From positions 695,845 to 759,844 of the forward strand of contig NZ_LMDK01000001.1 of the NCBI RefSeq assembly GCF_001425055.1: a DNA stretch of 64,000 bases. The letters run 5' to 3'. Source of the DNA: Pelomonas sp. Root1237. GTDB taxonomy: Bacteria; Pseudomonadota; Gammaproteobacteria; Burkholderiales; Burkholderiaceae_C. Shown here one piece after another: positions 1 through 64,000 of the stretch. The notes under the pieces are model-generated. The model made no database searches. It was given only the letters and a program-made list of their open reading frames with translations, and had not been told where the DNA came from. Each line of letters starts with the position of its first letter. Within the stretch, counting starts at the first letter, position 1. Position numbers and translations under genes: made by a program.

Positions 1-336
1 GGCATGGCGGCGGACGGCCTGGGTTTTGTCGGCATGGGTGTGGCGGTGGCGGGCTGGATGCCGTTTGCGCTGCTGCCGCTGTTCGCCATCGGCGGGCTGG
101 CCCTGCCGGCGCTGCAGGCCATGCTGGCGCGGCAGGTGGACGAGCAGCGCCAGGGCGGGTTGCAGGGCACGCTGGCCAGCCTGACCAGCCTGATCGGCAT
201 CGGCGGGCCGCTGGTGGTCACGGCCGGCTTTGCGGCGACGCAGGGCGCCTGGCCGGGCTGCGTCTGGGTGATCGCCGCGGTGCTGTATCTGATCGCGCTG
301 CCCATGCTGTTCAGTCGCCGCGCTCGCACCGCGTAA
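1..336 (+). CDS. MFS drug-efflux transporter, TetA-like, C-terminal part (5' end outside window)
   Basis: The reading frame is open from the first base, so this is the last ~111 codons of a longer gene that starts before the window. It is hydrophobic, with three to four membrane segments (for example around MPFALLPLFAIGGLALPA and the closing VWVIAAVLYLIALPMLF). The stretch ALQAMLARQVDEQRQGGLQG, followed by SLTSLIGIGGPL, resembles the C-terminal half of tetracycline-resistance-type (TCR/TetA) major facilitator proteins, which exchange protons for drugs across the inner membrane. The substrate cannot be inferred from this fragment. A distant Bcr/CflA-type transporter is the alternative. Confidence 0.75.
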   Translation, partial: GMAADGLGFVGMGVAVAGWMPFALLPLFAIGGLALPALQAMLARQVDEQRQGGLQGTLASLTSLIGIGGPLVVTAGFAATQGAWPGCVWVIAAVLYLIALPMLFSRRARTA

Positions 337-401
337 CAACCAGCCGTTCCCCACCACTCGGCAAGGGCGTTACGCTGGCGCGCTCTTCACGGGGAGAACA
401 G

Positions 402-2573
402 ATGGCCTGGCAATTCGCTCTGACGCGCCTGTGCGGCGCTTTTGCCCTCGCGGGTGCCGCGCTGCTGGCCCATGCCGCCGACCCGGGCGCGCCGCCGACG
501 CCGGTGACGCCGGTCACCGACCGCTACGGCGACGTCAGCGTCAGGGACCCCTACCGCTGGCTGGAGAAAGCCAGCGACCCCAAGGTGAAGCAGTGGAGCG
601 CTGCGCAAGACAAGCGCACGCGCGCCTATTTCGGCAAGCTGCCGGCGCGCCAGCCGATGTTCGACTGGCTGATGAAGCAGGCCACGGCCAGCTCCAGCGC
701 CTATTACGACCTGCACGCCACGCCGGGCCAGCTGTTCGCGCTATACAACCAGCCGCCCAGGCAGCAGCCCATGCTGGCCGTGCTGGGCCAGGACGCCGAC
801 CCCGCCAAGGCCCGCGTGGTGCTGGACCCGAACACGCTCAACCCCAAAGGCACGACGGCCATCGACTGGTATGTGCCGTCGCCCACGGGCAAGCTGGTGG
901 CGGTGTCGATGTCGGAGAACGGCAGCGAGGACGGCTCGCTGCACATCGTCGACGTGGCCACGGGCAAGGATGTCGACAAGGTCATTCCCAACGTCCAGTA
1001 CCCCACCGGCGGCGGCAGCCTGGCCTGGCGCGAGGATGGCTCCGGCTTCTGGTACACGCGCTACCCCGGCGCCAAGGAACCGGCCGAGCGCCAGCACTTC
1101 TACCAGCAGATCTACTACCACCGCGTCGGCGACGATCCGGCCAAGGACGTCTATGTGCTGGGCAAGGACTTCCCGCGCGTCGCCGAAATCGCACTGGACG
1201 CCCGGCCCGGCGCGCCTGGCGTCATCGCCTCGGTCGCCAATGGCGATGGCGGCGAGTTCGCCCACTACCTGATCGCCAGGGATGGAGGCATCCGCCAGGT
1301 CACACGCTTCGAGGACAAGGTCGTCGCCGCAGCCCTAGGACCGGACGGGCTCTATCTCATCTCCCGCCAGGACGCGCCGCGCGGCAAGCTGCTCAAGCTG
1401 GCGCTGGACGACCTGACGTTAGCCAAGGCGCAGACCATCGTGCCCGAGTCCGATGCCGCGCTGGAGCCCGGCGGCGAGTTCGGCGCGGGCAACATCACCC
1501 TCACCAGGAACGCCATCTACCTGCGTGAGATCGTCGGCGGGCCGTCGCGCGTGGCCATCTACGGCCTGGACGGCAAGCCTCGCGGGCAGCTGCAGCTGCC
1601 CGAGGTGGCGACCGTGGACGAGATGACCGTGATGGACGACGGCAGCCTGCTCGTCGCGGTGAAGACCTATCTCGAGCCGCCGCAGTTCATGCGCGTCGAC
1701 GCCGACAGCGGCAGGAGCAAGCCCACGGCGCTGCGCCAGACCAGCCCGGTGTCCTTCGGCGACGTGGAGGTCGTGCGTGAGTTCGCGACAAGCAAGGACG
1801 GCACCCGCATCCCCCTCAACATCGTGCGCAGGAAGGGGCTGAAGCTGGATGGCAGCGCGCCGCTGCTGCTCAACGGCTATGGTGGCTACAACGTCAGCCT
1901 GGTGCCGCGCTTCCTGGGTGCGGCGACAAGGCTGTGGCTGGACGCCGGCGGCGTCTACGTCATCGCCAACCTGCGCGGCGGCGGTGAGTTCGGCGAGACC
2001 TGGCATACCCAGGGCGCGTTGACGAACAAGCAGAACGTTTTTGACGACTTCGCCGCCTCGGCCCAATACCTGGTCGACAAGGGCTACACCTCAAAGGAAC
2101 GCATGGCGGCGATAGGCGGCAGCAACGGCGGGCTGCTGATGGGGGCGGTCTTCACCCAGCACCCGGAGCTGTTCCGCGCCGTCGTCTCGACGGTGGGCAT
2201 CTACGACATGCTGCGCGTGGAGTTGGACCCGAACGGCGCATTCAACGTCACCGAATTCGGCACGGTGAAGAACCCTGAGCAATTCCAGGCGCTGTACGCC
2301 TACTCGCCCTATCACCACGTGAATGGCGGTGCGAAGTACCCGGCCATCTTCATGGCCACCGGCGAGACGGACGGGCGCGTCAACCCGATGCACTCGCGCA
2401 AGATGGTTGCGCGCCTGCAGGCGGCAACCGGCTCCGGCCGGCCGGTGCTGCTGAGCATCAACGCCCACGCCGGCCATGGCATGGGCAGCTCGCTGTCCAT
2501 CCGCGTGAACCAGATGGCGGACATCTACGCCTTCCTGTTCGACCAGCTGGGTATGACGTCCCCGCTTCAGTAA
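402..2573 (+). CDS. Prolyl oligopeptidase family serine peptidase (S9A), exported
   Basis: A 723-residue protein that should cleave short peptides after proline. It starts with a hydrophobic signal peptide ending near AHAAD, so the enzyme is probably periplasmic or secreted. The N-terminal half (about residues 40-430) fits the seven-bladed propeller of S9A enzymes, and the C-terminal third is the alpha/beta-hydrolase domain. Catalytic residues are visible: Ser574 in GGSNGG, Asp657 in ETDGRVNP and His692 in AHAGHG. The length is usual for the family with a signal peptide. Its stop lies inside the 3' end of the converging arfB gene (7-bp overlap). The ATG at 402 follows a GGGGAGAA ribosome-binding site. 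Confidence 0.93.
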   Translation: MAWQFALTRLCGAFALAGAALLAHAADPGAPPTPVTPVTDRYGDVSVRDPYRWLEKASDPKVKQWSAAQDKRTRAYFGKLPARQPMFDWLMKQATASSSAYYDLHATPGQLFALYNQPPRQQPMLAVLGQDADPAKARVVLDPNTLNPKGTTAIDWYVPSPTGKLVAVSMSENGSEDGSLHIVDVATGKDVDKVIPNVQYPTGGGSLAWREDGSGFWYTRYPGAKEPAERQHFYQQIYYHRVGDDPAKDVYVLGKDFPRVAEIALDARPGAPGVIASVANGDGGEFAHYLIARDGGIRQVTRFEDKVVAAALGPDGLYLISRQDAPRGKLLKLALDDLTLAKAQTIVPESDAALEPGGEFGAGNITLTRNAIYLREIVGGPSRVAIYGLDGKPRGQLQLPEVATVDEMTVMDDGSLLVAVKTYLEPPQFMRVDADSGRSKPTALRQTSPVSFGDVEVVREFATSKDGTRIPLNIVRRKGLKLDGSAPLLLNGYGGYNVSLVPRFLGAATRLWLDAGGVYVIANLRGGGEFGETWHTQGALTNKQNVFDDFAASAQYLVDKGYTSKERMAAIGGSNGGLLMGAVFTQHPELFRAVVSTVGIYDMLRVELDPNGAFNVTEFGTVKNPEQFQALYAYSPYHHVNGGAKYPAIFMATGETDGRVNPMHSRKMVARLQAATGSGRPVLLSINAHAGHGMGSSLSIRVNQMADIYAFLFDQLGMTSPLQ

Positions 2574-2974
2574 TCCTTGCTGCGCCGCCCGGCCTTGATG
2601 TCGCTGCGCTTGGACTTGCCTTCCAGCCGGCGCTGCTTGGAGCCATAGGTCGGCTTGGTCGCGCGGCGCGCCTTGGGCACGTGGGCGGCGGCCTGCACCA
2701 GCTCGATCAACCGCGCGACGGCGTCCGCCCGGTTGCGTTCCAGGCTGCGCGAGTCCTGGGCCTTGATGACGACGACGCCCTCCGAGGTGATGCGCTGGTC
2801 GGCCCAGTTCAGCAGCCGCGCCTTGACGGCCTCGGGCAGGCTGGAGGTGTGGATGTCAAAGCGCAGATGGACGGCGTTGCTGACCTTGTTGACGTTCTGG
2901 CCGCCGGGGCCGCTGGCGCGGATGGCGTCGAACTCGAGTTCGTCCGGGCGCGGGGTCCAGTGGATGTCAGGCAT
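2567..2974 (-). CDS. arfB: Alternative ribosome-rescue factor ArfB (YaeJ), peptidyl-tRNA hydrolase
   Basis: A 135-residue member of the class-I release factor-like family that frees stalled ribosomes without codon recognition. The GGQ catalytic motif is in [12 protein letters not shown] (about residues 20-31). The protein ends in the long basic tail typical of ArfB ([19 protein letters not shown]), which in the family enters the empty mRNA channel. There is no codon-recognition domain, which separates it from RF1/RF2. The start overlaps the 3' end of alr by 8 bp, so the two are probably co-transcribed and translationally coupled. Confidence 0.93.
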
Positions 2975-4067
2975 TTCGAATTGGCACGCGCGGCGCGACG
3001 GCGCACATCAGCTCGTAGCCGATGGTGCCGGCCGCCTGAGCCACCTCGTCGATGGGCAGGCGTGATCCATGCGGGCCTTCGCCCCACAGCGTCACCTCGC
3101 TGCCAAAGCCGCTGGCCGGCAAATCGCTGAGGTCCACCGCCAGCATGTCCATCGACACCCGGCCCAGCGTGCGCGTGCGCTTGCCATCCACCAGCACCGG
3201 TGTGCCGGTGGGCGCGTGGCGCGGATAGCCGTCGGCATAGCCGCAGGCGACGATGCCTGCGCGCGTGACCTGCTCGGCCGTGAAGGCGCTGCCGTAGCCG
3301 ATGGTGTCGCCGGGCTGCAGCTGCTGCACGCCGATGATCTTTGAGCGCAGCGTCATCGCCGGCCGCAGGTCCCAGTGGGCGGCGTCGTGCTCGGGGAAAT
3401 CGGGCACGCCGCCATAGCTCATGATGCCGGCGCGCACCCAGTCATTGGCCGTGCGCTCGGGGTGGCGCAGCGTGGCCGCGCTGTTGGCAACGGTGCGCTC
3501 GCCGGCCAGGCCCTCGGTGACTGCGTCGAAGGCGGCCAACTGGTGGGCGATGCCGTCAACGCCTTGGCGCAGGGCGTCGGCATCCGAGAAATGAGTCATC
3601 AACCCGATCTCGTCGACCTGGGGCAGGGCCTCCAGCCGCGCGTAGGCGGCGCGAAACGCGGCTGGCGTGAAGCCCAGACGGTTCATGCCGGAGTTCAATT
3701 TGAGGAAGACGCGGTGTGGCTCGTGCGTCTTGTGCATGGCCAGCCAGTCAATCTGCTGCTCGCAGTGCACGGCATGCCACAGCTTCAGGCGCGAGCACAG
3801 CTCCAGGTCGCGCGGCTCGAACACGCCTTCCAGCAGCAGGATGGGGCCGCGCCAGTCCAGCGCGCGCAGCCGCTCGGCCTCGGCCAGGTCGAGCAGCGCG
3901 AAGCCGTCTGCGGCACGCAGGCCTGGATAAGCGCGCTCGATGCCGTGACCATAGGCATTGGCCTTGACGACGGCCCAGACTCGGGCATTGGGGGCTTGAG
4001 CGCGCGCGCGACCCAGGTTGTGAGCGAGCGCTTCGGTATGAATCAGGGCTTCAATCGGGCGGGGCAT
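2967..4067 (-). CDS. alr: Alanine racemase
   Basis: A 366-residue PLP enzyme interconverting L- and D-alanine for peptidoglycan synthesis (or D-alanine catabolism if it is the dadX type). The PLP lysine is Lys35 in [12 protein letters not shown], and the TIM-barrel domain is followed by the C-terminal beta domain with the conserved IGYGSAF segment carrying the catalytic tyrosine. Length matches the family (~360). It heads a two-gene unit with arfB and is divergent from lplT with about 120 bp between starts. Whether it is the biosynthetic or catabolic racemase cannot be told from this gene alone, although dadA lies 10 kb away. Confidence 0.95.
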
Positions 4068-4188
4068 GGCCGGATTTTGCGCCCGGGTTTGGGGCGCCGC
4101 TGCCGAACTAGGGGCGTGCTATAAACCCGCGCCGCTCCCGTTTTACCGGCCTACAAGCAGAAGACAGTTCAGGATTGCGCTCCGACCG

Positions 4189-5478
4189 ATGAAACGCGGC
4201 TTTTACACCATCATGTCGGCGCAGTTCTTCAGCTCGCTGGCTGATAACGCACTGTTCGTCGCGGCCGTCGAGCTGTTGCGTTCCTCCGGCGCCGCCGAGT
4301 GGCAGCGCGCCGCGCTGGTGCCGATGTTCGCCCTGTTCTACGTCGTGCTGGCGCCCTTCGTCGGAGCCTTTGCCGACGCCGTGCCCAAGGGCAAGGTGAT
4401 GTTCTTCTCGAACAGCATCAAGGTGGTGGGCTGCCTGATGATGCTGTTCGGCGCCCACCCACTGGCGGCGTATGCCATCGTCGGCCTGGGCGCGGCCGCC
4501 TATTCGCCGGCCAAGTACGGCATCCTGACCGAACTGCTGCCACCGTCCCAGCTCGTCAAGGCCAATGGCTGGATCGAGGGCCTGACCATCACGTCCATCA
4601 TCCTGGGCGTGCTGCTCGGTGGTCAGTTGATCGGTGACCGCGTCTCGCACCTGCTGCTGCTGATCGACATGCCGATGATGGAGACCGGCATCGACTCCCC
4701 ACCCGAGGCGGCAATCGCCAGCCTGGTGGGCCTGTATGTGCTGGCGGCACTGTTCAATCTGCGCATCCCGCGCACCTCGGCGCCGCTGCAGCCCTATGCG
4801 CACAGCTTCCTGGGCCTGGTGCGCGACTTCTCGTCCTGCAACAGCAGGCTCTGGCAGGACAAGCTCGGGCAGATCTCGCTGGCGACGACGACGCTGTTCT
4901 GGGGTGTCAGCGGCAATCTGCGCTACATCGTGCTGGCCTGGGCCGCGGCCGCCCTGGGCTACGGCACGACGCAGGCGTCCTCGCTGGTGGGCGTCGTCGC
5001 CATTGGCACGGCGGTTGGTGCCGTCGTCGCATCGCTGTATTGCCGGCTGGACCGCGCCACCTCCGTCATCCCGCTGGGCATCGCGATGGGGCTGCTGGTC
5101 ATCTTCATGAACCTCATCCACAACGTGTGGGTGGCCGCCCCCTTCCTGATCCTGCTGGGCGGCATCGGCGGCTACCTCGTCGTGCCGATGAACGCGCTGC
5201 TGCAGCACCGCGGCCACAACCTGATGGGGGCCGGCCGCAGCATCGCGGTGCAGAACTTCAACGAGCAAGCCTGCATCCTGGGCCTGGGGGCCTTCTACAC
5301 GGCGATGACCCGCTTCGGCCTGTCGGCCTTCGGCGCGATCACGATCTTCGGCGTCGTCGTGGCCGGTGCCATGTGGTGGATCCGGCGCTGGCACCAGCGC
5401 AACCTGGTCGTGCACAAGGAAGAGGTCGAGCATCTGCTCGACTTGGCCCGCACGGATCACCTGCCGCAGGACCGGTAA
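4189..5478 (+). CDS. lplT: Lysophospholipid transporter LplT (MFS)
   Basis: A 429-residue, twelve-helix major facilitator protein of the LplT family, which flips lysophospholipids across the inner membrane for re-acylation. The N-terminus MKRGFYTIMSAQFFSSLADNA and the following FALFYVVLAPFVGAFADA are highly typical. The open frame extends upstream to 4066, but that extension is not LplT-like and overlaps alr; the ATG at 4189 was therefore chosen. A TATAAA box at about 4120 lies upstream as a possible -10 element. In enterobacteria lplT is paired with an acyltransferase gene (aas); none is adjacent here. Confidence 0.92.
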   Translation: MKRGFYTIMSAQFFSSLADNALFVAAVELLRSSGAAEWQRAALVPMFALFYVVLAPFVGAFADAVPKGKVMFFSNSIKVVGCLMMLFGAHPLAAYAIVGLGAAAYSPAKYGILTELLPPSQLVKANGWIEGLTITSIILGVLLGGQLIGDRVSHLLLLIDMPMMETGIDSPPEAAIASLVGLYVLAALFNLRIPRTSAPLQPYAHSFLGLVRDFSSCNSRLWQDKLGQISLATTTLFWGVSGNLRYIVLAWAAAALGYGTTQASSLVGVVAIGTAVGAVVASLYCRLDRATSVIPLGIAMGLLVIFMNLIHNVWVAAPFLILLGGIGGYLVVPMNALLQHRGHNLMGAGRSIAVQNFNEQACILGLGAFYTAMTRFGLSAFGAITIFGVVVAGAMWWIRRWHQRNLVVHKEEVEHLLDLARTDHLPQDR

Positions 5479-5494
5479 TCCGGCCCCGGCAGAC

Positions 5495-5510
5495 CTGGCA
5501 GACCTGCCAG
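5495..5510. terminator. Short hairpin between converging genes
   Basis: Perfect 7-bp stem CTGGCAG/CTGCCAG with a 2-nt loop, in the 45-bp gap between the stops of lplT and the SGNH hydrolase. There is no T-run, so it would be at most a weak bidirectional terminator or mRNA 3' end. Confidence 0.35.
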
Positions 5511-5523
5511 AAAGACGGGACGT

Positions 5524-6486
5524 TCAGCTGCTGGCGCTGCTGCCGCGGCCCTTGCGGCCGGTGGGCACCGGGATCAGGTGCTTGCCTTCCAGCACCATCT
5601 CGATGTGCTCGCTCCAGGCGCGTGCGATCTTGAAGCAGCCGCTGTGGTTGAGGTGGATCTCGTTGTGCCAGTCGCCGCTGATGCCGGTGGAGCCCGGCGC
5701 GGCCAGTGCCAGCGGCACGGCGGTCGAATCAAAGATGAAGAGGCCGCGGAAGGCTTCCTTGTCTGCGGCCATGCTCTTCAGCAGCTGGGCCAGATGGAAG
5801 ACCATCAGCCGGCTGACGGCAGCCCAATCGGCGGCGGGCACGCCATAGGCCTTCAGCGCCGGGTAAAGCCAGGGGCCGCCCGCGCCCAGGTCATCGCCGC
5901 CCTCGGCGGCCGCCGGGCGCGGCATGGGCACGGCGTAGCAATGCATGAAGACCGGCTTGCCCGTGGACGGGCCCTGGTCGCGCAAGGACAGCAGATGCTT
6001 GACGTTGGCCCGCAGGTAGTCGGCATAAGTCGCCCAGCCGGGCTCGGAGAAATAGCGCGCGACGCCGGCCGAGGGCGGCCCCCATTCGGTCTGGTGGCGC
6101 AGCAGGCGCAGCTCCAGCGGGATGGGCTCGCCATTCCAGTTCTGGGCCGGCGTGCGTGCCGCGGCGATCAGGTCATTGCCACCGACGGACAGCAGGATGC
6201 CGTCCCAGGTCGGCGCGTCGGGGCCGGTCAGCAGGCGCACGAAGTCCGGGCTGGACTCGAGGTCCACCATGTGCGACAGCGCATTGCCGGTGCCGGCGCA
6301 ATTGACCGCGGCCGTGTTGGACTTGAAGACCAGCTCCTGCAGCAGGTTGGCGTGGGCGTTGAGCTTGGCGCGCGCATTCGAAAACCACGAGTCTCCCTGG
6401 GCCAGCAGCTTCCAGCGGAAGGTGCTGAAGTCGGGCGGGGTGCGTCCGGCCAGGTCGGCCGGGGTGTAGCAAGCCAGGTGATCCAT
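5524..6486 (-). CDS. SGNH/GDSL-like hydrolase family protein
   Basis: About 320 residues with the SGNH block signatures: GDSWFS near residue 30 (block I, nucleophilic Ser), VGGNDLI around residue 105 (block III, Gly and Asn) and GDWHNEIHLN near residue 270 (candidate Asp/His region). This suggests an esterase or lipase acting on an unknown ester. The frame opens at 6585, but the segment before MDHLACYTPADL is not conserved-looking, so the ATG at 6486 was chosen; the longer start is possible. No signal peptide is apparent. The block I to block III distance is compatible with the fold, but the substrate is unknown. Confidence 0.7.
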   Translation of the reverse strand: MDHLACYTPADLAGRTPPDFSTFRWKLLAQGDSWFSNARAKLNAHANLLQELVFKSNTAAVNCAGTGNALSHMVDLESSPDFVRLLTGPDAPTWDGILLSVGGNDLIAAARTPAQNWNGEPIPLELRLLRHQTEWGPPSAGVARYFSEPGWATYADYLRANVKHLLSLRDQGPSTGKPVFMHCYAVPMPRPAAAEGGDDLGAGGPWLYPALKAYGVPAADWAAVSRLMVFHLAQLLKSMAADKEAFRGLFIFDSTAVPLALAAPGSTGISGDWHNEIHLNHSGCFKIARAWSEHIEMVLEGKHLIPVPTGRKGRGSSASS

Positions 6487-6581
6487 GAATGGGTTGGTTT
6501 CCGAAGTTGCTGACGTGAGCCTGTCCCGGAGGACGGGGCGCCCAAGTTCGCGCGATTGGACGGCCAGCCGCGCGGGCGGCG

Positions 6582-6621
6582 CCATGCTACAAACCCTCGG
6601 GCCTGCCTGGGGGTAGCATGG
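6582..6621. promoter_or_regulatory. Inverted repeat upstream of glutathione peroxidase
   Basis: Arms CCATGCTAC (6582-6590) and GTAGCATGG (6613-6621) are perfectly complementary and separated by 22 bp. They lie 25 bp before the gpx start codon, where an operator or an mRNA hairpin could act. The 22-bp spacer is long for a dimeric repressor site but usual for a hairpin. No cognate regulator is identifiable. Confidence 0.4.
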
Positions 6622-6645
6622 GCAGCCTTTCTAGGGAGGAAGCCC

Positions 6646-7137
6646 ATGAGCGAGAGCGTCTTCGACTTCCAGGCCGTTTCCATTCGCGGCGAGCCGGCCG
6701 ACCTGGCCTCGCAGCGCGGCAAGGTCCTGCTCATCGTCAACACGGCCAGCGAATGCGGTTTCACGCCGCAGTTCAAGGGCCTGGAGCAGCTTTGGGAGGA
6801 TTACGGCCCCAGGGGGCTGGTCGTCATCGGCTTCCCGAGCAACGAGTTCGGCGGCCAGGACCCAGGCAGCAATGACCAGATCGCGTCTTTTTGCGAGCTG
6901 AACTACGGCGTCAGCTTCCCGATGATGACCAAGACCAAGGTCAATGGCGGCGAGGCCCACCCGCTGTGGAAGTTCCTGAAGAGCGAGAAGCCGGGCTTCC
7001 TGGGCACCGAGGCCATCAAGTGGAACTTCACCAAGTTCCTGATCGGCCGCGACGGCCAGGTCATCAAGCGCTATGCGCCAAATGACCCGCCTGAAAAGAT
7101 GCGGGGCGACATTGAAGCGGCACTCGCCGCGACCTGA
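6646..7137 (+). CDS. Glutathione peroxidase family thiol peroxidase
   Basis: A 163-residue thioredoxin-fold peroxidase reducing H2O2 and organic peroxides. The peroxidatic residue is cysteine, Cys37 in VNTASECGFT, not selenocysteine. The conserved FPSNEFGGQDPG segment (catalytic Gln) and IKWNFTKFLIGRDG (catalytic Trp/Asn) are present. Bacterial homologues of this size (BtuE/Gpx type) commonly use thioredoxin rather than glutathione. The start at 6646 has a strong AGGGAGGA ribosome-binding site; the open frame begins earlier at 6556 but lacks support. The gene is monocistronic and divergent from the SGNH hydrolase. Confidence 0.94.
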   Translation: MSESVFDFQAVSIRGEPADLASQRGKVLLIVNTASECGFTPQFKGLEQLWEDYGPRGLVVIGFPSNEFGGQDPGSNDQIASFCELNYGVSFPMMTKTKVNGGEAHPLWKFLKSEKPGFLGTEAIKWNFTKFLIGRDGQVIKRYAPNDPPEKMRGDIEAALAAT

Positions 7138-7143
7138 CTCGCT

Positions 7144-8700
7144 TCAGTGAGCTGTTACCTGCGGGGCCATCCCCTGCTGGCTGCGCAGATAGTCCCGCAT
7201 CGTCGGTGACTGCTCCGATGCCGCGCGGCGGACGTCACGCACATGGGCCAGGGCCTGCTGGCTGACCTCTGCGGAGATGTGGGCGGCCAGGCCGATGCCC
7301 TGGCTGGGCAGGCGATGCAGGCCGGCCAGCACATAGGACCAGTTGGACGGGCCGAAGGGCGACAGGCGGCTGTCCAGATCAGTGGCCGTCGGCACCTTGG
7401 CATCCCACAGGGCCAGCAACTCGACGAGGCGCGGCGGCAGGGCCGCTGCGTCGGTGCAGGTACGCCAGAACGGCGTGTCACGCCGTTGCGAGAGTGTGTA
7501 GTGGGCGACGATGAAGTCGCGCAGCTCCTGGTGGAAGTCGCCCGCCAGGCGGTTCAGCCGGTCGCGGCAAACCGCGCTGTTGCCCGAGGGCGCGACATGG
7601 TCGACGAACATCTGCAGCGCCCATTCGACCAGGTAGAGGCTGGTGGACTCCAGCGGCTCGACGAAGCCGCCCGCCGCACCCAGGGCCAGGCAGTTCTGCT
7701 CCCAGATCCGCGCGGCATGGCCGGCCCGCAGCGTCGTGAAATGAGGCGCGGCCAGCGCGCGGTGCCCGGCATTGAGCTGTTGCAGCCGCTGCAGGGCCTC
7801 GTCGTCGCTGCAAAAGCGCGACGCATAGACATAGCCCGTGCCGCGGCGGCTTTGCAGGTCGATCTCCCAGCTCCAGCCGGCGTCCTGGGCCGTGATGGCG
7901 GTGTGGCTGCGCAGCGCGGTGTCGTCCCGCGCATAGGCCACCGGCACGGCGATGCTGCGGTCGCAGGGCAGCCAGTCGGCATAGGACACCCAGGGCACGC
8001 CCAGGGCCCGCTGCAGCAGCAGTGAATCTGCCCCGCTGCAGTCGACGAAGAAGCTGGCGGCAAAGCGCCGGCCGTCGGCCAGTTCGACCGCCTCGATGCC
8101 GGCTGCGCCGCGCTGCACCTGAGCCACCTCGCCCTGCACATGGCGCACGCCGCGCCGCAGCGCGGTCTGCTGCAGCAGCATGGCCAGCTTGGCGGCGTCC
8201 AGGTGGTAGCCATAGCTGACCGGCGCCTGGTAGTCGGGCGAGTCCATCAGCTTCGGTGACTGGTGGCCGTCGAACAGCGTCGTCTGCACCGTGCAGGCCT
8301 GGGCCATGGGCTGCTGGGTCAGGCCGCGCTGCATCAGGTTCAGCCAGTGGGCCGTCGTCGCGAAGCCGCCGAAGGGTGGAGGCGCGTCGAAGGGGTGGTC
8401 GTAACTGTCGTCGGCCGCGCTGCCGCCGCTGCGCCAGCCGTGAAAGCGCACGCCATTGTTCAGCGTCGCATCGGCCGCACCGAACAGGGCGGCCTCGGGC
8501 AGGCCCAGCGCCTGCATCATGCCGCGCAGCGTCGGCAGCGTGGCCTCGCCCACGCCGATGCCGGCAATGCGCGGTGACTCGATCAGCGTGATGGGCAGGG
8601 GTGTCTGGCGCACCGCGCCGAGGGCGCGCTGCAGGAAGCAGGCCGCCAGCCAGCCGGCGCTGCCGCCGCCCACGATGACGATGGATTGGATGTCGGACAA
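7144..8700 (-). CDS. Tryptophan halogenase-like flavoprotein lacking the catalytic lysine
   Basis: About 518 residues in the FAD-dependent tryptophan-halogenase family. The FAD motif IVGGGSAGW is at the N-terminus, GVGEATLPTL follows as in PrnA, and GFVEPLEST carries the conserved glutamate. In PrnA the essential Lys79 lies in AFKAAIKFVNW; the equivalent here reads TLNNGVRFHGW, placing Asn81 at that position, and the WxWxIP signature reads WSWEID. Halogenation by the known mechanism is therefore doubtful. The TTG at 8700 is preferred as start because a CCGGAG site sits 8 bp upstream and the Rossmann motif follows directly; an ATG at 8757 would add 19 residues. No biosynthetic partners are adjacent. 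Confidence 0.88.
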   Translation of the reverse strand: MSDIQSIVIVGGGSAGWLAACFLQRALGAVRQTPLPITLIESPRIAGIGVGEATLPTLRGMMQALGLPEAALFGAADATLNNGVRFHGWRSGGSAADDSYDHPFDAPPPFGGFATTAHWLNLMQRGLTQQPMAQACTVQTTLFDGHQSPKLMDSPDYQAPVSYGYHLDAAKLAMLLQQTALRRGVRHVQGEVAQVQRGAAGIEAVELADGRRFAASFFVDCSGADSLLLQRALGVPWVSYADWLPCDRSIAVPVAYARDDTALRSHTAITAQDAGWSWEIDLQSRRGTGYVYASRFCSDDEALQRLQQLNAGHRALAAPHFTTLRAGHAARIWEQNCLALGAAGGFVEPLESTSLYLVEWALQMFVDHVAPSGNSAVCRDRLNRLAGDFHQELRDFIVAHYTLSQRRDTPFWRTCTDAAALPPRLVELLALWDAKVPTATDLDSRLSPFGPSNWSYVLAGLHRLPSQGIGLAAHISAEVSQQALAHVRDVRRAASEQSPTMRDYLRSQQGMAPQVTAH

Positions 8701-8832
8701 GGCAGTAGCTCCGGAAAAACGCCGGCGGGTCGGGAAGCCCGGGCCGGTGGTTGCCACATTACGGCCGAAGCCCGGCGCGCCGACATGTAACGCGGCGAGC
8801 GAGCGTGCCGTCCTGCACGCCCGTTCCGGCCG

Positions 8833-9486
8833 TTACCGAGCCCGCCACAGCCAGCGGCCTCGGCCCCGCCTGACCTGGCCGGCGGCCTCCGCCTCGCCCA
8901 GCAGCTCGTTGGCCGTCTGCCGCGACAGATGGGCCAGGCGCGCCAGCTCGGCCTGCGTGGCCTGCACTTCGACCCAACCCTCGTCAGCCGCACGGCCACG
9001 CTCGCGGGCCAGCTGCGCCAGCGCCAATGCGAAGCGTTCGGCTGCACCCTGGTGACGCGCCGCCTGCAGCAGGCGCAGCGTGCCGTCATAGCGGCGGGCG
9101 AACTCGGCCAGCAGGGCGCGCGCGAAGCCCGGCACCTCGTCCATCAGGCGCGTATAGGCCTCGCGGCCGAAGACCAGCACCTCGGTGGCGCCGCGCGCGA
9201 TCGCCTCGTATTCCGAAGGCTGGCCGGCGGCGAAGGCGGCGAGGCCGAAGAGTCGCGGCGGGCCGACGTTCTCGATGACCGACACCGTGCCGTCCGCGGC
9301 CGTGAAACGGGTCTCGATCTCGCCGGCCGCGACCGCGTAGAAGGCCGCCGTCTTCTGGCCCTGCACGAAGAGGCTGCGCCCATTGGCCAGGCGGCGCCCG
9401 GCAATGCCCGCGGCGATATCGGCGGGCAGCGCGACGCCCGGGAAATGGGCGTCGAAGACGCGCTGCAGGGCCGAGTCGAGGGGCAT
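8833..9486 (-). CDS. Crp/Fnr family transcriptional regulator
   Basis: About 217 residues (225 if the ATG at 9510 is used). An N-terminal cyclic-nucleotide-binding-like beta roll (about residues 30-130, with FVQGQKTAAFYAVAAGEIE) is followed by the dimerisation helix and a C-terminal winged helix-turn-helix (ATQAELARLAHLSRQTANELL). There are no Fnr-type cysteine clusters, so iron-sulphur oxygen sensing is unlikely; the ligand is unknown. It is divergent from the DUF2332 gene with about 55 bp between starts, so it may control that gene or itself. Confidence 0.88.
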   Translation of the reverse strand: MPLDSALQRVFDAHFPGVALPADIAAGIAGRRLANGRSLFVQGQKTAAFYAVAAGEIETRFTAADGTVSVIENVGPPRLFGLAAFAAGQPSEYEAIARGATEVLVFGREAYTRLMDEVPGFARALLAEFARRYDGTLRLLQAARHQGAAERFALALAQLARERGRAADEGWVEVQATQAELARLAHLSRQTANELLGEAEAAGQVRRGRGRWLWRAR

Positions 9487-9542
9487 GGCGCATTGTCGGC
9501 TGGCCGACACAAGGCGACGCGCGGCCTGCCTATGCTGGGCGC

Positions 9543-10646
9543 ATGGAAAGACCTGACCTGTCGATGCTGCTGGCCCGTTTCGGGCGCGAGGAATGCAGCC
9601 AGGAACCGCTCTACGTTGCGCTGTGCGGCGTGGCCGCCCACGACGACCGGGCGCTGGCCCTGCTGGCCGAGGCGCCCCCCGAGCAGCGCAAGGCCAATCT
9701 GCTGCTGGCGGCCTTGCATGAACGCGTGCTGGCCGGTGCGGCGCCCGAACTGGCCGCCTACTATCCCAGCGCCGGCGGCAGCCGTGAGCCGGACGCGGCC
9801 TTGGCCACCGCGCTGTCGGCCTGCCTCGAGCGCGAATGGCCGGCGCTGCTGCATCACCTGCGTCATGGCGCGACGCAGACCAACGAGATCGCCCGCGGCG
9901 CGGCCCTTTGGCCGGCTTTAGGCGATGCGGCGCGTGCCACCGGCGCCCGCCACCTCGCGCTGTTGGACCTGGGTTGCAGTGCCGGCCTCAACCTCGGTGT
10001 CGACCAATACGCGCTGCGCTATCGCACTGACGATGGTCGCTGGCATGAGCGCGGTCCGGCCCGCGATGGCCGGCGCGCCGAGATCGAATCGCGCTGGCTG
10101 GGCGCTGCGCCGCCGCCCGCGGCCGCCGACTGGCGACTGACGCTGCGCTACGGCCTCGATCCCGCCCCCGTCGATCCGGGCGACCCGGAGCGCCTGCGCT
10201 GGTTGCAGGCCTGTTTGTGGCCGCACGACGCCACCCGCCGCAAACGCCTGGCCCGCGCCGCGCATCAGATGCAGTCTCTGCCGCACACGGTGCGCCAGGC
10301 CGACGACTGCATCGCCGCGATCGAGCCGTGGATGACCGGTCTGCCCGCGGGCGTTCAACCGGTGCTGCTGACGAGCTGGGTGCTGTACTACCTGAATGAC
10401 GCTGACCTCGACCGGCTGCGCGCGACGGCCGACCGGCTGGCGCTGAGCCACGGTCTGGCCTGGATCTGCGGCGACCTGCCAGCGTTGAGTGCGCAGGAGG
10501 CGGTGCCTCCCCAACCGGTCCTGCCTGCCGACGAGGCCGCGTCGTCGATGACCTTGTGGACCTTGCGTCATCTCGAAGCCGGCCGGGTCGCTGAGCGGGC
10601 GCTGGGCTGGAGCCACCCGCACGGGCGTTGGGTGGCCTGGCGCTGA
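9543..10646 (+). CDS. DUF2332 family protein (methyltransferase-like)
   Basis: A 367-residue protein resembling the DUF2332 family. Visible family features are an all-helical N-terminal third, the glycine-rich segment LLDLGCSAGLNLGVDQYALRY (residues ~141-160), which looks like a Rossmann/SAM-binding loop, and the late LLTSWVLYYL segment. The biochemical role of the family is not established, and methyltransferase activity is only suggested by the loop. It is transcribed alone between a divergent Crp/Fnr regulator and a converging phosphoesterase gene. Confidence 0.75.
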   Translation: MERPDLSMLLARFGREECSQEPLYVALCGVAAHDDRALALLAEAPPEQRKANLLLAALHERVLAGAAPELAAYYPSAGGSREPDAALATALSACLEREWPALLHHLRHGATQTNEIARGAALWPALGDAARATGARHLALLDLGCSAGLNLGVDQYALRYRTDDGRWHERGPARDGRRAEIESRWLGAAPPPAAADWRLTLRYGLDPAPVDPGDPERLRWLQACLWPHDATRRKRLARAAHQMQSLPHTVRQADDCIAAIEPWMTGLPAGVQPVLLTSWVLYYLNDADLDRLRATADRLALSHGLAWICGDLPALSAQEAVPPQPVLPADEAASSMTLWTLRHLEAGRVAERALGWSHPHGRWVAWR

Positions 10647-10670
10647 GCCCGGTTCAGCCGCGGTCCGTCG

Positions 10671-12134
10671 TCACCGCTTGGCCTTGCGCTTCACGCGGTC
10701 GCGGTGGGCCTGCGCGCGAGCGCCCACCTCTTGCACATACTGGGCGACGTGCGAGGGGAATTCCGGGTCGTTCAGCGCAGCCTTGCGCTTGGCGCGGAAC
10801 TGGGCCGGCGTCAGCGGCTTCAGATTGCCGACGGGCCGGTCGCCCGATGCGGCCGTCATCGTGCGGTCGAGCTCGTGCGCGATCAGCGCGCGGCCGGCGA
10901 GGAAGCCGTCCACCTCATCGCGGTGAGGCGGCGCGGCGGCCGGCGCGGCATCGCGCACCGGGTCCGCCAGCGTCAGCGGCCCCGCATCGGCGCCCTGGCG
11001 GGCCGCGGGCAACAGGCCGGTGGTCCAGCTCGGTGCTGCCGCGTCACGGGCTGTCAGCGCCGGGCCGAGGCCGAAGGTGTCGAACACCGATCTGACCACC
11101 GAGCTGTGGTCGAAGGACTGGCCGGGGAAAACCTGGCTGCCCAGGCTGCCGCGCGCCACCCACGGCGAGACGAGCAGGGCGGGCACGCGCACGCCCAGGC
11201 GGTCAAAGGCGAAGCCCACGTCGGGCGTCGGCCGGTTCAGCGGCGCGTCGCCCGGCGGGGTGGCGCCCGGCGGGGTGGCGCCCGGCGGGGTGGCGCCCGG
11301 CGGCGGTTCGCGATCGTAGAAGCCGCCATGCTCGTCCCAGGTGATGAGCAGCAGGCTGTCGGGCCACAGTGGCGAATTGCGCAGGCTCTCGTAGGTGGAC
11401 TTGATCAGCGCCTCGCCGGCACTGACCCGGCCCAGCGGGTGCTGGGAGTTGCCGCTGCCGAAGCTGCCGCTGGGGTCATAGGCGGGCTCGATGAAGGTGT
11501 AGACGGGGGCGTAGTTGGCGTGGGCGACGTCGGTCGCGAAATCGCTGTGCACGGGGTGCTCTTCATCGCCATTGCTGAACGGATGAAAGCGTTCGTTGGG
11601 CTTGATGAAGGTGCTGGCCATGCCGGGCAGGGCCAGCACCTGGGGAACGACGTCGCCGTGATAGATGCGCCAGGGCTGGCTACGCTGGTTGAGGCGGTCG
11701 AAGAGGGTGCCGTGCTCGAAGCGGAACACCGAATTGCTCGCGATCACCGAGCCGGCGATCTGCAGGTTCGTCGGGCTGGTGGCCAGGCCGCCGCTGGACG
11801 CGGCATGCACGAAGAAGCGGTTGGGCCAGGTCGGGCCCGGCAGGGAAGAGAACCAGTTGTCGAACAGCAGGAACTCGTCGGCGAGCTGCTGGATCACGGG
11901 CACCTGTTCAGGCTTGAAGCCCTGCCAGGCTATGCCCTGGAAGCCGTCCATCGCGCCGCCGTTGATCTGCTGGCGAACGGCATCGAACTCGTGCGGCGGA
12001 TCAGCGCTGGCGCGGTCCGTGGCGCCGGGGCCGAAGCGAGGGTCGGCGGGCCGGGGCACGCGGCCGCTGAGCCCGAAGAAGTGATCGAAGGAGCGGTTCT
12101 CCAACATCAACACGAAGACATGACGCACCGGCAT
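10671..12134 (-). CDS. Phosphoesterase family protein (phospholipase C / acid phosphatase type)
   Basis: A 487-residue member of the alkaline-phosphatase-like phosphoesterase superfamily that includes bacterial phospholipase C and AcpA. The N-terminal signature HVFVLMLENRSFDHFFG holds the metal-binding Glu/Asn pair, and ITWDEHGGFYD holds the second Asp/Glu/His cluster. No Tat or Sec signal is visible at the chosen start, unlike classical PlcN/PlcH, so the enzyme may be cytoplasmic or the start may be mis-set. The ATG at 12134 has an AGGGAGAG ribosome-binding site; the open frame runs to 12245. A proline-rich tandem repeat interrupts the protein just after the EHGGFYD motif. Confidence 0.85.
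   Translation of the reverse strand: MPVRHVFVLMLENRSFDHFFGLSGRVPRPADPRFGPGATDRASADPPHEFDAVRQQINGGAMDGFQGIAWQGFKPEQVPVIQQLADEFLLFDNWFSSLPGPTWPNRFFVHAASSGGLATSPTNLQIAGSVIASNSVFRFEHGTLFDRLNQRSQPWRIYHGDVVPQVLALPGMASTFIKPNERFHPFSNGDEEHPVHSDFATDVAHANYAPVYTFIEPAYDPSGSFGSGNSQHPLGRVSAGEALIKSTYESLRNSPLWPDSLLLITWDEHGGFYDREPPPGATPPGATPPGATPPGDAPLNRPTPDVGFAFDRLGVRVPALLVSPWVARGSLGSQVFPGQSFDHSSVVRSVFDTFGLGPALTARDAAAPSWTTGLLPAARQGADAGPLTLADPVRDAAPAAAPPHRDEVDGFLAGRALIAHELDRTMTAASGDRPVGNLKPLTPAQFRAKRKAALNDPEFPSHVAQYVQEVGARAQAHRDRVKRKAKR
11251..11310. repeat. 15-bp tandem repeat within the phosphoesterase gene
   Basis: Three exact copies of a 15-bp unit (11251-11265, 11266-11280, 11281-11295) and a degenerate fourth. 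On the coding strand each encodes the pentapeptide GATPP. It lies in frame inside the phosphoesterase, so copy-number change would alter loop length without a frameshift. Confidence 0.9.
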
Positions 12135-12243
12135 AGGGCTCTCCCTGAGCCGCCGCAGGCTAGCACCGGTGGGTTCAACCGCAGTCCACAGCCTTGATGA
12201 CGAGGCTCTGGATAATCGGCACTTCCCATCGGAGACCCACCCC

Positions 12244-13440
12244 ATGTTCGAGCACGTCGATGCCTATGCCGGCGATCCCATCCTGAGCCTCAACGAGGCC
12301 TTCCAGAAGGACCCCCGCGCCGGCAAGATCAACCTGTCCATCGGCATCTATTTCGACAACGACGGCCGCATCCCCATGCTGCCCTCGGTGCGCGCGGCCG
12401 AACTGGCCGTTGTCGAGGTGGCCGGCCCACGGCCCTATCTGCCCATGGAAGGCGCGGCCAATTTCCGTAGCGCCGTGCAGGCCCTGCTGTTCGGCGCCGA
12501 TCACCCGGCCATCAAGGCCGGCCGCATCGCCACCATCCAGGGCGTCGGCTCCAGCGGCGGCCTGAAGGTCGGCGCCGATCTGCTGAAGCGCTATTTCCCG
12601 GACAGCAAGATTTATCTTTCCGACCCGACCTGGGACAACCATCGTGCGGTCTTCGAGGGTTCGGGCCACACCTGCGAGACCTATCCCTACTACGACCCGG
12701 CCACCGGCGGCCTGCGCTTTGACGCGATGCTGGCCTTCTTCAAGGCCCTGCCCACGCGCAGCATCGTCGTCATGCACGCCTGCTGCCACAACCCGACCGG
12801 CGTCGACCTGACGCAGGACCAATGGCGCGCGCTGGTGCCCGTGATCCGCGAGCGCGGCCTGCTGCCCTTCCTGGACCTGGCCTACCAGGGCTATGGCGAC
12901 GGCATCGACGAAGACGCCTTCGCGCCGCGCCTGCTGGCCGACGAGGGCCTGAGTTTCCTGATCGCCAACAGCTTCTCCAAGAGCATGAGCCTGTACGGTG
13001 AACGCTGCGGAGGCTTGAGCGTTGTCTGCCCGGATGCTGACCAGGCCGCGCGCGTGCTTGGCCAGATGAAATTCATGATCCGCCGCAACTACTCCAACCC
13101 GCCCATGCATGGCGGCCAGGTCGTGGCCAAGGTGCTGACCACGCCGGTGTTGCGCGAGATGTGGGAGGCCGAAGTGGCCGACATGCGCGAGCGCATCCAG
13201 TCCATGCGCCGCCAACTGCACGATGTGCTCGCCGCCAAGCTGCCGGGCCGCGATTTCAGCTACTTCCTGACCCAGCGCGGCATGTTCAGCTACACCGGCC
13301 TCACCGCCGAGCAGGCCGAGCGGCTCAAGACCGAGTTCGGCGTCTACATCCTGCGCTCCGGCCGCATGTGCGTGGCCGGGTTGAACACCCGCAACGTCGA
13401 AGCCACCGCCGAGGCGATGGCGGCCGTGCTGGCTGGTTGA
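12244..13440 (+). CDS. tyrB: Aromatic amino acid aminotransferase (class I, TyrB/AspC type)
   Basis: A 398-residue PLP aminotransferase transferring amino groups between aromatic amino acids or aspartate and 2-oxoglutarate. The N-terminal MFEHVDAYAGDPILSLNEAF is characteristic of the AspC/TyrB subgroup. The PLP lysine lies in NSFSKSMSLYGERCG and the C-terminal ILRSGRMCVAGLN carries the substrate-carboxylate arginine. ATG 12244 fits the family start; the upstream open stretch overlaps the phosphoesterase region. A binding-protein-like gene begins 10 bp after its stop, so co-transcription is likely. Whether aspartate or aromatic substrates dominate cannot be read from sequence. Confidence 0.93.
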   Translation: MFEHVDAYAGDPILSLNEAFQKDPRAGKINLSIGIYFDNDGRIPMLPSVRAAELAVVEVAGPRPYLPMEGAANFRSAVQALLFGADHPAIKAGRIATIQGVGSSGGLKVGADLLKRYFPDSKIYLSDPTWDNHRAVFEGSGHTCETYPYYDPATGGLRFDAMLAFFKALPTRSIVVMHACCHNPTGVDLTQDQWRALVPVIRERGLLPFLDLAYQGYGDGIDEDAFAPRLLADEGLSFLIANSFSKSMSLYGERCGGLSVVCPDADQAARVLGQMKFMIRRNYSNPPMHGGQVVAKVLTTPVLREMWEAEVADMRERIQSMRRQLHDVLAAKLPGRDFSYFLTQRGMFSYTGLTAEQAERLKTEFGVYILRSGRMCVAGLNTRNVEATAEAMAAVLAG

Positions 13441-13450
13441 GGACCCGCGC

Positions 13451-14344
13451 ATGCGAGTCCGGGAGGCCGGCCTTGCCCTTGCTATTGCGGTAGCCAGCAG
13501 CACCGGCAAGGCCGCCGACGCGCCGCCGGCGGTCGACTCCATCCTCTGGCTGGTCAGCAACACCATGGTGGTGCCGGATGGCGACGTCATGCGCCACCCC
13601 GCAGACGAGCTGACGCGCTGGCTGCAGGCGCGTTTGCCCGCCGTAGCCTTCCAGCCCACGGTGGCCAATGCCGAGCGCAGCTGGGTGCTCATCCGCGAGC
13701 GGCGGCGGGCCTGCCATGCCGGCGCCGCGCGCACACCGGAGCGCGAGCGCCTGGCCTATTTCACTGACACCTGGCTGGTGCCACCGCCCCAGCTCATCGT
13801 GCGCCGGGACCGCCGCGCCGCGCTGCCGCTGGACGCAAACGGCGCCGTGGACCTCAAGGCCCTGCTGGCCGACGCCTCGCTGCGCGGCGTGCTGGCCCAG
13901 GGACGCAGCTACGGGCCGGCCCTGGATGCGCTGATCAAGGCCCAGCCCGCCGGCCCGCAGGTGCAGCACCTGTTCGGCGGCGACTACGGCAGCAGCCTGT
14001 TGCCCATGCTCATGCAGCGCCGGGCGGACTACACCCTCGACTACCCGAACGTCCTGATCGCCCAGGCCAGCCAGCCCGCGGACGAACAATCGGGCGAACC
14101 GGCGCTGGCGGCGCTGCCCATCAAGGGTGCGAGCGAGGCCATCGTTAGCGGCATCGCCTGCCCGCGCACCGCCTGGGGCCACGCGGCCATCCGCATCATC
14201 GACGCGGCTCTGGGCACGCCAGAGGGCGCCGCGATGCTGCGCGACACCTTGCGCATCTCATTGCCGCCCGACACACAGCGCGCCTATCTGGATGTGCTTG
14301 ACGATCATTTCAACCGCCGCGCCAGGCCGACGCCCGGCCTCTGA
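13451..14344 (+). CDS. Periplasmic solute-binding-like protein (SBP family 3-like)
   Basis: A 297-residue protein with an N-terminal signal-like segment ending near GKAADAPP. The body resembles the conserved family of extracellular binding-protein homologues that lack an associated ABC permease (TIGR02285-like): ILWLVSNTMVVPDGD at the start, the ERLAYFTDTWLVPPP middle and a YTLDYPNV late segment. A sensory or accessory role in the periplasm is plausible; the ligand is unknown. It lies between tyrB (10-bp gap) and dadA (108-bp gap). Confidence is moderate because the family match rests on general pattern only. Confidence 0.6.
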   Translation: MRVREAGLALAIAVASSTGKAADAPPAVDSILWLVSNTMVVPDGDVMRHPADELTRWLQARLPAVAFQPTVANAERSWVLIRERRRACHAGAARTPERERLAYFTDTWLVPPPQLIVRRDRRAALPLDANGAVDLKALLADASLRGVLAQGRSYGPALDALIKAQPAGPQVQHLFGGDYGSSLLPMLMQRRADYTLDYPNVLIAQASQPADEQSGEPALAALPIKGASEAIVSGIACPRTAWGHAAIRIIDAALGTPEGAAMLRDTLRISLPPDTQRAYLDVLDDHFNRRARPTPGL

Positions 14345-14452
14345 GTGCGTCCGCTCCCATGTCGCACGGTTATGGCCGTGGCCGCCGGTTTCATTGGCAG
14401 CGGCCGCACGCCGTCTTTACCCTGCCGCCAGGTTCAAGAAGTTCAGGGCAGG

Positions 14453-15697
14453 ATGAAGCATTGCGTGGTGATCGGCGGCGGTGTGGTGGGCCTGACCACC
14501 GCCTGGGCGCTGCTGGAGCGTGGCCACGGCGTCACGCTGATCGAGCGCGACGGTGAGGTCGCCCAGGGCGCCAGCCGTGCCAATGGCGGCCAGCTCAGCT
14601 ATCGCTATGTGTCGCCGCTGGCCGACGCCGGCGTGCCGCTGAAGGCGCTGCGCTGGTTGCTCGACCCCGACGGCCCGCTGCGCTTCAAACCCGAGGCGAA
14701 CTGGGCGCAATGGGCCTGGTTGATCGCCTTTTTGCGCAATTGCCGCGGGCCCGTGAACCGGCGCACGACCGAGAGGCTGCTGGCCCTGGGCGCCTACAGC
14801 CAGGCCTCGTTCGCGCGGCTGCAGGCCCAGGCGCAGCTGGGCGACAGCATCGCGCTGCGCACGCCGGGCAAGCTGGTCGTCTACCGCAAGCCGACGGAGT
14901 TCGCGCGTGTCGCCGCCCGTGTGAAGGGCAGTGGTGCCGAACAGGCCCTGTCGCATGACGAGTGCGTCGCGCTGGAACCCGCCCTGGCTGACACCGAGGC
15001 CACGCTGGCCGGCGGCATCTTCACGCCCGGCGAGGCGGTGGCCGACTGCCATGCCTTCTGCACGGCGCTGTACGAGCGGCTGGGCCAGCACGAGCGCTTT
15101 CGCGGCCGGCTCGGCGCCCGCGTCGACGGCCTGCAGCGCGATGCCCAGGGCACGGTGCTGGGCGTGCAGACCGAGCTCGGCGGCATCGGCGCAGACGCCG
15201 TCATCCTGGCGGCCGGCCTGCACAGCCGGGCGCTGGCGGCCAAGGTGGGTGTCGAGCTGCCGCTCTATCCGCTCAAAGGCTACAGCCTGACTGCGCCCAT
15301 CGAGACCGGCCACCGGCCGCCCGAGGTCAGCGTGACCGACTTCGAGAAGAAGATCCTTTACGCCCGCATCGGCCAGGAACTGCGCATCGCCGCCATGGTC
15401 GACCTTGTCGGCGACGACCTGAGTCTGGACGGCAGGCGGCTGGCCTCGCTGCAGCGTTCGGTGCGAGCCACCTTCCCGCACGCGGCCGACTATGACCGCG
15501 CCATGCCCTGGGCCGGCCTGCGCCCGGCCACGCCCAGCGGCGCGCCCATCCTCGGCGCCAGCGGCGTGCCCGGGCTGTGGCTGAATGTCGGGCATGGTGC
15601 CCTGGGGTTCACGTTCTCTTTCGCAACGGCCAACATCGTGGCCGAACTGGTGTCGGGCCGCGCGAGCCCGCTGCCCCTGGAGGGATTGAGCTTGTGA
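14453..15697 (+). CDS. dadA: D-amino acid dehydrogenase
   Basis: A 414-residue FAD protein oxidising D-amino acids, classically D-alanine to pyruvate and ammonia, with electrons passed to the respiratory chain. The N-terminal dinucleotide-binding motif VIGGGVVGLTTAWALLERGH is followed by GASRANGGQLSYRYVSPLAD, the DadA signature, and the C-terminal WAGLRPATPSGAPILG and LNVGHGALGFTFS motifs complete the FAD site. ATG 14453 was chosen because the GxGxxG motif starts six residues in. Its TGA overlaps the GTG start of the next gene, making a translationally coupled unit with a serine hydrolase and ldcA; all three fit turnover of D-amino-acid-containing wall peptides. Confidence 0.94.
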   Translation: MKHCVVIGGGVVGLTTAWALLERGHGVTLIERDGEVAQGASRANGGQLSYRYVSPLADAGVPLKALRWLLDPDGPLRFKPEANWAQWAWLIAFLRNCRGPVNRRTTERLLALGAYSQASFARLQAQAQLGDSIALRTPGKLVVYRKPTEFARVAARVKGSGAEQALSHDECVALEPALADTEATLAGGIFTPGEAVADCHAFCTALYERLGQHERFRGRLGARVDGLQRDAQGTVLGVQTELGGIGADAVILAAGLHSRALAAKVGVELPLYPLKGYSLTAPIETGHRPPEVSVTDFEKKILYARIGQELRIAAMVDLVGDDLSLDGRRLASLQRSVRATFPHAADYDRAMPWAGLRPATPSGAPILGASGVPGLWLNVGHGALGFTFSFATANIVAELVSGRASPLPLEGLSL

Positions 15698-16791
15698 GGA
15701 AAGACGACCTGGCTGCAGCGCTGCTGCAAGCCGTCCAGGCCCGGCATTTCGAGCAGACGGCCGACAGCCTGCGTGGCGGCGAGCCGCTGGATGCCCCGCC
15801 CAGCATCGACCTCGCGGTGGCGGTTTTTCCGCGCGACGGCAAGGCGCCGGTCTGCGCCAATGTGCTGTTCTCGCGCGAGCATCCGCAGGGGCTGATTGCG
15901 CGCTTCGATGCCACCACCGGTGCCGTCGCCAACATCGCCTTTCATGCCGACGTGCGCGACGCCAAGGGCGATTCCTACGCCTGGCTGCCTGGCGCGGACT
16001 GGACTCGCATCGACTTCCCGGCCTGGTTCGGCAGCGGGCCGCGCTTTGTCGCGCCCTATCCGGCCTCGCTGCTGAAGATGATGGTGGCCGTCGGCATGGG
16101 TCATCTCGTCGATGCGGGTCGCAGCGACTGGGCGCTGCCTCTGAACTTCACGGGCAAGACCCGCGCAATGGCCGACTGGCTGTTTGACATGATCACCGTC
16201 AGCAGCAACGAGGCGACCTCGGCGCTGGTCGCCCATCTGCACGAGCGCGGTGCCATCCGTCGCGAAGGCGGCCGCGAGGTGCACAACGAGATGCACGAGT
16301 TGTTCGCTGCCGCTGGCCTGCCGGGCTTGATGATCGCCAACACCCAGCCCGATGGCGGTTGGGGCAATGCGGCCGGCTCGGGCGTGGGCCAGATCCAGAT
16401 GACGGCCTGGGACGCACTGCGGCTGATGTGGCGGCTGGACGCTGATGCGCCCGCCCAGCCCACGCTGATCAGCCCCGCCAGCCGCGAAGTCATCCGCCGC
16501 GCGCTCGATGCACAGAAGCTGCACCACAACCTCAGCAGCGAGTCGCTGCGAGCCTTGCCGGGTTGGGTGCCCGGCATTCCGGCGCCCCCAGCAAGTTATG
16601 CCCACAAGACCGGCAACACGCAGAACTACGCCAGCGATGCCGGCATCGTCCACGACGGCGACCTGCACTACCTGATCGCGGTGACCACCAGCCTGGGGAT
16701 GCGTTACGCACCGCATCCGGAGGCTTCGACAACCTGGAAGCTGCCGGCCCTGGGCGCAGCCGTTCACCAATGGCTGAAGACGAATTCCTGA
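15694..16791 (+). CDS. Serine hydrolase with class A beta-lactamase-like fold
   Basis: About 365 residues with the three penicillin-recognising signatures in order: SxxK as SLLK (~residue 125), SxN as SSN (~residue 169) and KTG as HKTGN (~residue 305). No signal peptide is visible, so it is probably cytoplasmic, unlike secreted beta-lactamases. The start is GTG at 15694, overlapping the dadA stop as GTGA and preceded by GGAGGGATT. Sitting between dadA and ldcA, it could act on D-Ala- or D-amino-acid-containing peptides recovered from murein; this is inference. A true beta-lactamase role is less likely given the missing export signal and atypical length. Confidence 0.8.
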   Translation: MRKDDLAAALLQAVQARHFEQTADSLRGGEPLDAPPSIDLAVAVFPRDGKAPVCANVLFSREHPQGLIARFDATTGAVANIAFHADVRDAKGDSYAWLPGADWTRIDFPAWFGSGPRFVAPYPASLLKMMVAVGMGHLVDAGRSDWALPLNFTGKTRAMADWLFDMITVSSNEATSALVAHLHERGAIRREGGREVHNEMHELFAAAGLPGLMIANTQPDGGWGNAAGSGVGQIQMTAWDALRLMWRLDADAPAQPTLISPASREVIRRALDAQKLHHNLSSESLRALPGWVPGIPAPPASYAHKTGNTQNYASDAGIVHDGDLHYLIAVTTSLGMRYAPHPEASTTWKLPALGAAVHQWLKTNS

Positions 16792-17672
16792 TCCCGCCGC
16801 TGCGCCCGGGCGCATGCGTCGCCGTCATCGCGCCGGCCGGCCCGCCCAAGCCAGGTCGGCTCGATTCAGTTGAAGGCTGGTTGTGCGAGCGCGGTTATCA
16901 AGCCCGTCTGTTGCCAAGCTGCTTCGGCCCGCCACCGCTGGACTTCCTCGCCGCACCCGACGCCGTGCGCCTGGCCGACGTGCACACGGCCTTTGGCGAC
17001 CCGCAGTTCGACGCCGTGCTTGCACTGCGCGGCGGCTCCGGTTGCATCCGGCTGATGGATGGCATCGACCTCGGCCTGCTGGCGCACACGCGCAAGCTGC
17101 TGATCGGCTACAGCGACCTGACCGTGCTGCATGCACTGCGCAGCCAGGCGGGCATCCCGTCCCTGCACGCGCCCATGCCGGCCAGCGACTGGGGCCTGCC
17201 CGGCGCGCAAGCCGACACCGATGCGCTGTTCGAGGGCCTGGCGCGCGGCTGGCGCGTCGGTGACGTCATCGGTCAGGCTCCACCACATGCGCTCAGCCAC
17301 GGCGGTAGCGCAAGGGGCCACCTGATCGGCGGCAATCTGGCGATGTTCTGTGCGTTGCTCGGCACGCCTTATCTGCCCGATGCCGACGGTGCCTTGCTCT
17401 TCATCGAAGACATCAGCGAGGAGCCCTATCGTGTCGACCGCATGCTGACCCAATTGCGCCTGGCCGGCGTGCTGGACCGCATTGCCGGCCTGCTGGTCGG
17501 CAGCTTCAGCGGCGCCGAGAGCCCGGCCGCTGTGCTGGCCGATCACCTCCCGCGTCTGCGCTGCCCGGTGCTCGCCGGCTGGCCTTCGGGCCATGGTCAG
17601 CCCAACCGGCCGCTGCCGTTGGGCGTAGCCGCCGAGATGGCCGTCGCTGCCGGCACGCTGACCCTCGTGTGA
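16770..17672 (+). CDS. ldcA: LD-carboxypeptidase (murein tetrapeptide carboxypeptidase, S66)
   Basis: A 300-residue cytoplasmic S66 peptidase that removes the terminal D-alanine from murein tetrapeptides during recycling. The nucleophile is in GYSDLTVLH, the catalytic Glu in LLFIEDISEEPYRVDRML and the catalytic His in GWPSGHGQPNRPLPLG. No signal peptide is present, as for classical LdcA. The ATG at 16770 lies 22 bp inside the end of the preceding gene, so the dadA-hydrolase-ldcA cluster is tightly coupled. The combination would release D-Ala and oxidise it to pyruvate. Confidence 0.93.
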   Translation: MAEDEFLIPPLRPGACVAVIAPAGPPKPGRLDSVEGWLCERGYQARLLPSCFGPPPLDFLAAPDAVRLADVHTAFGDPQFDAVLALRGGSGCIRLMDGIDLGLLAHTRKLLIGYSDLTVLHALRSQAGIPSLHAPMPASDWGLPGAQADTDALFEGLARGWRVGDVIGQAPPHALSHGGSARGHLIGGNLAMFCALLGTPYLPDADGALLFIEDISEEPYRVDRMLTQLRLAGVLDRIAGLLVGSFSGAESPAAVLADHLPRLRCPVLAGWPSGHGQPNRPLPLGVAAEMAVAAGTLTLV

Positions 17673-17781
17673 ACGGCCTTCTCGACTGCGAAGCAGCCGA
17701 GTGAGGAGGGCCAGTCACGCGCCGCCAGGCGTGCCGCGCTTGCGCGGGTTGGGCCGCCTCGCGGCACAACTGGCACTCATC

Positions 17782-17811
17782 AAAAAAACAGCCCCGACAC
17801 AGGCGGGGCTG
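17782..17811 (-). terminator. Rho-independent terminator of the TonB-dependent receptor gene
   Basis: Perfect 8-bp GC-rich stem CAGCCCCG/CGGGGCTG with a 7-nt loop. On the minus strand it is followed directly by seven T residues (17782-17788). It lies 38 bp downstream of the receptor stop codon. Confidence 0.9.
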
Positions 17812-17848
17812 GAAACCGGCTTCCGGGGCCGGCAGGGAGTCAGAGGGG

Positions 17849-20761
17849 TCAGAACATGCGGTACTCAAGGCGCAGCGTGAACGAGCGGCCGCGCGGGTCG
17901 GCCACGCGCGGTTCCCAGCTGGAGCCGGCGCCGGTGTTGGTGTCGTAGGTGACGCTGAACGGCGGGTCTTCGTTGAGCAGGTTCTTGATGCCGGCCGTGA
18001 TGGTCAGGTTCTTGATGCCGCCGTAGGCCAGGCTGGCGTTCAGGATGGAGTAGGCCGCCACGCGCGGGTTCCAGTTCGCCGGCGTCACGGTGCCGTTAGC
18101 CACGCCGGGCAGCACGAAGTCCTGGTAGCCGGTGCGGTAGACATGCTGGAACGTGGCCGCCCAGTCGCCCTCGGTGCGGGTCAGCGTGGCGGTGTGCTTC
18201 CAGCGGATGCCCAGGTCGCCGGCGCGGGTGAAGCGGCCGACCTCGCTGCTGCCCATCGGCGCGCTCGGCACCAGGCGCGACTTCTTGTCGAGCAGGTAGG
18301 ACACGTCGAAGCTGCCCGTCCACGCCGCGCCGAAGGCGTTGGTGTTGCCGCGCAGGCCCAGTTCCAGACCCTTGGTGTTGGTCTCGCCGGCGTTCACATA
18401 GCGGGTGTCGACGGCGAGGAGCTTGCCGCTGCCGTCACGGATGAAGTTGTCCTTGAAGTACTGGTAGTTCTCGGCCAGCGTCGTCAGACCGAAGGACTGG
18501 ATCGTGCCGGTGCGTTCGATCGACCACCAGTCCAGGCTGGCCACCAGGTCCTTCGTTGGCTGGAAAACGACGCCTGCGCTGTACATCTTGGCCTCTTCAG
18601 GGCCCAAGGTCGATTTGCCGCCGAACAGGGTGCTGAAGTCACGCACGGATTGGCAACCCGGCGTGTTGGAGACGACGCGCGAGGAGCAGGTGGCCGGGTC
18701 GGTGAAGTCGGCGCCGACGAAGGTGCTCTCCGTGATCGGGTCGAACATCTGCTTGAAGGTCGGCACGCGGAAGCCCGTGCTGTAGGCCCCGCGGAACAGC
18801 AGCTGCTCGGTCGGGTTGTAGCGCAGCGAGACCTTGGGGTTGGTCGTCGAGCCGAAGCCGGTGTAGTCGTCGCGACGGATGGCGCCGGTGATCTCCATGT
18901 CCTTCATGACTGGCACGGCCACCTCGGCGAACACCGCCTTGATGGTGCGCTTGAGAGTGCCGGCCGTGGCCAGCGCGTTGTCGAAGGGCACGTTGAAGAT
19001 CTGTGCGGCGACGGTGTTGGCATTGGAGCGCTGGTCGCCGTCGAACTTGTACTTTTCGGTGCGCGAGTCAACGCCCAATGCAGCCATCACCGTGCCACCG
19101 GGCAGCTTGAACACCGGGCCCGACACGGTCGCGTCGGCCTGCTCCATCGTGAATTTGCCGCCGTACAGCGTCACGCCCTCGGCTTTGATGGCGTCCAGCG
19201 CCTTCAGGGCCTCGGGCGTCTGCGTCAGCGAGAAGGGATTGAGCACGCCGGTGTTGATCAGGTCGGCGAAGGGCTGCCAGTAGTGATAGCCCTTGCCGAC
19301 CGTGGAGCTGCCTTTGCTCTCGGCGCGCGAGAAACCGACGCGGTAGTCCCAATCGGTGAGGAAAGGCAAGGCACCGTCCGCGCCGACCAGGAAGCGCGCG
19401 GTGTCGGCCGTGGTGTCGATCTCGCGGTTGCCGCAGGGCATGCAGCGCCAGCGGAAGGCCATCGGCAGGCCGCGGTTGGCCTCCAGCGCCGGGAATGACT
19501 TGACCAGCGCGTTGAACACGTCGTTGTAGCCTGCGCCGGTGCTGGGGTAGCGCAGGTTGCGGAAGGGGCTGGGGTAAACAGTGCCGGCCAGATTGATGGT
19601 GGCGGTGCCCGAGCCGCTGGTGATCTGGTTGGGCGAGAAGCTCTTGGTGGACTCGGCCCGGCCCAGCACGGCCTCGCCGAACACGCGGTGGTCGCCCAGC
19701 TTGAAGGTCAGGCGGCTGACGAGGTTGGTGTTCTTGATCGGCTGCTGGATGACGGCGGCACGGCCGGTGTCCCAGGCGCAGCCGTACTTGGACGCCGCGG
19801 TGGCCCAGAGCGTCTCCTGGTAAGGGCTCATGCCATCCACCGACGAGCAGCCGGCGCCGCCGGGCAGGTCGAGGATATTGATGCCGTTGACGCGCAGCGC
19901 CGGGTTGGCGAAGTCGAACGGCCCGGCGGTGTTGTTGCCACCCTGGCTGAGCACGTTGCCCAGCGCAGCGCCGGTTGGCGTGGTGCCGGCCACAGCGAAC
20001 AGCGTCGCAATCGGCGTGCCGCGCGTGTCGGGCGACAGGCCGCGATCGGGCTGGTAGGTGTTGACGAAGTCGCGCTGGTCGCCGCGCAGCACCTTGTTGT
20101 CGCGCACCGACAGCGAGGCCAGGAAGTTGAAGCCGTCGGTATCCAGGTTGCCGTAGCCGGCCGTCACCGAGGCGCCGTAGATCTCGCCGCCTTTTTGCTG
20201 CGGCACGTCGGCCAGCGCGTTGATCGTCACGCCGCTGTAGTTCTGGCGCAGGATGAAGTTGATGACGCCACCGATGGCGTCGGTACCGTAGATGGCCGAG
20301 GCGCCGTCCTTGAGGATCTCGACGCGGTCGATGGCGGCGAAAGGAATCTGGTTCAGGTCGACCGTGCCGCCGTTCAAGCCGTGGGCCGCCACGCGGCGGC
20401 CGTTCAGCAGGATCAGCGTCGCATTGCTGCCCTGACCGCGCAGGTTGGCGCTGCTGGCGCCGTTGTTGCCACGCGCGGCGCCGTCCACCACGTCGGCATT
20501 GCCGGCCAGGTTGTCCAGGCCGTTGCCGTTGATGTTGAGCTGCATGATCATCTGCTCGGCCGACGCGATGCCGGCCCGCTCCAGCTCACGCCGGCTGATC
20601 ACCTGGATGGGCAGGGCACCCTCATCCTTGATCCGCTTGATGCTGGAACCCGTCACCTCGACGCGCTCCAGTCGCGCGCTGTCGTTCTGCGCCAGGGCAG
20701 CGCCGGTATGGCCGGCGAGGCCGACGATGGCGAGCTGGGTTGCCAGACGATTCAACTTCAT
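17849..20761 (-). CDS. TonB-dependent outer membrane receptor
   Basis: A 970-residue outer-membrane transporter. A signal peptide (MKLNRLATQLAIVGLAGHTG, ending at ALAQ) precedes a plug domain with RVEVTGSSIKRI (TonB-box-proximal region), LRGQGSNATLILLNGRRV and VEILKDGASAIYGTDAIGGV, all typical of the large receptors abundant in Xanthomonas and Caulobacter. The barrel ends in a C-terminal phenylalanine (RLEYRMF), the outer-membrane sorting signal. The substrate cannot be deduced; no transporter or degradative enzyme is adjacent. The open frame extends to 20920, but the ATG at 20761 gives the clean signal peptide. It is divergent from an ornithine-cyclodeaminase-like gene and has its own terminator. 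Confidence 0.95.
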   Translation of the reverse strand: MKLNRLATQLAIVGLAGHTGAALAQNDSARLERVEVTGSSIKRIKDEGALPIQVISRRELERAGIASAEQMIMQLNINGNGLDNLAGNADVVDGAARGNNGASSANLRGQGSNATLILLNGRRVAAHGLNGGTVDLNQIPFAAIDRVEILKDGASAIYGTDAIGGVINFILRQNYSGVTINALADVPQQKGGEIYGASVTAGYGNLDTDGFNFLASLSVRDNKVLRGDQRDFVNTYQPDRGLSPDTRGTPIATLFAVAGTTPTGAALGNVLSQGGNNTAGPFDFANPALRVNGINILDLPGGAGCSSVDGMSPYQETLWATAASKYGCAWDTGRAAVIQQPIKNTNLVSRLTFKLGDHRVFGEAVLGRAESTKSFSPNQITSGSGTATINLAGTVYPSPFRNLRYPSTGAGYNDVFNALVKSFPALEANRGLPMAFRWRCMPCGNREIDTTADTARFLVGADGALPFLTDWDYRVGFSRAESKGSSTVGKGYHYWQPFADLINTGVLNPFSLTQTPEALKALDAIKAEGVTLYGGKFTMEQADATVSGPVFKLPGGTVMAALGVDSRTEKYKFDGDQRSNANTVAAQIFNVPFDNALATAGTLKRTIKAVFAEVAVPVMKDMEITGAIRRDDYTGFGSTTNPKVSLRYNPTEQLLFRGAYSTGFRVPTFKQMFDPITESTFVGADFTDPATCSSRVVSNTPGCQSVRDFSTLFGGKSTLGPEEAKMYSAGVVFQPTKDLVASLDWWSIERTGTIQSFGLTTLAENYQYFKDNFIRDGSGKLLAVDTRYVNAGETNTKGLELGLRGNTNAFGAAWTGSFDVSYLLDKKSRLVPSAPMGSSEVGRFTRAGDLGIRWKHTATLTRTEGDWAATFQHVYRTGYQDFVLPGVANGTVTPANWNPRVAAYSILNASLAYGGIKNLTITAGIKNLLNEDPPFSVTYDTNTGAGSSWEPRVADPRGRSFTLRLEYRMF

Positions 20762-20963
20762 CTCAAGGACTCCTGCATGTGATTCGATTGCCGCCGATGT
20801 TCGCTGGCGCGCTGGGGAGCGCCCAGGGGGCCGCACCCCAGGTGTTGCGCGCTGTTCAATGAATGCTTGTGGGCTGCACATAACCTGCGGGAATGCGTGC
20901 TGATGTGAAAGCACGCGCACGGTGCGCGGCGGCCCTCATACAGTGCCGGCGGAGGTTTTCTTC

Positions 20964-21896
20964 ATGCGATTGATCACTGAGGCCGATGTCGCGGCCGTAC
21001 TCGACCCGGACAGCGCCGTGGCCGCCCTGCGTGCCGCCTTTGCCCAGCACGGCCGCGGCCAGGCGCAGGTGCTGGCCCGCCACCGTGCCACTGCCACGCA
21101 GGGCGGCGCCGCGCTCGCGATCAGCGCGATGGGGGCCATCCTCGACGCCGACGGTGAGTTGCCGGCGGTGCTCGGCACCAAGGCCTATTCGGCGCGCAAC
21201 GGCAAGTACCACTTCCTCGTCAGCCTATTCTCGGCCGAGACCGGCGAGGCGATTGCGACGCTGGAGGCCAACGAGTTCACGCGGCTGCGCACGGCCGCGG
21301 CCAGCGCCGTGGCGGCCGACCTGCTGGCTTTGCCAGAGGCCAGGACGTTGGCCGTCTTTGGCGCCGGCATCCAGGCGCGAGCCCATGTCGAGGCGCTGAC
21401 ACGGGTGCGGCGCTTCGAGCGCGTGCTGGTCTGCGCGCGCAGTGGCGGCGAGGCCTTCGCAGGCGAGATCGAGGCACAGATCGGTTTTCCAGCCCAGGTC
21501 GTGGATGCCGCCACGGCCGCTGCCGAGGCCGATGTCATTGCGACGGCCACGCGCTCGGCCGTGCCGCTGTTCGACGGCGCTCTCGTCAAGCAAGGCGCCT
21601 TCATCGCTGCCGTGGGTTCCAGCACGAAGGTGGCGCGCGAGCTGGACGATGCGTTGCTGGCCCGTGCGGCCCTGGTCGTCGTTGAATGGCGCACCGCCGC
21701 CGAGCTGGAAGCCGGCGACATCGTGCAGGCCGTGCCGGGCGTCATCGTGCCCGAGCGGCTCGTTGAGCTGGGCGAACTGATCGTCAGCCCGCGTCCGCGC
21801 GAGGCGCAGGACATCGTCGTCTACAAGAGCGTCGGCATCGGCCTGGAGGACGTGGCCCTGGCTCGCCTCGTCGCCCACCGCCTGGGAGCCTGCTGA
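20964..21896 (+). CDS. Ornithine cyclodeaminase / mu-crystallin family protein
   Basis: A 310-residue NAD(P)-dependent protein of the OCD/mu-crystallin family, which includes ornithine cyclodeaminase, ketimine reductases and alanine dehydrogenases. A Rossmann motif LAVFGAGIQARAHVEAL is at about residues 120-140, the substrate loop GTKAYSARNGKYHFLVSLF precedes it, and VYKSVGIGLEDVA is the C-terminal family signature. ATG 20964 has a GGAGG site. Members cannot be assigned to one substrate by sequence alone. A structured repeat begins 10 bp after its stop codon. Confidence 0.87.
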   Translation: MRLITEADVAAVLDPDSAVAALRAAFAQHGRGQAQVLARHRATATQGGAALAISAMGAILDADGELPAVLGTKAYSARNGKYHFLVSLFSAETGEAIATLEANEFTRLRTAAASAVAADLLALPEARTLAVFGAGIQARAHVEALTRVRRFERVLVCARSGGEAFAGEIEAQIGFPAQVVDAATAAAEADVIATATRSAVPLFDGALVKQGAFIAAVGSSTKVARELDDALLARAALVVVEWRTAAELEAGDIVQAVPGVIVPERLVELGELIVSPRPREAQDIVVYKSVGIGLEDVALARLVAHRLGAC

Positions 21897-21905
21897 AGTG
21901 AAACG

Positions 21906-22126
21906 AGCCCCTCGCCCGGTCTTGCGCCGGCTGAACGCCGGCAATCCCGGTCGGTCTTGCAGACCGCGCAGCCGCCGGAGCGGCTGCTCTTCGGCAGGCT
22001 CAACAAGTCCACAGGACTTGCCGTGTCCGGCCTCAGCCCCCGCGGGGACGGCGATGCTCGCGGCATCGAGCCGCAAGCACATCGCCAACGCGGGCCGGCT
22101 TGGGAGCGGCCCGGCGCTCGGCCCGC
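21906..22126. repeat. Structured interspersed repeat, copy 1 (pairs with 45619-45835)
   Basis: A ~221-bp noncoding element with six successive hairpins: 21926-21942 (loop TGAAC), 21952-21966 (loop TGC), 21968-21987 (loop CGGA), 22004-22020 (loop ACA), 22050-22086 and 22090-22126. A second copy lies at 45619-45835 with the same hairpin order. In hairpins 1, 3 and 4 the stem sequences differ between copies but pairing is kept, while the loop of the first and the segments between hairpins are conserved. It begins 10 bp after a stop codon and ends 27 bp before dacB. I cannot name the family. Confidence 0.85.
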
Positions 22127-22152
22127 AATGCGCAGGTTTCCTGCGATGGCTG

Positions 22153-23568
22153 ATGCGGATCTCTTTGCCGGTCGCAGTGGTGCTGCTGACCGGCTGCGCG
22201 ACGACCTCGGTGCCCGACCCCGTACAGGCCGCGCTGGCCAAGGCCGGCCTGCCGGCGGAAAGCCTCGGCTTTGTGCTGCAACCGCTGGACGGCTCTCGGC
22301 CGGCCTTGAGCCAACGCGCCGACGCGGCGATGGCGCCGGCCTCGACGATGAAGCTGGTGACGGCGACCGTCGCCATGGACAAGCTCGGCATCAACCACCG
22401 CGGCCGCACCGAGCTGCTGGCAGGTTCGGTTCCTGTCGGAGGGACCATTGACGGCCCGTTGATCCTGCGAGGAGGCGCCGATCCCGACCTTGACTGGCCG
22501 GCGTTGTGGTGGCTGCTGCGCCAGCTGCGCGAAAGCGGCGTGCGCGAGATCCGCGGCGGCCTCGTCATCGACCGCACACTGTTCAAACCGACCCGCTTCG
22601 ATGTCGGCCTGCCGCCCTTCGACGATGCGCCCGAGTTCGACTACAACGTCATCCCCGACGCCTTGCATCTCAACGGCAGCCTGCTCGACTTCGAGCTGCA
22701 AGCCACGGCCACCGGCGTTACGGCGCGCGCCCTGCCGGCCCTGCCAGGGCTGAGCGTGGATGCGAGCTCGATGACCTTGTCAGCAAGGCCGTGCAAGGAC
22801 TGGGACGAGGATTGGAAACCCGCTCTTGTCCAGCCCGCCAGCGAGGGCTGGGCGCTGAAGCTGCAAGGGGCCTTCCCGGCTGGCTGCCATCAGCGCGCCC
22901 CGCTGCAGATCGTCGACCGGCAGTGGCTGGCCACACGGGCCGTGCGCCAGCTCTGGGCCGAACTGGGCGGCAGCGTGGGGCCGGGTGACGCCGAGGCGGC
23001 CGCGCCGGCCGGCGCCGTCGTGCTGGCCACGCACCGCGGCCGGCCGCTGGCCGAGGTGCTGCGCGGGGTGATGAAGCGCAGCGACAACGCGGCAACAAGG
23101 CTCATCTACCTGCAGCTCGGCGCCCAGGCGGCGCAACCCGGCGAGCCGACGCTGGCGGCGTCTGAGCGCGTCGTGCGCGACTGGCTTGCGGGCCATGGCG
23201 TCGACACGGCAGCGCTGGTGCTGGACAACGGCTCGGGCCTGTCGCGCGGCGAGCGGGTCAGCCCGGCCCTGCTGGCCGGCGTGCTGCGTGCGGGCCAGCG
23301 CGGCGCCCAGGGGCCGGAGCTGCTCGGCACCTTGCCCATCGCCGGTGTCGACGGCACGCTGTCACGCCGCCTGAAGGACGGCCCGGCCACGGCCCGAGCG
23401 CGGCTCAAGACCGGCACGCTGCGCGATGCCGTCGGCCTGGCCGGCTTCGTGCCGGATGCGTCGGGCAAGCCCTGGGTCTTCGTCGCGCTGCTCAACCATC
23501 CCGAGGCTGCGGCCAAGGGGCGGCCGGTGCTGGATGCGCTGGTGGAGTGGGTGGCAGGGCAGCGCTGA
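22153..23568 (+). CDS. dacB: D-alanyl-D-alanine carboxypeptidase/endopeptidase (PBP4, S13), lipoprotein
   Basis: A 471-residue S13-family penicillin-binding protein that trims or cuts murein cross-links in the periplasm. The N-terminus MRISLPVAVVLLTGCATTS is a lipoprotein signal with lipobox LTGC, so it should be membrane-anchored. The active-site motifs appear in order: SxxK in ASTMKL, SxN in SDNAA and KTG in LKTGTL, with the large insertion domain between SxxK and SxN typical of PBP4. The open frame extends to 21898 through the structured repeat; the ATG at 22153 is clearly the true start. Confidence 0.93.
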   Translation: MRISLPVAVVLLTGCATTSVPDPVQAALAKAGLPAESLGFVLQPLDGSRPALSQRADAAMAPASTMKLVTATVAMDKLGINHRGRTELLAGSVPVGGTIDGPLILRGGADPDLDWPALWWLLRQLRESGVREIRGGLVIDRTLFKPTRFDVGLPPFDDAPEFDYNVIPDALHLNGSLLDFELQATATGVTARALPALPGLSVDASSMTLSARPCKDWDEDWKPALVQPASEGWALKLQGAFPAGCHQRAPLQIVDRQWLATRAVRQLWAELGGSVGPGDAEAAAPAGAVVLATHRGRPLAEVLRGVMKRSDNAATRLIYLQLGAQAAQPGEPTLAASERVVRDWLAGHGVDTAALVLDNGSGLSRGERVSPALLAGVLRAGQRGAQGPELLGTLPIAGVDGTLSRRLKDGPATARARLKTGTLRDAVGLAGFVPDASGKPWVFVALLNHPEAAAKGRPVLDALVEWVAGQR

Positions 23569-23779
23569 AGGCTTGATCCCGAGCGGCGTCAGGCGGCGGC
23601 GTTTGTTGGCCGACTGACCGCGCTGCAACACGACCCGTCGACATCACGCCGGATCGTGTGTGTCAATCGCCTTGCCGAACCCCTAGTTGGAAAGTTGCTT
23701 AAGCCGCAGCGTCACCTATGTTTTCTGCTCGGCACCCGGTTAGGTATCGGGCGCCATGCCAAGGCAACAGGAGATCGCG

Positions 23780-24352
23780 ATGGCTAGATTTGCAGGGTTC
23801 AGGCAGGCGGCATTGGCATTGGCATTGGCCGCGACGTGGTTCGCGACAATGGTGGGGCAAGCGCACGCGATGACCCGGGAGGTCGACTTCAACGTGCTCA
23901 ATGCCACAGCGACGCTCCAGGGAACGTTCGGCTCTGGCGACACGCTGATCGTCGACACGGTGGTGACGCAGGAAACCGGCGCGCTGTCGCAGAGCGTCAC
24001 GTTCACGCTAGGGGCGGGCATCACCGGCTTGACCGGGCGTGCGGTGTGGGAGATCTCGACTGCCGCCGGCCCGGGGCCGCGCCTCGTCGGCGTCAACATC
24101 GACATCTTCGATGCCAGCAACACCCTCGTTATCAGCGATGCGTTCGGTGGTGTCCTGGGCGGATACGCCGTGTCGGCCTTCGACGGGGCCATCGGTCCCG
24201 GCACCTATCACCTGGTGGCCAATGGCACTGCAGTGCGCGATGCGGTGCTCAATATTTCCATCAGCGCGGTTCCCGAGCCGCGCACCTACGCGTTGCTGCT
24301 CGCCGGGATTGGGGCGGTGGGTCTGCTGGCGCGCAGGCGGCGCTTGGGTTGA
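23780..24352 (+). CDS. PEP-CTERM sorting-domain exported protein
   Basis: A 190-residue protein with an N-terminal signal peptide (cleavage near GQAHA) and a C-terminal PEP-CTERM tail: VPEPRTYALLLAGIGAVGLL followed by the basic run ARRRR. PEP-CTERM proteins are processed by an exosortase and typically reach the cell surface or extracellular matrix; no exosortase gene is in this window. The middle is beta-rich, low in charge and of unknown function. ATG 23780 has an AGGAG site. Upstream at 23679-23687 is the motif CCCCTAGT shared with the promoter region of the 1083-residue Tat lipoprotein gene. Confidence 0.88.
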   Translation: MARFAGFRQAALALALAATWFATMVGQAHAMTREVDFNVLNATATLQGTFGSGDTLIVDTVVTQETGALSQSVTFTLGAGITGLTGRAVWEISTAAGPGPRLVGVNIDIFDASNTLVISDAFGGVLGGYAVSAFDGAIGPGTYHLVANGTAVRDAVLNISISAVPEPRTYALLLAGIGAVGLLARRRRLG

Positions 24353-24484
24353 GGCTCTTGGGCGTGCGGCAGGCGGTCCGTCGCAGTTGCGTCGGGACGT
24401 CCCACCGTGACGGCAGCGCCTTCATCGGGCAAGCCAGCGCAAGGACTGAGGGCGCCGCCGGGGAGGCGGCTTCGGCCGCGGCCC

Positions 24485-24665
24485 TCAGGCGACGGCCGGC
24501 GCCAGCAGGCGCAGCGTGACGGCGTCGGCATCCATCTGGGCCATCGCTCCCACCGGCACGGTCAGCTTGCGCTTGATGTGGCCGATGGCTGCGCCGCGGA
24601 AGACGGGGATGTTCAGAGGCAGGAAGTAGTCGTCGCCGGGCTCGCGCGTCGTGAAGCGAGCCCAG
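24485..24665 (-). pseudogene. LD-carboxypeptidase 3' fragment (decayed paralogue of the gene at 28351-29388)
   Basis: On the minus strand this reads as the last ~60 codons of an S66 LD-carboxypeptidase (FTTREPGDDYFLPLN, GHIKRKLTVPVGAMAQMDAD, ending in LLAPAVA and a TGA stop). It matches the end of the intact Tat-exported gene 4 kb downstream almost residue for residue, but lacks about 11 residues between EPG and DDYF and everything upstream. It is therefore a truncated, internally deleted copy. The rest of 24353-24905 holds nothing else recognisable. Confidence 0.85.
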
Positions 24666-24905
24666 CCCGACGCCGACCCTGTGTTGTCATCCCGCAGTGC
24701 TCACCGGCGACCGTCTTCGTGCCGATCGGGCGTTGAAATCCATGCGTAGACGCTTGCGACGCAATGGCCACAGGCGCGGGCGCTTCGTGCCGCCGCCTGA
24801 GCTGCTCGCGGCGAACGCGCGGAGGCGGGATTCCATCGAAACGGGAGCGACGTCCAGGTTTTGCGTGATGGTCCTACGATCCCGTTTCCGAACCGGGATA
24901 TCTCT

Positions 24906-26756
24906 ATGCGCTTGTCGCTACTGTCGCTCCTCATCGCCTGCCTGACGATCCAGCCTGCGCCAGCGCAGGCCGATGCGGCCGATGCGCCAGTCACGGTCAG
25001 TTTGTCGGTCAAGAGTGGCCGGGCGGCGTTCAAGGCCGGCGAGCCCATTGCGCTGGATCTGAGATTTCGCGCGCTGCAGGCGCCGGAGCGCATCGTCACC
25101 AATTCGCTGGGTGACTACCTCTCTGACGAGGTCGTCATCACGGCGCTTGATGGCAGTCCTCCCGCCGCGATCGATCGCGAGCGCTGGATGCCGCAGCAGC
25201 ATGACGTGATCAACCGGCAGGCTGTGCCTGAGGGGCAGGAGTTGTCGGTACCGCTGGTTCTCGATCAGCGGTACCGCTTCGATCGCCCGGGGCGTTATTC
25301 GGTGCACGTCGTTACTCGGCGGGCGGGACGCAAGGCACTCACCACGAACGACGTCACGTTTGCCGTGGAGATGCCGTCGCCCGAGGAGGATGCGGCGCGC
25401 GTCCGCATGCTGGCTGCAGAAATCACCGGCGCGCCGTCAGGGCGCAAGTCGGCGGCGGCCGTACAAGCGCTGGCCCGAATGTCTTCCGATGCCGCGGCGC
25501 AGGCCAAGCTCGATCTGGTTCTCGAACCGCAGGGCGCTCATCCGTACCGCATCGATGCCTTGCGGGGGCTTTGGCATGCCAGCGACCGTCAACGAGTCAT
25601 CGAGGCGCTTGAAAAGGCAGTCATGGACCCGGCGCCGGCGCGCACGGATCTGATCGACGACCTCGTGCTCCTGAAGAGCAGCGTCGAGGCTTCATGGCCG
25701 GCGGATTGGGCGGCAGACGCCGCGCTCAGCAAGCGCATCCGCGCGGCGGCGCTGCATCGACTCGCTGCGACCCTGCCGCTGCGCGATGGGGAGTCCCGTC
25801 TGCAGGCCAGTTGGCTGGTTCTCGAACCCTTCCGCGGTGACGCAGCGGCCATGGATGTGACCGACTTTGTCGTCGCTCGGGATTTCATTGCCGCGCATCT
25901 CGACAAGTTGCAAAGCTACCAACTGGTCGGCTTGGCGCGCGACTTCCGCGGCGCCTTCGACGGCCTCGCCGTCGTCGCCGCGTTGCAGCACTACCTGGAC
26001 GCGCATCCGGACGACGCCAACGCGCTGAGCCTGGCCGTGAACCAATATCCCGACCTGGCCCAGCCTTATGTCGTCCGCCACGCGTGCGGCGATCACCCGA
26101 TGTATTTCGAGCAGGTCCGAGACTTGCCCGTGGCGACGCTGGCCGATGTAGACGATTGTCTTCGCCGCAAGCTGCTGAAGGAGGCGCCGACAGCGGCAAC
26201 AACCTCCGGTCAGATCGGGCTGGGTGTGACCCTGGCTTTCGTGGCGCGTTTCGCCACACCGGATCTGATCCAGGACGTCGCCCGGCTGATGCCCTCGCTT
26301 CAGGGGCGCTGGTTGCCCAATGCCAGAGCTGCCGCGCTTGTCTACCTGATGCGCTGGGACCCCAAGACCTATTCGGCGCAGTTCGAGGTCGCTGCGCAAC
26401 AAGACGAGGGCGATGTGATGAGCTACACCGCCAAGGTCACCAGCCACTTACCCGCTGACGCGATGCGCGCCTTTTATCGCAGGACTCTGGAGAACGGTTC
26501 CGCGCACGACACGGCGCAGGCGGCGATGGTGCTGGCCAGCATCGGTGCAGCGGACGACCGGCCGTTGTTGAACGCGCGCCTGCAGCGCCTGCGCGAGGCA
26601 CTGCGGGCGGGCCGAGGCTCTCATGATGACGAGAACCTGGAGGCGTCCTTGGTCTTCGCGATCCTCGACGGCTACGGCTGGCCGCGGGAGGAAGGTCTTG
26701 CGCTGGTGGCGACGTGCGTTTCCTCTTTCTGCAAGACAAGCTTTCACGTTCAATGA
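24906..26756 (+). CDS. Exported hypothetical protein, helical repeat-rich
   Basis: A 616-residue protein not assigned to a family. It has a signal peptide (MRLSLLSLLIACLTI, cleavage near PAQA), a ~130-residue beta-rich domain (SLSVKSGRAAFKAGEPIALDL, YRFDRPGRYSVHV) resembling a bacterial Ig-like or intermolecular-interaction domain, then a long alpha-helical region with HEAT-like helical pairs. The C-terminus (CVSSFCKTSFHVQ) abuts a transposase remnant whose stop overlaps it by 7 bp, so the original gene end may have been replaced. ATG 24906 follows a weak site. Expression and function are unknown. Confidence 0.7.
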   Translation: MRLSLLSLLIACLTIQPAPAQADAADAPVTVSLSVKSGRAAFKAGEPIALDLRFRALQAPERIVTNSLGDYLSDEVVITALDGSPPAAIDRERWMPQQHDVINRQAVPEGQELSVPLVLDQRYRFDRPGRYSVHVVTRRAGRKALTTNDVTFAVEMPSPEEDAARVRMLAAEITGAPSGRKSAAAVQALARMSSDAAAQAKLDLVLEPQGAHPYRIDALRGLWHASDRQRVIEALEKAVMDPAPARTDLIDDLVLLKSSVEASWPADWAADAALSKRIRAAALHRLAATLPLRDGESRLQASWLVLEPFRGDAAAMDVTDFVVARDFIAAHLDKLQSYQLVGLARDFRGAFDGLAVVAALQHYLDAHPDDANALSLAVNQYPDLAQPYVVRHACGDHPMYFEQVRDLPVATLADVDDCLRRKLLKEAPTAATTSGQIGLGVTLAFVARFATPDLIQDVARLMPSLQGRWLPNARAAALVYLMRWDPKTYSAQFEVAAQQDEGDVMSYTAKVTSHLPADAMRAFYRRTLENGSAHDTAQAAMVLASIGAADDRPLLNARLQRLREALRAGRGSHDDENLEASLVFAILDGYGWPREEGLALVATCVSSFCKTSFHVQ

Positions 26757-26992
26757 CCTGCGCTGGGGTGCGTGACAGTCGATCCGGCGCCTTCGGGATG
26801 CCGGAGCTGTAGCGTCATCAAGAAGCCGTAAGCGGTAATGCTCAGGCTGGCGTGATGATGGAAGCCCCGCCAGCCTCTGCCTTTGTAGTGCCCCAGCCCC
26901 AGCTGCTGCTTGAGGTCTTGGTAGTCGCGCTCGATGCGCCAGCGCATCTTGCCCTCCAACACCATGCTGGATGCGCTCGTGAACTGGGTCAC
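26750..26992 (-). pseudogene. IS701-type transposase C-terminal remnant
   Basis: An 80-codon frame containing RWRIERDYQDLKQQLGLGHY, GRGWRGFHHHASL and AYGFLM, the highly conserved C-terminal region of IS701-family DDE transposases (the ERDYQ.LK glutamate belongs to the catalytic triad). The remaining ~350 residues and the terminal inverted repeats are absent; the 5' part before MRWRIERD is unrelated sequence. It is a dead insertion-sequence fragment lying between an unknown exported gene and a glycosyltransferase. Confidence 0.9.
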
Positions 26993-27032
26993 GGCGCAGC
27001 GCTGACGGCGCGGCCTTGCGACCGCCGCTGGT

Positions 27033-28319
27033 TCACTGCGCCGGTGGCGACGCCAGCGACCGAGCCACGACCGCCTCGTTGCGTGCCATCACCGCCGACC
27101 AATCGAATTCCAGCCGCGCACGCGCCAGCCCGTTGCCGGCCAGGCGGCTGGCCTGCGCCGGTGTGCGCAGCAGCGACCTGATCGCCGCGGCCAGCGCCTG
27201 GGCGTCGCCCGGCGCCACGAGCAGGCCGTTGTCGGCGTCACGCAGCACACTCGGCGTTCCGCCGCTGGCGGTGGCCACCACGGGCACGCCGGCGGCGTTG
27301 GCCTCGCACAGCACCCGGCCCATGGTCTCCACGTCGCGCGCGCCGGCGTGGTGGCTTTCGTAGCTGGCCAACGCAAACACGTCGCTCGCCCAGTAGTAGC
27401 GGGCAATCTTTTCGTGCTGTACACGGCCCTCGAAGCGCACCACGTCAGCCAACCCCAGGCGCGCGCAACAGGCCTCGTAGGCTCGGCGGCGGCGGCCGTC
27501 GCCGACGATCAACAGGCGGATGGCCGGGAATTCACCGCGCAACCTGGCGAGGGCATCGAGCAGAACTTCAACGCCCTTCTTTTCGACGAGCCGGCACACC
27601 GTCAGCACCACCTGCGCAGCCTCGGGCACGCCGAGCTCCGCGCGCGCGGCAGCCCGCGCACCGGGCGGCGGGCGGAACTCGCCAGCGGCGACCCCACCCG
27701 AGACGACCTCGATCCGCTCGCCCGCCACGCCAATCGCCCGCAGCAGGTTGGCCGTGTAGTCGCTGTTGGCCAGGATGCCGTTGTGGGCCGCCGCGGCGTG
27801 GCGCATCACTCGTTGGCGGCCGTCACGGAACAGGCGGTCGACCCAGTCGGGATGCTGGCCATGCTCCAGCCACCAGCTCAGCGCACGCTGCATGGCCGCC
27901 GAGCCGATGGCCCGGCTGCCCCAGGGATAGGGATAGCCCAGCCAGGGCCGCAGCACGTCGTTGCCCACCGAGCGACAGACGACCGGTACGCCGGCGCGCG
28001 AGCGCAGCAGGCCGTAGAACACGGTCGATGCATAGATCGCATCGGGCCGGAACACGCGGATGCGTTCCAGCAGCAGCTCCTGGTTGTGCCAATAGCCCAG
28101 CCGCGACAGGACCCGATGCACCGCATGGGAGCAGCCCCCGTCGAACGCGCGCGCGGCCTCGGCCATGGCCGGGTCGGTCACGCGATAGGTCAGCACTTCC
28201 ACGCAGGCGGCGTGGCGCGCGAAGTGCGCCGCCAGATACCTCGCGTGCGTCTGCATGCCGCCGATGGCGGGCGGCCATTCGGTGAGGATGAGCAGCAGGC
28301 GGGGTCCGCTGGCACGCAT
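27033..28319 (-). CDS. Glycosyltransferase family 4
   Basis: A 428-residue GT-B retaining glycosyltransferase. The N-terminal domain has the GGMQTHARYLA acceptor loop. The C-terminal domain has LTVCRLVEKKGVEVLLDAL, LLIVGDGRRRRAYE and the EX7E-like segment ETMGRVLCEANAAGVPVVAT that binds the nucleotide sugar. The cytoplasmic enzyme probably builds a polysaccharide or glycolipid, but no polysaccharide genes are nearby, and the intervening IS remnant suggests the locus may have been cut. Acceptor and donor are unknown. It lies 31 bp upstream of the LD-carboxypeptidase gene's stop, in the same orientation. Confidence 0.9.
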   Translation of the reverse strand: MRASGPRLLLILTEWPPAIGGMQTHARYLAAHFARHAACVEVLTYRVTDPAMAEAARAFDGGCSHAVHRVLSRLGYWHNQELLLERIRVFRPDAIYASTVFYGLLRSRAGVPVVCRSVGNDVLRPWLGYPYPWGSRAIGSAAMQRALSWWLEHGQHPDWVDRLFRDGRQRVMRHAAAAHNGILANSDYTANLLRAIGVAGERIEVVSGGVAAGEFRPPPGARAAARAELGVPEAAQVVLTVCRLVEKKGVEVLLDALARLRGEFPAIRLLIVGDGRRRRAYEACCARLGLADVVRFEGRVQHEKIARYYWASDVFALASYESHHAGARDVETMGRVLCEANAAGVPVVATASGGTPSVLRDADNGLLVAPGDAQALAAAIRSLLRTPAQASRLAGNGLARARLEFDWSAVMARNEAVVARSLASPPAQ

Positions 28320-28350
28320 GCGGCAGTCTGGGGGCCGGGCGCCGGGGAAC

Positions 28351-29388
28351 CTAGGCCACGGCCGGGCTCAGCAGCCGGATCGTTCCCGCGTCGGCATCCA
28401 TCTCGGCCGGCGCACCGACCGGCACGGTCAGCTTGCGCTTGATGTGGCCGATGGCCGCGCCCCGGTAGACCGGCACGTTCAGCGGCAGGAAGTAGTCGTC
28501 GAACACCTCGTCCAGTGTCAGGCTGCCGTAGCCCTCGCCGGGCTCGCATTTGGTGAAGCGGCCGAGCACGACGCCGCTCAGTTGCGACAGCGCGCCGGCC
28601 AGGCGCAGCGTGGAGAGGCAGCGGTCGATGCGGTAGATGTACTCGTTGATGTCCTCGAGGAAGAGCAGGGCGCCACGGCAATCGGGGAAATAGGCCGAGC
28701 CGGCCATCGACGCCAGCACGGTGAGATTGCCGCCCACCAGCCGGCCTTGCGCCTTGCCGGGGCGCACGGTGGTGATGCGCTCCTCGCGGGCGATCAGGTC
28801 GTCCACCGGCTTGACGACAGGGTTGCGCAGCACGGCGGCCTCGGCATTCATCGCGATGGCCTTGAAGCTTTGCACCGAGTAGTCGTTCCATTCCGACACG
28901 GCCACGGGGCTGTGGAAGGCGACGAGGCCGGTCTGGCGGTGGATGGCGTTCACCAGGCAGGTCAGATCGCTGAAGCCGCCGAAGAATTTCGGCTTGCGGC
29001 GGATCAGCTCGTAGTCGAGCTTGTCGACGATGCGGTTGCAGCCCGAGCCGCCGGTCATGGCGAGGATGCCGGCCACGGAATCGTCGGCAAACATGGCGTT
29101 GATGTCGGCGGCACGCTGGGCGTCGGTGCCGGCGAAGGGCCCACGGCGTGCGGCGACGAATTCGCCCGGCTTGACCTTGAAGCCCAGGGCCTGCAGCACC
29201 TCGACGGCCATCTTCAGCGGCTCGCGCTCGAAGGTGGCGTTGGCGGGGCTGACGAGGCCGATCGTGTCGCCCGGGCGCAGCCGTGGCGCGAGCAATGGCC
29301 CGCCCGCGGCGCGCACCGGTTGGGCGGCGGCCAGCAGGCCGGCCGTGGCGGCGCTGAACTGCAGGAGTTGACGGCGTGACGGGTTCAT
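28351..29388 (-). CDS. Exported LD-carboxypeptidase (S66), Tat signal
   Basis: A 345-residue S66 peptidase, second of this family in the window. Unlike LdcA at 16770, it begins with a twin-arginine signal (PSRRQLLQFSAATAGLLAA, cleavage near VRAA), so it works in the periplasm. The nucleophile lies in GGFSDLTCL, the catalytic Glu in LLFLEDINEYIYRIDR and the His in AAIGHIKRKL. Start ATG 29388 was preferred over 29403 because the Tat motif follows. A decayed copy of its 3' end is at 24485-24665. It may trim murein tetrapeptides outside the cytoplasm. Confidence 0.9.
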   Translation of the reverse strand: MNPSRRQLLQFSAATAGLLAAAQPVRAAGGPLLAPRLRPGDTIGLVSPANATFEREPLKMAVEVLQALGFKVKPGEFVAARRGPFAGTDAQRAADINAMFADDSVAGILAMTGGSGCNRIVDKLDYELIRRKPKFFGGFSDLTCLVNAIHRQTGLVAFHSPVAVSEWNDYSVQSFKAIAMNAEAAVLRNPVVKPVDDLIAREERITTVRPGKAQGRLVGGNLTVLASMAGSAYFPDCRGALLFLEDINEYIYRIDRCLSTLRLAGALSQLSGVVLGRFTKCEPGEGYGSLTLDEVFDDYFLPLNVPVYRGAAIGHIKRKLTVPVGAPAEMDADAGTIRLLSPAVA

Positions 29389-29633
29389 ATCGCTCGCAAA
29401 CAATCAGAGATGAGGGGCTGGCCGCGTGCTCGGTCGCGCGGATTCGACGATTTGCGCGGCATTGTGTGCGCCCTGGCGGCATCAGCTGCCGCGGCCTGTT
29501 GCCAGTCGCGTGCAAGGGCAGGCACGGGTGGCTGTCCTCAAGGTGAATTTTTCGGGGCCTTCGAAGGATTGACGCTATGGCCGTAGCCTCGCTATGTTGC
29601 GCGATCTGCGAAGAACAAGACGAGGAGAAGCTC

Positions 29634-32477
29634 ATGAAGCATGCACTCACCTGGCTGCTGCTCACGCCGATGCTGCTGGCCGGCTGCATCAGCACCACCC
29701 CCCAGGCCAGCCTGGACGACACCAGGAACTGCGCGGCCATGGTGGCCGGGGGCTTTCGCAAGGTGGCCGACGAGCGCGGCGAGCGCTTCAATGGCAAGGT
29801 CGGCGAAGAGGTGGCGCGCTGCCGCGGCAGCGACAAGGCCGCGGCCTTCCGCAACACGCCCTATGTCGACTGGTCCAACTACTGGGCCACCGGCGACAAG
29901 GCCACGCTGCTGCCGGGAACGAGTGGCGTCGGGAGTCATCTCGGGCCCAACGGCCGGGGCGTCGACGGTGCGCTGCTGGACCTCGAGTACCAGCGCATGG
30001 AGCTGATCAAGTTCAACCTGTTCGACAACTCCGGCAGCTTTGCCGACTACGCCCAGGGCCGTGAAGGCGTGGCGGGCGCGGCCGTCAAGACCTGGCCCTC
30101 GATGCGGCTGGCGGCCGATTCACCGTTCTACGCGGCCGTGGGCGGCGACGGGCAGCAGCTCTGCCAGGGTGATCTGATCCGCTGGCGCCAGCTCAGCGGC
30201 GTCTGCAACGACATCCGCAATCCCAAGATGGGCTCGGCCGGCGCGTTGTTCGCGCGCAATGTGCAGTTCGAGGCGACCTACCCCGACATCAGCGACGACG
30301 CCCTGGCGCGCAACCGCCATGGTGACCGCATCGCGTTGCTGCAGCCCGACCCGCAGCTGATCAGCCGCAAGCTCTTCACCCGCGCGCAGAGCGACCCCGC
30401 CAAATGCCGCGACGGGCAAGGCCTGCCCGGCAATCCGGTGGACGCCAACTGCGACTACCAGAAGGCGCCTTTCTTCAACGTGCTGGCGGCGTTCTGGATC
30501 CAGTACATGACGCATGACTGGTTCTCCCACATGGAGGAGGGCCGCAACGAACCCAAGTGGATGCCGGTGGGCTGCACGGGCGATGCGGCCAAGCTGGGCT
30601 GCCGGCCCGATGACCGCATCGACCGCGCCTTTGTCGCCGACGGCAATGCGCCGCCGCGCTACACGGCGGCTGACGGAACCAAGCCGCTGGCACGCGCCTT
30701 CCGCACCCATGCCAACAACAACACGGCCTGGTGGGACGCCTCGCAGATCTATGGCTACAACAACGTCTCGCGCCAGCGCGTGAAGCGCGACCCGGCCGAC
30801 CCGGCCAAGCTGCTGATGCCGCCCGGCGCACGTGGCGGCGCGGGCGAGGCCCTGGGCCAGTTGCCCGTCTTCGCGGCGAACGACCCCATCCTGCCGCAGT
30901 GGGCCGGCCAGGGTGCGGCAGCCTTCCCGGACAACTGGAGCATCGGCGTCGGCTTCTATCAGACGGTGTTCTCGCGTGAGCACAACGCCTTCGTCGCCGA
31001 GTTCCGCCGCCGCGCCGCGGCCACGCCGGATGCCGACTCGGGCCTGCGCGACCCGGCGAACCCGACAGCCGTGATCCGCTACCGCGACGTGTCGCCCGAC
31101 GTGCTGTTCGAGGTGGGGCGCCTCGTCGTCGCCGCCGAGATCGCCAAGATCCACACCATCGAGTGGACGACGCAGCTGCTCTACGACGAGCCGCTCTACC
31201 TCGGCATGAACGCCAACTGGGGCGGCCTGTTCGAAGGGCATCCGTTCGTCGAGAACGCCCTCGAAGCCATCGTCGTGCAGAACTACGGCAAGAGCACCGA
31301 TGCCAAGAAAGCCGGCCAGTGGTACTCGGCCCTGGCCTCGGGGCCGGGCATCTTTGGCCTCGGTGCGCGGGTCTACAAGGACGACAGCTTCTTTGCGCGC
31401 CATGACGCCAAGAAGGACGACATCTGGAACCTCGCCAACCCCGAGCACGTGAACGGCGGCGTCAACCACTTCGGCTCGCCCTTCAACTTCCCCGAGGAGT
31501 TCGTCAGCGTCTACCGCCTGCATGCCTTGGTGCCCGACCTCATCGAGCTGCGCCACTGGGACAGCGACCCCAATCGCATCGCCGCCAAGGTGCCCGTCAT
31601 CGAGACCTTCCGCGGCAAGGCCACCGGCGCGCTCGCCAACGAAGGCGCGGCGGACTGGGCCCTGTCCATGGGCCGCCAACGCCTGGGCCTGCTGACGCTG
31701 GGCAACACGCCGGCCTTCCTGCAGAACCTGGCGATCCCGCGGCTGCAGTCCAGCACCGGCAAGATCGACGTCGCCGCCCTGGACATCATCCGCGACCGCG
31801 AACACGGCGTGCCGCGCTTCAACGAGTTCCGCCGCCAGTACGGGCTGCGCCAGCTGACCAGCTTCGACGACTTCATCGACGCCCGCCTGCCGGCGGATTC
31901 ACCCGAACGCGCGCGCCAGCAGAAGGTCATCAACGACCTGCGCGGCATCTATGGTCAGCACAAATGCGATGCGAAGAAGGTCATCACCGCCGCGCAGAGG
32001 AACCTCGACGGCAGCCCCATCAACGACTGCCTGGGCAAGCCCGACGGCAGCCTGGTGGACAACATCGAGGACGTGGACACGGTGGTGGGCTGGCTGTCCG
32101 AGTTCACGCGGCCGCATGGCTATGCGATCTCGGAGACGCAGTTCCAGGTCTTCATCCTGAATGCGTCGCGGCGCCTGTTCAGCGACCGCTTCTTCACCAG
32201 CAGTTTCCGCCCCGAGTTCTACGGCAACCTGGGCATCGAATGGCTGATGAACAACGGCCCGACGGGCAAGCAGTTCGAGGCCAAGGAAAGCAACGGCCAC
32301 CGCATCGAGGTCTCACCCTTCAAGCGCGTGCTGCTGCGCACCGTGCCCGAGTTGGCGCCCGAGCTGGCCCACGTGACCAATGCCTTCGACCCCTGGGCGC
32401 GTGACCGCGGCGAGTATTACGGCCTGGGCTGGCAGCCGCGCCGCGGCGCGGAAAGCGACCCCGCATTCAAGCCCTGA
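29634..32477 (+). CDS. Animal haem peroxidase family lipoprotein
   Basis: A 947-residue protein of the animal haem peroxidase / cyclooxygenase superfamily. A lipoprotein signal (MKHALTWLLLTPMLLAGC) predicts envelope anchoring. The segment YMTHDWFSHM holds the distal histidine region, and REHNAFVAEF plus VAAEIAKIHTIEWTTQLL are family signatures preceding the proximal haem site. Bacterial members include peroxicins and alpha-dioxygenase-like enzymes; the substrate here is unknown. ATG 29634 has a GAGGAG site. A DUF1653 gene follows after 12 bp. The 245-bp gap upstream shows no recognisable feature. Confidence 0.88.
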   Translation: MKHALTWLLLTPMLLAGCISTTPQASLDDTRNCAAMVAGGFRKVADERGERFNGKVGEEVARCRGSDKAAAFRNTPYVDWSNYWATGDKATLLPGTSGVGSHLGPNGRGVDGALLDLEYQRMELIKFNLFDNSGSFADYAQGREGVAGAAVKTWPSMRLAADSPFYAAVGGDGQQLCQGDLIRWRQLSGVCNDIRNPKMGSAGALFARNVQFEATYPDISDDALARNRHGDRIALLQPDPQLISRKLFTRAQSDPAKCRDGQGLPGNPVDANCDYQKAPFFNVLAAFWIQYMTHDWFSHMEEGRNEPKWMPVGCTGDAAKLGCRPDDRIDRAFVADGNAPPRYTAADGTKPLARAFRTHANNNTAWWDASQIYGYNNVSRQRVKRDPADPAKLLMPPGARGGAGEALGQLPVFAANDPILPQWAGQGAAAFPDNWSIGVGFYQTVFSREHNAFVAEFRRRAAATPDADSGLRDPANPTAVIRYRDVSPDVLFEVGRLVVAAEIAKIHTIEWTTQLLYDEPLYLGMNANWGGLFEGHPFVENALEAIVVQNYGKSTDAKKAGQWYSALASGPGIFGLGARVYKDDSFFARHDAKKDDIWNLANPEHVNGGVNHFGSPFNFPEEFVSVYRLHALVPDLIELRHWDSDPNRIAAKVPVIETFRGKATGALANEGAADWALSMGRQRLGLLTLGNTPAFLQNLAIPRLQSSTGKIDVAALDIIRDREHGVPRFNEFRRQYGLRQLTSFDDFIDARLPADSPERARQQKVINDLRGIYGQHKCDAKKVITAAQRNLDGSPINDCLGKPDGSLVDNIEDVDTVVGWLSEFTRPHGYAISETQFQVFILNASRRLFSDRFFTSSFRPEFYGNLGIEWLMNNGPTGKQFEAKESNGHRIEVSPFKRVLLRTVPELAPELAHVTNAFDPWARDRGEYYGLGWQPRRGAESDPAFKP

Positions 32478-32489
32478 TCCAATGGAGGC

Positions 32490-32726
32490 ATGAGCGAATC
32501 CGACCTGCCTGCATTGCCCACCCTGGCCCCCGGCCGCTACCGCCATTACAAGGGCGGCGAATACGAGGTCCTTCATGTGGCCCGCCACAGCGAGACGCTG
32601 GAGGTCGTGGTGGTCTACCGGCCGCTGTACAACGACAGCGGCTGGTGGGTGAGGCCTTACGAGATGTTCACCGGCACACTGGAGGTTGACGGCGTCGTGC
32701 GGCAGCGCTTCGAGCGCATCGGCTAG
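32490..32726 (+). CDS. DUF1653 family protein
   Basis: A 78-residue protein consisting of a single DUF1653 domain: PGRYRHYKGGEYEVLHVARHSETLE followed by VVYRPLY and WWVRPYEMF. Members are small, beta-rich and of unknown function. It sits 12 bp after the haem peroxidase gene in the same orientation and 30 bp before a C13 peptidase gene, so the three may share a transcript. Confidence 0.9.
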   Translation: MSESDLPALPTLAPGRYRHYKGGEYEVLHVARHSETLEVVVVYRPLYNDSGWWVRPYEMFTGTLEVDGVVRQRFERIG

Positions 32727-32756
32727 AGACGATGGCCGGTAGGGGAGGGCGGGTGG

Positions 32757-34217
32757 ATGAATGAAGAAGATCAGGCGCAGGACGCGCCTGCAGGCGGGCC
32801 GTTGCTGACGGCTGCGGCGCTGGACGACGGTGCGCCCGCAGTGGGTGGCGCGTCATGGTTGCGCGAAGGCGCGCGCGTGCTGGCGTTCCGCGCGCCGCGC
32901 TGGGAGGGCCTGGAAGCCTCGCCGGCGACGGTGGCGGCGCCGATCCTGGCGGGCTATCTGCTGCAGTTCATTGCTCAGCGCGTGATGATGCAGGGCGCGC
33001 CGATGTTGCTCTGGCAAGGCTTTCTCGCAGGCTGGGCGGGCATCGCCATCATGGCCTGGCTGTGCTGGGTGGTGGCGCGGTCTCGCTCGACACAAGCGCC
33101 AGCGACGCCAAGGCCAGCCACGCTGTTTGCACTGGTTTGCATTGCCGGGCTGATGCTCGGCCTGTTTTCCGGCGGTGTCTTTTTTGGGATGCGAGCCGCG
33201 CTCGATCCGTTTGAGAGCTGGCCCCTGAGCCTGCAGCTGACGGCATGGCTGGTGCCCTTGTGCTGGGCTGGCCTGACGCAGCTCGTGCTGCTGTGGCGGG
33301 CAGCGGGTTCCGGGCTGGCGCGTGGTGCTGCCCTGTTGCTGGTCCCTATCCCGCTGATGCTGAACGGCTGGCTCGCGCCGCCGACATTCTGGTGGGCCGA
33401 GCCAGTGGCCAGTGCCGAGGCGGACGCCGAACCCGAGGTCGGGTTGCCGTTGACCGACGAGACCATAGGCAGGCAAGCGCAGCTCGTCGCTGTTGCATTG
33501 CAGGGCCTGCGACCACCGCAGCCGGGCCGGGTCAACGTCTATGCAGCGACCTACGCGCCCAACGCCTCGGAAGACGTCTTCATGCGCGAGAGTGCCACCG
33601 TTGCCAAGACCATGCGCGAACGCTTCGGCGCGGACGGTCGTCTGGTGGAGCTGGTGGCCAACCGCGCCGCCACTGACACGCTGCCCTGGGGCACGCCGGC
33701 CAACCTGCGCCAGACCATCGCCCGCATGGCCGCGGTGATGGACCGCGACCGGGACGTGCTCTTTCTGCACCTGACCTCGCACGGCGGCCGCGACGGCAAG
33801 CTGGCCAACGACACCTGGCCCCTGAAGACCGAGCCCGTCACGCCCGACCTGCTCAAGCGCTGGCTGGACGAAGCCGGCGTGCGCTGGCGCGTGATCTCGG
33901 TGTCGGCCTGCTACTCGGGCAGCTGGATCGCGCCGCTGGCCGGCGACGGCACGCTGGTGATGACGGCGGCCGACGCGGACCACACCTCCTACGGCTGCGG
34001 CAAGCGCTCCGAGCTGACCTTTTTCGGCCGGGCGATGTACGAGGAGGCGCTGCGCAAGACCTGGTCCTTCACTGAGGCACATGCATGGGCCCGCCAGGTC
34101 ATCGAGGTGAGGGAGAAGGAGGCGGGCAAGAGCGACGGCTATTCCAACCCGCAGATCAGCGAGGGCGCCGGCATCCGCGGCGTGCTGAAGCGGCTGGCGG
34201 AAGAGCGTGCGCGCTGA
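32757..34217 (+). CDS. Membrane-anchored C13 (legumain-family) peptidase
   Basis: A 486-residue protein. Residues ~58-210 form about five membrane helices; the C-terminal half is a caspase-like C13 domain. The catalytic dyad is visible: His342 in FLHLTSHGG and Cys385 in SVSACYSGSW. Members of this family in eukaryotes are asparaginyl endopeptidases or GPI transamidase; bacterial roles are largely unknown. The catalytic domain follows the last helix, so its side of the membrane depends on helix count and is uncertain. The stop codon directly abuts that of the converging gene. Confidence 0.85.
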   Translation: MNEEDQAQDAPAGGPLLTAAALDDGAPAVGGASWLREGARVLAFRAPRWEGLEASPATVAAPILAGYLLQFIAQRVMMQGAPMLLWQGFLAGWAGIAIMAWLCWVVARSRSTQAPATPRPATLFALVCIAGLMLGLFSGGVFFGMRAALDPFESWPLSLQLTAWLVPLCWAGLTQLVLLWRAAGSGLARGAALLLVPIPLMLNGWLAPPTFWWAEPVASAEADAEPEVGLPLTDETIGRQAQLVAVALQGLRPPQPGRVNVYAATYAPNASEDVFMRESATVAKTMRERFGADGRLVELVANRAATDTLPWGTPANLRQTIARMAAVMDRDRDVLFLHLTSHGGRDGKLANDTWPLKTEPVTPDLLKRWLDEAGVRWRVISVSACYSGSWIAPLAGDGTLVMTAADADHTSYGCGKRSELTFFGRAMYEEALRKTWSFTEAHAWARQVIEVREKEAGKSDGYSNPQISEGAGIRGVLKRLAEERAR

Positions 34218-34808
34218 TCACGCCACCCGTGTCCAATCCATAGACCAGTCCATCACCCAGGTCTTGCCACCGTCGCGCGATGCGGCCTGCTGCCAGCGGC
34301 AGCTCGTCGGCGTGATGCGGTCCCAGACGCTGCGGTAGATGACGGTCTTGCCGTCTTCCTCGGACTGCTCCTGGAAGATGCCCGCCCCGCCTTCGAAGCT
34401 GCCTGGCAGACCTTGTGCGCCCAGCTCGCCCGAAGCGGCGTTGACCCAGAAGTCCGACCACTGCGCCTTCTTCACGTCCAGCAGCCGCAGGCCCATGCCG
34501 CCGAACTGCCGTGCTGGGATGCGCAGCTCCTCGACGCTGCAGACGCCTGCAAGGATGGCGTGCACCGTGGCCTCGCCCTCGAAGACATCCCAGACACCAT
34601 TGCGACGCCTGTGGTTGAGGATCTTCCAGCGGCCGCTCAGGAAGTCGAAGTCGCCGGGCTTGCCGGGCGTGCGCGTGGTGGGCAGGGCGCCCGTCATGGC
34701 CGGGCCGGGCTGGGGTTCGGCGGGTTCGGCAGGCGCGGCCCTGCTCGGCGTCAGCGCAAGGGCTGCGGCAGCTTGCAGCAGGCGGCGGCGTTCGGAGTTG
34801 TCGGTCAT
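34218..34808 (-). CDS. Exported conserved hypothetical protein (DUF1579-like, lipocalin-type)
   Basis: About 196 residues. An N-terminal Tat-like segment (ERRRLLQAAAALALT) precedes a beta-rich domain with FDFLSGRWKILNHRR, GMGLRLLDVKKAQWSDFWVNA and WDRITPTSCRWQQA, a pattern resembling lipocalin-like proteins of the DUF1579 type. Function is unknown. Several ATGs are close together (34862, 34814, 34808); 34808 has the best-spaced GAG. The gene converges with the C13 peptidase gene with no intergenic base. Confidence 0.55.
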   Translation of the reverse strand: MTDNSERRRLLQAAAALALTPSRAAPAEPAEPQPGPAMTGALPTTRTPGKPGDFDFLSGRWKILNHRRRNGVWDVFEGEATVHAILAGVCSVEELRIPARQFGGMGLRLLDVKKAQWSDFWVNAASGELGAQGLPGSFEGGAGIFQEQSEEDGKTVIYRSVWDRITPTSCRWQQAASRDGGKTWVMDWSMDWTRVA

Positions 34809-35135
34809 GCGCATCTCGTGAGTGAGTGGAGGTGGCGCATGCTGCACGGCATGACATGACAATCGGCGTCATGTTTTGCGGAACATCATCCAACCTGGAC
34901 TCGGCTGTTGGGCGCGCCCGAGGGGGTGGCGAGGCGGGCCGCGGGCAAGGCGCGCCGACGATGTGGGCTCAAGCCCACAAGGAGAAGCAACGCAGCCAGC
35001 GGCCCGAAGCGCCGAACCAGCGGACGTGCAGCGCCTGGCAACGAAGTGGTGAGGGTGGGGGCCACGGCCACTTCATAAAGCGCCGAGGTTTTTGATGAGT
35101 AGCAAGCGGCCAACTGCCGAGTCCAGGTTTCAAGC

Positions 35136-36110
35136 ATGCGCGCCAGCCGACTCCTCTCCATCCTGATCCTGCTGCAGCTGCGCCCGCAGATCACGGCGCC
35201 GGCGCTGGCACGCGAGTTCGAGGTGTCGGTGCGCACCATCCTGCGCGACATCGACGAGCTGTCGGCTGCTGGCGTGCCCGTCTATGCCGAACGCGGCCGC
35301 AGCGGCGGCTTCAAGCTGCGCGAGGGCTTTGCGACGCGGCTCAACGGCCTGCTCGGCGACGAGGCCCAGGCCCTGCCGCTGCTGGGCCTGCCGGGGGCGG
35401 CCAGCGAACTGGGCCTGGGCGGTGCGTCGCAGCGGCTGCGGCTCAAGCTGCAGTCGGCGCTGCCGGGCGAGAGCGCCGCGCTGGCCGGCCGGCTGCAGGC
35501 ACGCCTGCATGTGGACCCGCTGGACTGGTACCAAGGCGGCGAGCCGGCAGCGCACCTACCGGCGCTGGCCCAGGCGGTGCTGGAATGCCGCCGCGTCGAA
35601 CTGCGCTATCTGAGCTGGAAGGGCGAACGGGATTGGCGCGCCGAGCCGCTCGGCCTCGTGCTCAAGGGCGGCAGTTGGTATGCCGTCGCACGGGCCGGGG
35701 CGCGCACGCTGACGCTGAAGGTCGCCAACATCCAGTCGCTCAGCGTCGGCGAGGAGAGCTTCGAGCGCCCGGCTGACTTCGACCTGTCGACTTGGTGGCA
35801 GGCTTCGCTGCAGCGCTTTGAGAGGGAGTTGCGGCCCGAGGTCGCCGTCATCCGCATCACCGCCGAGGGCCGCCGGCGGCTGGCCGAGAAGGGCAGCTAT
35901 GCCGCCCAGGCCGTCGCTGCCGCGGTGCCCGAGAAGCCGGCGGGGCCGCAGCGTTGGGCCAGGGTCAAGTTGCCTATCGAGAGCGTGGACCAGGCGGCGC
36001 GGCTCGTGATGTCACTGGCGCCGGAGGCTGAAGCGATGGAGCCGGTGGCGGTGAGGGCGAGGGTGGCGGAATGGGCAGGAGAGTTGGTGCGGCGTCATGC
36101 AATGGCATAG
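35136..36110 (+). CDS. WYL-domain transcriptional regulator (YafY/DeoR type)
   Basis: A 324-residue regulator: an N-terminal HTH_11 winged helix (RPQITAPALAREFEVSVRTILRD) and a central WYL domain (LRYLSWKGERDWRAEPLGLVLKGGSWYAVA, about residues 150-185). WYL domains bind ligands such as nucleic acids in some characterised regulators, but the ligand here is unknown. It is divergent from the DUF1579-like gene and may control it. It forms the left boundary of the cassette array. The 34809-35135 gap is GC-rich, with an 8-bp stem TGTGGGCT/AGCCCACA at 34961-34978 and no gene. Confidence 0.88.
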   Translation: MRASRLLSILILLQLRPQITAPALAREFEVSVRTILRDIDELSAAGVPVYAERGRSGGFKLREGFATRLNGLLGDEAQALPLLGLPGAASELGLGGASQRLRLKLQSALPGESAALAGRLQARLHVDPLDWYQGGEPAAHLPALAQAVLECRRVELRYLSWKGERDWRAEPLGLVLKGGSWYAVARAGARTLTLKVANIQSLSVGEESFERPADFDLSTWWQASLQRFERELRPEVAVIRITAEGRRRLAEKGSYAAQAVAAAVPEKPAGPQRWARVKLPIESVDQAARLVMSLAPEAEAMEPVAVRARVAEWAGELVRRHAMA

Positions 36111-36202
36111 GCAACTCGCTGCAGTGCCATCAGGCGGAGAACTTGTAACTTCGCGCCGCTTTTGTCGATGTTTTATTGGCATAGTCATTGCCCATCAAAC
36201 AC

Positions 36203-36260
36203 TTGCAACGGCTGCTCCGGTTTTATGCAGCAGTGGCTGTCGCCCGAGAACACGTTATGC
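36203..36260 (+). repeat. Candidate attC or attI-like recombination site at left end of cassette array
   Basis: Ends in the core GTTATGC (36254-36260), identical to the core of the last site and complementary to the start (GCATAAC) of the next site. The left box TTGCAAC (36203-36209) is a weaker match, and the internal hairpin is poor. It marks the boundary of the first cassette but may be degenerate or of another type. Confidence 0.45.
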
Positions 36261-36267
36261 CGCTTAG

Positions 36268-36870
36268 ATGAGCACTGCATCAGCAATCCGAGCTTTCCGT
36301 CGAGCCGTGTCGCACTGGGGCTGGCGCGAGTACGGCGTCCTGTTTTCAATCTGGGCAGCAACGGCCATCATTCCCTATGTCCACGGGTGGGGAGTACTTT
36401 CAATTCTTCTGTTCCCCCTTTTGCTCGTCAGCATCCCCGTTCTCACTTATGTCGTCGAGCGTTCCATGCCGCACGCACCGACATTTGACGTGCGGCGCAA
36501 CCATGTAATCGAGCTCTACACCGTCTTCAACGGCGAAGAACAACACGGGAAGCTGACACACGTGGATGGCGTTGGACGAGCAATGTGGGTCATAGGTAGT
36601 TCTGTGCCGCAGACAGTGGATGTGCCGATTTCCATTCCCGCGTATCGCGCGCTGTGGAACTCGATACGTTCGGTTGGTTCGCTGCGCAACTTCAAGACAA
36701 CTGCGTCCGTGGAAGCTTTGGATCTCACATCAAACTATTTCGTAGGCATCGGATTCACAGATGACGGGCAGACTTACGCAGGCAAATATGTCATCCCCCA
36801 CCGTTGCCAATCTGCGAAGGTGGCCGAGTGGATCTCAGAGTTCATGTCCACTCGCCATGCCGCGGCATAA
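36268..36870 (+). CDS. Cassette 1: hypothetical membrane protein
   Basis: A 200-residue protein of no recognised family. Residues ~22-66 form two closely spaced membrane helices (YGVLFSIWAATAIIPYV, WGVLSILLFPLLLVSIPVL); the remaining ~130 residues are a soluble, mixed alpha/beta domain. The base composition is clearly lower in GC than in the neighbouring chromosomal genes, a sign of acquisition. Its TAA stop is inside the left box of the following attC site, the usual arrangement for a gene cassette. No ribosome-binding site is evident. Confidence 0.75.
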   Translation: MSTASAIRAFRRAVSHWGWREYGVLFSIWAATAIIPYVHGWGVLSILLFPLLLVSIPVLTYVVERSMPHAPTFDVRRNHVIELYTVFNGEEQHGKLTHVDGVGRAMWVIGSSVPQTVDVPISIPAYRALWNSIRSVGSLRNFKTTASVEALDLTSNYFVGIGFTDDGQTYAGKYVIPHRCQSAKVAEWISEFMSTRHAAA

Positions 36871-36921
36871 CCTGCCATTGGAGCGGACCGCCTTCGGCGT
36901 CCGCTCACTTCCACGTTGAAC
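36865..36921 (+). repeat. attC site 2
   Basis: 57 bp bounded by GCATAAC and GTTGAAC (consensus RYYYAAC...GTTRRRY). The interior folds as GAGCGGAC-C-GCC / TTC / GGC-GTCCGCTC, leaving one unpaired C, in line with the extrahelical bases that attC sites use for strand choice. It overlaps the stop of cassette 1. Confidence 0.88.
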
Positions 36922-36924
36922 CGC

Positions 36925-37326
36925 ATGAGATTCCGAAGCTATTTCGCTGCCTTAGCTCTTTCCTGTGCCGCGCCGGTATTGGCGGGCGGTGCCGGGCCAA
37001 TGTGGGTGTTTCCGGTGATTCGGCTTTGCGTTGCGCAAGATGCGGCGTACGCCGATACCTTCCTCGGGCGCTGGATTGCAGAAGGCCGACTGAGGCTTAA
37101 GTCGCCGGAATTCACGCAGTGCGCTCGAAAGAAGCAATGGATTCCTAAATACATTTGCGCAGATCTCATGGCGCGTGAAACAGAGGAATCACTGTCTCGC
37201 CGGAATCTTGAACGACTGGGAGCTTCCTGGAGCGAAGATCTCAAAGTGCTTGAAGTGGCTGGGGCATATGTTCAGGACGCGTCGGAGGCTGAGCTTGCAG
37301 AGCGACAGCTGCCTGCTTGCCCATGA
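36925..37326 (+). CDS. Cassette 2: hypothetical exported protein
   Basis: A 133-residue protein starting at ATG 36925, four bases after the attC core. The N-terminus (MRFRSYFAALALSCAAPVLA) is a signal peptide. The mature part has four cysteines (CVAQ, CARK, CADL and the final CP), which could form disulphides in the periplasm. No family was recognised. A TTG at 36916 lies inside the recombination core and is a less likely start. Confidence 0.7.
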   Translation: MRFRSYFAALALSCAAPVLAGGAGPMWVFPVIRLCVAQDAAYADTFLGRWIAEGRLRLKSPEFTQCARKKQWIPKYICADLMARETEESLSRRNLERLGASWSEDLKVLEVAGAYVQDASEAELAERQLPACP

Positions 37327-37333
37327 TCAAGCG

Positions 37334-37390
37334 GCCCAACCTTTCACTCCAGCGGACGGCTTCGCCGTCCGCTGAGCTTCGACGTTAAGT
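37334..37390 (+). repeat. attC site 3
   Basis: 57 bp from GCCCAAC to GTTAAGT, both perfect consensus matches. The centre is a perfect 10-bp stem AGCGGACGGC/GCCGTCCGCT closed by a TTC loop. It starts 7 bp after the stop of cassette 2. Confidence 0.93.
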
Positions 37391-37396
37391 TGCAGC

Positions 37397-37660
37397 ATGA
37401 AGTTCGTTGATACGGCCATCAACAAGACCGAGCGGTATTCCATCGGCAAAGAGGTTGAATCCGGTCGCTTCTATTTGGCCATACCCGTTTCGAATCGGCT
37501 TGTTGACTACGAGGAGTACTACCAAATCGACGCTACGGCCCACGAACGCTACCCGGCCAACTCAACTCAGCTCGGTGCCTTTGCGGATGAATGTCGGGCG
37601 CGCAAGCATGACAACCTGCTCTTCATCCCCCCAGGGAAGGAGCGCGGTTATGCAACTTAA
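37397..37660 (+). CDS. Cassette 3: small conserved hypothetical protein
   Basis: An 87-residue soluble protein. The pattern SIGKEVESGRFYLAIPVSN followed by LVDYEEYYQI resembles a small family of uncharacterised proteins that I associate with mobile and integron contexts; this association is from memory and untested. No membrane segment or signal peptide is seen. Its TAA stop lies within the left box of the next attC site. Confidence 0.75.
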   Translation: MKFVDTAINKTERYSIGKEVESGRFYLAIPVSNRLVDYEEYYQIDATAHERYPANSTQLGAFADECRARKHDNLLFIPPGKERGYAT

Positions 37661-37711
37661 CCTTTCGCCGCAGCGGACGGTTTCGCCGCCCGCTGAGCGC
37701 GAACGTTAAAG
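37655..37711 (+). repeat. attC site 4
   Basis: 57 bp from ACTTAAC (consensus) to GTTAAAG. The central stem AGCGGACGG/CCGCCCGCT has one mismatch. It shares the AGCGGAC core stem with sites 2, 3 and 5, showing they belong to one homogeneous family. Confidence 0.88.
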
Positions 37712-37719
37712 CGCACCAG

Positions 37720-38157
37720 ATGGAGCATCACATCCTCGCCAACGCTGAGCTGGTTCGTAAAGTAGCGGCCGAGCAACTTGACACTGTGGTTCAGTACGAC
37801 GAAGCCGGAGTTCGCTGGCTCGACAGGTATATAGATGGTCAGCGAGAGAACGCCAGCACCGACGTGAGGGCCAAACTGCCAAATACCTTGGGTTCGTTCC
37901 TCGGAGAATGCATTCGCCAAACCTATGGCGGTCAGTGGGTTGAAGATTCAACACACGGTTGGCAGGTCAAGATCAATGACGGCGTATCAGTATTTCCGTT
38001 TAACAAGGTCGCGAAGCATCTCGCCAATGAGGATGGCGACTCAGTACTCGGCCTCTTCACCGCTATTCCTGGAATGATTGACTTCGCCTCTAAGCAAGCG
38101 GGAGCGGCTGGAAGCAACAGCAAGGCAGGCGACCGTCCTTGGTGGAGGTTCTGGTGA
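37720..38157 (+). CDS. Cassette 4: hypothetical protein (DUF3806-like)
   Basis: A 145-residue soluble protein. The segment LGSFLGECIRQTYGGQWVED followed by VFPFNKVAKHL and DSVLGLF resembles the DUF3806-type pattern found in small proteins of unknown function, some encoded near polymorphic toxins. This is a pattern impression only. There is no signal peptide. It ends in WWRFW 10 bp before attC site 5. Confidence 0.7.
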   Translation: MEHHILANAELVRKVAAEQLDTVVQYDEAGVRWLDRYIDGQRENASTDVRAKLPNTLGSFLGECIRQTYGGQWVEDSTHGWQVKINDGVSVFPFNKVAKHLANEDGDSVLGLFTAIPGMIDFASKQAGAAGSNSKAGDRPWWRFW

Positions 38158-38167
38158 GCGCCGTGCG

Positions 38168-38224
38168 CTTTAACCCTTCGCTGCAGCGGACAGCTTCGCC
38201 GTCCGCTGAGCTCACACGTCAGAG
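38168..38224 (+). repeat. attC site 5
   Basis: 57 bp from CTTTAAC to GTCAGAG. Both boxes deviate by one base from consensus (C for R at the left; GTC for GTT at the core). The central stem AGCGGACAGC/GCCGTCCGCT has one mismatch. Clearly the same family as sites 2-4, but perhaps less active. Confidence 0.85.
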
Positions 38225-38231
38225 CGCATCA

Positions 38232-38516
38232 ATGAAATCCTACGCAACCATCGCTCGCCGAGCGGTACGCATCCTCGGGCACCCAAACAGTGGGTGGTCG
38301 CCCGCAGATCCTGATGACGATAACGCGCTGCAGATCGAGTTTCGATTCGAGATCACGGACGATGGAAACAAGAACTTCTTGCTTGTTTGCCATTCGTTGG
38401 ATGGGCGCTATGCCGCCGATACCTGGCATGAAACCCTTGAGGAGGCCGTTGCCTGTGCACAAGACTCCTATGACATCGCGCCATCGGAATGGATGATGTC
38501 TGGGCCCACCACCTAA
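38232..38516 (+). CDS. Cassette 5: small hypothetical protein
   Basis: A 94-residue soluble protein (start ATG 38232, eight bases after the attC core; the open frame continues upstream into cassette 4 without support). It is acidic in the middle (PADPDDDNALQIEF) and shows alternating beta strands (FRFEITDDGNKNFLLVC). No family was recognised. Its TAA stop is inside attC site 6. Confidence 0.7.
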   Translation: MKSYATIARRAVRILGHPNSGWSPADPDDDNALQIEFRFEITDDGNKNFLLVCHSLDGRYAADTWHETLEEAVACAQDSYDIAPSEWMMSGPTT

Positions 38517-38564
38517 CTGAGTGAGCAGGCCGTGACGCAGACCGGCGCGTCAGGCGAGTTATGC
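38511..38564 (+). repeat. attC site 6 (last of array)
   Basis: 54 bp from ACCTAAC to GTTATGC. The centre is a different hairpin from sites 2-5: TGACGC/GCGTCA with an 8-nt loop. The core GTTATGC equals that of the left boundary site, so this cassette may come from another source array. Confidence 0.78.
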
Positions 38565-38592
38565 CTTCCCTACAAGCCATGGAGCCATTTGC

Positions 38593-39075
38593 TTGACGAG
38601 CATCGCCTTTGAATCTGCCAACCAGCCGGAGGTCATCGCCCTCATCGCCGAGTTGGACGCCTACCAGGACACCCTTTATCCGCCCGAAGCCCGGTATGCC
38701 TTGGACCTGGCTTCGCTGACCCAGCCGAACGTCGTCTTCGCCGTGGCCCGGGATACGGTGGGGCGGGCCGTGGGCTGCGGCGCAGTCGTGCTGACCCCGG
38801 AGTTCGGCGAGCTCAAGCGCATGTTCATCAGCCCGGCGGCACGTGGTCAGGGGCTGGCCCAGCGGCTGCTGTCTGAGCTGGAAGCCGAAGCGGCCGCTCG
38901 GGGTTGCAGGCTGGTGACGCTGGAGTCGGGGCCCTACCAGCTCGAAGCGCTGGCGCTGTATGCCCGATGCGGCTACGTCCGCCGCGGGCCCTACGGCGGC
39001 TATGCCGACGATCCCTTGAGCGTCTTCATGGAGAAGCGCATCGACGTCAAAGCACCCGCGGCAGATCCCGCCTGA
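38593..39075 (+). CDS. GNAT family N-acetyltransferase
   Basis: A 160-residue GNAT fold protein. The acetyl-CoA pyrophosphate loop is in ISPAARGQGLAQRLL (Q/RxxGxG/A), preceded by the FGELKRMF strand and followed by LALYARCGYV. The substrate is unknown. The start appears to be TTG at 38593, with GGAG eight bases upstream. It begins 29 bp after the last attC core and has no attC after it, so it is either the first chromosomal gene beyond the array or a final cassette whose site was lost. It overlaps the converging vanX gene by 29 bp. Confidence 0.88.
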   Translation: MTSIAFESANQPEVIALIAELDAYQDTLYPPEARYALDLASLTQPNVVFAVARDTVGRAVGCGAVVLTPEFGELKRMFISPAARGQGLAQRLLSELEAEAAARGCRLVTLESGPYQLEALALYARCGYVRRGPYGGYADDPLSVFMEKRIDVKAPAADPA

Positions 39076-39652
39076 CCGCCACGCGGTCGCCGAAGTCGAA
39101 ATGCCACCACTCGGTGGTGATGCCGTGAAAGCCCGCCTCGCGCATCGCTGCGCGCAGCCAGCCACGCTCCACAAGGTGTTCGGGCGTCAGCGCCCCCAGC
39201 GCCAGATGCTCGGCTTCATGATCGGGGTGGGAGGCCAGCGTCATCTCGTCGAAGCCGCTGCCCATGTCGACCTCGCGGCCTTGCGGGTCGAGCAGCGTCA
39301 GGTCCACGGCCATGCCAAAACTGTGGATGGAGCCGCGCTCGGGGTTGGCGAGATACATCGTCAACGGCGTGCCCTGCAGCTCGTCCCACAGGCGCTGTTG
39401 CACGCGCTGGGGGCGCAGGGCGTCCAGCACGAGCAGGCGGTAGCCGGGGCGGCGTTCGTGCAGCCAGGCGGCGGCCTGCTCCAGCGCGTCCGCGGCCTCG
39501 CGGCGCAGCCAGGCGCAATCGATGCCGGCATACACCGAGTGGCCGACGAAGTTGTCGGCCGTCGCGTAGCGCAGATCCACGGCGATGCCGTGCTGCAGCG
39601 AGGCGAGCGGGCGGAAGTCCGAATGCGAGGCAATGTCTTCGATGCGAATCAC
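39047..39652 (-). CDS. vanX: D-alanyl-D-alanine dipeptidase (VanX/DdpX type)
   Basis: A 201-residue zinc metallopeptidase of family M15D that splits D-Ala-D-Ala. Zinc ligands are visible in SIHSFGMAVDLTLL (His and Asp of the SxHxxGxAxD motif) and TTEWWHFDFG (catalytic Glu and third ligand His). There is no signal peptide, so it is cytoplasmic. It starts with GTG overlapping the lysR stop (GTGA). With no vanA/vanH ligase or dehydrogenase nearby, a nutritional or recycling role like E. coli DdpX fits better than vancomycin resistance. Confidence 0.92.
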   Translation of the reverse strand: MIRIEDIASHSDFRPLASLQHGIAVDLRYATADNFVGHSVYAGIDCAWLRREAADALEQAAAWLHERRPGYRLLVLDALRPQRVQQRLWDELQGTPLTMYLANPERGSIHSFGMAVDLTLLDPQGREVDMGSGFDEMTLASHPDHEAEHLALGALTPEHLVERGWLRAAMREAGFHGITTEWWHFDFGDRVAVRRDLPRVL

Positions 39653-40548
39653 GGCAGTCGAGAAAGGTGTTCGTGCGCAGCGGCCGTGATGAACTTGACC
39701 AGGCGGCGCGAGGCCTGGCCCAGCGGCGCGCTGGCGGCGCTGAGCAGATAGAGCTGCACCGGCACGGTGGGTGACAGCGGCCGCACGCGGACCTTGCTGG
39801 CGTCGGCGCTGGCGGCGGTGAAGGGGTCCACCAGCGTCATGCCGACGCCGGCCTCGACGAGGGCGCGTGCGAGCTGGTAGGTCTGCACGGTGATGCGGCT
39901 GGCCAGCGGCTGGCCCAGGGCCTCGCCGGCGTGGTGCAGCAGGCCGGCGAGCGGGTCGTCGCTCTGCAGGCCGACGATCTCGGTGCGGATGTCGGCCAGG
40001 CCCAGCGGCCCCTCGCCCTTGGCCTCGGGGCTGTTCAAGGGGCACAGGGCAACCATGGCGCCGCTGGCGATGACCTCGGCCTTGATGCCGGGGTGGCGCG
40101 GGTCCTGCAGCGACAGGGCCAGGTCGGCCTCGCCCAGCAGCAGCGCCGAGACGATCTCTCGCGTGTGATGGGTGGCCAGCGAGCAGCTCGCGTTCGGGTA
40201 GGCCTTGCACCAGGGCGTCATCGCGGCGGGCACGATGGCCATCGCGAGGGCTGGTGTGGCAACGAGGCGCACCTGTTCGCTCTCGCCGCTCTTCAGGTTG
40301 GCCGCCAGGCGGCGGATGCCGACGAGGTCGCGGTTGAGCTTGTCGATCTCGACGAAGAGGCGCTGCGCCTCGGGCGTCGGGTAGAGCTTGCCGCGCACGC
40401 GGTCGAACAGGGCCATGCCGAGCTGCAGCTCGCAGTGCTGCAGCACCTTGGTCACGGCCGGCTGGGAGATGTGCAGCAGCTGGGCCGCACCGCTGATGGT
40501 GCCGGCCTGCATGATGGCGTGGAAGACTTCTATATGTCGGAGTCTCAT
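39649..40548 (-). CDS. LysR family transcriptional regulator
   Basis: A 299-residue LysR regulator: an N-terminal helix-turn-helix (MRLRHIEVFHAIMQAGTISGAAQLLHISQPAVTK, given here in overlapping pieces: HAIMQAG, GAAQLLHISQPAVTK) and a C-terminal periplasmic-binding-like effector domain. It starts with ATG overlapping the stop of the binding-protein gene (ATGA) and ends overlapping the vanX start. Being embedded within the operon instead of divergent from it is unusual for LysR genes; it may autoregulate the three genes. A D-Ala-D-Ala or dipeptide effector is a guess from context. Confidence 0.92.
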   Translation of the reverse strand: MRLRHIEVFHAIMQAGTISGAAQLLHISQPAVTKVLQHCELQLGMALFDRVRGKLYPTPEAQRLFVEIDKLNRDLVGIRRLAANLKSGESEQVRLVATPALAMAIVPAAMTPWCKAYPNASCSLATHHTREIVSALLLGEADLALSLQDPRHPGIKAEVIASGAMVALCPLNSPEAKGEGPLGLADIRTEIVGLQSDDPLAGLLHHAGEALGQPLASRITVQTYQLARALVEAGVGMTLVDPFTAASADASKVRVRPLSPTVPVQLYLLSAASAPLGQASRRLVKFITAAAHEHLSRLP

Positions 40549-42128
40549 TTCCGGTAGACGCCCTCGAAGTTGACGCTGCCATTCGGCGCCATCTTGAAAC
40601 CGACGACGTCCTTGCGGATGGGGATGTAGACGGTGGAGTGGGCCATCGTGATCCAGGGCCGCTCGTGCTTGAAGATCTCCTGGGCCTTCTCGTACAGCGC
40701 GACGCGCTTCTTCTGGTCGGGCGTCGCGCGGGCTTCGTCGATGAGCTTCTCGAATTCGGCGTTGCAGAACTTGATGCCGCTCTTGTTGGCCGCGCAGCTC
40801 AGGTTGGGCGTCAGGAAGTCGTCCGCATCCCCGGTCTCGCCGCTCCAGCCACTCATGTAGACGTTGTGCTCGCCGTTGTTGGCGCGCTTGAGGTACTCGC
40901 CCCACTCGAAGGTCTTGATGCTGGCCTTGACGCCGATCTTGGCCCAGTCCTGCTGGATCAGCTGGGCCATCAGCTGGCCGTTCGGGTTGGTCGGGCGCTG
41001 CACGGGCAGGGCCCAGAGGTCGATCTCGAAGCCGTTGGGAAAGCCCGCCTTGGCCAGCAGCGCCTTGGCCTTCGCCGGGTCGAACTCGTTCTTCAGCTTC
41101 TTGTTGTAGCCGGGGATGGCGGGCGGGAAGGCGCTGACGGCCTGCATGGCGTCGCCGCGCGGGAACAGGGTCTTGAAGATGGCGTCGCGGTCGACGGCAA
41201 TGTCCAGGGCCTCGCGCACCTCGCGCTTGTCCGTGGGCGGCTTCTTCAGGTTGAAGCTCAGGTAGGAGATGTTGAGCGCCTGGATCTTCTCGATGCTGAT
41301 GTTGGCGTTGTTCGCCAGCGGGGCAATGTCGACGTCGCGCAGGGCTGCCGTTACATGGCATTCGCCGGCGGCGATCTTCTGCACGCGCACATTGGGCTCA
41401 CGGCTGATGCTGAAGACCAGATTCGACGTGGGCTGCTTGCCGCCCCAGTAATCTGGGTGCGCTTCCATACGCAGCACGTCGTCCTTGGCATAACTTTTGA
41501 AGCGAAAGGGCCCCGCGCCGACCGGCTGCACATTGATTTGCGAGGCCTTTCCTTCCTTCAGTAGCTGCGCGGCGTACTCGGCGGACTGGATGCCCGCCCA
41601 GGCGAAGGCGAAGTTTGCGACGAATGTCACATTGGGCTGACGGAGCCGGAAACGAATTGTGCGGTCGTCGATTTTGTCGATGCCCTCGATCAGCTTGGCC
41701 AGTCCAAGGTTCTGTGGGTAGATGAAATTTGCCGGAAACGCCCTGTTGAACGGGTGGTTGGGGTCGATGAAGCGTTGAAAAGTGAACAGCACATCATCTG
41801 CATTGAGGTTGCGGGTGGGCCTGAACCAGGGGGTGGTGTGGAACTTCACGCCGTCCCGCAATCTGAAAATGAAGCTCTTCGCGTCGGGCGAGATTTCCCA
41901 GCTTGTGGCGAGCTTGGGGATCAGCTCCGTCGTGGGTCGTTTGAAGCCAAGCAACCCGTCGAACATCTGTGCGCTGACCGTGTTGGTGCTAGCGCTGTCC
42001 CACATTCCAGGGTCAAAACCTTCCGGACTGGCGTCGGCGCAGTAGATCAGCGGCTTGTTTTGGGCTTGCACCGCAGGCGCGCTGGCCAGCGCAACCAGGG
42101 TCAGCAGGGCGAAGTGCAGGGGCTTCAT
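40545..42128 (-). CDS. ABC transporter dipeptide-binding protein (SBP family 5, DppA-like)
   Basis: A 527-residue periplasmic binding protein. The signal peptide MKPLHFALLTLVALASA (cleavage near VQAQ) is followed by LIYCADASPEGFDPGMWDS, characteristic of DppA-type proteins, and the usual three-subdomain SBP_bac_5 body. No permease or ATPase genes are adjacent, so it must use components encoded elsewhere. It is first in an overlapping operon with lysR and vanX, which points to uptake of D-Ala-containing dipeptides or murein peptides. Confidence 0.93.
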   Translation of the reverse strand: MKPLHFALLTLVALASAPAVQAQNKPLIYCADASPEGFDPGMWDSASTNTVSAQMFDGLLGFKRPTTELIPKLATSWEISPDAKSFIFRLRDGVKFHTTPWFRPTRNLNADDVLFTFQRFIDPNHPFNRAFPANFIYPQNLGLAKLIEGIDKIDDRTIRFRLRQPNVTFVANFAFAWAGIQSAEYAAQLLKEGKASQINVQPVGAGPFRFKSYAKDDVLRMEAHPDYWGGKQPTSNLVFSISREPNVRVQKIAAGECHVTAALRDVDIAPLANNANISIEKIQALNISYLSFNLKKPPTDKREVREALDIAVDRDAIFKTLFPRGDAMQAVSAFPPAIPGYNKKLKNEFDPAKAKALLAKAGFPNGFEIDLWALPVQRPTNPNGQLMAQLIQQDWAKIGVKASIKTFEWGEYLKRANNGEHNVYMSGWSGETGDADDFLTPNLSCAANKSGIKFCNAEFEKLIDEARATPDQKKRVALYEKAQEIFKHERPWITMAHSTVYIPIRKDVVGFKMAPNGSVNFEGVYRK

Positions 42129-42235
42129 GACGGTGGCTTTTCAGAGGGAGAACGGGCGGGAATTGTTTGGAGCACGACCCGTCGCGGCAAGGGCGGCGAA
42201 GGTCGAGACGCATAACCCAAACTTATACCCTCCGC

Positions 42236-42320
42236 GCCCCCTAGTTCGTAACGTTTAGCCACGGTCCCGTCAGGGCCTGCCATCAGAATCCGTTCCGCCC
42301 CCCTAGGCCACCCCCCTAGT
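42236..42320 (+). promoter_or_regulatory. Three CCCC(C)CTAG motifs upstream of the Tat lipoprotein gene
   Basis: CCCCCTAGT at 42237-42245, CCCCCCTAGG at 42298-42307 and CCCCCCTAGT at 42311-42320 lie in the 233-bp gap between the divergent dppA-like and Tat-lipoprotein genes. CTAG is usually scarce in bacterial genomes, so three near-identical copies are notable. A similar motif occurs before the PEP-CTERM gene. Candidate regulator sites; the regulator is unknown. Confidence 0.4.
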
Positions 42321-42361
42321 ACCGAAGTGCAGCGACGTTCGCTGCTAAGGATTGCTTTTCC

Positions 42362-45300
42362 ATGACTGACCCCCAGCGCCGTAAATTCCTCCAGTATTCA
42401 GCCGCTCTTGGCGGAGCTGTTCCCTTGGCCGGTTGCGGTGGTGGAGGGGGAGAGGCCATGGCCGAGGCGACTGCGTCGGACGGAGCGACCGTCACTGCTT
42501 CGGTGATCAAGCTGCCCACGACCGCTCCTGCCCCCGCACCCGTTCCGGCTCCGCCCCCGGCTCCAGCTCCGGCCCCCGCACCTGTGGCCACTCCGACGCT
42601 CGGCCTGTTTACTGGCGCGATGCAGTTCAGCTTGGTCAGTACCAAGACGCAAGCCAAGGCGCCCTTCAGCCTGGGCTTCGCCTTCAAGCGCGGCGACATC
42701 CCGGCGGGCAGCACGGTGGGCTCTAGCCTGTCTGTGTTGCAGGTCACACCACGTACGACCTGGCCTGACGGCTCCCTGAAGTTCGCCCAGATCGCCGGCT
42801 TTGCCGACCTGACGGCCAACAGCTTGCTGACCGTGCGGCTGCGTCGCGTTGCAGCCAGCGCTGGCAGCGCTGCGCTGCTGACCGTTGCGGACCTGAAGAA
42901 AACTGGCATCACCGCCGAGGTTGGCGCCGGCAGCCTCGGCACGGCCAGCTTTGGCGCCGCCGACTGGGATGCGCCGCAGGCCACCTGGGTCAGTGGCGCG
43001 CAGATGTCGTCCTGGGTCTTCCGCAAGCCGGTGGGCAGTGACGCCCACCTGGTGGCCTGGCTGGAGGTGCGCCTGTTCGCTGGCGGCGCTGTCGAGGTGC
43101 TGCCCTGGATCGAGAACGGCTACCTGATGGTGGCGGGCCCGACCAGCAAGGCGGCGACCTACACCTTCAAGATCAATGGCACGCAGCGTTTCTCGGCCAC
43201 CATCGACCTGTCCCACCATTGCCGCACGGCGCTGATCAACGGCACGGCCCTGTCCTACTGGCTAGGCACCGACCCCGACGTGACGCCGCGCCATGACCTG
43301 GCCTATCTGCAGGCCACCGAGCAGGTGCCGACCTACAGCGCCCGCGTGGACGCCAATGGCGCCGTCGCCCAGTGGCTGGTGACCAGCTACACGCCGCTGG
43401 ACAAGGCCAATTTCACCTACGCAGGCGACTCCATGGCGGCCACCGGCTACCAGGAACCCATCGGCCTGCTGCCGATGCATGACGCGCTTTATCTGACCTG
43501 CGAAAGCAGCAACACCTATGCGGCCGTGGTGCGCAACGGCTTCGCGGCAGGTCGCTATCCGCTGTTCTATCGCGACGAGAAGACGCAGCGCCCGATCCGC
43601 TTTTCCCAGTACCCCAACCTGGTGTTGCACAAGGACAGCCGCGTCAGCGACCTCGGCAGTTCAACGCGCAGCCAGTTCACGCCCCAGCCTACCGGCACGC
43701 AGTCGCCGCGCTGGGACTGCGCCCACAGCCCGTCGGTGGGTTATATGGCCTATCTGGTCACGGGCCGCTGGTACTTCATGGAGCAGGTGCAGTTCGCCGC
43801 CACGCTGAACTACCTGAGCAAGGCCGACGAGCCCAATATGCGCCGTGGCTCGCAAGGCCTGGTGCAGTCCTGCTTCGGCGGCTGGCAGACCCGTTCCGCT
43901 GCGTGGCAGTGGCGCGCTCTGACGCAGGCGCTGAACGTGACGCCGGACGACGACACCACGCTGCGCCAGGAGTTCATCAACTGCGTGCAGTCCAACATCG
44001 AGAACTTCCACGCCGTCTACGTCGCCCAGCCCAACAACCCCTATGGCTGGATCCAGCCGGGCGAGGGCTACGAGAACATCATGCAGTTCGGTGCGGTCTG
44101 GCAGCAGGACTTCGTCACCGCCGCCTTCGGCTACTCGTTGTCCATGGGTCTGCCGGTACCGGCGGCCGTCGAAACCAAGCACGCGGCCTTCTTCCGCTGG
44201 AAGGCGCGCAGCGCCGTCATGCGCCTGGGGCCGGCCACCGGCTTCTGGTACGTGAATGCGGCCGTGTACACCATGAGCATCTCGCCTGTTGCGGTGCCCG
44301 ACTTCCAGACCGGCAAGGGACCCTGGTATCCCAACGATGCGGCCGTCTACCTGGCCAGCTATGCCAGCCTACCGGCCTGGTTCGGCGCCGTTGAAGGCAA
44401 GCTGGCGGGCGAGATCATGCCGGGCGATCGCGCGGCCTGGGGCAACCTGACGACGGCCATGGCCTATGCAGTCAGGCATGGCGTCGACGGCGCCGCCACC
44501 GCCTACCAGCGCCTCATTTCGGCCAGCAACTATCCGGCGCTGCGAGATGCCTTCAACAGCGCGCCGGTCTGGTCGGTGGCGCCGGCGCGGGTCATTCCAA
44601 CCTGGCTGGCCAGCAAGCCCTTGAACACCTGGTTCGAGATCCCCGGCACGGCTGGCGCCGGCGGCGCGGCAGTCGATGCCTACAGCGGCATCGCCATCAA
44701 CGACCGCACCAGCGAAATCATCATCGCGGCGGCCGGTGGCCATACCGATTCCTATGACAACCGGGTCGTCTCCATCAGCCTCGCGTCGGACGCGCCGACC
44801 TGGAAGGTGCGCTTGGCGGCCAGCAAGAGCTACGCGCAGAATGTTGCCCACTACACCGATGGCATGCCGTCGTCGCGCCATATCTACAGCACGGCTCATT
44901 TCATTCCGCAGATCAACCGCCTGATGCTGTTCGGTGCGCGCGGTGTGTACGGTTCATCCTGGGACTTTGCCAAGGTCGACGCCTTCAACCTCGACACCAA
45001 CACCTGGGACAAGGCCGGCACCTGGGCCGACATGCCCTCGGGCTATTACGGTGCTGCGCAGATCCGCGCGACCGGCGAGGTTGTCAGCACCGGCCTGAAA
45101 AAGTGGTCGCCCGTCGATAAGAAGTGGACGGACCTCGTCACCAACCCCGTGGGTGACGCGGTGCGCTGGCCCATCGCCTTCGATGCGCGACGCAACCAGA
45201 TGTTCTGCCTGCAATGGGGCGACGGCCAGGGCTTCGACCCGCAACGCATGGTGGCCAGCCGCGTTCCGCTGGGCAGCGGCCAGCAGATCGCCGTCACATT

Positions 45301-45613
45301 CAACGCCAGCAGCGCGCTGACGCAATGGCAGAACGAAAAGCCGAGCTATGCGGCGATGGACTATGACCCGGACAGTGACCGCTTCCTGTTCTACAGCGGC
45401 CAGGGCGAAGCGGCGGGCCGTGTCTACGTCGTCACGCCCAATGACAGCAATGTCTGGGACATGAGCCTGCTCAATGGTGGCAGCCAGAAGATCGCGCCCA
45501 CCCCCGACAACGGCAGCGGCCTGCAGAACCGCATGCGCTACGTGCCGGCTCTGCGTGGCTTCGTGCTGCTGACGCGTGGCAGCGCCAACCTCTACTTCCT
45601 GCGCACGGCCTGA
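42362..45613 (+). CDS. Large Tat-exported lipoprotein with C-terminal Kelch/galactose-oxidase-like region
   Basis: A 1083-residue protein not assigned to a family. The N-terminus has a twin-arginine motif (RRKFLQYS) and lipobox-like PLAGC, then a Gly run and a Pro/Ala-rich linker (residues ~50-77). Residues ~80-300 look beta-rich; ~350-700 include many Trp/Gly motifs (GGWQTRSAAWQWRAL, NPYGWIQPGEGYENIMQF) like an alpha/alpha-barrel of polysaccharide-active enzymes; ~730-1083 have repeated beta strands with YSGIAINDRTSEII and INRLMLFGARG, suggesting a Kelch-type propeller. A role in surface polysaccharide binding or breakdown is a guess. A structured repeat begins six bases after the stop. Confidence 0.7.
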   Translation: MTDPQRRKFLQYSAALGGAVPLAGCGGGGGEAMAEATASDGATVTASVIKLPTTAPAPAPVPAPPPAPAPAPAPVATPTLGLFTGAMQFSLVSTKTQAKAPFSLGFAFKRGDIPAGSTVGSSLSVLQVTPRTTWPDGSLKFAQIAGFADLTANSLLTVRLRRVAASAGSAALLTVADLKKTGITAEVGAGSLGTASFGAADWDAPQATWVSGAQMSSWVFRKPVGSDAHLVAWLEVRLFAGGAVEVLPWIENGYLMVAGPTSKAATYTFKINGTQRFSATIDLSHHCRTALINGTALSYWLGTDPDVTPRHDLAYLQATEQVPTYSARVDANGAVAQWLVTSYTPLDKANFTYAGDSMAATGYQEPIGLLPMHDALYLTCESSNTYAAVVRNGFAAGRYPLFYRDEKTQRPIRFSQYPNLVLHKDSRVSDLGSSTRSQFTPQPTGTQSPRWDCAHSPSVGYMAYLVTGRWYFMEQVQFAATLNYLSKADEPNMRRGSQGLVQSCFGGWQTRSAAWQWRALTQALNVTPDDDTTLRQEFINCVQSNIENFHAVYVAQPNNPYGWIQPGEGYENIMQFGAVWQQDFVTAAFGYSLSMGLPVPAAVETKHAAFFRWKARSAVMRLGPATGFWYVNAAVYTMSISPVAVPDFQTGKGPWYPNDAAVYLASYASLPAWFGAVEGKLAGEIMPGDRAAWGNLTTAMAYAVRHGVDGAATAYQRLISASNYPALRDAFNSAPVWSVAPARVIPTWLASKPLNTWFEIPGTAGAGGAAVDAYSGIAINDRTSEIIIAAAGGHTDSYDNRVVSISLASDAPTWKVRLAASKSYAQNVAHYTDGMPSSRHIYSTAHFIPQINRLMLFGARGVYGSSWDFAKVDAFNLDTNTWDKAGTWADMPSGYYGAAQIRATGEVVSTGLKKWSPVDKKWTDLVTNPVGDAVRWPIAFDARRNQMFCLQWGDGQGFDPQRMVASRVPLGSGQQIAVTFNASSALTQWQNEKPSYAAMDYDPDSDRFLFYSGQGEAAGRVYVVTPNDSNVWDMSLLNGGSQKIAPTPDNGSGLQNRMRYVPALRGFVLLTRGSANLYFLRTA

Positions 45614-45618
45614 CATGC

Positions 45619-45835
45619 AGCCCCTCGTCCGGCCGCACACCGCTGAACGCGGTGCGACCGACCGGTCTTGCAGACCGCGCTGCGGCAGTGCCGCAGCCCT
45701 TCGGCAGGCACATGGCGCCCACTGGGCGCCATGTGTCCGGCCTCAGCCCCCGGGGGGCGGCGATGCTTGCGGCATCGAACCGCAAGCACATCGCCAGCGC
45801 GGGCCGGCTCGGGAGCGGCCCAGCGCTCGGCCCGC
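45619..45835. repeat. Structured interspersed repeat, copy 2 (pairs with 21906-22126)
   Basis: A ~217-bp noncoding element with the same six-hairpin order as copy 1: 45638-45654 (loop TGAAC), 45663-45677 (loop TGC), 45679-45697 (loop CAGTG), 45709-45735 (12-bp stem CACATGGCGCCC, loop ACT), 45759-45795 and 45799-45835. Stems 1, 3 and 4 differ in sequence from copy 1 but are fully paired. It fills most of the 298-bp gap between the Tat lipoprotein and the dehalogenase-type gene. Confidence 0.85.
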
Positions 45836-45911
45836 AAGATGTTGACCCCGTCGGCTGCGGCACCGGCACTGCGCCGCGGACAACTGAAGGTGGCGGCAGA
45901 ATCGGTCCACG

Positions 45912-46802
45912 ATGTGGGCCGACTTCCAACCGCTAACCGTTCAGCGCGACGGCGTCACGCTGTTCGCCCGCCAGGGCGGCCCGTCGGCATCCGGCAGACC
46001 GCCCTTGCTGCTTTTGCACGGCCACCCGCAGACCATGGCGATGTGGCACCGGGTTGCGCCCACCTTGGCGAAGACGCGACGCGTCGTGCTGATGGACCTG
46101 CGCGGCTATGGCGACAGCGACCGCCCACCGGCCGGTGAGGGCAGCGCGGCCTATGCCAAGCGAGAAATGGCGCGGGATGCCATCGCGCTGATGCAGTCCC
46201 TGGGCCATGAGCGCTTCGCCGTGCTCGCCCATGACCGCGGCGCGCGCGTGGCCCACCGGCTGGCGCTGGACCACCCCCAGGCTGTGACAAGACTGATGCT
46301 GCTGGACATCGCGCCCACGCTGGCCATGTACGAGGGCACGACCGAGCCTTTTGCGCGTGCCTACTGGCACTGGTTCTTCCTGATCCAACCGGCGCCGCTG
46401 CCGGAGCGCCTGATCGAGGCTGATCCGATCGCCTATCTGCGCGACGGCATGGGCCGGCGCGGCAGCGGCTTCTTCGACAAGCGGGCCTGGGCGGAATACG
46501 AGCGCTGTATGGTGCGACCGGGTTCGGCCGCGGGCGTCTGCGCCGACTACCGTGCCAGCGCCGGCATCGACCTCGAACACGACCGTGCCGACCGCGCCGC
46601 GGGCCGGCGTGTGATTCCGCCGCTGCGTGTGCTGTGGGGCGCCAATGGCGTGGTGGGGCGTTGCTTTGACCCGCTCAAGCTCTGGCAGGCGGCGGCCGAA
46701 CACGTCAGCGGCCGCGCCGTCGACAGCGGCCATTACATCGCCGAAGAAGTGCCCGAGGTGGTGCTGGGCGAGGCGCAAGCTTTTTTCAACGACGAGCAGT
46801 GA
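45912..46802 (+). CDS. Alpha/beta hydrolase, haloacetate (fluoroacetate) dehalogenase type
   Basis: A 296-residue alpha/beta hydrolase. The nucleophile is aspartate, not serine: Asp108 in [18 protein letters not shown], as in fluoroacetate dehalogenases, followed by Arg109 and Arg112, which bind the carboxylate. Asp132 (LLDIAP), the halide-pocket pair His153/Trp154 in [15 protein letters not shown] and the catalytic His in SGHYIAEE are all present. It should hydrolyse haloacetate to glycolate; whether fluoride or chloride is preferred is unknown. Epoxide hydrolase is less likely because the YWHW pocket motif is specific. The stop overlaps the start of a dehydrogenase remnant. Confidence 0.86.
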
Positions 46803-46858
46803 CGCAGAACATCGCCGTGATCGCTGGCGACGGCATCGGCCGAGAAGCCATGCCAGCG
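46799..46858 (+). pseudogene. 5' remnant of an isocitrate/tartrate-dehydrogenase-family gene
   Basis: Twenty codons starting with GTG (overlapping the dehalogenase stop as GTGA) read [20 protein letters not shown], the hallmark N-terminus of the isocitrate/isopropylmalate/tartrate dehydrogenase family (IAVIPGDGIG..). After that the similarity stops, and the frame continues in phase into metH. This is the scar of a deleted second gene of the dehalogenase operon. Confidence 0.7.
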
Positions 46859-46891
46859 GTTCGTGCGTCCGGAGCCTGCGAAAATGGCGGC

Positions 46892-47944
46892 ATGAAGTCC
46901 ATTGCTTACACCCGCGCCCAGGGCCTGCCCGCCCTGCTCCAGCAACGCATCGCCGTGCTCGACGGTGCGATGGGCACCATGATCCAGCGCTACAAGCTGG
47001 TCGAGGCCGATTACCGCGGCGAGCGTTTCAAGGACCACCACAAGGACCTGAAGGGCAACAACGAGATGCTGATGTTCACGCGGCCCGACGTGCTCAGCGA
47101 GATCCACGAGCAATACCTCGCCGCCGGCGCCGACCTGATCGAGACCAACACCTTCGGCGCGACCTCGGTCGCCCAGGAGGACTACGACCTCGCCGGCCTG
47201 GCCTACGAGATGAACGTCGAGGCCGCCAAGCTGGCCCGCGCGGCCTGCGACAAGTACTCGACGCCCGACAAGCCGCGCTATGTGGCAGGCGCCCTGGGCC
47301 CCACGCCCCGCACCGCGTCGATCAGCCCCGATGTCAACGACCCGGGCGCACGCAACGTCGACTTCGACACCCTGCGGGCCGCCTACTACGAGCAGGCCAA
47401 GGGGCTGCTGGAAGGCGGATGCGACCTCTTCCTGGTCGAGACCATCTTCGACACGCTCAATGCCAAGGCCGCCATCTTTGCGCTGGACGAGCTGATGGAA
47501 GACACCGGCGAGCGCCTGCCCGTCATCATCTCCGGCACGGTGACCGACGCCTCCGGCCGCATCCTGTCCGGCCAGACGGTGACCGCCTTCTGGCACTCGG
47601 TGCGCCACGCCCGGCCCATCGCCATCGGCCTGAATTGCGCCCTGGGTGCGACGCTGATGCGGCCCTACATCGAGGAGCTGTCCAAGGTGGCGGGCGACGT
47701 GGCGGTGAGCTGCTACCCCAACGCCGGCCTGCCCAACCCAATGAGCGACACCGGCTTCGACGAGACGCCGGACGTGACCGCGCGGCTCGTGGGCGAGTTC
47801 GCCAAGGCCGGCTTCCTGAATATCGCCGGCGGCTGCTGCGGCACCACGCCCGACCACATCGCGGCGATTGCCAAGGCCGTGTCGGCCTACAAGCCGCGCG
47901 TCAGCGGCGAGAAGTTCTTCAGCCAGATGCTGGCGGCGGCCTGA
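46892..47944 (+). CDS. metH: Methionine synthase, homocysteine-binding N-terminal module (split MetH)
   Basis: A 350-residue protein equal to the first domain of cobalamin-dependent methionine synthase: a homocysteine S-methyltransferase barrel with [14 protein letters not shown] at the start, zinc-ligand cysteines in GLNCALGA and [11 protein letters not shown], and [13 protein letters not shown]. The folate, cobalamin and activation domains are missing; in related bacteria they are encoded as a separate second gene. No such partner lies in the window after it. The ATG at 46892 is chosen because the upstream in-phase codons belong to a dehydrogenase remnant. Confidence 0.92.
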
Positions 47945-47947
47945 GCC

Positions 47948-49096
47948 TCAGGAGGCGCGGTTCGGCGCGCTTGCTGGCTTGGCGCTGCGCCGCGGGCTCT
48001 CGCTGAATTCCGCCGGCGGCTTCATCAGCGCCGGGTCGGGCTCACCCCGCTTGATCTTCTCCAGCCGGTAGTTCTGTTCGCCCACCCGCGGGTCGGCGTC
48101 GCGGCTCTGCACGGTCAGCATTAGCTCGGGGCTGCGCCAGACCTCGCGCGTGCTGACGATGGGCTTCTCGTTGCCGATCTTGCCGGCCTCGATGGTCCAA
48201 CTGGTGCGCTCGCCGGTGACCTTGAGACCGTCGATCTCCTTGGGCGCCAGTGCCGTCGTCGTGCCGCCTTCGCGCGGCAGCATGGGGCCAGGCAGCAGCA
48301 GCGGCATGGGCGGCACCGGCGGCGTGGGCACCATCAGCGGTGTGGGTGGGGCGGGCATGGCAGGCGGCGCGGGCATTTCGCTGGCGCGGATGACGCGCAG
48401 CTCACGGCGACGCTCGACGGCGCTGGCACCCGGTGCGGGTGTTGTCATCAGCTCCTGCTCGATGACGATGCCCGGCTCACCGGCCATCGCCCGGGCGCGC
48501 ACGCGCTCCGCATCCACGCTGCGCGCCCGCTCGGCGACCCGACCTCCCCATTCCTTCCAGCGCGCCGCCTGTTCCTTCATGCGCTCGCCCCAGTCCTGCA
48601 TCGAAGCTTCCCAGGCGGCATGGGCCGCCGCGTCGGCGCCAGGCGCCCAGGCCGCGTTGCTGCGCAGTCGCTGCACGCGTTTCTGGTCGGGGTAGACGAC
48701 CCAGCTCTCCTTGGCCACCGGGTCGTTCAGGTAGATGGCCTTGGGGCCGCCTTCGCGCTGCACCTCGCGGCGAGTGCGGCCCTCGCCGTCGCGGCAGAGC
48801 TGGCTTTGCTGCTTGCGCACGATGCGGTTGCCGTCACCCAGCGTCTGTACGTTCTCGTGCACGGCGGTGGCGCAGTAGGGCGCGCCCCTGACGACGCGCT
48901 CGCTCTCCAGCTCGCGGCCGGCGAAGCTCAAGGCCTGGTCGCCCAAAGCGATGCGCACGGGCATGTCAGACAGGGCGATCTGCACGCTGCGCTCGATATC
49001 CCGTTCGAAATCGCGCTCGATCAGGCGGTCGGCCTCCAGCGCGGTGGCCGAGGCCGCCAGGGCCAACAGCGCCAGGCCGGTGATGGGTTTCTTCAT
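47948..49096 (-). CDS. Exported hypothetical protein, third gene of ECF sigma operon
   Basis: A 382-residue protein of unknown family. Signal peptide MKKPITGLALLALAASATA. The mature protein has a beta-rich first part with a Cys pair (APYCATAV, SQLCRDGEG), a charged helical stretch (MQDWGERMKEQAARWKEWGGR), a Pro/Met-rich linker (residues ~250-285) and a final beta domain (TGERTSWTIEAGKIG, STREVWRSPELMLTV). It lies 19 bp after the anti-sigma-like gene and probably is a regulon member or an envelope sensor for that system. ATG 49096 preferred over 49114. Confidence 0.7.
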   Translation of the reverse strand: MKKPITGLALLALAASATALEADRLIERDFERDIERSVQIALSDMPVRIALGDQALSFAGRELESERVVRGAPYCATAVHENVQTLGDGNRIVRKQQSQLCRDGEGRTRREVQREGGPKAIYLNDPVAKESWVVYPDQKRVQRLRSNAAWAPGADAAAHAAWEASMQDWGERMKEQAARWKEWGGRVAERARSVDAERVRARAMAGEPGIVIEQELMTTPAPGASAVERRRELRVIRASEMPAPPAMPAPPTPLMVPTPPVPPMPLLLPGPMLPREGGTTTALAPKEIDGLKVTGERTSWTIEAGKIGNEKPIVSTREVWRSPELMLTVQSRDADPRVGEQNYRLEKIKRGEPDPALMKPPAEFSESPRRSAKPASAPNRAS

Positions 49097-49115
49097 GTCG
49101 TTCTCCGTCGTCAAG

Positions 49116-49625
49116 TCAATTCAGGATGCGCACGGCCAGCACCTGGCCGCTCGGGTTCAGCATCAGTTCGGCGCGCACCGTTTCGTCGGCGCGTGCGGCG
49201 TCAAAGGGCAGGCCCAGCAGCGCCAGGCGCTCGCGCGGCAGTTCGGTGGGCTGCAGCCACACGGCGGCGCTGCGCTCGGCCGTCAGCGCGGCCTGGAACT
49301 CGCGCTCGGACACCAGCGGGATGAAGCCGCTGCCGGCCGTGGCGGCCTGGGCGGTCTGGCTGCCCGGCGGGTCGAGCAAAAGCATGGCGCTCAACAGCAC
49401 GGCGGCCGTGGCGCCGAGCGCGCCGCTGCCCCAGGCGAGACGGCGCAGCCAGCGCGGCTCATGGGCTTCGGCCCTTTCAGCCGCCATGCGGCGCACGCGC
49501 AGCAGGTGCTGCTGCTCGGCCAAGCAGGCAAGTACGGCGGCGTCCTGTTCCGCGCCGGGTTGCAGCTTGGAAAAGTCCGCGCGGGCTGGCAGCAGCCAGG
49601 CTGGCGTGTCGTTGTCGATGCTCAT
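49116..49625 (-). CDS. Putative anti-sigma factor, single-pass membrane protein
   Basis: A 169-residue protein directly after the sigma factor gene, with start and stop overlapping (ATGA). The N-terminal ~55 residues are cytoplasmic-type and charged, followed by one membrane helix (WGSGALGATAAVLLSAMLLL) and a ~90-residue periplasmic part. The layout is that of ECF anti-sigma factors, but the N-terminal zinc motif (HxxxCxxC) is absent. Assigned by position and topology; function is inferred. Confidence 0.65.
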   Translation of the reverse strand: MSIDNDTPAWLLPARADFSKLQPGAEQDAAVLACLAEQQHLLRVRRMAAERAEAHEPRWLRRLAWGSGALGATAAVLLSAMLLLDPPGSQTAQAATAGSGFIPLVSEREFQAALTAERSAAVWLQPTELPRERLALLGLPFDAARADETVRAELMLNPSGQVLAVRILN

Positions 49626-50233
49626 GGTCGTTCTCCCACGGCCAGCAGGTCGGCCAGCCGCTGGCGGGCGCGGTGCAGGCGGGTGCGCAGCGCGTCGACG
49701 CTGACGCCGGCAATCGCCGCGGCGTCGTCGTAGCTGCGCTCCTGCAGGTCCACCAGCACGATGGCCTCGCGCTGCGGCCAGCTCAGCCGGCGGATGGCGG
49801 CCCAGAGGCCATCCTGCTGCTGGTTTTGATTCAAACGCGTGTCGCTGCTCGGCATGAGCTCGGCGGTGTCGTCGGTGTCGAGCGAGTCGTCCAGCGGCAC
49901 GTGGCGGCGTGCGTCGCGCCACTGGGTCAGCAATTGGTGCCTGGCCATGCCGGCGAGGTAGGCGCCGAGCGAGCCGCGGCCGGGCTGGTAAGCCTGCGGG
50001 CCGCGCAGCAGCTGGGCAAAAGCCTCCTGCACGGCGTCCAGCGCGGTGGCCTCGTCGCCGGCCAGGGCCAGCGCGTAGCGATACACCGAGCCGCTCTCGC
50101 GCCGGTAGAGCAGGGCCAGCGCATCGGCATCGCCATTGGCCACGCGGGCCATCAGGGCGGCCTCGTCCCCTGACGCCGAAGCGGCCGGCGCGACAAAGCC
50201 GAGGCGGGTCAGCCAGCTCATTCCGGGCAGCAT
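49622..50233 (-). CDS. ECF-type RNA polymerase sigma factor
   Basis: A 203-residue group 4 sigma factor: region 2 (ALLYRRESGSVYRYALALAGDEATALDAVQEAF, seen as RRESGSVYRYAL and AVQEAFAQLL) and region 4 (SWPQREAIVLVDLQERSYDDAAAIAGVS as parts WPQREAIVLVDLQ and VSVDALRTRLHRARQRL). The linker has a Gln/Asn-rich stretch (RLNQNQQQDG). Coupled with the anti-sigma-like gene and an exported protein gene, it likely controls an envelope response. The signal is unknown. Start ATG 50233 is tentative (50221 also possible). Confidence 0.9.
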   Translation of the reverse strand: MLPGMSWLTRLGFVAPAASASGDEAALMARVANGDADALALLYRRESGSVYRYALALAGDEATALDAVQEAFAQLLRGPQAYQPGRGSLGAYLAGMARHQLLTQWRDARRHVPLDDSLDTDDTAELMPSSDTRLNQNQQQDGLWAAIRRLSWPQREAIVLVDLQERSYDDAAAIAGVSVDALRTRLHRARQRLADLLAVGERP

Positions 50234-50372
50234 GGTGTGAGGGCCTGCGGGGTTTGCATGCCTCTATTGAGCGTGGGCAGGCCCTTTCGTTACTCCGGAC
50301 AAACCCGCCGTCACTTTCAGCACAGGCCCGGCGCGGCATGATGCTGCGCACCGAAAAAAGGAGAACGCCGCG

Positions 50373-50786
50373 ATGCTGAAGCTGCAAGGCATTGACCACC
50401 TCGTGCTGCGTGTCATCGACCTGGACACGATGGTGCGCTTCTACGTCGACACGCTGGGCTGCTCGATCGAGCGCCGCCAGGACGAGATCGGCCTGGTGCA
50501 ACTGCGTGCCGGCCACTCGCTGATCGACCTCGTGCCGGTGGACGGCAAGCTCGGCCGCATGGGTGGCGCAGCGCCCGGCGCCGAGGGTCGCAACATGGAC
50601 CACTTCTGCCTGCGCGTCGAACCCTTCGACGCGGCAGCCATCCGTGCCCACCTGGTTTCTCACGGTGTCGAAGCCGGCAAGACCGAGAGCCGCTACGGCG
50701 CCGAAGGCGAGGGGCCGTCCATCTATCTGAGCGACCCCGAAGGCAATGTCGTCGAACTCAAGGGCCCGCCCGGGAGCATCACATGA
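50373..50786 (+). CDS. VOC family protein (glyoxalase/dioxygenase superfamily)
   Basis: A 137-residue single-domain vicinal oxygen chelate protein. Two beta-alpha-beta-beta-beta repeats are visible: GIDHLVLRVIDLDTMVRFYVDTLG (first metal His) and MDHFCLRVEPFD (second His), with the C-terminal YLSDPEGNVVELKG carrying the Glu ligand. The reaction is unknown. It overlaps the following membrane protein gene by 4 bp (ATGA), so the two are co-translated. Confidence 0.88.
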   Translation: MLKLQGIDHLVLRVIDLDTMVRFYVDTLGCSIERRQDEIGLVQLRAGHSLIDLVPVDGKLGRMGGAAPGAEGRNMDHFCLRVEPFDAAAIRAHLVSHGVEAGKTESRYGAEGEGPSIYLSDPEGNVVELKGPPGSIT

Positions 50787-51244
50787 GCATGAAACCACTG
50801 ACCCGCGCCATCTTCTGGGGCGGCCTGCTGGCCGGCACCGGCGACCTGATCTTTGCGCTGAGCTACTACGGCATGAAGCTGCGCGTTTTCCAGGGCGTCG
50901 CCGCCGGCCTTATCGGCCGCGAGGCGGCCTTTGGCGGCGGGCCGGAGACCTTTGCGCTGGGCGTGGCGCTGCACTACGGCATCGCATGGATCTGGGCCGC
51001 CATCTTCTGCGTGGTGGCGCTGCGCCTGCCCGTCCTGCTGCGCAATGCGACCGCCGCCGGCCTGGCCTACGGCTTTGTCGTCTACTTCGGCATGAACAAC
51101 GTCGTGCTGCCGCTGTCGGCCCTGCACACGCCGTTCTGGCCGCCCAAGCTGGATGCGGCGGCGATTGCGGCGCATTGCTTCGTGTTCGGGTTGCCCATCG
51201 CGCTGGCGGCGCGGCGTTGTCTGCTGGGCCCGCCAGTGCGTTGA
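50783..51244 (+). CDS. Conserved hypothetical membrane protein
   Basis: A 153-residue protein with about four membrane helices (AIFWGGLLAGTGDLIFALSY, LHYGIAWIWAAIFCVVAL, AAGLAYGFVVYFGMNNVVL, AAIAAHCFVFGLPIALAA). It resembles small uncharacterised inner-membrane proteins of the YagU/DUF1440 kind, but I cannot confirm the family. It overlaps the upstream VOC gene by 4 bp and precedes a methionine aminotransferase gene by 26 bp. Confidence 0.75.
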   Translation: MSMKPLTRAIFWGGLLAGTGDLIFALSYYGMKLRVFQGVAAGLIGREAAFGGGPETFALGVALHYGIAWIWAAIFCVVALRLPVLLRNATAAGLAYGFVVYFGMNNVVLPLSALHTPFWPPKLDAAAIAAHCFVFGLPIALAARRCLLGPPVR

Positions 51245-51270
51245 AACCTGGCGCCGGCAGAATTGCCGCC

Positions 51271-52422
51271 ATGCCCGTCCTGCCCACCAAGTTGCCGAAC
51301 ACCGGCACCACCATCTTCACCGTCATGTCGGCCCTGGCCGCCGAGCATGGCGCCGTCAACCTCGGCCAGGGTTTCCCGGACTTCGGTGCCGACCCGGCGC
51401 TCATGCAGGCCGTCACCGACGCGATGGCCGCCGGCCACAACCAGTACCCGCCGATGACCGGCGTGCCGGCGCTGCGCCAGGCCGTGGCCGCCAAGCTGAA
51501 TGCGCTCTACGGCTCGGCCTACGACGCGGACCGCGACATCACGATCACGGCTGGCGGCACGCAAGGCCTGATCACGGCGTTGCACAGCTGCGTTGGCGCA
51601 GGTGATGAGGTCATCATCATCGAGCCGGCCTACGACAGCTACGACCCGGCCATCCGCCTGGCCGGCGCGGTGCCCGTCGGCGTGCCGATGACTCTGGACT
51701 ACCGCATCGACTGGACGGCGGTGCGCGCAGCCATCACGCCGCGCACGCGGGCGCTGGTGATCAACACACCGCACAACCCCAGTGGCCGCATCGCGACCGC
51801 CGAGGACCTGCGCGAGCTGGAGCGCATCGCCGAAGCGCACGACCTCTTCATCGTCAGCGACGAGGTCTACGAGCACATGGTGTTCGACGGTGCGCCGCAT
51901 GAGAGCGTGGCGCGTTACCCCGGCTTGCGCGAGCGCAGCTTCCTCGTCAGCAGCTTTGGCAAGACTTTTCACGTAACGGGTTGGAAGGTCGGCTTCGTCG
52001 CCGCGCCGCCAGCGTTGAGTGCGGCCTTCCGGCGCCTGCACCAGTACACGGTGTTCACGGTCCACACGCCGACGCAGCACGCCATCGCGGCCTACCTCGC
52101 CAACCCGGCCCCCTGGCAAGGCCTGAGCGACTTCTATCAAGCCAAGCGCGATGGCTTCCGCGCCGCGTTGGAAGCCACGCCGCTGAAGCTGCTGCCCTGC
52201 GAGGGCACCTACTTCCAGACGGTGGACTACAGCGCGGTGTCGGATCGGTCCGAGCTGGACTTCGCCAAATGGCTGACCACCGAGGTCGGCGTCGCTGCCA
52301 TCCCGTTGTCGGTCTTCTACCAGCAGCCGCAGGAGCGAGGGCATGTGCGGTTCTGCTTTGCGAAGCGGGACGAGACCTTGGCACTGGCGACGCAGCGTTT
52401 GCAACGTGGCTTGCCCCGCTGA
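51271..52422 (+). CDS. Methionine aminotransferase (YbdL type, class I PLP)
   Basis: A 383-residue fold-type I aminotransferase. The N-terminal LPNTGTTIFTVMSALAAEHG and NLGQGFPDF, and NQYPPMTGVPALRQAVA, are typical of YbdL and kynurenine aminotransferase relatives. The PLP lysine is in SSFGKTFHVTGWKVGF and the carboxylate arginine in GHVRFCFAK. It would transaminate methionine or aromatic residues with 2-oxo acids, possibly in methionine salvage. Start ATG 51271 matches the family; the frame extends upstream in another gene's shadow. Confidence 0.9.
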   Translation: MPVLPTKLPNTGTTIFTVMSALAAEHGAVNLGQGFPDFGADPALMQAVTDAMAAGHNQYPPMTGVPALRQAVAAKLNALYGSAYDADRDITITAGGTQGLITALHSCVGAGDEVIIIEPAYDSYDPAIRLAGAVPVGVPMTLDYRIDWTAVRAAITPRTRALVINTPHNPSGRIATAEDLRELERIAEAHDLFIVSDEVYEHMVFDGAPHESVARYPGLRERSFLVSSFGKTFHVTGWKVGFVAAPPALSAAFRRLHQYTVFTVHTPTQHAIAAYLANPAPWQGLSDFYQAKRDGFRAALEATPLKLLPCEGTYFQTVDYSAVSDRSELDFAKWLTTEVGVAAIPLSVFYQQPQERGHVRFCFAKRDETLALATQRLQRGLPR

Positions 52423-52529
52423 AGGGCGCCCGTCCCTGGCGCTGGCACGCTCCGTGCAAACCCGAGGTCACATGACCGGCACGCCCGCTGTACGAGGCGT
52501 CGGTCGAGAACCAGTTCACGGAGTCCTTC

Positions 52530-53213
52530 ATGTTGCACCACACGCGTGCGCTTGCCGATGCACCAAAGCGGGCGTCTGCTGCACCCAAGCAGACCGCGGG
52601 CGAGCTGTTCGGCAAGACCATCAACCTGTCGGGCCGCCGCCGCTTCACGTCGCAGCGCGTCGTGCTCTATGCAGTGCTCGCCTCGCAGGGCCGCGACGGT
52701 GCACTGACCATTGCCCGCGACGCACTGACCACCTTCGGCGACGCACATGGGGCGCTGCTGCAGGGCGAGCTGTCACCCGACGCGCTGGGCGGCGAGCTGA
52801 AACAGGCCTATTTCGGCCCTGACCGCGCCAACGAGCGCATCGTCGGCTTCATCGAACTGGCCCGGCGCGCCATCGAGGCCATCTCGGCCAGCGCACACAG
52901 CGCACCGGCCCTGCTTGAGGAACTCGTCGAGGCCGCGACGCCGCTGCTTGCCACGCTGAACCGGTTGACCCAGATCTACGAAGACCTCGCCCGCCAGCAG
53001 GCCGCCTCGGCCAAGAAACAGCTGACGGCCGTCATGGGCGACATCGAGCTCATCGCCAGGCATGCGCGCATCGTGTCCTTCAACGCCCAGGTCGTCGCGG
53101 CGCGGGCGGGCACCTCGGGCCGCGAGTTCGCGGTCGTGTCGGGAGAGTTCACGCAGATCACCGGCAAGCTCGACGGCCTGGTGCGCGAGGCCGTGAGAAG
53201 CGCGGTGGCTTGA
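52530..53213 (+). CDS. Small soluble methyl-accepting chemotaxis-like protein
   Basis: A 227-residue protein without membrane helices or signal peptide. The last ~45 residues (IVSFNAQVVAARAGTSGREF, VVSGEFTQITGKLDGLV) match the helical-hairpin signalling tip style of chemoreceptors, where NAxxAAARAGxxGxxFAVVA is the classic pattern. The expected full ~300-residue signalling helix pair is missing. It could be a cytoplasmic accessory receptor or a remodelled fragment; the N-terminal ~130 residues have no recognised sensor domain. The 107-bp upstream gap shows no other gene. Confidence 0.65.
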   Translation: MLHHTRALADAPKRASAAPKQTAGELFGKTINLSGRRRFTSQRVVLYAVLASQGRDGALTIARDALTTFGDAHGALLQGELSPDALGGELKQAYFGPDRANERIVGFIELARRAIEAISASAHSAPALLEELVEAATPLLATLNRLTQIYEDLARQQAASAKKQLTAVMGDIELIARHARIVSFNAQVVAARAGTSGREFAVVSGEFTQITGKLDGLVREAVRSAVA

Positions 53214-53217
53214 TCGG

Positions 53218-53592
53218 TCAGGCGGTAGGTCGCAGCGGGCAGCTCGCGCCTGTCTCGGGAGTCTCGGCCAACCGCATGGACAGCTCGGCCCTCAGCCCCT
53301 GCAACGCCGCAATGCGCGCGTCGATGTCTGCCAGTTTGCGCGCCAGCGCCGCCCGCAGCGCCGGGCCGGCCTCTTCACCCTGGGCGAGCAAGGGCATGTC
53401 GGCCGCGATCTCGGTCAGCGTGAAGCCCAGCTGCTGGGCCGTGCGCACATAGCCCAGCCATTGCACGGTCTCCTCGGGGTAGTCGCGGTAGCCGTTGTCA
53501 GCGCGGCGCGCCTGCAGCAGCCCGCGCTTCTCGTAGAAGCGCAGGCTGTCGCGGCTCAGGCCGGTCAGTGTGGAGAGGGTGCCGATGAGCAT
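53218..53592 (-). CDS. MerR family transcriptional regulator
   Basis: A 124-residue MerR protein: winged helix MLIGTLSTLTGLSRDSLRFY with the EKRGLLQARRADNGYRDY wing, then QWLGYVRTAQQLGFTLTEI and a coiled-coil dimerisation helix. The only C-terminal cysteine is in GASCPLRP, so classical two-cysteine metal sensing is not obvious. It is divergent from a small membrane protein gene, with a perfect MerR-type dyad between them at 53612-53635. ATG 53592 was chosen over the longer open frame. Confidence 0.9.
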   Translation of the reverse strand: MLIGTLSTLTGLSRDSLRFYEKRGLLQARRADNGYRDYPEETVQWLGYVRTAQQLGFTLTEIAADMPLLAQGEEAGPALRAALARKLADIDARIAALQGLRAELSMRLAETPETGASCPLRPTA

Positions 53593-53609
53593 GGGGCATC
53601 CGAAATGGC

Positions 53610-53635
53610 TTGACCTTGGAGTGTGGTCCAAGGTC
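53610..53635 (+). promoter_or_regulatory. MerR-type operator/promoter
   Basis: A perfect 9-bp dyad GACCTTGGA/TCCAAGGTC with a 6-bp centre overlaps a TTGACC -35 box (53610-53615). MerR-family operators lie in a lengthened 19-20 bp spacer just like this. It reads towards the membrane protein gene at 53669. A matching -10 is not obvious. Confidence 0.75.
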
Positions 53636-53668
53636 GAGCATGCGCACGTCCCTGTTTCGTGCCTCTCC

Positions 53669-54070
53669 ATGCCTGCTTTCAGCAACTCCAGTTTCCTGCG
53701 CGTCGTCTGGTTCAGCGCACTCTACGACCTCATCGTCACCGCGCCCTTTGCGACGCCCTGGACCTTCGAGCTGAACCGGGCGCAGCTGAGCGCCATCAAC
53801 CAAGCCCTGGGCGGCCAGCCGCTGCCGCCTTTCGACCCGATGCAGACGCTGTTCGCGGTGCTGATGGGCAGCGTCGTGATGGTCTGGGCGGTACTGCGGC
53901 TGCGCGGTCCGACGCAGCAGTTCGGCCGCTATGACGCGGCGGCGCGGGTACTGTTCGGCGTTTGGATGGGGTGGGCCTGGATGCAGTCGGGCGCGCCGGT
54001 GCTGCTGCTGTTCATCGTGCCGGAGATGGCCTGGGCGGTCGTGCAGGCATGGCGGGTACGGCGGGCCTGA
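53669..54070 (+). CDS. Small integral membrane protein, probable MerR target
   Basis: A 133-residue protein with about four membrane helices (FLRVVWFSALYDLIVTAPFA, LFAVLMGSVVMVWAVLRL, VLFGVWMGWAWMQSGA, PVLLLFIVPEMAWAVVQAW). No family is certain. The start ATG 53669 is preferred. It is preceded by the MerR-type operator and is divergent from the regulator gene, so the regulator most likely controls it. Its 3' end is adjacent to the converging vapC. Confidence 0.75.
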   Translation: MPAFSNSSFLRVVWFSALYDLIVTAPFATPWTFELNRAQLSAINQALGGQPLPPFDPMQTLFAVLMGSVVMVWAVLRLRGPTQQFGRYDAAARVLFGVWMGWAWMQSGAPVLLLFIVPEMAWAVVQAWRVRRA

Positions 54071-54071
54071 T

Positions 54072-54479
54072 TCAGGCCAGTTTCACAGGCACCGCAAGTG
54101 CCGCTTTCGCGGCTCGCCTGGCCAGGGCCTTGTCGAATGTCACGAAGCCCGTGCATCTTCCGCTGCGAGCAACGTGCAACGCGTCGGCGAAATCGAGTTT
54201 GTGCGACTCACAGGCCTCAAGCGCCGTGAGCATCTCGTCACGGCCTTCCAGATGCACGTTTGGCATGCCTGCGAGCGCGCGCAGCACGCGGATCACGTCG
54301 GCGCTCGAGAGTTCGTAGAACCCCCTCAGCACCCACTCGAATTCCAGCGCCACGGTGAGGCTGACAAACGCACGGCCCGCCATTGCCTGGATGGCGGCCG
54401 GGCGCTGTTTGCCGGCTTCTGGGTCGTCGGGATCGTTGACGAAGAAGCGGGCGAGTACGTTGGTGTCGACGGCCTTCAT
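54072..54479 (-). CDS. vapC: PIN-domain ribonuclease toxin
   Basis: A 135-residue PIN-domain protein. The acidic active-site residues are in MKAVDTNVLARFF (Asp5), VALEFEWVL (Glu), FADALHVA (Asp) and TFDKALARR (Asp), as in VapC toxins that cleave tRNA or rRNA. It starts 6 bp after the stop of the antitoxin gene and shares its promoter, a standard type II toxin-antitoxin layout. Confidence 0.93.
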   Translation of the reverse strand: MKAVDTNVLARFFVNDPDDPEAGKQRPAAIQAMAGRAFVSLTVALEFEWVLRGFYELSSADVIRVLRALAGMPNVHLEGRDEMLTALEACESHKLDFADALHVARSGRCTGFVTFDKALARRAAKAALAVPVKLA

Positions 54480-54485
54480 CGCGCT

Positions 54486-54740
54486 TCAGCGACGGGCCTT
54501 GGTCGTCAGCGAGGCTGGATCGAAGTCCGACAACTTGCGCGGCTTGCCCCGTGAAGGTGCTGTCACCATGCCGGCAAGATCGCCCGCGGCGGCCGTAGAC
54601 ACGGTGCGTTGAAGTCGCAGCCTCAGGCCGTCGGGCTCTTCGGTGATTTCTAGCCGGGCGCCCGGGTTAAGGCCGAGGCGCCGGCGAAGGGCGGCGGGGA
54701 GAACCACCTGGCCTTTGGCGGAGACGAGGACGGATGACAT
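54486..54740 (-). CDS. vapB: AbrB/VapB-type antitoxin
   Basis: An 84-residue antitoxin with an N-terminal SpoVT/AbrB swapped-hairpin DNA-binding domain (SAKGQVVLPAALRRRLGLNPG, LEITEEPDGLRLRL) and a flexible C-terminal tail that should bind and neutralise VapC. First gene of the operon. A 13-bp dyad (CTTACCAAGTAAG) lies 31 bp upstream and may be its autoregulatory operator. Confidence 0.92.
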   Translation of the reverse strand: MSSVLVSAKGQVVLPAALRRRLGLNPGARLEITEEPDGLRLRLQRTVSTAAAGDLAGMVTAPSRGKPRKLSDFDPASLTTKARR

Positions 54741-54770
54741 GGTGCGGCTCTTGGCAACGAGTGGGTGTAG

Positions 54771-54783
54771 CTTACCAAGTAAG
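54771..54783 (-). promoter_or_regulatory. Candidate operator of vapBC
   Basis: Perfect dyad CTTAC-CAA-GTAAG, 31-43 bp upstream of the vapB start, within the expected promoter region. AbrB-fold antitoxins autoregulate through such palindromes. Candidate only. Confidence 0.45.
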
Positions 54784-54823
54784 GCGTTGTGAGGTTCATA
54801 GGATTCCCGTCGCGCCTGAGGCG

Positions 54824-54884
54824 GGGTAGGGCGCCCCGCGGATCACGAATTCGAAATCCGCGCGGGTCGCGACCCGCCCTACCG
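54824..54884. repeat. Palindromic intergenic element
   Basis: Nested complementary arms: GGTAGGGCG (54825-54833) with CGCCCTACC (54875-54883), and GCGGAT (54838-54843) with ATCCGC (54856-54861). A perfect 16-bp palindrome GCGGGTCGCGACCCGC (54862-54877) offers an alternative fold. It sits 4 bp after the stop of the next gene and 84 bp upstream of vapB. It may serve as a terminator for the minus-strand gene or be a dispersed REP-like repeat. Confidence 0.65.
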
Positions 54885-54887
54885 GGG

Positions 54888-55490
54888 CTATTTCTTGAAG
54901 AGGCTGGCGAACGCCTGATCCATCAGGCCAGGCATGTTTTTGCCAGTTTTCGGATCAATTCGGAGCGTGTCATCAGGGCAGTGGACCAACGAAGGCGCCG
55001 CGAGAAGCGTTCGAGACTGCTCAAACTGGCTGAACAAAAAAGTCCTGTAAGAGGCAATAACCTCCGAAGTCCTCAAGTCGATGACCTCGTGCGATGAAGA
55101 GCGCAGTCGTAGCTCGTTCGGTACGTCCTCCAAGCGAAACCGATGCTCGTAGAAGACGGGCTCATTCAGATTCGCCGCGGTCTCGACGTAGCCGGGGTCA
55201 GTCACAGTGTGCTTCTCCTGCCTGTACACGTCGTAGGTCAGGCCGTCCTGCTCGTTGCGATATCGGACGAACTTGACGGCCTCAAAGCTCAATGGGTATC
55301 GAACGCTCGCAACGTGGCCTTCACGAACCATCCAACCCGCATCTCGCTCCAGCAATTGGTTGCCATGCATTCCCCCTTGGGCCGCGCACACGGTTTTAAA
55401 GCGGTAGTAGCCCCAAAGGTTGTCGGCGAAGAGCAGCCCAACTGCTAGGACGACGCTGCCGCACCAAATCAGTTTTCGCCTCCACTGCAT
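54888..55490 (-). CDS. Hypothetical membrane-anchored protein
   Basis: A 200-residue protein of no recognised family. One N-terminal helix (LIWCGSVVLAVGLLFADNLW) anchors it; the rest is a soluble domain with CAAQGG, RYPLSFEAVKFVRYRNE and a late VHCPDDTLRIDPKTGK, so two cysteines may bond in the periplasm. GC content appears lower than in the adjacent pyrimidine operon. It lies between a palindromic element and a duplicated gene end, consistent with an inserted accessory segment. Confidence 0.7.
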   Translation of the reverse strand: MQWRRKLIWCGSVVLAVGLLFADNLWGYYRFKTVCAAQGGMHGNQLLERDAGWMVREGHVASVRYPLSFEAVKFVRYRNEQDGLTYDVYRQEKHTVTDPGYVETAANLNEPVFYEHRFRLEDVPNELRLRSSSHEVIDLRTSEVIASYRTFLFSQFEQSRTLLAAPSLVHCPDDTLRIDPKTGKNMPGLMDQAFASLFKK

Positions 55491-55511
55491 TCCGCATTCT
55501 CAAGCGAAGCG

Positions 55512-55643
55512 TCAGCCCGCCCGTTCCAGCATCGTCTGCAACAACACATTGCACCCCGCCTCGATGTGCTCCGGCTTGGCGTCCTCGATCTCGTTGTGGC
55601 TGATGCCGTCCTTGCAGGGGATGAAGATCATGCCGGCCGGGCC
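55512..55643 (-). pseudogene. Duplicated 3' end of the beta-ureidopropionase gene (fragment)
   Basis: 132 bp that match the last part of the intact gene (56747-56878) with about six differences. On the minus strand it encodes AGMIFIPCKDGISHNEIEDA and the rest of the terminal ~43 residues, ending in ERAG and the same TGA stop. It has no start and is a gene fragment. Together with the intact copy it forms a direct repeat flanking the gene at 55656-56741. Confidence 0.93.
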
Positions 55644-55655
55644 CGCTCTTGCCGC

Positions 55656-56741
55656 CTACCGGGGCCGCAGTTGCACATCGACGACCCGCAGGCTGGGACT
55701 GAGGGCGCGCTCGGTGCCGGGTAGCACGCGCACGTCGCTGAAGGCCTGGCTCATGGAGCGCACCCGCTGCACGGCGTCTTCGGCGCTCAAGCCGCTTCTC
55801 AGGCCGAGTTGTGCGATGCAGGCGCCGTCGCGACAGTCGACCTTGTTCACATCCGCGGACGGGTGTCGCCAAGACGTCAACTCCTGCTCCACCCACTGGC
55901 GGCTGGGCTGGCTGGTGGCACCGGGCCGCTGAGGCAGCACGAGGTCGACGACGTAGGCGCTGGCGGTCTGTACCGGCGACGCCGGGACTTCGTAGGCCAC
56001 CCCCGCCGCCCGCAACTTGTCTTCAAGGCGCACCAGGTCCCGCGGCGTGGCCGAGACCTTGGCGCGCACGGCCGTCTCATCCGCGACGATGTTGCCCACC
56101 CGCAGCCCGGTACTGCCCAGCAGCCGGCGCGCCTCCGCCACGCGGGCGGGCTCCGCCACCGGCGCCGGCTCGGGTCTGAACACGGCCACCAGGCCCTCGG
56201 GCCACGCCAGCCGGTCGGTCGCGGCAGCGCGCGACCAGGGCAGTGGGAGGTCGATCGTGGCCGAGTCGTAGCTGTAGATGCGGGTGGTCTCCCCGCCCTT
56301 GAAGCGCACCTCGATCTGCAGGTCGCCGCCGGCGGCGGGCGCCAGGCGGACGATGGAGCGACCGCTGAACAGGCCGTCCCTGACGCGCCGGGACGCGGTG
56401 ACGGGCCGGCTCAGCACCAGCCAGCCGCCCTCGCAGCGGAAGTCTGCAGGGTTGTTCAAGGTCCACTCGGTGGGTCGGCTGAATCGATCGGGCCGAGCCG
56501 GCATGACGCTCAGGCGCAGCGTGGCCCGTGGCGAGCCGCTCAGCGTGAGGCTGGCGCCGGCCGCGTCGCCGCCACCGGTACCGAGCGCTCGCAGCGCGTC
56601 ACTGACGACGGCGGGGTCGCCGTTGACGGTGAAGCTGCCTGTGACTTCGGGGCAGCTGGGAGGTGCGGCGAAAGCAGCTAGCGGGCAGGCCATCGCCAGC
56701 ATGGCGAACCTCAACGCGATGCGGCCCGCGCCTGCGCTCAC
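55656..56741 (-). CDS. Exported hypothetical protein within a duplication
   Basis: A 361-residue protein of unknown family. N-terminal signal peptide (LRFAMLAMACPLAAFA). A first beta-rich half (TLSGSPRATLRLSVMPARP, FRCEGGWLVLSRPV) is followed by a region with EARRLLGSTGLRVGNIVADE and a C-terminal part with two cysteines (VDCRDGACIAQLGL) and VRSMSQAFSDVRVLPG, which resembles the substrate-side pattern of small periplasmic assembly or secretion-associated proteins. It starts 5 bp after the ureidopropionase stop and is flanked by the 132-bp direct repeats, so it was probably inserted into the operon's distal end. Confidence 0.75.
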   Translation of the reverse strand: MSAGAGRIALRFAMLAMACPLAAFAAPPSCPEVTGSFTVNGDPAVVSDALRALGTGGGDAAGASLTLSGSPRATLRLSVMPARPDRFSRPTEWTLNNPADFRCEGGWLVLSRPVTASRRVRDGLFSGRSIVRLAPAAGGDLQIEVRFKGGETTRIYSYDSATIDLPLPWSRAAATDRLAWPEGLVAVFRPEPAPVAEPARVAEARRLLGSTGLRVGNIVADETAVRAKVSATPRDLVRLEDKLRAAGVAYEVPASPVQTASAYVVDLVLPQRPGATSQPSRQWVEQELTSWRHPSADVNKVDCRDGACIAQLGLRSGLSAEDAVQRVRSMSQAFSDVRVLPGTERALSPSLRVVDVQLRPR

Positions 56742-56746
56742 ATCAA

Positions 56747-58003
56747 TCAGCCCGCTCGTTCAAGCATCGCCTGCAACAACACATTGCACCCCGCCTCGAT
56801 GTGCTCGGGCTTGGCGTCCTCGATCTCGTTGTGGCTGATGCCGTCCTTGCAGGGGATGAAGATCATGCCAGCGGGCGCCAACCTCGCCATGTAGACGGCG
56901 TCGTGGCCGGCGCCGGAGACCGCGCGCATATTGCTGTAGCCCAGCGCATCGGCGGCCTTCTGCACGGCGGCGATGCAGTCGGCGTGGAAGGGCTGGGCCG
57001 GGTAGGCGCTGACGGGCGTGATCTCGATGGGCAGGCCGCTGTCGGCACTCAGCTTGGCGGCGACGGCGCGGATGTCGGCGTCCATCGCCTCGCACAGCGC
57101 GTCGGTCGCGTTGCGCAGGTCGATGCTGAACTTGACGCGGCCGGGGATGACGTTGCGGCTGTTGGGGTGCACCTGCACCATGCCCACCGTGCCACGGCCG
57201 TGCGGCGGGTGTCGGTGGGCGCAGGCGACGACCTCCTGCATCAGCTTGGTCGCGACTTGCAGCGCATCCTTGCGCAGCGCCATCGGTGTGGGGCCGGCAT
57301 GGGCCTCCATGCCGGTGACGACGCAGTCATACCAGCGGATGCCCAGCACGCCGGTAACGACGCCGATGGTCTTGTCATGGTCCTCCAGCACCGGGCCCTG
57401 CTCGATGTGGGTCTCGAAGTAGGCACCGATGGGGTGGTCGCCGGGGATTTGATCGCCGATGTAGCCGATGCGCTCCAACTCGCCCTTGACGGTCTTGCCC
57501 TCGGTGTCCGTCGCCGCGTAGGCATGATCGAGCGTGAAGGCCTTGGCGAAGACGCCCGAACCCATCATGACGGGCACGAACCGCGAGCCTTCCTCGTTGG
57601 TCCAGAAGGCCACCTCGATGGGCGCCTCGGTCTCGATGCCGTGGTCGTTGAGCGTGCGCACGACCTCGATGCCGGCCAGCACGCCGTAGTTGCCATCGAA
57701 CTTGCCACCGGTGGGCTGGGTGTCGATGTGGCTGCCAGTCATGATGGGTGGCAGGCTGTTGTTGCGGCCGGCACGGCGCATGAAGCCGTTGCCGATCTGG
57801 TCGATGGTGACCGTCATGCCGGCCTCGCGCGCCCAGCGCGTGACGAGGTCGCGACCCTGCTTGTCGAGGTCGGTCAGCGTCAGGCGGCAGACGCCGCCCT
57901 TCTCGGTGGCGCCAATCTGGGCCAGTTCCATCAGCGAGTCCCAGAGGCGCTGGCCGTTGACGCGCAGTTGGGTGATGTCGGGCTTGGTGGTGGGCATGTC
58001 CAT
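56747..58003 (-). CDS. Beta-ureidopropionase / N-carbamoyl amino acid amidohydrolase (M20 family)
   Basis: A 418-residue zinc amidohydrolase of the M20/AmaB-HyuC group. Metal and catalytic motifs: TGSHIDTQPTGGKFDGNYG (His/Asp ligands), WTNEEGSRF (catalytic Glu pair), ETHIEQGPVLE (His ligand), GMEAHAGPTPM and the late PCKDGISHNEIED (His ligand). In a cluster with dihydropyrimidinase and PreA, the substrate is probably N-carbamoyl-beta-alanine, hydrolysed to beta-alanine, CO2 and NH3 (third step of reductive uracil breakdown). Allantoate amidohydrolase is a family alternative but fits the context less well. Confidence 0.9.
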   Translation of the reverse strand: MDMPTTKPDITQLRVNGQRLWDSLMELAQIGATEKGGVCRLTLTDLDKQGRDLVTRWAREAGMTVTIDQIGNGFMRRAGRNNSLPPIMTGSHIDTQPTGGKFDGNYGVLAGIEVVRTLNDHGIETEAPIEVAFWTNEEGSRFVPVMMGSGVFAKAFTLDHAYAATDTEGKTVKGELERIGYIGDQIPGDHPIGAYFETHIEQGPVLEDHDKTIGVVTGVLGIRWYDCVVTGMEAHAGPTPMALRKDALQVATKLMQEVVACAHRHPPHGRGTVGMVQVHPNSRNVIPGRVKFSIDLRNATDALCEAMDADIRAVAAKLSADSGLPIEITPVSAYPAQPFHADCIAAVQKAADALGYSNMRAVSGAGHDAVYMARLAPAGMIFIPCKDGISHNEIEDAKPEHIEAGCNVLLQAMLERAG

Positions 58004-58013
58004 GGTGGACTCC

Positions 58014-58367
58014 TCAGAGTTTGGTGCCGAAGCGCAGCTTGTTGTGGTCGGGGTCGACGAGCAGGAACTCGCGCACGCCCCAGGGCATGTCTTCGATGGG
58101 CTTGACGGGCTTCACGCCCGTGGCAATGAAGGCGGCGTAGACGGCATCGGCATCCGGCACCCAGAAATAGACGGCGCCGCCGGGCGCGCAGTCGCCCGCG
58201 TGGCCGGTCAGGAAGATGGTCTGGCCCTCGCGCGTGAGCTGCAGGAACAGCGGCAGTCCCGGCTCGAACTGGTGCTGCCAGTCGATGCTGAAACCGAGCT
58301 GGTCGATGTAGAAGGCTTGCGCTCGCGCCGCATCCGTCATGCGCAGCTGAGGGATGACAGTTTGCAT
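58014..58367 (-). CDS. VOC family protein (bleomycin-resistance-like)
   Basis: A 117-residue single VOC domain: VIPQLRMTDAARAQAFYIDQLGF at the start, FLQLTREGQTIFL in the middle and a closing WGVREFLLVDPDHNKLRFG. The start is ATG 58367; the open frame continues to 58502 through a GC-rich hairpin region (GCCCCC/GGGGGC at 58404-58418) that looks noncoding. It lies between dihydropyrimidinase and ureidopropionase genes and may be a passenger in the operon; function unknown. Confidence 0.85.
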   Translation of the reverse strand: MQTVIPQLRMTDAARAQAFYIDQLGFSIDWQHQFEPGLPLFLQLTREGQTIFLTGHAGDCAPGGAVYFWVPDADAVYAAFIATGVKPVKPIEDMPWGVREFLLVDPDHNKLRFGTKL

Positions 58368-58449
58368 GGTCAGCGGCGCCCGGCCGCCCGAAGGCGCTGA
58401 CGCGCCCCCGCGGGGGGCAGAGAGCGAAGCGAGCGTGGGGGCTTCATGT

Positions 58450-61367
<2,918 letters not shown>

Positions 61368-61385
61368 GGTCAGCTTCCGTCGAGT

Positions 61386-62885
<1,500 letters not shown>

Positions 62886-62895
62886 CTCGATTCCT

Positions 62896-64000
62896 TCAAG
62901 TGCATCCGGCACTCATCGGGTTGTTCGGGTGCGTGGTCCAGTTCGCATAGCTGCCGTCGATGACGCGACCCGTGCGCGCATCCGTCTCGCCGGGCTGCAG
63001 CGCGCGCATCGAGATGGTGCCAGGGACCGGGCAGATCGACACGCAGAGATTGCAACCGACGCATTCCGCGTCGTTGACCTCGAAATGGCGCTGGCCATTC
63101 TTGGTGGCAAAGATGGCCTGGTGCGACGTGTCCTCGCAGACGACATGACAGCGGCCGCACTTGATGCAGCTGTCCTGATCGATGACGGCCTTCTCGACGT
63201 AGTTCAGGTTGAGCTGGTTCCAGTTCTTCACCGTGGGCACCGCGCGGCCCTGGAAGTCGGCAATGCTCTTGTAGCCCTTCTCGTCCATGAAGGTGTTCAG
63301 GCCCGAGCACATGTCCTGCACGATCTTGAAGCCATAGACCATGGCGGCCGTGCAGACCTGCACCGTGCCGCAGCCCATGGCGATGAATTCGGCCGCGTCG
63401 CGCCAGGTGGTGATGCCGCCGATGCCGCTGATTGGCAGGCCGGCGGTTGCCGCGTCGCGGGCGATTTCGGCCACCATGTTCAGGGCAATCGGCTTCACAG
63501 CCTGGCCGCAGTAGCCGCCGTGCGAGCCCAGGCCGTCGGTGACCGGGCTCATCGTCATGCGGTCCAGGTCCACGCCCATGACCGAATTGATGGTGTTGAT
63601 GAGGCTGACCGCATCGGCGCCGCCGTTCTTGGCCGCGCGGGCCGGGAAGCGCACGTCGGTGATGTTGGGCGTCAGCTTGACGATGACGGGCATCTTCGTG
63701 TGCTTCTTGCACCACTCGGTGACCTGCTGGATGTACTCCGGCACCTGGCCGACGGCCGAGCCCATGCCACGCTCGCTCATGCCGTGGGGGCAGCCGAAGT
63801 TCAGCTCCACGCCGTCGGCGCCGGTGTCGGCCACGCGCTCCAGGATGGCCTTCCAGCTCGCCTCGTTGACCGGCACCATCAGCGAGACGATCATGGCCCG
63901 GTCCGGGAAGTCGCGCTTCACGCGCTTGATCTCGTCCAGATTGATCTGCAGCGGCCGGTCGGAGATCAGCTCGATGTTGTTGAAGCCGATGACGCGCCGG
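62896..64000 (-). CDS. preA: NAD-dependent dihydropyrimidine dehydrogenase subunit PreA (5' end outside window)
   Basis: At least 368 codons of a longer gene that continues beyond the right edge (frame open through GFNNIELISDRPLQINLDE). It is the FMN-binding catalytic subunit that reduces uracil/thymine to the dihydro forms. Catalytic and flavin segments: LNFGCPHGMSERGMGSA and LTPNITD, GIGGITTWRDAAEF; two 4Fe-4S clusters near the C-terminus: CIKCGRCHVVCED and CVGCNLCVSICPVPG. Its partner preT (FAD/NADH subunit) is expected just upstream, outside the window. First gene seen of the minus-strand pyrimidine operon. Confidence 0.95.
   Translation of the reverse strand, partial: RRVIGFNNIELISDRPLQINLDEIKRVKRDFPDRAMIVSLMVPVNEASWKAILERVADTGADGVELNFGCPHGMSERGMGSAVGQVPEYIQQVTEWCKKHTKMPVIVKLTPNITDVRFPARAAKNGGADAVSLINTINSVMGVDLDRMTMSPVTDGLGSHGGYCGQAVKPIALNMVAEIARDAATAGLPISGIGGITTWRDAAEFIAMGCGTVQVCTAAMVYGFKIVQDMCSGLNTFMDEKGYKSIADFQGRAVPTVKNWNQLNLNYVEKAVIDQDSCIKCGRCHVVCEDTSHQAIFATKNGQRHFEVNDAECVGCNLCVSICPVPGTISMRALQPGETDARTGRVIDGSYANWTTHPNNPMSAGCT

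Follow-up and report, generated by a model that had tools for sequence, protein, structure and literature searches.

A mobile repeat built of hairpins lies directly behind stop codons in Pelomonas and related Burkholderiales

The window (the whole stretch of DNA analysed, 64,000 nt from Pelomonas sp. Root1237, the genome designated G000) carries two copies of a structured element, both on the + strand and both where the sequence-only reading had placed them. The conserved core of copy 1, a long form, spans 21907–22125. Upstream lies a gene of the ornithine cyclodeaminase/mu-crystallin family (20922–21896, + strand; PF02423, E 1.3e-40), whose TGA stop codon (21894–21896) is followed by the left arm AGTGAAACGA (21897–21906), and similar TGA-AGTGAAAC arms occur in many tail-bearing copies. 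Hairpins 2–4 form a middle module (21957–22037). The stretch 22126–22150, compared with 13 empty TGATG sites, may be a decayed 3' tail; it is followed by a TGATG (22151–22155) containing the start (ATG 22153, picked by comparison with relatives) of a D-Ala-D-Ala carboxypeptidase (S13) gene (22153–23568, + strand; PF02113, E 1.4e-78). In the minimum-energy fold GAAAC at 21900–21904 can pair with GTTTC at 22136–22140, enclosing the element. Nearby, at window positions 23756–24352, an ORF of 198 aa carries a PEP-CTERM sorting motif (PF07589).

Copy 2 follows a gene without a Pfam family in the Pfam search (42362–45613, + strand; TGA at 45611–45613) and has the left arm CATGCA (45614–45619), a long-form core (45620–45834) and a middle module (45668–45747). 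The module is missing from the orthologous copy in the nearest relative, G002, which has the short form between near-identical flanks. The 3' stretch of copy 2 (45835–45887) ends in ...GCCGCGGACAACTGA and, judged against the tail consensus, is probably a decayed tail; it is absent from the empty sites, where CAGAATCGG (window 45897) follows 0–12 nt after the TGA of the gene. Elsewhere in the genome this extra 3' sequence matched itself and otherwise gave only short matches (E 0.0015 or worse); it resembled the common tail described below, in a decayed state. An alpha/beta-hydrolase gene follows (45912–46802, + strand; PF00561, E 6.6e-27). The spacing from the TGA to the G of GCCCC is 10 nt in copy 1 and 6 nt in copy 2, so that the stop codon that had been reported shortly 5' of each copy is present, and stem 1 likewise reads as described, GCCGGC/GCCGGC in copy 1 versus CACCGC/GCGGTG in copy 2 around a TGAAC loop.

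The element had been taken for a two-copy repeat, which proved wrong: a 34-nt pattern from its 3' end, allowed up to 3 mismatches, was found 121 times in the Root1237 genome (63 forward and 58 reverse), compared with 0 for the reversed-pattern control. A whole-genome DNA search gave at least 46 matches, with the best 40 of 225 candidates scored. A search of 60 genomes, in most of which the best 13 candidates were scored, gave 24 with a match, comprising 20 of 20 in the genus (Root1237 included), 4 of 16 other family members and 0 of 24 from other families. The sequence-only reading had proposed looking for further copies in related genomes, and a 22-nt pattern with up to one mismatch recovered them in 48 of 200 family genomes (Root1237 included) and gave no match in the remaining 152; in an order-wide set of 250 the same pattern matched Root1237 only, with none in 6 further family members or in the 243 genomes of other families. 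Among the matches listed the module occurs in Roseateles, Pelomonas, Piscinibacter, Rhizobacter, Methylibium, Rubrivivax, Aquabacterium, Ideonella, Sphaerotilus, Paucibacter and Rivibacter, plus MAGs. Rfam 15 gave 0 matches in the 64-kb window at the gathering cut-off; with E up to 1, positions 21880–22160 gave only RF01877, at 12.8 bits versus a cut-off of 90, and in 7 further loci the sole match was a c-di-GMP-I-GGC riboswitch (65.2 bits) in G002, at L304:6720-6810 on the minus strand, which lies apart from the element. In the open-access literature we recognised no paper describing this repeat.

The element exists in forms of ~82, 121–142, 197–222 and 275–293 nt, which differ by whole hairpin modules. 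Among 186 distinct copies with both ends (sizes include 3 nt past the core), 44 were shorter than 100 nt, one of them (L134) being a truncated larger copy, 83 were ~121–142 nt, 50 were 197–222 nt, 6 were 275–293 nt, and 3 fell in between. The longest form is made by an 80-nt hairpin block near the 3' end. Over 800 kb each of G000 and G002, the middle module adjoined the 3' module in 6 of 6 and 5 of 6 matches, respectively. At two sites, one of them that of copy 2, a long form in G000 corresponds to a short form in G002, so that GGTC and CCCC mark the exact points between which the block comes or goes.

Position relative to genes was examined at 78 distinct places of the 121 in Root1237, 76 of which had a recognisable 5' end; a codon-usage score, trained on 11 ORFs of the window, decided which frames were coding, and distance was taken from the stop codon to CCCC. 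Filtering out duplicates by their coordinates left the counts below unchanged. Sixty-four of the 76 copies start 0–11 nt behind a stop codon on the same strand (TGA 50, TAA 8, TAG 6), against about 4% by chance (a 0–13 nt zone makes up 4.2%, or 0.042, of intergenic insertion points times orientations in 800 kb). The 3'-UTR position suggested earlier is therefore right, and stricter than was proposed. As to the other 12 copies, 5 have an antisense gene on that side, in every case with a CAT within 6–20 nt, and 7 were ambiguous. A stricter filter for the 5' end gave 50 of 61 copies behind a stop, and 8 of the 11 missed also follow one when read by eye. In other genomes 73 of 133 copies fit the stop rule and 49 of 133 have an antisense gene there; under the stricter filter a sense stop was found for 57 of 73, with 55 of these at 3–16 nt. 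The neighbouring genes of 65 Root1237 copies were sense/sense in 33 cases, convergent in 24, antisense/antisense in 6 and divergent in 2, the baseline being 377 co-directional, 115 convergent and 114 divergent gene pairs. At co-directional junctions the element thus points in the sense direction 33 times and in the antisense direction 6 times (p ~1e-5, two-sided sign test by hand). The element lies directly behind the stop, mostly in the sense of the upstream gene.

The ~82-nt form has a setting of its own. Thirty of the 44 copies shorter than 100 nt lie antisense in front of a start codon and 5 behind a sense stop; the rest are near an antisense gene without a clear start (5) or ambiguous (4). 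Exactly 4 nt separate element and ATG in 24 of the 30 start-facing copies, and the coding strand there reads CGAGGGGC-NNNN-ATG before differing proteins (by eye). Comparison of the small-form and long-form settings indicates that contact with a gene, whether at the stop or at the start, is as a rule made by the CCCCTCG end.

We compared sites with and without the element between species. At the site of copy 1 a bare TGATG overlap was found in 13 of the 13 relatives in which both flanks could be read, and insertion is clear at this site since all relatives read agree. Eight relatives have the upstream gene of copy 2: 5 lack the element, 1 (G002) carries it, a different gene lies downstream in 1, and the junction is unreadable in 1. 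For G000 and G002, 800 kb each with 21 + 15 copies gave 24 distinct comparable sites, once 6 copies whose flanks had no orthologue and 2 whose flanks were rearranged had been set aside. Fifteen of the 24 sites are without the element in one species (12 readable junctions, and 3 with flanks touching or overlapping), 3 are intact in both, and 3 are common to both with the G002 copy decayed; the others comprise one site with opposite orientations, one with another hairpin repeat and one with unrelated sequence. At the first of these (G000 C1:450586, equivalent to G002 C12:522963) the copies lie in opposite orientations between the same two genes, each behind the stop codon of its own strand. The empty sites show that the element is mobile. 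Copies are dispersed, come and go between close species, and gain or lose modules as blocks; as in a MITE, the repeat is non-autonomous and dispersed and has empty sites. The sequence-only reading had named a mobile structured repeat as one of three options, and copy number, empty sites, turnover and modular size variants all speak for it.

The right flanks share a weak common tail, recognisable in a minority of copies. A profile built from 7 copies, applied to 133 held-out right flanks with a threshold of 12 bits, matched 7 of them, 0 of 133 in each of the shuffled, reverse-complemented and left-flank controls, and 0 of 42 right flanks of copies shorter than 100 nt. A 65-nt tail query gave 34 matches in 14 of 20 genus genomes. 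Thirty tail loci were read by eye, five of which (L397, L398, L399, L405 and L409) were chance-like and inside genes, and L400 was a short tail match; after exclusions the tail remains in 10 genomes. The 36 distinct tails stand after the element in 28 cases, after an unrelated hairpin repeat beginning with CCACAGAG in 6, and after decayed copies in 2. Strong tails read GGATAACTGACATG, with variants GGACAACTGAGATG and GGATCACTGACATG, and their ATG is by position the start of the next gene; hence the 3' tail of some copies ends at the next start codon, and it is common to the element and to the unrelated hairpin repeat. Many of the same tail-bearing copies have the left arm TGA-AGTGAAAC, and a full 11-nt left arm would fit the 11-nt upper limit of the stop spacing in Root1237. 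The second repeat, CCACAGAG...CTCTGTGG, precedes the same 3' tail at L408, L412, L414, L416, L395 and L149, and lies between a stop and a TGACATG start at G002 C12:256305 and 608529. Where G000 carries the element at C1:532177, G002 has the CCACAGAG hairpin.

The ends were inspected for marks of a conventional transposon. There are no terminal inverted repeats: the left arm AGTGAAAC does not, by eye, read as an inverted copy of the tail end GGATAACTGAC, and the sole inverted match near the ends is the inner GAAAC/GTTTC pair. Inverted repeats of at least 6 nt in the flanks occurred in 22 of 131 cases versus 15.8 expected, within the permutation range. A target-site duplication was suggested by repeats around TGA and ATG, with L070, one copy with a well-preserved tail, showing an 11-nt repeat around the stop/start; it was not established by tests that permute partners while keeping common flank motifs. 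Direct repeats of at least 7 nt were seen in 15 of 131 flank pairs versus 5.0 expected, tandem copies included; for 174 non-tandem copies the mean was 5.68 versus 5.43. The permutation gave 3/15 (p = 0.26) in one set, p = 0.017 for the mean (0.016–0.18 by threshold) in 86 copies and p = 0.16–0.19 for 34 copies. Protein coding was rejected by eye: one frame is open from an ATG near the 5' end, conserved changes alter the amino acids, and lengths shift the frame between copies.

The fold of copy 1 was better than that of its shuffles at z -2.55 (3/200 shuffles as good), and that of copy 2 at z -5.69 (0/200). Covariation was assessed on an alignment of 44 of the 50 long copies, six with a short first hairpin being left out, using 62 stem pairs of a structure named by the analyst rather than derived by a program. 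In these, 93.6% of cells are paired versus 86.0% in shuffles, and 25 of 62 pairs have changed on both sides (shuffle mean 16.2; 0/500 reach 25). Pair types were the sole measure matched by shuffles (2/500), the other measures giving 0/500, and shifting the partner by 1–3 columns dropped pairing to 30–38%. RNAalifold on the same 44 copies predicted 60 pairs, of which 22 have changed on both sides. The 3' helix is paired in 96.1% of cells with zero covariation, indicating conservation in sequence rather than by covarying. For the copies shorter than 100 nt (39 of the 44, distinct), 97.3% of cells are paired and 6 of 20 pairs have double changes, with pair types not above shuffles (264/500). Stem 1 keeps a pyrimidine-pyrimidine mismatch that flips between C.T and T.C in 39 of 44 long and 22 of 39 tiny copies. 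In the 3' hairpin, T.G (23), C.A (10) and A.G (9) interchange at columns 201/213 of alignment A1 (44 copies), as if the facing position kept a wobble shape.

Covariation beyond chance, as is looked for in a structured ncRNA, is thus present. The sequence-only reading had said that further copies without significant covariation would speak against it, and the further copies have it, with 25 of 62 pairs against 0/500 shuffles. It had also taken compensatory change as the signature of selected structure: the compensatory change stands, and a selected function of each copy is one possible reading of it, as the covariation could also stem from selection on transposition in source lineages, given that the shared copy is wrecked in the relative at 3 of 24 comparable sites.

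The element is probably a non-autonomous, hairpin-built mobile repeat of one Burkholderiales family that is moved in trans via single-stranded hairpins. An enzyme supplied in trans would recognise the hairpins in single-stranded DNA, as covariation together with decay in place suggests, and would insert the unit at a stop codon, in many cases one within a TGATG or TGANATG stop/start junction. The stop of the upstream gene would be retained and the tail would bring a start region for the downstream gene, so that insertion between overlapping genes would be tolerated. The covariation of the stems is proposed to reflect a need for every mobile copy to fold again before it can move; inserted copies would then drift and decay. 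The element is possibly steered to gene seams, or selection at the RNA level could account for the sense orientation and the spacing limit. That second option leads to a different account, which we regard with some doubt, in which the element works as RNA and as a selected component of operons, intercistronic or in the 3' UTR, and either shields the upstream message or fixes how much of the upstream product is made relative to the downstream one; ordinary insertion would spread the copies and they would be retained only where the job is done, directly behind a stop. The 0–11 nt spacing, the sense bias (33 versus 6) with only 2 of 65 copies in divergent promoter regions, the covariation and the start region supplied by the tail in some copies would all suit such an RNA. 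The wrecking of three shared copies in the relative would not, nor would the absence of sharing at most comparable sites, the unrelatedness of the two upstream genes in the window, or the mostly opposite setting of the ~82-nt form. That last setting could instead point to a functional RNA made from the other strand, with the ancestral unit a mobile 5' leader controlling translation initiation and the Roseateles forms an offshoot with a flipped setting. In the ~82-nt form the Shine-Dalgarno-like CGAGGGGC-NNNN-ATG stands at a fixed distance from the start, and 30 of 44 such copies precede an antisense start, 24 of the 30 at exactly 4 nt. The stems on the + strand also have more A.C cells, which are G.U on the other strand, than G.U cells (102 versus 26 in long copies, 13 versus 3 in tiny ones), a lead only, since cells are not independent and their counts are inflated by common ancestry; counted by pairs the excess shrinks to 21 with only A.C versus 11 with only G.U, and 7 versus 1. 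One pair is constantly G.U on the + strand, folds of four stretches (z -0.37 to -1.64) gave no one common structure, and the long and short forms are mostly in the other setting (115 of 136), and we judge an origin as a leader on the other strand unlikely.

Nor do we think it likely that the repeat belongs to the REP/REPIN class moved by a RAYT (TnpA-REP) transposase, to which it bears a resemblance as a non-autonomous extragenic hairpin repeat in more than 100 copies, many of them at gene ends; these general properties are those usually given for REP, BIME and REPIN elements with RAYT transposases (see also PMC2817692, PMC3116915 and PMC3733652). A match to PF01797 (Y1/HUH transposase) is present in all 30 family genomes searched, with 3 in Root1237; 8 of the 30 have no detected copy, the gene being as common in such genomes, and no copies lie beside the PF01797 genes at any of 13 loci (8 of this genus) within ~1.5-kb flanks. 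RAYT was thus rejected as mover, since its gene is present without discriminating and is not adjacent to copies; that some Y1/HUH enzyme moves the element is a guess with evidence on both sides. The unit, modular and 82–293 nt long, far exceeds REP palindromes of 20–40 nt, and alignments of 44 long and 39 tiny copies show by eye no conserved GTAG/CGTC tag of the kind that defines REPs (PMC3733652). REP/REPIN elements also differ from it in that it has a fixed place behind the stop and, in some copies, a tail ending at the next start. GTAG REPs are reported to give stop codons to neighbouring ORFs (PMC3733652), a likeness in gene-end position. Rho-independent terminators, or chance GC-rich hairpins, would fit the position behind stop codons and the high GC and are very improbable: the aligned copies lack a T run after the core, which ends in GGCCCG and is then followed mostly by CAA, the modules are sequence-specific and covary, and chance is already refuted by copy number (121 close copies versus 0 for the reversed control) and by covariation. 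More tentatively, and we lean against it, the repeats may be mobile junction cassettes aimed at translation signals, with a stop-to-start frame that inserts between genes and itself restarts translation. The hairpin cargo of such a frame would be exchangeable, the CCCCTCG...GGCCCG element and the CCACAGAG hairpin being at least two of its kinds, and the distinct ~82-nt branch would be the frame's mirror image in front of start codons. If true, transposition guided by stop/start junctions, perhaps by way of the nascent mRNA, would represent a kind of targeting that is new.

Descriptions of small bacterial repeats usually have them landing at no particular point between genes; the repeat described here has one precise place, at the stop codon, and lies on the coding strand in 64 of the 76 Root1237 copies examined. 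BOX of Streptococcus pneumoniae is built from modules in variable number, and BOX and RUP repeats are, like the element, small and interspersed; they belong to a different host group and are set apart by description, the element having hairpin-block modules at fixed points and a stop/start junction as its setting. Mitochondrial double-hairpin or palindromic elements are GC-rich and spread between genes, keeping their pairing while changing, and the element likewise has hairpins between genes with pairing kept through change; we know of no stop/start rule for these organelle elements, which were compared by description. RU-1 is ERIC, for which we likewise know of no stop-codon rule, and ERIC is set apart from the element by description. 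ERIC and the RU-1 and RU-2 elements are, in the part of PMC2759123 consulted, intergenic mobile enterobacterial sequences of about 100–170 nt that have been likened to MITEs. How a hairpin element is steered to gene ends, or kept there, can be tested, as can whether insertions re-tune operons by uncoupling genes with a stop/start overlap; natural before-and-after pairs exist, because at 15 of the 24 sites that could be compared the element is present in only one of two close species.

The forms from 82 to 293 nt make up a readable series of a structured element growing by added hairpins. The ~82-nt form also occurs in tandem with 89–91 nt spacing, and head-to-tail arrays of this form or of its 3' module, with 2–6 copies at that spacing, were seen at G238 C1:579524-579990 and C1:2070486-2070868 and at L111, L152, L171 and L212.
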